The position numbers and the translations under genes were made by a program. Under the pieces are notes generated by a model. It was not told the origin of the DNA. It ran no database searches and worked only from the letters and a program-made list of their open reading frames with translations. From Strigomonas culicis (lineage: Eukaryota > Euglenozoa > Kinetoplastea > Trypanosomatida > Trypanosomatidae): a stretch of DNA of 20,478 nucleotides. Position 1 is the first letter of the stretch, and every line of letters starts with the position of its first letter. Where the stretch lies: contig AUXH01000349.1 of assembly GCA_000482145.1 (NCBI GenBank), positions 1-20,478 of the forward strand, written 5' to 3'. Positions 1 through 20,478 of this stretch are shown piece by piece.

Positions 1-366
1 CTTGGGGTCCGCCTTCTTCGCCTCCGCGACCTTGTGCAGGCGCTCACGGCGGGACTTGCGGGTCTCCGGCGCGTACTTCTTCACCAGCTTCAGCAGCTCG
101 TTGCGGCTCGTGCGGTCCAGCACCTTCGTGAACTGGTTCAGCGTCGGCGGCACCTTCAGGCGGCGCTGCAGCACGCGCTTCTTGCGCTGCATCGTCACGA
201 ACGTGGGCCAGCGCATGAAGCGGGACAGGTCGCGCGCGTAGGGCGTGTCCTGGCCGATGCCGAAGTGCTTAGGGCGGGCGACGAACGGGGACGGCGCGGC
301 GGGCTTCTTGTAGGGCTCCGCGGCCTTCGCCTTGGGCGCAGCCTTCTTGACTTCCTTGCCGGGCAT
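1..366 (-). CDS. RPL7A: 60S ribosomal protein L7a (eL8), N-terminal part, truncated by window edge
   Basis: This encodes the first 122 residues of a cytosolic large-subunit ribosomal protein of the eL8 (L7a) family; the frame is still open at base 1. The product begins MPGKEVKKAAPKAK, a Lys/Ala-rich basic tail. It continues into the conserved eL8 core: RDLSRFMRWPTFVTMQRKK at about residues 45-63, then VLQRRLKVPPTLNQFTKVLDR at about 64-84. From memory these blocks are close to the Leishmania protein. Family members are usually about 250-270 aa, so roughly half is missing, including the L7Ae-type RNA-binding part. The start is the first ATG (364-366), about 35 nt after a good trans-splice acceptor. 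GC content is high, as in the 3' part of the dynein gene. The identification is firm; the species is not. Confidence 0.93.
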   Translation of the reverse strand, partial: MPGKEVKKAAPKAKAAEPYKKPAAPSPFVARPKHFGIGQDTPYARDLSRFMRWPTFVTMQRKKRVLQRRLKVPPTLNQFTKVLDRTSRNELLKLVKKYAPETRKSRRERLHKVAEAKKADPK

Positions 367-401
367 AATGCGGTTAGTTAGTGGAGGAATAAAAAATTGC
401 G

Positions 402-444
402 CTTATAGGGTCGGGAAAAGGGAAAAAGAGCGAGGGAGAGAACG
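402..444 (-). promoter_or_regulatory. Pyrimidine tract and putative trans-splice acceptor for L7a
   Basis: On the minus strand, 444 to 412 is a C/T-rich tract (a purine run on the plus strand). The first AG after it is at 403-402. Spliced-leader addition there would leave a 5'UTR of about 35 nt before the L7a ATG at 366. This is the standard kinetoplastid arrangement. The exact site is inferred. Confidence 0.6.
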
Positions 445-1061
445 CACAACACCGACATAGAAAACAAATGTGGAAGCATATATGCATGACGCATTAAGAG
501 CTGAAGAAGCACCCCTGGTGTGCTGCGAGGCAACACTAAAGGGGCACTAACATTGAAAGGGAAAAGGAAAAAATGGTGAAATAATGTAATCACGAACGGA
601 AAAGAAAAAAAAATAGTGAGAACGAATTTTATAGAACAAAAGGACGGCGCAGCTGATGTGTCATCACTTTGAATGAAGAAAACACTTTTTTTACTTTTCT
701 GTTTGGTAGTTTGGTAGTCGCTGCCGCCATAGCTCACGCTCAATAGCTCCTGTTTAACAACATAATTACTGCATGTGGAAAGGGGTGAAAGGAAAAAAAA
801 TCTTTAATGCTTGGTATTCTCAGTTTCTTTTTCATTTTTGAATGCGCGTTTTCCTTTATTACTATTATTGGTAAAAAAAGGCTTTCTGATTCGGGTTTCC
901 TCAAGAGAAAGAGAGGGGAAAAAAACGTTAGATGAAACAGTACAACGAATCAAAAAAAAACATATATACAAAAAGAAAGAAAAGCAAAAGGAAGTGGAAA
1001 TAGAATGAAGCAAAAAATTTGAAATGCGCAACCAGAACAGGTCGCTGAAAACGCCATACAT

Positions 1062-1081
1062 ACACACACACACACACACAC
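1062..1081. repeat. (AC)10 dinucleotide microsatellite
   Basis: A perfect run of ten AC units lies in the 3'UTR/intergenic DNA after the 343-aa gene. It reads (GT)10 on the transcribed strand. Such repeats are common in trypanosomatid intergenic DNA, and its length is likely polymorphic between strains. Confidence 0.95.
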
Positions 1082-1199
1082 CAAGACGCACAACAGGAGA
1101 AGAACAAAAAGGAAGAAAAGAGAAGAAAGAAAAAAAACGACACTCACACTCAGTTCCCTCGTCCACCATGGAGTGTGCTAGACGACACGACGCGGTAAG

Positions 1200-2231
1200 T
1201 CATGGAAGGCCGCCGCGGCGACGGCGGCGGCCGGCCCGCGTCGCCGGCGCCCTGGGCGAGGCGCCGGCCGCGGCCCCGTCGCGCCCCCCGCGCGACCGCG
1301 CCACGTCTTCATCGATACGCCGCTGCTCCTTCTCGACGAAGTAGTGGAACAGGCGCTTGAAGGTGCTTTCCTGCGTGTCGTCCTCGTCCGCCGGCTGGCC
1401 GCCCTCGAAGTCGATCTGCGAGCGCGCCGTGGCGCTGCCATCGGGGCCGGACATGACCATCGAGGAGCCCTCCTGGTGCGACAGCGAGGCCGCGTTCATG
1501 CCCTCGTCGTCGTAGTAGAAGTTGTACTTGCTCTCGAGGACCTGGCGGTTGCGGCTGTGCAGCTCGCTCTCGATGTGGGCCTTCTCCTTACGCTTGTTCG
1601 GGGGGAAGAAGAAGAGCTCCTGCGTGTTGAGGTTCATGAAGCGGATGACGCCGGCGGACGTGCGGTAGAGCACCCACCCGTCCGGGATGGGGTCCACGAA
1701 GAGCATCCGCTCCACCATCCCCAACAGGTCCTCGTCGCGCGGCAGCCGGATGCCTAAGCTGCTGCGAAACTCGTCCACGTCCCGCATGCTCACCTGCGTC
1801 TCGTCGCGCTCCTCCTCCTCCTCCTCCGCGTCGTCGTCGTCGCCGAGGGCGACGGCGGACCCCACCGGCATGGAGGTGGACACGCCACGCAGGTTCTCCA
1901 GCAGATCGTAGCGCCGCTCCGCGCGCAGGCGCTCGGCCTTGCGCCAGCGGCTGACGAACATGCGGGTGCGGAACACCATGTAGTAGAGGCCCAGCGAGCC
2001 GAGCACCGCCGCGGCGGGGACCCAGTAAGGCACAACGCGGAAGAACACGGAGGAGGCCTCCGAGAGGCTGTCCGCCTGGTACAGATCGCGCCGCCACACG
2101 CGGAAGCCGCCCATCCGCTGGAGCTCCTCCATCGCCAGCCCGGTGCCGCGGATGGCGGGGCCCCCGCTGCTGCCGGCTAGACTGGCCACGGGGGCATCCG
2201 TCGCTAGCAGGCTCTGACTCGACTCTGTCAT
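1200..2231 (-). CDS. Single-pass membrane protein with a CEP164-like degenerate WW module
   Basis: The 343-aa product starts at the first ATG (2229-2231) and stops at TGA (1200-1202). The layout is: a Ser/Gly/Ala-rich N-terminus (1-33); one hydrophobic segment at about 66-87 (YWVPAAAVLGSLGLYYMVF); a basic stretch just after it (RTRMFVSRWRKAERLRAERR), suggesting a cytosolic C-terminal side; an acidic run at 131-144; a conserved-looking block at 151-211; and an Arg/Gly-rich tail (312-343). Within the block, DEFRSSLGI then DEDLLGMVERMLFVDPIPDGW resembles the helix that precedes the WW domain in CEP164-type ciliary proteins. Residues 182-211 carry the WW pattern: IPDGW, then F198, N200, T203 and P210-P211, with the second Trp replaced by Phe. 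A ciliary or basal-body role would follow from that likeness but is inference. No enzyme motif is visible. Confidence 0.85.
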   Translation of the reverse strand: MTESSQSLLATDAPVASLAGSSGGPAIRGTGLAMEELQRMGGFRVWRRDLYQADSLSEASSVFFRVVPYWVPAAAVLGSLGLYYMVFRTRMFVSRWRKAERLRAERRYDLLENLRGVSTSMPVGSAVALGDDDDAEEEEEERDETQVSMRDVDEFRSSLGIRLPRDEDLLGMVERMLFVDPIPDGWVLYRTSAGVIRFMNLNTQELFFFPPNKRKEKAHIESELHSRNRQVLESKYNFYYDDEGMNAASLSHQEGSSMVMSGPDGSATARSQIDFEGGQPADEDDTQESTFKRLFHYFVEKEQRRIDEDVARSRGGRDGAAAGASPRAPATRAGRRRRRGGLP

Positions 2232-2758
2232 GACAAGGAACTAACGATCACTATACTAATTTCGTATTAAGGCACAGTTATTTCGTTTAAAAAAGAATTA
2301 TATACTATTTTTTTTTTTTGCTTAGTTATGTTCGATTACTACTAAAGAAACGTGTTTCCTCTTTACGGTTTCGCTTACAAGAGAGGCAACTACTTCATTG
2401 TAGAGAGAAGATGAAGTAAGAGAAGAAAAAAATAGTAACGGAGAAGAATAGGGAAAGAAATGATTTCAAGAAAAGCAAACAGAAAACTCTTTTCAAGTGT
2501 CAAGTTTACCGGTTGAGTAGATTTCAAATCGTACATCAGCGCAGCGCAGTATTGTATCTATGAACGAGTGCGAGTGTGTTTGATTAGTCTATATACATGC
2601 GTAGTAAATGTGTAACTATACAAGGACATGATTTGCTGCTTCAAGATCAAAGGGAGTAATACGAAGAAAAACAGTTCTAATCTACATTCACGACAACCGT
2701 GGTGATGAGGGTGCGTTTTATGTCTGTACAGTGAACAAAAAAAAAAATGTGTGCTTGC
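2232..2758. other. Intergenic region between the dynein-like gene and the 343-aa gene
   Basis: This 527-bp AT-rich gap should contain the dynein-like 3'UTR (from 2758 leftward) and the 5'UTR of the membrane protein gene. It includes an A-run at about 2737-2747, purine-rich plus-strand DNA at 2400-2480 (splice signal on the minus strand) and a T12 run at 2308-2319. There is no credible ORF, tRNA or repeat array. Confidence 0.7.
2393..2475 (-). promoter_or_regulatory. Pyrimidine tract and putative trans-splice acceptor for the 343-aa membrane protein gene
   Basis: The minus strand from about 2475 to 2400 is rich in C/T. The first AG after it is at 2394-2393, giving a 5'UTR of about 161 nt. An ATG just before this AG would be removed by splicing. 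The predicted leader contains A12 on the sense strand (plus-strand T-run 2308-2319). Confidence 0.5.
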
Positions 2759-5700
2759 CTATACGCCAACGCTCACGTAGTAATCCAGCGCGCCCTGCGA
2801 CTGCATCTGCTCCTCCAGGTTCCCATTCAGCAGTCTGTCACGCTCCTCCGACACGATGCAGACGTCGAACTCGCCGAGGCTCCGCCAGCTGGTGCGGCCG
2901 GCGAGAAGGGCCGCCGTCGGCCGCGACCCCTCCGCCGCGGCGAGCGCCTCGGGGTCCACATCCGTGCGGCGCTGCAGCGGCGCGGCCGCGTCGCTGCAGT
3001 CTGTCAGCGAGCGCACGAAGAGCGGGATGGGGTACCTGAGGTAGTGGTACGTCAGCCGCTGGCTGCTGCCGGCGGTGTAGAAGGCGCCGCCGCGCTGCCC
3101 GGTTTGGTCCTCGCCCATCTCCGTCAGGAAGACGCCCTCGCCCTTGGGCGGCACGACCGGTCGCCGCCGCACCGGCGGGGACGCGGTGGGGGCCGTCACC
3201 TGCCACATGAAGGCGTAGGGCGGTGGTGGCAGGTAGCGCGTCGCGACGCCGCCGGCGCTGTCCATCCGCACGGTGCAGCAGCTGCCCACGTTCGTGACGG
3301 AGGCCGCGAAGTCGTGCGCGGCGGTCGCGTCCGTGACGCGGTCCGGCCACACTTGCCGTAGCGCGACGACGAGGTCGGTCGGCTGCGGGTGGTCGGCGTC
3401 CATCATGTCGTAGCGGTCCTTGCCGTCGTCGCCGACGGTGGGGCCCCACCCCGTGCACTCGCGCAGGGTGTACAGGAAGATGGACGAGAGCCGCGCGTCG
3501 ATGAGCAGCACGTCGGTAGGGGCCAGCAGCCGCCGCTGCGTCACGACGAGCACCACGGTGGGCACCCCGCTGCCGCGGCGGTGGCCGGCGGCGTCGCTGT
3601 ACTGCACAACGATGAGGTGCATGAGCGTCCACGGGCTGCGGAGGGCCGGCAGCCACAGCGCCGGCGGCATGTCCGGCTCCTCCATGCACACGCACTCCGC
3701 CGTCTGCATCAGGTAGCGCGCCGCGACGGACCCGGGCCGCAGCTGTTGAGAGAGGCTGCACAGGTCCGCCTTTGCCAGGCACCAGGCCACGGACGGTGCC
3801 GTCATGGGCGCGTCGAAGCACGTGGGCGGCGGGCTCGCCGGCAGGCCCTCGAGGAGGAGGCTCCGCACGAGGGGACTCGCGAGGCTCAGGGTGGGCGAGT
3901 TCAGCGTGGCCAGCCCGGAGTCGTGGTAGAACTTGAAGAGGCGCTTCCGTACGCAGTAAGCGACCCACTCGGCGCTGCGGCGCACCGTGACGGGGTCGCC
4001 GCTGAGCTCCATCAACGGCGAGGGCACCGCGCGCACGAGCGCGGCGAGCTCCTTCAGGGAGGACCTCGCGAGCACCAGCGGGCCCACCGGGCTGTGGTCG
4101 AGGTGCGGGTAGTGCACGACGTGGTCCGCCGAGGGCGCGAGCATCGAGAAGCGGACCATCCTCGCGAGGGTGTAGCGCTCGCGGATGGACACCTGTTCGT
4201 TCAGCAGCAGGATCAGCACGTACTTCTGGAAGACGCTGAACGCGAGCTGCGCCAGCTGCCCGTCAATGTTCGGCTTCGTGGGCGAGGCCGACGTGGCGGC
4301 GCTGCGCGCCATCGCGAAGAGCCCGTCGACCAGGTTAAACCCCTTCAGCGGCGCGCCCTCGCGCTGCACGCCGAGCTGCTGCCACGCGCTGCGCTGGCTG
4401 CGGTGGAACAGAAAGGCGCGCCGCCCCTTGGGGCCGTCCCGCGACAGCAGGAGGAGGTTCGCCTCGCTCGTCGGCACCGCGCTCGCGGCGTCCGCGGGCG
4501 CGCTGAGGCTGGCGCGGGCCGCCTGCCCGGAGTTCGCGCGGCGCTTGGCGGCCACCGGCCACGAGGCGGAGTCCAGCCGGCTCTGCGACTTGCTGATCCA
4601 CGCCTGGAGCAGCTCCGCCATGGCGACCACGCCGAGGTCACTGATGTCGACGTCCAGCAGCTCCGGCAGCTCCGGCAGCTCGTGCCCCTCCACCCCCTGC
4701 CGCCGGATCCAGTCGAAGCGCGTCACGTTGCGGCGCGCGCCGACCCCCACGTGTAGCAGCAGCAGCTCCTTCAGGAAGAGCGTCACGAGGCCGCGCAGCG
4801 ACGTGGCGGCCGTGGGCGAGGCCCCGTCCGCCCGCTGCTCCGCGGCCCGCGCGTCCTGCACCTCCGCGCGGAAGCGCGGCACGGTCGACTTCGCGGGCAC
4901 GTCCCATTTCATGAAGTACTCGTTCGACAGCAGCGCGGCGAGGTGCTGCCGCGGGTTCATGTCGATCCAGTCGACCGTCATGCCGCCCTGCACCAGCTCC
5001 TGCCGCGGGGAGCCGAAGCGCCACACGAAGGAGCTCACGTCGGGCGTGCTGATGAGGCACAGCAGCACGGGGAGACGGTTGCGATCGATGCTGTCTGGGG
5101 CGCCGTAGCTGCGGTACACGGCGATGAGCTGGTACAGCATGTAGGCGTAGCTGCGGGTGAAGCGGGTGCCGCTGCGCACGGCCAGGCCGTCCTGGTACGG
5201 CTCGCCCTCCATGATCGCGGTCGAGGGGGACAGAATGATCGAAATGCGGTGGCCCTTCTTGTCCGAGGCGCGCGCACGGAAGCAGCTGTGGACGAGCTCG
5301 AGCACCTCCTCCAGATCCTTCGCCGTGCGGGCGGGATGCACCTGGTGCGCCCACTGCTGCGCCTGCGACTCGAGCATCAGCTTGTCAAGCGTCGAGAGGG
5401 GCATCCACGTGCGGTAGATGAGCGGCACACACCGCCGCGCACAGTGCTCCTTCAGACGGTGGTACGAGTGCACCGGTGGGATCGTGTGCACCACACCGGC
5501 GCCGAAGTGGTCCTTGTACAGGCCATCCCCCGCGTCGACCTCGACGAAGGTGCGGGAAGAGGAGTCCTGAAAGGCCACCTCCGCGGTGCTCACACGGACC
5601 GTCTTGGCGTCCTTGACGGAGCGGAAGAAGTCGTAGCACAGCATCCGCGCCGTGCGCTCCGCCCCCTCGAGGTCGAACTGCGCCAGTCGGCGGAAGAACT

Positions 5701-8700
5701 GCACCACATTGGCGTTCTCCGTCAAGAAGGAGGTGCGATCCGTGCTGTAGGAAGACACCAAGTCTGCCTCGTCGCTGTGTGCGAACGAGTGGTGGGAGCC
5801 CCCTCCACTCATGCTGTCGGCCCCCCTCTCCTCCGTGAGGTGCGTCAAGAGGGCGTCGCCGGACTGCCGCATCGCGGTGCGCACCACTTCCTTTTGTCGG
5901 GCGGTGTCCTGGTGCCACAGATCGGTCGTGGTCATGATCTGCTTCAGCACGGCAAACTGCTTCGCGTTCATCCACTCCAGCTCGCGCGCGTAGAGGACGC
6001 CGCGCTGTGAGGACACGATGGTGGTGCCCTCAAACGCGCCCGTCAGCAGGACGAGCGAGAAGACACCTTGGAAGTACTCGGGCCAGCCGCAGGCAAAGTC
6101 CTGCAGCAGACACTCGGTCAAGTGCACCAGCGCGTAGAAGTGCTTGCACTCGCTCGTGAGGTCCGAAAAGCTCTGCGGGGCAATGCGCGCGGCCAACTCG
6201 TGCGACAGGCACGTCATGTTGTGGAAGTACGGATCCAACACATCGTTGCGGAAAAAATGGCCCAGCTTGATGTGCTCCACGAAGGCGAGCGTGGCGGCGG
6301 TCTGCTCCATCGCCGGCTTCAGCGTACCCCACACCTCCCACTGCTTCTTCCGGAACCCCTGCTTCTGCATGGCCAGCTGCATCAGCTGGGTGTCGTGGTA
6401 GTCCACGTCACTGAGCAGCGTATCGATCTGTATCAGCATGTCGTCGCCCTTGTCGGCGATCTCCTGGAGATCCAAGCTTATTGTCTCGCAGGCCACCGCA
6501 TGCACCTGCCGCAGCAGCTTCAGCTCCTCGTAGAAGCGATTGCGGCGCTGCTGCACCTCCACGTGGATGTCGTTCTTCGTGCTCGCGGAGGGGAGGCAGT
6601 CGTAGATGAAGTGCTCGTACCGGAAGGAGGTGGAGATGGGCTCGTCAAGATGAATCACGTCCATCCACTGCGGCACGTTCGTGTGCGTGCACACGTACGA
6701 CGAGTTCGTCGTGCAAATGAAGAAGAACTTGGGGCTGACCTCCACGTCGCGGCCCAGCACGTGGTACTTGAACCGCTCCGTTCGCCCCGCGCGGTAGTGG
6801 TTATTCAGCACCTCCGCGAGGGGCATGAGCTCGCGTATCGTGTCGAACACCTCCTTCATGTGCACATCGCGAAGCAGCACGCCCTCGCCGCTCGTCAGGG
6901 ACTGCACGAGGTGCTCCGTGAGGGCGGTCTGACTCATGGTGGCCGACACGACGTGCACGCTCGTGCACTCCACGCTCAGGTACTCCTTCAGTATTGACTC
7001 GTAGGTCGCGCAGGCGCCGCAGAAGAGCAGCCAGCGGCAGGAAAGGCGCTCCATGCAGGAGAAGAGGCCCATCTGGTGGCGGAAGGGCAGCGTCGTCGGC
7101 GCAAACATCTCCATGCGGCGCGTGTGGGCGTGGAAAAGGAGCGGCCGGACGTGGTCGGCCGGGAGCGGCGACGACGCCAGGCCGTGCTTCTTCAGCACCT
7201 TGCGCAGCTCCTGGTAGAGCCCCGCCGCCCGCGCGCTGGTCTGGAAGGCCAACAGGGTGTAGAAGGCCGAGAGCATGATCACGTCGCCTGCGGCAAACGT
7301 AGCCGCCTCCGACTGCTGCTTCACCGCAGCCACGTCGATGAAGCTGGTGAACCGGTCCACCAGGCTCACGTACCTGGTCAGCCGCTCTCCACGAACCGCG
7401 AAGTCCTTTTCTCGCTTGATAAGAAGTGCGTGATGGTCCTGCTCCGCCTCCATTTTGGACTGTGTCCGCTCCACCTCTTCTTGCATGAGGTCGGCCTTTT
7501 CCTCGAGCGCCTTGATCTTCTCTTGATGCCGCGTTATTTCCTCCTCCTCCGCAAGGGCGGCCAGCACAGGCTCAAAGTCATGGACCCGTCGGCGCACGTG
7601 ATCAATGAAGGCGATTATGTACTCCGCCAGAAGCTGTGCGAAGGGCGACGCCTCATTGTAGCGAACCGCAGACAGCTCCTGCTGGAACACCACCAGCGGC
7701 GCCACGTCCTGCACCTCGTTGGGGTTGAGGGACGTAAAGCGCTGCACGAACTCCTGCGAGCACACGAGCTTCTGCCCCGCACTCCACAGCTCGCTCGGGC
7801 CGTTGTTGCGCTTGGGCAACTCCTCGCCGAGTATCTTGTAGATGGCGCGCATGAGGAGCGCGCCCTTCTCCGGCAGCCGCATGGTGCTCATGCTACGGAT
7901 CTGCCCCAGCTTCACGCGCCGCAGGGCAGACACCGCCGCCGCAAGGGTATCGTCCGATTCGGTTTGCTCGTCCTTCACCTTGTACTCCCTCGCACAAATG
8001 TCCTCCTGTTTATCCCGCAACAGCACCCGTTCCGCCTCCGCTGCATTTCTAAAAGCCACCTCTGCCTCTCCCAACTCGGCCTTACTCTGCTGCAACGTCA
8101 GAATCTTCTTCGCCGCGTCTTCTAGCGCACTAGCCATATCCTTCACACGCGTGGCGTCCGTCTTGAGCTGCGCGGATGCCTCGTCGCCCCGCGCCAGCGT
8201 CAGGGTCGCGCTGCAGTGGGTGGACCACATGCGTTCCAGCACGCGCACCGACATCTCCCGTGTCGCGTGCGCGAAGGCCAGCAGCATCTCGGTCGTCATC
8301 CCTCTGCACTGGCTCTTTACGCACTCGTACATCTCCGCGATGACATCGATGAGCTTCTCCTCCGTCAAGACAGACCGCACGTCCGGGCCGGTGGCGTGGT
8401 ACGCCGCCCGCGTCTTGCCCACCGCGCCAACGAGCTCTCGGTGCAGCCGCATCTCCAACGCGGTCGGAACCAGCATCACACCGGGCGTGTCCTGAAAAAA
8501 GGGACTGTCCACACCCAGGCGCTCCTTCTCCGAGGCGTCATCGATCTGAACAATGAAGCTGAAGCAGCGCCGCATGCGACGTCGCAGGTCAAAGTCATCC
8601 GTGAAAACGGCACTGCGGAGGGTGCGCTGCTGGGTCAGCTGAAACCCCTTGGCCAAGGTGACTCGCTCTGCGTCCGTAAACATGGTGGACACATCGCCTA

Positions 8701-11700
8701 CCCGCGCGATGGCGTCGAGTGTATTCACGATGCCCTGAACCTTGATCAGACTCTTGGGCACATACACGATGAAGCGAACATCTGCCACCATGGCCAGCTT
8801 AATAACGGCCCGCATCTCCTTCTTGAAGAGCTCCACGCTGTAAACACCCTCTTCACCTCGCATCATGATAAGGGGCAGCTTCTTGGCGCAGCTGACAAGC
8901 CGCAGCAGGCGATGGACACCGAAGGTCGACGTGCCCAGCAACACGCGGTGAGGCTCCGCGACCGACTGCACTGCCTCCCCCAGCCGTATCGCTAGCACGG
9001 TCAGCCACGTCGTCTGATGCGTCGTGGAGAGCGCCTTGGGGGGGTGGAACAGGTGGCCCATGTTAGCGAACGCGCCAAGCTGGGGCACCGCGCTGTTGCC
9101 GCTCAAGGCGCTGGAACGCCGACTTATGGACGGTCGACGCCTTGTCGCGGAGTTCGCGCGACTGCGAGGCGCCCCTTCCGGCCGCGCCGGGGGCGCCTCC
9201 CCGCTGCCGGCGGCGCTCATCATGCCTGGGGCAATCGTCGCCACGATGCTCGTGTTCGCGGCGGTCCCGTAGGATATGATGGTCGACTGCAGCGCGCTGT
9301 CTGCCGTGGGTTCCCTCTCGTCGTCGGCAGCCGGTCGCCCGCTCGCCGCACCGCCCTCGTTCGCCCACAGCCGCCGGAGGGGCTGCTCGATCACCTCCTG
9401 GTGTCCCATCTCCAGCTCCGCAATCCAGTCGGCGACGCTGTCCCAGTCTTTCGCGGATGCGGTGTCCAGCGTGGAGGCGGTCTTCGTCACCCTGTCGAGT
9501 GCAGCACTCAGCGACTTCTCCATTCCCTGCGATGATGAGCCGTCGAGCAGCACCTGCTGCGCCATGTTGCTGAACCCCGAGCGCATGGCCGTGATGGGCT
9601 CGTCGTTTGTCCCACACCGCCGCAGCACCGTGTGGTAGTACTTGAAGATGGCGGACACGGTGACCTCACACAACTGCATATCGGAAGCGGCGGTCGCCAA
9701 GTTCTGCCGAACGTAGTCCACGACGTGTAGAAACTCTCGGAAGCGCTGTGGGAGCCGTCGCTGCAGCATGCTGAAGTGGTGGGGCGAGCTCACCTCGTCC
9801 CGCAGCTCGCCCAGCGTCTGGAGAAAGAGCGAGTGCCAGCGCACGACGGCCTCCGACCACTGATCCGCAAATCCATCCGCGCGCTTGCGCCCGCAGGCGG
9901 CTTCGAACAAGGCGTGCACGCCCGCGAAGATTTCACTTCCCTCGAGCGGCGGCAGGTGCATCTGAATCGTCGACCGCGCCACCGCGGGGTCGACCTGGGC
10001 GCCTGCCGCCGGCAGCAGCGACGAAAAGGCAAAGGCCAAATCCGTCACAGGGATCATGCCGTGCGAGGGAGTGCAGATCGCCTTGTGCTTGGCGACGTAG
10101 GCCAGTAAGGCGCCCGCCAGCCCTGTGACATCCTCCCGCCCCTCCGGCAGCGGCGCCGTCGAAAAGACAGAGTCGGGCATGGACAAGTGGACGTCGTCGA
10201 TAACGACAATGAGACGGCGGCCCACCGACGGACCGTAGCGCCCGTCGCTGCGCAGCAGCAGGCGCTCGTAGATACCGTCCTGCATCATTGCTGGGGAAAA
10301 GCGCTGGTTGGCGCTCGTCGTCAACGGGATCCATCGGTCACACAGACGCACCGTCTGAAGCAGCGTCGTTTTCCCGCAGTCCGCTGCTCCCCGTAGCCAC
10401 ACGCTCTGGCCGCAGTCCAGCATGTACTCTGCCGCCGTCAGCAGCGGCACGCGGGAGGCCATGGGGAAGAGGAGCGACCAGGCGTGCACGGAGGGGTGGA
10501 TGTAGCTGAAGCTGGCCCACTTGCAGGAGAACCCCATACGGCTCGCCTCCGCAAACGTCTTCCACCCGACCGGCGTACTGAGGAGGGTCAGCACGCTCGC
10601 CGCCCCATCCTCCAGTGGAGGCAGCACCCGCTCTAAAATCGACCAGCGCTCCGCCACTTCGTGCGCAAGGTCGTCCTCCACCGCCTGCAGCGCCTCCGCG
10701 AGGATGCGAGACATGTTCTGGTCGGTCGGGCCTGTGAAGCCCACGCACCAACAAGCCGCAAAAATGGCAGTTCGGATGGCGAAGAGAGCGTCATTTATTT
10801 CCACGTTCTCCTCGTCCAGGGACGCGGTAGCGGCCACCACCTCATTGGCGTAGGGAATCCACTTGGAGTAGAGACTGCAGCACTGATGACACAAAATGGC
10901 GAAATCCTCGAGCGCGATACAGTTGTGCGCGTCCTCCGGTTCCGTCGGGCTGCATAATTTGCCCGTTGTCGCCTCCAGAAGGGATGGAAGGATCACTAAA
11001 AACACGCTGAGCGCCTCCTCCTTGTTCGGCGCGTCGCACAGACAATCTTGCAGATAGTCACGCCAGTCCGACTCACACTCAACGTAGAAGAGAACCACCT
11101 CTGCCGCCCAGCGAGGGTTCGCAGCTGTCATGCTCTGGGTCGTCATGATGACGCGATGATTTGCGTTGACGGCAGTGTTCTTGCCCGCGAGAGAGATGGT
11201 GCCAATCGCGGGCCATTGCATGGCACTGGACGACATAAACCGGCCGCACTCGACCACGAGATGGTGCGCCTCTTTGCTCGCCTCCACATTCTTCCGCACT
11301 GCACGCAGCAGTCCACCTTCCGCATCCTTGCCGTAGACGTCTTCAGTGGTGAGAAGAGATGGGTTCAGTACCGTATACTTGGTCGAGCCCATCCATTGCT
11401 TCCACAGCTTCGTCTTGCCCGAAAACGCGGGGCCTACTAACGCGATGCAGCTAACAGAGCTGCGCATCGTGCTGCTAAACCGATCCATCTGACCCTCCTC
11501 TCCATACTCCTCTTGTGTAGACTCGTACAACGCGGTGAGAAAGCTGGGGTCCAGCTCAAACGTTTCCACCACGTGGTACTCAAACAGCCGCTGTAGCTCT
11601 TCCTCGTCGCACAGCACACGGTCGAAGGTCAGCCAAAACGCCTCGCAGGAGCACTCTCGCAACGTCTCACGTGACCAGCTGTCTGCCTGCAGGCAGCGGA

Positions 11701-14700
11701 AGAGGACCATCACCAAGCCGCCCATGGTAAACAAAGATGGCCGAAGCTCCTGAAACTGGGCATACAGGAAAGCGAACTGCTCCCACCAGGTATCGACGCC
11801 GTCGTTCTCCGTCAAGTGCAAGATACCGCGCGTGAACAGAAACCCGCGTGTCAGATCGCGCAGAGGGACAGGCACGGTCGAGATGGGCCGGTACTCCACC
11901 GCCAACGAATGCGGAAGGGTCGAGTAGGAGCTCGTCGTCAGCAGGCACATGTAGTTCGCGTTCACACGCACATCCACCGGTGCGCCGTGCGCCCCCAGTG
12001 GTAACGTGACCGGTGTGTCTTCCTTGCCTGAAAGCAGCGCCGCCCGTGCCGTGCGCAAACAGAGCTGCATAAACTCTTCCACTTCTGCACTGCTGCCGTT
12101 CTCGTAATCTTGCAGGCAGAGCGTGAATCCACCGAGCAGTGTAGCTCGCATGAGCGGCCGCAGGATGTCCACCGTCATTCCCTTGAAGCAATGCTGATGA
12201 ATCATGCGCCTTCCGAGGATGGAGCTGATGGCGCCAAGAACTTGCTTCTGCTGTTGATAATCGCCACGCAGCAGCGGCACACTGACCGACAGGGCGCAGA
12301 AAAGGGTGCGGCTCTTTTCAAGAATATCCGGCGAAAGGTACGCTTCCGCGTGTCTGCCTAACAACTCCATGCCGTAGGGAAGTGACATGCCAAGTGTGCG
12401 GACGTCAATGCCCGTCGTTGTCAAATGCGTTTGCAGCATGGCAGTCGAGTTGAGCTCCCCTGGGCTTGTCACACCCGCCTCCATCGCCAGTTGCACCTCA
12501 TCGCGCATGTGCTTAATGTAGCCTATGCTCGCTGCAAGGTGGTTCTGCTCCGCCTTTGGACACCCGGGGCTGGTGGAGATGCGACAGAACTCCTCCAGCA
12601 AGTCTGCCAACTTCGACTTGTACGCAGTGAGACCGCTGGCGCCCCCGAGGCGCAGCGCGTCGTGCATGTCTCTCGTGTGGTTGATTCGTAGTGCCAGATT
12701 GGTGAGCTGCGGAAACCACTCTCTTGCCCACGTGCTCGTCTCACAGCGGCGGAAGGCCGTTGCGCAGGCGCGGACGGCGTGCAGCAGCGAGGCGCACAGC
12801 GTCTGCTCGAACTGCTCCATGAATGGTACGATGGGCATATTGACTAGCCTGATCGGTGTCACGGCATGGATCGTATACCCCTCCTCCGACACAAACCCCA
12901 CAATGTAGCCATCCTCGGTGCGGACGGAGGCCAGTTGTGCGTACATAAACGGCAGAAGCTCACGCAAACGCTCCACGTTGAGTGGAGTGAGAATGGAAAT
13001 GAGCTGGTCATCGGTCAGGAAGTTGAAGCGTGCAAACTTGGATCGCATATTCTCCATCTCACTTCGTAGCAGCTCGATCGTGTCTTCGATGGACGTCTTG
13101 CATATGAGGAGCTGCTCCGCTACAGAGTCCTGCACAATGGCCGTGTATAGCGAGAACTGTGCCTTTTTTAGCATGGCGTTTAATGCCGCCACAGCGTCTT
13201 CTGCGTGTTTCAGCTTCTCCATCACCACCTTGACATTGAAGGAAACGGTCCACGTTCCTTTTTGGACCGTCTCGCGGAGGAGATTGAGGAAGCCCAGCTG
13301 CTGCTGATAGCGCTCCATGTGAACCGTATACGCGAGCAGCACATCACGCGCCTTCTCCGTTGTCGCCTCCCACTCTCCTAGGGCGCTTATCACAACATAC
13401 GTCAGCTCGGGACGGCGGCGCAGCGAGCGACACGAGCGGATATAGCCCTCCAACTGCGCCAGTATACTCTGGTAGCAGTTTGGTGTTATTCTGGTGAACA
13501 AAAGACCGCCGGCACTACGTGTCGTGTGGAGCTGAAAGTACGTCTTCTTGGCGGAGCTCTTCATGGCCTCCAAAAGGCTCTCAACCTCATAATCATTCCA
13601 GGCAAGGGAGGTGATGCGAGAGACCTCTGCCAAGTGGTCAAGGATGCCCGCATCTAGTAGCCTCTGGAGTGTTATGCTGTTGTCCGTGACAGTGTGTGTG
13701 TCTTCCCCTAGCTTGGCCGCAAGTAGGCGCGAAATCTCCTTCCAGTGGTTCTTGCGCAAACCGGGCGTGGTGAGGATGCGAAGAAGGCTATCCAAGTCTT
13801 CGAACCTTGCCAGCGCCGCCTCCTGCTGCACGCCAAGGCGAACGAGTGGCTGATAGGCACGCACACTCCGCGTGGCATTGTGGAGCAGACGTCGCCATGT
13901 TCGCACGGACTCAATCATCTCTGTTGCGTTAAGATTTGATATGGAACATGTGTAATACGATCGCATCTTCCCAATATGATTAATCGTGGTCCAGTACTGC
14001 TCGATAATTTCAAAATGATTGAGCAAAGGGTAGAAATCGTCAAACCGATCGACCACTTTGATGTCAAGTGAATTCTCTTGATACATAATCGTGTTGATTT
14101 CTTCCTTAACCTGTGTCGTAAGAATCCGGAGCTCTGCGCACGTCTGTGCGGCTATATCGCAAATATCTAAGTTGAACATGTTGTATAGTTCCGTCACACC
14201 CGTTGCCAATGTTCTGATATTGTCCCGCACATCCTCGCGCATCACTGTCAATTTATTCTCCAAAAGGGGGCGGCAGTTCAGCTTCGATTGCTCTGCACTG
14301 TCGCAGTCTTTTAACAGCTCGTCGGGCCACTTCATTAGCCGTAATGCCGAGTAATACAACTCGTGTTCAACGGGCACTTGGCACTCCTCCAGACAATGAA
14401 TTTTAGAAATGACTAGGGTGCACTCGTTTTCTCTAAGCGAGTTTGCCATCTTGGCGGCAGAGGCAGTAGCCTCGTAGTACTTCTCCAGCTCGCGAACAGT
14501 AGTGGGTGTCTTTTGGAGCATCTTTTGGACTTCAATGCACTGCGCCTCCGCAGTATCAATTATTTCGTGAATTGCCTCGTGCAAGTCCTTGTACATTTTC
14601 TGCAAAAGAGACTCCCATTTAGACCGGTACTCATCCTTAATCACCTTGCAGCGAATGGAAACACAGCCACAGTAAACAATATCTGGCGTGCAGTGAGGAA

Positions 14701-16315
14701 TGCCGTAAATGCCTTCTTTCAGGCGTGAAATGAGGTCCTGCACTTCAGCTGCGTCGCCATGTTTTGCCAAGTGCAAGTGAAGGACTGGAAGCGAAACATA
14801 TGGAGCATAGGAAGACGCAATCAGATCTATTGTGCGTCCAATTTGCTCAATGATGTTCATGACAAATGTTCGCAAGAAGTTGATTTCCGTGACCGTGACA
14901 ACTGAAATCGGATGACAGTTCAAGTTTAGTGCCCTCAAGATGACAGCCTCCACCTGCGGAAAGGAGTTGGCCTTCACAAGAAGATCATCAAAAATTTCAG
15001 ACAAACCGAACAAGAGCGCCGCAAATGACGGTGACCGTGGCTGATAGTTTTCACCAATAACCATCTCTATCGCTAAAACTGGATGTTTTTGAGCAATCAC
15101 TTTTGCGATCTCCCCTCCTTTGGTGCCGTTGTACTGGAAAAAATGAATCATGTTTTCCAAATTGTAAAAAATAAGTTCGCGGATCTGGTTGATAAAAAAA
15201 ACACGGGTCGCTACAAAAATTTTCTGAAACGCACTGGACCGTAGCTCGTCTTCCTCCATTGTCAAGATGGACTTTGAATTTTCAATATACGAGAAGAAAA
15301 ATTCCTCCACATAAGAGTAAAACTCAATTCGGATTCGCGTAAATGCGCCTTGCATGGAGCGGCTCATTTGAGACAAGAATTCACTGGCGCGTGTTTCCCA
15401 TTCAGTCGTACTAAGGTCAAAAATGACCAAATGGCGAAATCGGTTCTCCCATAGTGCTTTGATCGCAAGAAAGTACAACTGGCTGCCACCACTCCATAGT
15501 TGGCTCTTTTCAAGGACACTCTTGGCAGTTTTAAAATTACGTTTTGCCTCTACTGCAGTATCCTCGTCCAAGCGCAATAATTTGGAGGATCTAGGTTCTG
15601 GGGCCAGCTCTAATTGAAGTGGTGCCAGTAGCTCGCAAACTTTTGCACTTTTGCACATGTAAAAGTGAATTGCTTTCCCTATCCATCCAACGTACTCATC
15701 TCTGAGTAAACTAATTTCGCGAACCACGTGATTCTTATAGCCTTCACCGAACCCTTTCGTGGCTAAAATAACGATGCTGCGCAAGCTGTTGGAATTAATT
15801 GCAGCAAACTCCTTTATAAGAGGTTCATACAAAGCAACTAATTTTGTCATTCGTAAATGCTTCCTATATTCGTAGAGGATCTTCTCGTCTACAGTTGTCC
15901 CTTCATCATCTTCCTTCTCGCAATTCTCGGAAGGAATGCGAGCTTTAACTAAATCGCTAGGAAGTGATTCTTGTATAAGTGTTAACTTTTTAGGTGTGTC
16001 TCTGACAATATAGTTCCCCACAAGAGGCGAATAATGAGAACCAATACGAGAACTCATCGAGTTAGAGCAACCGGAATCTTTTATGAATAGTGGCGTAAAA
16101 GGAAGGTCATTATTTACATGAGCTGATTCTAACTGAACATCTCGAATATTTCCATAATAATCTGGAGAGTAATTCAGCTGTCTGAGTAAAAATGTTCTCG
16201 TCCGTCGCTCATTTTCGCGTTGAACAAAAGGGGGTGTAGGAACACCGTCCCAATAAAAGCGAAGAACTCTTTCAAATCGGCCGAAGGCCTTTTCTTTACT
16301 TTTTTCTCTATCCAT
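2759..16315 (-). CDS. Divergent axonemal-type dynein heavy chain with degenerate AAA1 and AAA4 ATP sites
   Basis: 4518 codons, TAG at 2759-2761. The start is the first in-frame ATG (16313-16315, MDREKSKEK); the 37 open codons before it are polypyrimidine tract with no ATG. Visible order: stem (1 to about 750); linker with FARFNFLTDDQLISIL near 1095; AAA1 from YGMELLG (1314); AAA2 P-loop GPAFSGKT (1628-1635); AAA3 P-loop GAADCGKT (1976-1983) and Walker B VVIDDVHL (D2040-D2041); a disordered Ser/Arg-rich insert (about 2318-2418); AAA4 (from about 2459); stalk coiled coil CC1 (about 2710-2800), microtubule-binding domain (about 2800-2910) and CC2 (about 2913-2965); AAA5; a very divergent AAA6 and C-terminus. 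In AAA1 the P-loop position reads RGDYQQQK (1350-1357) and the Walker B position LQDYEN (1401-1406). In AAA4 the P-loop position reads GTSTFGVH (2461-2468). AAA3 (TTSANQ, RYGPSVGRR) looks axonemal rather than DYNC1/DYNC2. Ordinary dyneins walk on axonemal microtubules; this one probably cannot be a normal motor. Function unknown. Confidence 0.92.
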   Translation of the reverse strand: MDREKSKEKAFGRFERVLRFYWDGVPTPPFVQRENERRTRTFLLRQLNYSPDYYGNIRDVQLESAHVNNDLPFTPLFIKDSGCSNSMSSRIGSHYSPLVGNYIVRDTPKKLTLIQESLPSDLVKARIPSENCEKEDDEGTTVDEKILYEYRKHLRMTKLVALYEPLIKEFAAINSNSLRSIVILATKGFGEGYKNHVVREISLLRDEYVGWIGKAIHFYMCKSAKVCELLAPLQLELAPEPRSSKLLRLDEDTAVEAKRNFKTAKSVLEKSQLWSGGSQLYFLAIKALWENRFRHLVIFDLSTTEWETRASEFLSQMSRSMQGAFTRIRIEFYSYVEEFFFSYIENSKSILTMEEDELRSSAFQKIFVATRVFFINQIRELIFYNLENMIHFFQYNGTKGGEIAKVIAQKHPVLAIEMVIGENYQPRSPSFAALLFGLSEIFDDLLVKANSFPQVEAVILRALNLNCHPISVVTVTEINFLRTFVMNIIEQIGRTIDLIASSYAPYVSLPVLHLHLAKHGDAAEVQDLISRLKEGIYGIPHCTPDIVYCGCVSIRCKVIKDEYRSKWESLLQKMYKDLHEAIHEIIDTAEAQCIEVQKMLQKTPTTVRELEKYYEATASAAKMANSLRENECTLVISKIHCLEECQVPVEHELYYSALRLMKWPDELLKDCDSAEQSKLNCRPLLENKLTVMREDVRDNIRTLATGVTELYNMFNLDICDIAAQTCAELRILTTQVKEEINTIMYQENSLDIKVVDRFDDFYPLLNHFEIIEQYWTTINHIGKMRSYYTCSISNLNATEMIESVRTWRRLLHNATRSVRAYQPLVRLGVQQEAALARFEDLDSLLRILTTPGLRKNHWKEISRLLAAKLGEDTHTVTDNSITLQRLLDAGILDHLAEVSRITSLAWNDYEVESLLEAMKSSAKKTYFQLHTTRSAGGLLFTRITPNCYQSILAQLEGYIRSCRSLRRRPELTYVVISALGEWEATTEKARDVLLAYTVHMERYQQQLGFLNLLRETVQKGTWTVSFNVKVVMEKLKHAEDAVAALNAMLKKAQFSLYTAIVQDSVAEQLLICKTSIEDTIELLRSEMENMRSKFARFNFLTDDQLISILTPLNVERLRELLPFMYAQLASVRTEDGYIVGFVSEEGYTIHAVTPIRLVNMPIVPFMEQFEQTLCASLLHAVRACATAFRRCETSTWAREWFPQLTNLALRINHTRDMHDALRLGGASGLTAYKSKLADLLEEFCRISTSPGCPKAEQNHLAASIGYIKHMRDEVQLAMEAGVTSPGELNSTAMLQTHLTTTGIDVRTLGMSLPYGMELLGRHAEAYLSPDILEKSRTLFCALSVSVPLLRGDYQQQKQVLGAISSILGRRMIHQHCFKGMTVDILRPLMRATLLGGFTLCLQDYENGSSAEVEEFMQLCLRTARAALLSGKEDTPVTLPLGAHGAPVDVRVNANYMCLLTTSSYSTLPHSLAVEYRPISTVPVPLRDLTRGFLFTRGILHLTENDGVDTWWEQFAFLYAQFQELRPSLFTMGGLVMVLFRCLQADSWSRETLRECSCEAFWLTFDRVLCDEEELQRLFEYHVVETFELDPSFLTALYESTQEEYGEEGQMDRFSSTMRSSVSCIALVGPAFSGKTKLWKQWMGSTKYTVLNPSLLTTEDVYGKDAEGGLLRAVRKNVEASKEAHHLVVECGRFMSSSAMQWPAIGTISLAGKNTAVNANHRVIMTTQSMTAANPRWAAEVVLFYVECESDWRDYLQDCLCDAPNKEEALSVFLVILPSLLEATTGKLCSPTEPEDAHNCIALEDFAILCHQCCSLYSKWIPYANEVVAATASLDEENVEINDALFAIRTAIFAACWCVGFTGPTDQNMSRILAEALQAVEDDLAHEVAERWSILERVLPPLEDGAASVLTLLSTPVGWKTFAEASRMGFSCKWASFSYIHPSVHAWSLLFPMASRVPLLTAAEYMLDCGQSVWLRGAADCGKTTLLQTVRLCDRWIPLTTSANQRFSPAMMQDGIYERLLLRSDGRYGPSVGRRLIVVIDDVHLSMPDSVFSTAPLPEGREDVTGLAGALLAYVAKHKAICTPSHGMIPVTDLAFAFSSLLPAAGAQVDPAVARSTIQMHLPPLEGSEIFAGVHALFEAACGRKRADGFADQWSEAVVRWHSLFLQTLGELRDEVSSPHHFSMLQRRLPQRFREFLHVVDYVRQNLATAASDMQLCEVTVSAIFKYYHTVLRRCGTNDEPITAMRSGFSNMAQQVLLDGSSSQGMEKSLSAALDRVTKTASTLDTASAKDWDSVADWIAELEMGHQEVIEQPLRRLWANEGGAASGRPAADDEREPTADSALQSTIISYGTAANTSIVATIAPGMMSAAGSGEAPPARPEGAPRSRANSATRRRPSISRRSSALSGNSAVPQLGAFANMGHLFHPPKALSTTHQTTWLTVLAIRLGEAVQSVAEPHRVLLGTSTFGVHRLLRLVSCAKKLPLIMMRGEEGVYSVELFKKEMRAVIKLAMVADVRFIVYVPKSLIKVQGIVNTLDAIARVGDVSTMFTDAERVTLAKGFQLTQQRTLRSAVFTDDFDLRRRMRRCFSFIVQIDDASEKERLGVDSPFFQDTPGVMLVPTALEMRLHRELVGAVGKTRAAYHATGPDVRSVLTEEKLIDVIAEMYECVKSQCRGMTTEMLLAFAHATREMSVRVLERMWSTHCSATLTLARGDEASAQLKTDATRVKDMASALEDAAKKILTLQQSKAELGEAEVAFRNAAEAERVLLRDKQEDICAREYKVKDEQTESDDTLAAAVSALRRVKLGQIRSMSTMRLPEKGALLMRAIYKILGEELPKRNNGPSELWSAGQKLVCSQEFVQRFTSLNPNEVQDVAPLVVFQQELSAVRYNEASPFAQLLAEYIIAFIDHVRRRVHDFEPVLAALAEEEEITRHQEKIKALEEKADLMQEEVERTQSKMEAEQDHHALLIKREKDFAVRGERLTRYVSLVDRFTSFIDVAAVKQQSEAATFAAGDVIMLSAFYTLLAFQTSARAAGLYQELRKVLKKHGLASSPLPADHVRPLLFHAHTRRMEMFAPTTLPFRHQMGLFSCMERLSCRWLLFCGACATYESILKEYLSVECTSVHVVSATMSQTALTEHLVQSLTSGEGVLLRDVHMKEVFDTIRELMPLAEVLNNHYRAGRTERFKYHVLGRDVEVSPKFFFICTTNSSYVCTHTNVPQWMDVIHLDEPISTSFRYEHFIYDCLPSASTKNDIHVEVQQRRNRFYEELKLLRQVHAVACETISLDLQEIADKGDDMLIQIDTLLSDVDYHDTQLMQLAMQKQGFRKKQWEVWGTLKPAMEQTAATLAFVEHIKLGHFFRNDVLDPYFHNMTCLSHELAARIAPQSFSDLTSECKHFYALVHLTECLLQDFACGWPEYFQGVFSLVLLTGAFEGTTIVSSQRGVLYARELEWMNAKQFAVLKQIMTTTDLWHQDTARQKEVVRTAMRQSGDALLTHLTEERGADSMSGGGSHHSFAHSDEADLVSSYSTDRTSFLTENANVVQFFRRLAQFDLEGAERTARMLCYDFFRSVKDAKTVRVSTAEVAFQDSSSRTFVEVDAGDGLYKDHFGAGVVHTIPPVHSYHRLKEHCARRCVPLIYRTWMPLSTLDKLMLESQAQQWAHQVHPARTAKDLEEVLELVHSCFRARASDKKGHRISIILSPSTAIMEGEPYQDGLAVRSGTRFTRSYAYMLYQLIAVYRSYGAPDSIDRNRLPVLLCLISTPDVSSFVWRFGSPRQELVQGGMTVDWIDMNPRQHLAALLSNEYFMKWDVPAKSTVPRFRAEVQDARAAEQRADGASPTAATSLRGLVTLFLKELLLLHVGVGARRNVTRFDWIRRQGVEGHELPELPELLDVDISDLGVVAMAELLQAWISKSQSRLDSASWPVAAKRRANSGQAARASLSAPADAASAVPTSEANLLLLSRDGPKGRRAFLFHRSQRSAWQQLGVQREGAPLKGFNLVDGLFAMARSAATSASPTKPNIDGQLAQLAFSVFQKYVLILLLNEQVSIRERYTLARMVRFSMLAPSADHVVHYPHLDHSPVGPLVLARSSLKELAALVRAVPSPLMELSGDPVTVRRSAEWVAYCVRKRLFKFYHDSGLATLNSPTLSLASPLVRSLLLEGLPASPPPTCFDAPMTAPSVAWCLAKADLCSLSQQLRPGSVAARYLMQTAECVCMEEPDMPPALWLPALRSPWTLMHLIVVQYSDAAGHRRGSGVPTVVLVVTQRRLLAPTDVLLIDARLSSIFLYTLRECTGWGPTVGDDGKDRYDMMDADHPQPTDLVVALRQVWPDRVTDATAAHDFAASVTNVGSCCTVRMDSAGGVATRYLPPPPYAFMWQVTAPTASPPVRRRPVVPPKGEGVFLTEMGEDQTGQRGGAFYTAGSSQRLTYHYLRYPIPLFVRSLTDCSDAAAPLQRRTDVDPEALAAAEGSRPTAALLAGRTSWRSLGEFDVCIVSEERDRLLNGNLEEQMQSQGALDYYVSVGV

Positions 16316-16665
16316 TACTCCTGTGCGTTCAAGACGGTAATAATTATCATCATAATAAATAAATAAAAAAAGTAAATGAAAGAAGAGGAAGATGAAAAGG
16401 AAAAGAGACGTGAAGTAAAATAACACTCAAAACACATGTAAGAAATGAGGACAAGCGAAAAAAAAAAAAGAATCAAACAAACATTGATATATAAATGTTG
16501 ACATTATCTCTTATAAAAATACAGAATTTAGAATTAATCTCATCCACAGAGAATTTATGTAAGTATGGAAAAGGAAAAAGTCAACAAGTGGAACTCTCGT
16601 GCAAAAGAAGGATATTAATCAACAGAGAATCAAAACCTCAGTTTGATAAAAAGTACGGAAGGTCT
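16316..16665. other. Intergenic region between the 162-aa gene and the dynein-like gene
   Basis: This 350-bp AT-rich gap should carry the 3'UTR of the 162-aa gene and the splice signals of the dynein-like gene. It has a plus-strand A-run near 16459-16470. A short plus-strand frame at 16495-16692 has no recognisable features and reads against the transcription direction, so I do not call it a gene. Confidence 0.65.
16321..16415 (-). promoter_or_regulatory. Pyrimidine tract and putative trans-splice acceptor for the dynein-like gene
   Basis: The minus strand from about 16415 to 16376 is a C/T-rich tract. The first AG after it is at 16322-16321, within GCACAG. That leaves only five bases (GAGTA) before the ATG at 16315. 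An alternative upstream acceptor follows a T-run near 16450 (AG near 16429) and would give a 5'UTR of over 100 nt. Confidence 0.5.
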
Positions 16666-17154
16666 CTACCGAATAACAGGCTCATCACATAGCTTCTGGA
16701 AATCAAACCGATATTCTTGACACTGTTTAACTTGATCTAAAACGAATTCAAGCCATGCCAGTTGTGTCACCCCTTCTTCACAGTGGTGCGCTTTAATGCG
16801 CTTAAGCTCATACTCGTAATCTTCAATTGTAATACAAATCCTATTACGCATCAGCATACCACGGCAGGTGTACAAAATGCCAAATAAAACAATGCCCATA
16901 CTCAATGCGGGAGGAATAGGTCTCGCGTAGTACATACTGTTACGAAAAATGTGTCTAGGACCCCATAGCTTAAAAACTGCAAGTACACTGACGGTAGAAA
17001 AAGACACCGAGCCTACAAAATACTGCCATGCTAAGCTTTGATGGTGAGCTAACCTCTCCACTTTATTTGCAATATTTCTTCTTTGAACCCTGGACACTTC
17101 TGTGACATAGTTGGAAAACTGTATCCTGGTCTCATCTGCTTCTGTTTTTTTCAT
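16666..17154 (-). CDS. Small protein with two membrane segments, possibly PLGRKT-like
   Basis: 162 aa, from ATG at 17152-17154 to TAG at 16666-16668. An N-terminal charged amphipathic region (1-40, including QRRNIANKVERLAHHQ) leads into a hydrophobic segment at about 44-62. A short basic loop containing GPRHIFRN follows, then a second hydrophobic segment at about 80-98 (IPPALSMGIVLFGILYTC) and a charged C-terminal tail with EDYEYELKRI. The size, helix-AW-TM-loop-Pro-TM layout and charged tail recall the PLGRKT/DUF2368 family of small two-pass membrane proteins. That likeness is by eye only and weak. A mitochondrial or other organelle membrane subunit is equally possible. It is the second gene in the transcription unit and clearly AT-richer than the genes farther left. 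Confidence 0.7.
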   Translation of the reverse strand: MKKTEADETRIQFSNYVTEVSRVQRRNIANKVERLAHHQSLAWQYFVGSVSFSTVSVLAVFKLWGPRHIFRNSMYYARPIPPALSMGIVLFGILYTCRGMLMRNRICITIEDYEYELKRIKAHHCEEGVTQLAWLEFVLDQVKQCQEYRFDFQKLCDEPVIR

Positions 17155-17197
17155 TTGTCTGTAACTTTAAATTGAAATGAATTAAATGAATATTCTT

Positions 17198-17246
17198 CTC
17201 ATAAAAGAAAAAAAAAGAACAGTAAGAAAAAAACATAAGAAAGAGA
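17198..17246 (-). promoter_or_regulatory. Pyrimidine tract and putative trans-splice acceptor for the 162-aa gene
   Basis: The minus strand from 17246 to about 17203 is T-rich with interspersed C. The first AG after it is at 17199-17198, which would leave a 5'UTR of 43 nt. A later AG (in GTTACAG) would leave only four bases, so the first is preferred. Confidence 0.5.
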
Positions 17247-17408
17247 TTGAAAGAAGGAGTCAAGGAGATAATTGATAGTTAAAGTACAATCGGAGACAAA
17301 AGTAAACTACAGCTCTTTTTTTTTTTGTAAACTCAGTAGTTTGAAGCCAAAGTACAATGTAGAAGGATGAGGATGAGTATGTATGCAAAATACACACGCT
17401 TACTTTGA

Positions 17409-17651
17409 TTATACTTCTGCAACTGCATACTGTCGATTTCGACGCCGTACATTTGCTCGCACTTGTGACCGATTAGTCATGTTCGCAATGGGCATGCCTC
17501 TGCTTTCAAATGCATACACCTCATTCGAATTGTCATCCAGTTTTATTATACCCACCTTGCTGACAACGGTTGGAAACAAACGAGGAATCACGAATCGGTG
17601 CAAGATAACCAAGGAAGCGACTAGAACTAAAAGAGAAATTAGCTGGTTCAT
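17409..17651 (-). CDS. Small single-pass membrane protein (80 aa), hypothetical
   Basis: 80 aa, from ATG at 17649-17651 to TAA at 17409-17411. The N-terminus is a hydrophobic segment (residues 4-18, LISLLVLVASLVILH) followed by RFVIPRLFP, consistent with a signal anchor or an uncleaved signal peptide. The rest is short and polar, ending in a basic RRRNRQ stretch. Two overlapping N-glycosylation sequons occur at N57 (NMT) and N60 (NRS), used only if that side is lumenal. I do not recognise the family. Support comes from the coherent hydrophobic start, the correct strand, the upstream pyrimidine tract and the correct spacing to the next gene. It would be the first gene of the leftward transcription unit. 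It could be a chance ORF, since it is short. Confidence 0.55.
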   Translation of the reverse strand: MNQLISLLVLVASLVILHRFVIPRLFPTVVSKVGIIKLDDNSNEVYAFESRGMPIANMTNRSQVRANVRRRNRQYAVAEV

Positions 17652-17720
17652 CTTAAAAGAAGGGTAATAAAGAAAGAAAAGGAAGATTAAAGAGCGAGAA
17701 GGGGAAAGGTAAAAAAAAAC
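17652..17720 (-). promoter_or_regulatory. Pyrimidine tract and putative trans-splice acceptor abutting the 80-aa gene
   Basis: The minus strand from 17720 to 17656 is a long C/T-rich tract. The first AG after it is at 17653-17652, immediately before the ATG (17651), so no native 5'UTR base would remain after spliced-leader addition. The true acceptor may instead lie upstream of this tract. Confidence 0.4.
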
Positions 17721-18159
17721 TATTCAGCTGCACAGAGGTGAAAACTGTTGTAATATTGTAATGAATCAAAGAAGAATATAGAGTGACAGAATTATAAATA
17801 TCCATTCCACTCAACAAACACTCCACAAACCTCTGCACCCATATGCTTTATCAAAAGAAAAACAGGGCTTAAATAGGTAAAACGCTAAATCCGTCAAAGA
17901 AACGAGAGCGAACAAATGAAAATCCATTCACGCGCCCTAACGTAAAACACAAAAGAACCTTCTGCAGAGAAAAACAATTTCTTCAGAAACAGCGAAAGAG
18001 AACAAAAGAAAAAAAAACAAGAATACACAAGAATCATGTTAAGTTTAAAAAAAAAAGGCAGTCATCACCAGCAGCCAACGCACCAACTAAACAAATCAAA
18101 AAAAAAAGGCACAACCCACATTAATCATAAACGCCTCGCCATCCACAGCGGCGTTGGCA

Positions 18160-18560
18160 AAAAAGAAGCCGTGTCGCCCCGCGGCCCCCCGCCTCGACGG
18201 CACCCCAACCCCACAACGCAAAAAAAACGCACGCGAACCCACGGCCCCCGCAACGCCCCTCGGACAGAAAGCGCTTATGAAAACGCCCGGCGCCTCGCCG
18301 CCCGCTCAGAGGGGTCGCAGGGAGGCGGGTTGGGGGCGCCCCGCCCCGCCCGAGCGCGCCTGGCGCCCGGAGACCCCGTTACGCCGGGGCCCGCCCCCAC
18401 CCACGCGACGAGGGCCGCCGAAACCCAGCCCCCCGCCCCCCAACCCCGCGGGCGGCGCGGTTCGCCCCGGGCAAACAGACGCCGCAGCAGAAAAAACAGA
18501 AAAGAAAAAGATCGCCCGGGCATCCGCCCGCTTTCGCACGCCGCCGACGCGCCAAGAATA
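18160..18560. other. GC-rich, C/A-skewed non-coding block
   Basis: This is an abrupt island of very high GC with C-runs of up to six and interspersed A-runs, flanked by AT-rich DNA. Frames are open on both strands because stops are rare in such composition. The translations are Pro/Arg/Ala- or Gly/Arg-rich with no domain, so I treat it as non-coding. On the minus (transcribed) strand it is G/T-rich, compatible with a start-region element for the leftward unit. Confidence 0.5.
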
Positions 18561-18944
18561 GGGCGCCCCTTTTGCGCGGCCCAGCCCACTGAAGAAGACC
18601 CCCTTTAAAAGAAAGGCCAGTTCAATCAGTTAACACCCTCATCAGAATTCCACACAGTTATCATTTCTGGGAACCTTTTTCTGAAAGACAAACACCCTCC
18701 TCCCCATAACCCTTTCACCTCATCATGAACGCCAAAAGGAAGGCCTGCACCACATAGATAAACCGCCCGCGCCTGGCCCAAGGGCACCCACTCTACAAAA
18801 GGGAATGCGCGGAAAGAAAACCAAGCACCCTTTAATAAAAAACAATAATGGTGCAGCCTCAGCAGAAGTGAAACAAGATGTGTTTTTCCCAACTAAGAGA
18901 GGGGGCCCCCCTCTCCTCACGCCGCCCCCGGGGTCATCGTGGGC

Positions 18945-18972
18945 GCGCCCCTGGCCGGCGCAAAAGCGCCCC
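18945..18972. repeat. GC-rich hairpin element, copy 1
   Basis: Bases 18945-18964 match 20160-20179 at 17 of 20 positions without gaps, sharing GGCCGGCGCAAA. Each copy then closes a hairpin. Here GGCGC (18957-18961) pairs with GCGCC (18966-18970) across an AAAA loop. The surrounding sequences are otherwise unlike, so this is a dispersed element and not a segmental duplication. Confidence 0.6.
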
Positions 18973-19060
18973 GAACGTAAAAAGCACCACCGCAGCAAAA
19001 GAAGAGAGCGCCCACAGCCCCAGGAATGGAGCAACAAGAAAGAAGTATAATCGTAAACGG

Positions 19061-19095
19061 GGCGGCGGCGCTGCGCCCTTCGGAACGATACCGCC
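19061..19095. repeat. GC-rich nested hairpin
   Basis: GGCGC (19067-19071) pairs with GCGCC (19073-19077) around a very tight loop. An outer GGCGG (19061-19065) can pair with CCGCC (19091-19095). The 3' side reads GCGCCCTTCGG, similar to GCGCCTTCGG at 19971-19980. It sits in otherwise A-rich DNA. Confidence 0.5.
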
Positions 19096-19963
19096 GAAAG
19101 AGTTATTATTTGCAAAGACCTCCTAAGTGAAAAGAATTGCCCTTTTGTATAATACTTCCCGGGCCCCCCGCGCCTTGGAACGGCGTAGATCCTCTTATTC
19201 CGCAGCGGCCCCCTCTTCACATGGCACGCGGCGTACGATTTGGCAATTCAATTCGCGGCAAACTAAAATGAGAATTAAGGAGAGAACGGTACATTTCATT
19301 CCGCGTGAGTGTTTACATGATTGATACATCACAAGCGATGGAATACATTAAACCACCCAATTGTTATTCTCCTATTTTTCGGTATTAAGTTCACCTTAAA
19401 ATATTTTGCTATACAGTACCTCATGCGATGTGCGAGAAAGAGGTTCTCTATCTCCTCAAAATCCAAGGATCCCTGTCGTGGCGGGTCGCGGGGTTGGGCG
19501 TGGGGGATTTTCGAAAGAAAGAAAAAATGTTCTTTAAAGTGCAGAAGAAGAGGACCAAGCGAGTAAACAAATTCATCATCATGTACATTCACGTTCGAGA
19601 ACTAATCGTTCTCTTCTGCATTACGCACCTTGCCTACTCCGTAATTCCATTTTCTCCGCGAGCTACAAAAATAACAATGAAGATAGTCAATTGCCTAATA
19701 CATCCCGTCGTTTGTGATGTTGTAAAGATAAAAACACTCACCAGTGTGAAGAAAATACTGCCCTTACTTTTCTAGAACTCTTCATTGTTTGTACGAGTGT
19801 CATTGCGTTATTCTTTTGCAGGGGGCTCCATTTTTTTTCCCACGTTGACAGGCAGGGGGCGTTGGGCAACATGGCCGCACACGCGGGGATGGGGAAGCAC
19901 ACCAATGCCTAACAATTGGGAAATGGGCTTTGGGGTTGATCTTGCTTTCTTTTTTCATCCGGG

Positions 19964-19996
19964 GGCGCGAGCGCCTTCGGCGGGTCCTTCGCGAAG
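19964..19996. repeat. GC-rich hairpin followed by a perfect palindrome
   Basis: GGCGC (19964-19968) pairs with GCGCC (19971-19975) across GA. Eleven bases later CTTCGCGAAG (19987-19996) is a perfect 10-bp palindrome. The GGCGC/GCGCC stem recurs at 18957, 19067 and 20172. Confidence 0.5.
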
Positions 19997-20159
19997 CCAG
20001 GGGCGGTTTTGTTTTTTGGGGGGCCAAATTGTACTTCGCGGCCGTGATTGCGGCCGGCCGGCCTCGGCGGTGGCTGGTTGTGTTCCTCGTGTGTCCTTTG
20101 GGCGGGGCGGGGGGCCCTTTTTTTCTTTTTGCGAGGCCGCGTGGCATGGTTTGTCGGTG

Positions 20160-20189
20160 GCGCCTTGGGCCGGCGCAAATTGGCGCCCA
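20160..20189. repeat. GC-rich hairpin element, copy 2
   Basis: This is the second copy of the element at 18945. GGCGC (20172-20176) pairs with GCGCC (20183-20187) across AAATTG. It is in the same orientation as copy 1 and differs from it mainly in the loop and in three of the first ten bases. Confidence 0.6.
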
Positions 20190-20271
20190 GGTGTTTTGTG
20201 AAGCATCGGGCCCCTGCCACGAAGTTGTTTTGTTTCCTGGTTATGAGGAATGCAATCTTTTTCTTTTTTTT

Positions 20272-20280
20272 GGGGGGGGG
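20272..20280 (+). promoter_or_regulatory. Run of nine G on the plus strand
   Basis: A T-rich stretch is followed directly by nine consecutive G at 20272-20280. Poly-G tracts near transcription start regions are reported in trypanosomes, orientated with transcription. Here that would indicate rightward transcription. The role is inferred. Confidence 0.35.
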
Positions 20281-20347
20281 CCTCCCTCTTGTGATGTTTT
20301 TTTGTTGTTTCCATTTCTTCACAAATATTTCGCTCGGGCAGCGGGGC

Positions 20348-20380
20348 GGCGTGGGCGCGGCGTGGGCGCGGCGTGGGCGG
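20348..20380. repeat. 11-bp tandem repeat, three copies
   Basis: GGCGTGGGCGC repeats at 20348-20358 and 20359-20369, then as GGCGTGGGCGG at 20370-20380. A separate copy of the last form is at 20411-20421. With neighbouring G-runs (GGGCGGGTGGG at 20375-20385) the tract has near-canonical G-quadruplex potential on the plus strand. Confidence 0.85.
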
Positions 20381-20478
20381 GTGGGCTCATCAGAGCCAAG
20401 GAGGGTGGGGGGCGTGGGCGGTTTCCTGGGTTCTGATTGCCTTTTTCGTGGGGCGCTCGCTGGGTGGTGGCGGGCGGT

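Follow-up and report, generated by a model that had tools for sequence, protein, structure and literature searches.

The window, by which we mean the whole stretch of 20,478 nucleotides analysed here, encodes on its minus strand a dynein heavy chain whose AAA1 motifs are lost, and both the protein and the loss are conserved in other trypanosomatids, together with motifs of AAA2 and AAA3, the stalk and the tip. We lean towards the view that this is a trypanosomatid family of full-length heavy chains devoid of the AAA1 engine, nearest to the inner-arm groups, and that it probably acts as a pseudo-motor, a tether or clutch.

The window is contig C349 of a host genome assembly of 17.7 Mb in 670 contigs, and most of its minus strand is occupied by a single open reading frame. 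The coding sequence (2759..16315, minus strand; ATG at 16313-16315, TAG at 2759-2761) specifies 4518 amino acids plus the stop, counted from the ATG, from which all residues are numbered below, and contains no internal stop. The start methionine (residue 38 of P0001) is nearly invariant in a 13-member alignment. The product displays the features of the dynein heavy chain superfamily, namely a DHC_N2 linker, AAA modules, a stalk and a microtubule-binding tip. Pfam detected DHC_N2 (2.6e-35; linker region at 12764..14023, minus strand, E 6.1e-37 in the genome search) and AAA_7 (3.4e-9) and gave sub-threshold matches to AAA_8 (E 0.0046) and AAA_9 (E 0.0063); it listed no match to AAA_6, which corresponds to AAA1, at E values up to 1, and did not detect AAA6. 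Third-position GC along the open frame (2759-16426, minus strand) is 0.41 over the opening 500 codons and reaches 0.93-0.96 at codons 3500-4500, and some other host chains, L014 and L021 among them, show weaker gradients in the regions retrieved; since orthologues align along the length of the protein, the gradient is not an obvious chimera. Five other open reading frames of the window, regarded as possible genes (1200-2231, 16666-17154, 18723-19220 and 19909-20478 on the minus strand, 18036-18608 on the plus strand), gave no Pfam match at E 0.1.

The AAA1 module (11507..12409, minus strand) is degenerate. When a profile of the family was compared by hhalign with a profile of the 13 intact heavy chains of the host genome, 239 columns of the two AAA1 modules were aligned (98.8%, E 8.2e-17). 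RGDYQQQK (residues 1350-1357; 12245..12268) was placed under the Walker A sequence GPAGTGKT, LQDYEN (1401-1406; 12098..12115) under the Walker B sequence FDEFNR, and LTTSSYSTLP (1459-1468; 11912..11941) under the sensor-1 segment TMNPGYAGR, all on the minus strand, with the YGMELLG anchor at residues 1314-1320. As controls, approximate stretches of canonical AAA2, AAA3 and AAA4 and five column shuffles of AAA1 gave 0.1-2.8%. Because the AAA1 alignment is strong and the controls are low, the position of AAA1 is secure and its motifs are gone. A first-pass annotation had described this AAA1 site as dismantled and proposed a profile search as a check; every motif was found at the position it gave, and the profile-profile alignment confirms the loss of Walker A, Walker B and sensor-1. 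A conventional dynein motor requires the AAA1 Walker A and Walker B, and the window protein has neither; the loss of these motifs gives good support to the prediction, also made there, that the product should not be a conventional motor. A structure model of AAA1-AAA2 (mean pLDDT 50) is too weak to describe the AAA1 pocket, and the 50 Foldseek matches listed for it, the first being AAA1-AAA3 of dynein-1, were all dyneins with TM-scores of 0.21-0.25, which carry no weight beyond homology.

Such a loss is exceptional among the heavy chains searched. A DHC_N2 search of the host genome returned 14 heavy chains, 13 of which contain GPAGTGKT, the window gene being the only one without it, and an AAA_6 search recovered 13 of the 14 together with one weak non-dynein match. 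Three protein searches supplied 218 other proteins, of which 211 contain a GPxGTGKTE-type site; the remaining seven comprise four with a variant P-loop that conforms to GxxxxGK[ST], two with apparent gene-model gaps at this place and one with an insertion there. A Walker B resembling FDEFN[RK] was matched in 201 of the same 218 proteins, the other 17 being uninspected. The insertion belongs to P0112, the dynein heavy chain 7 of Polyrhizophydium stewartii, in which about residues 1245-1627 split the AAA1 P-loop (GTGK / TETTKDL); its record carries matches to PF05203 and PF05204, presumably domains of the homing-endonuclease type, and the insertion resembles an intein lodged in the catalytic site. 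A second degenerate dynein was considered on contig C418, where the weak AAA_6 match lies, and was rejected: none of the 14 DHC_N2 genes is located there, and the open reading frames read as midasin/Rea1. The frame in question, of about 4588 amino acids, which we take to be midasin/Rea1, gives weak matches to both the AAA_6 and the AAA_7 dynein domains.

Relatives of the window protein were retrieved in three steps. A search with residues 700-2300, in which the 1449 candidates sharing most words were scored, gave four relatives at 29-34% identity, including Trypanosoma vivax TRVL_04993. The T. vivax protein, used as query, added sequences from T. brucei equiperdum, T. grayi, T. theileri, T. 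melophagium, T. cruzi marinkellei, T. cruzi and T. conorhini, as well as P0018, and a search with an eight-member profile added Leptomonas pyrrhocoris, Leishmania mexicana, L. braziliensis and six further sequences. In this last search, 18 listed family members scored 3116-5930 bits, against 410 bits for the next protein; P0011, P0012 and P0017 contributed to the profile yet are not among its best 120 matches listed. An apparent absence of the family from Leishmania was an effect of search sensitivity, since L. mexicana, L. braziliensis and Leptomonas were recovered once a profile served as query. The family as recovered here has 22 members, the window protein and 21 relatives, with predicted proteins of 3570-5304 amino acids, and further members may exist; the shortest (P0016, T. 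cruzi, 3570 amino acids) is probably truncated. The named members are called 'hypothetical', 'uncharacterized protein' or 'Dynein heavy chain' in the databases.

The AAA1 loss is common to nearly the entire family. GxxxxGK[ST] is absent from AAA1 in 21 of the 22 members, and the hhhDE pattern of Walker B in all 22. The only member with a P-loop is P0018 (ENA, 32.5-kb contig; 22% identity over the alignment), which reads GSWGVGKT at this position but has ED in place of DE in Walker B, an apparent intermediate state. AAA_6 is still recognisable in some relatives, with E values of 1.1e-13 in P0018, 2.5e-11 in T. vivax (P0005), 1.4e-7 in T. b. equiperdum (P0011) and 0.015 in P0004. The first-pass annotation had argued from the length of the open frame that the gene is maintained; this is now reinforced by a loss common to 21 of 22 members and by long predicted proteins in all of them. 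No close relative with an intact AAA1 P-loop, which that annotation had named as evidence against its reading, was found in these searches, and P0018 branches before all other members.

The remaining modules show a different pattern. The AAA2 P-loop is kept in the window protein (GPAFSGKT, 11411..11434) and in 18 of 22 members, GxxxxGK[ST] being missing in P0002, P0005, P0013 and P0014. AAA3 retains the nucleotide-binding motifs of a conventional motor: its P-loop (GAADCGKT, 10367..10390) has G[KR][ST] counterparts in all members, with GK[ST] in 18 and GR in P0002, P0003, P0135 and P0136 (the pattern accepted A as the first G, as used by P0130, P0134 and P0138), and its Walker B (VVIDDVHL, 10184..10207; AAA_7 at 3.4e-9) fits the strict pattern in 19 of 22 members, with the DD pair present in all 22 on reading the alignment; a pattern for the AAA3 Walker B matched only 6 of the 13 intact chains of the host genome, too few for a comparison with them. 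By contrast, the AAA4 module (8627..8950; sub-threshold AAA_8) has no P-loop, another feature of a conventional motor, either in the window protein or in any other of the 22. At the level of sequence, then, the loss in the family is specific, with AAA1 and AAA4 gone and AAA2 and AAA3 mostly kept. The stalk coiled coils and microtubule-binding domain (7307..8329, tip at about 7622-7939) aligned with the canonical dynein stalk at 98.6% by hhalign. An AlphaFold2 model of this region built from four rows (mean pLDDT 86, pTM 0.50) shows the order coiled coil, tip helices, coiled coil, and a Foldseek search with it gave dyneins in all of the first 40 rows, with query TM-scores of 0.30-0.65 and including the inner-arm stalk 8i3j, and also matched the microtubule-binding domain entries 3err, 6rzb and 2rr7. 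An AAA5-like segment follows (6692..6961; sub-threshold AAA_9), and the AAA6/C-terminal part (2762..5839), which has no dynein Pfam match and 20-21% identity among nine representatives, is poorly conserved; all these features lie on the minus strand. The strong divergence of AAA6 and the C-terminus counts against assuming an intact six-module ring.

We placed the family in a tree of the linker region comprising 51 rows (22 family members, 13 other chains of the host genome and 16 other dyneins; LG+C20+F+G4 by PMSF). The family forms one clade (support 100/100) on a long stem of 1.58 and, rooted with the other dyneins, P0018 is sister to the other 21 members (100/99). The place of the window protein among the 13 non-Trypanosoma members is not fixed by the tree, and its position fits a trypanosomatid that belongs neither to Trypanosoma nor to a Leishmania-type genus. 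A 100/99 branch separates 15 rows, consisting of DNAH2-, DNAH10-, DNAH14- and cytoplasmic-type chains and the host chains near them, which leaves the family on the side of DNAH1 and DNAH3/7/12, its attachment within that side not being fixed; DNAH7, 12, 1 and 3 are also among the top ten in a profile search of the PDB. The tree program cautioned about the long branch of L022, which groups with cytoplasmic dynein with L023 and L024 beside it, and about unusual composition in P0004, P0130, P0137, L022 and P0219. On the simplest history, AAA1 was lost once, after P0018 had branched off and before the Trypanosoma and Leishmania-type lineages separated.

Between closely related members, conservation of AAA1 is similar to that of the rest of the protein. 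Its identity is 0.89 between T. cruzi and T. c. marinkellei (0.88-0.93 in 11 of 12 other comparable parts, 0.75 in the twelfth), 0.87 between T. theileri and T. melophagium (0.63-0.92 in other parts) and 0.81 between L. mexicana and L. braziliensis (0.64-0.85). Across nine representatives, the linker (0.39), the tail (0.35-0.37) and the tip (0.36) are best conserved, and the values fall to 0.27 in AAA1, 0.20-0.21 in the C-terminal parts and 0.19-0.21 in the stalk helices. By linker branch lengths the family changes rapidly, about 2.4 times faster than the single canonical chain available for comparison: the window protein and T. cruzi are 1.59 substitutions per column apart, and the corresponding path in that chain is 0.67. 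Fast evolution can mean relaxed constraint.

In dynein, AAA1 hydrolysis powers the linker swing, and the nucleotide state of AAA3 gates microtubule release; in known dyneins AAA3 is regulatory and AAA1 is required for motility. In the tether or clutch that we favour, the AAA1 ATPase site would have been lost before the Trypanosoma and Leishmania-type lineages diverged; without nucleotide binding and hydrolysis there, the protein would produce neither a power stroke nor a linker swing, and we infer an absence of motility. The conserved tail would dock the heavy chain onto a fixed structure or a partner, while the conserved stalk tip would touch a microtubule. Nucleotide control, if any, would pass through a nucleotide bound at AAA3, that at AAA2 being structural, and the protein would link microtubules as a tether or clutch without pulling on them; any flagellar location is putative. 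Since AAA2 is lost in four members and AAA3 reads GR in four of 22, gating by AAA3 may not be universal. A narrower version, in which the common ancestor dropped AAA1 and AAA3 alone sets the grip of the tip, would make the family a class of nucleotide-gated microtubule clutches, or switchable crosslinkers; we propose this only tentatively.

Three other roles appear less likely than a tether or clutch because of the points against each. The protein could be an inactive partner, a dead subunit among live ones that pairs with an active heavy chain or brakes an arm, and the tail and linker, being among its best-conserved parts, are what would be expected of an assembly surface. The nearest profile relatives are, however, inner-arm chains, which act as single heads, and the 96-nm repeats 9e5c and 9y6s yielded no orthologue; although a heterodimer of heavy chains has been reported for the trypanosomatid IFT dynein (Blisnick 2014, as cited in the available text of PMC7394968), we consider this role unlikely. 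A residual motor, whose ATPase cycle passed to AAA3, with or without AAA2, once AAA1 had gone, would also fit the retained stalk and tip and the retained P-loop and DD pair of AAA3. This is improbable given the regulatory place of AAA3 and the need for AAA1 in known dyneins, the GR for GK in AAA3 of four of 22 members and the missing AAA4 P-loop in all of them. The rapid evolution and the weak Pfam matches of the motor would be those of a fast-decaying relic, a 'ghost gene' as proposed for vertebrate DNHD1 (in the part of PMC8754002 available to us), but long predicted proteins persist in 22 members over deeply split lineages, the AAA3 DD pair is present in all of them, and sequence conservation is seen in tip, linker and tail, which makes a relic more doubtful still. 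Finally, an assembly or gene-model artefact in the host genome, for which no supporting evidence was found, is hardly credible: 20 relatives from other sources (ncbi, uniref, nr, eukprot, lgn) share the loss, and relatives with the same loss rule out assembly error as the cause of the missing AAA1 motifs.

The first-pass annotation had also suggested a structural axonemal arm. No support for this emerged: none of the heavy chains in the 96-nm repeats of T. brucei (9e5c) and L. tarentolae (9y6s) as deposited, the file omitting chains of unknown residues, was recognised as an orthologue, which argues against a regular structural arm at that repeat. With a five-member profile the best chains scored 242.6 bits (9e5c) and 215.6 bits (9y6s), like human, bovine and algal paralogues. 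In Leishmania, the accessible text of a 2025 preprint (PMC12637542) assigns one outer-arm (ODA) and seven inner-arm (IDA) axonemal dyneins and describes ten heavy-chain deletions in L. mexicana. The 13 intact chains of the host genome would be accounted for by ten axonemal chains, two IFT chains and a cytoplasmic one, a match in number in which the chains are not paired individually; the window gene is a fourteenth heavy chain and appears to lie outside the assigned set. A T. brucei screen reported loss of fitness for 12 of 13 dynein heavy chains (PMC9464253), among which, in the portion available, an orthologue of the window gene is not identifiable. The survey of T. brucei and L. major by Wickstead and Gull (2007) relied on HMMs specific to each group and on a score threshold intended to exclude 'extremely divergent sequences' (PMC2239267, in the text accessible), below which this family may have fallen. 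No description of an AAA1-less heavy chain in kinetoplastids was found in the literature searched, which leaves out most subscription journals and is partial for most papers, nor any localisation, phenotype or biochemistry for a family member; ideas on the flagellum attachment zone (PMC7394968) and on proximal-distal differences (PMC11971395) showed no link to the window gene in the text available.

AAA1 hydrolysis is taken as the defining step of dynein. In a family kept without AAA1 across the split between the Trypanosoma and Leishmania-type lineages, nature has uncoupled the body of dynein from its engine, which would permit the roles of tail, AAA3 and tip to be tested without a power stroke; P0018, with its AAA1 P-loop, offers a before-and-after comparison. 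The window gene also appears to be an unassigned heavy chain in cells whose axonemal dyneins were otherwise counted and deleted singly (PMC12637542, in its accessible part).

Among known systems, the nearest concept is vertebrate DNHD1, likened here by description and not by sequence. Its name did not occur among the best 120 matches listed in each of two relative searches, many of which are nameless. Like the window protein, DNHD1 is an orphan heavy chain of full size that stands apart from the motor set, termed a 'ghost gene' (PMC8754002), and mutations in it are reported to cause sperm-flagellum defects (PMC9916431), so that, as far as the available text of these papers goes, an orphan heavy chain can matter for the flagellum. 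The single-headed inner-arm dyneins (DNAH1, DNAH3, DNAH7, DNAH12 and the trypanosomatid IDAs) are homologous to the family in linker, AAA1 position, stalk and tip. They differ in that they have the AAA1 P-loop and FDEFNR, whereas the window family lacks both, and their distance is reflected in a best PDB match of 256 bits (five-member profile) against 3116-5930 bits for the 18 listed members (eight-member profile), a rough comparison as profiles and databases differ. In laboratory AAA1 mutants of cytoplasmic dynein, losing nucleotide binding or hydrolysis at AAA1 abolishes motility. Those are single engineered changes, whereas in the window family the whole site has been replaced and the replacement is inherited.
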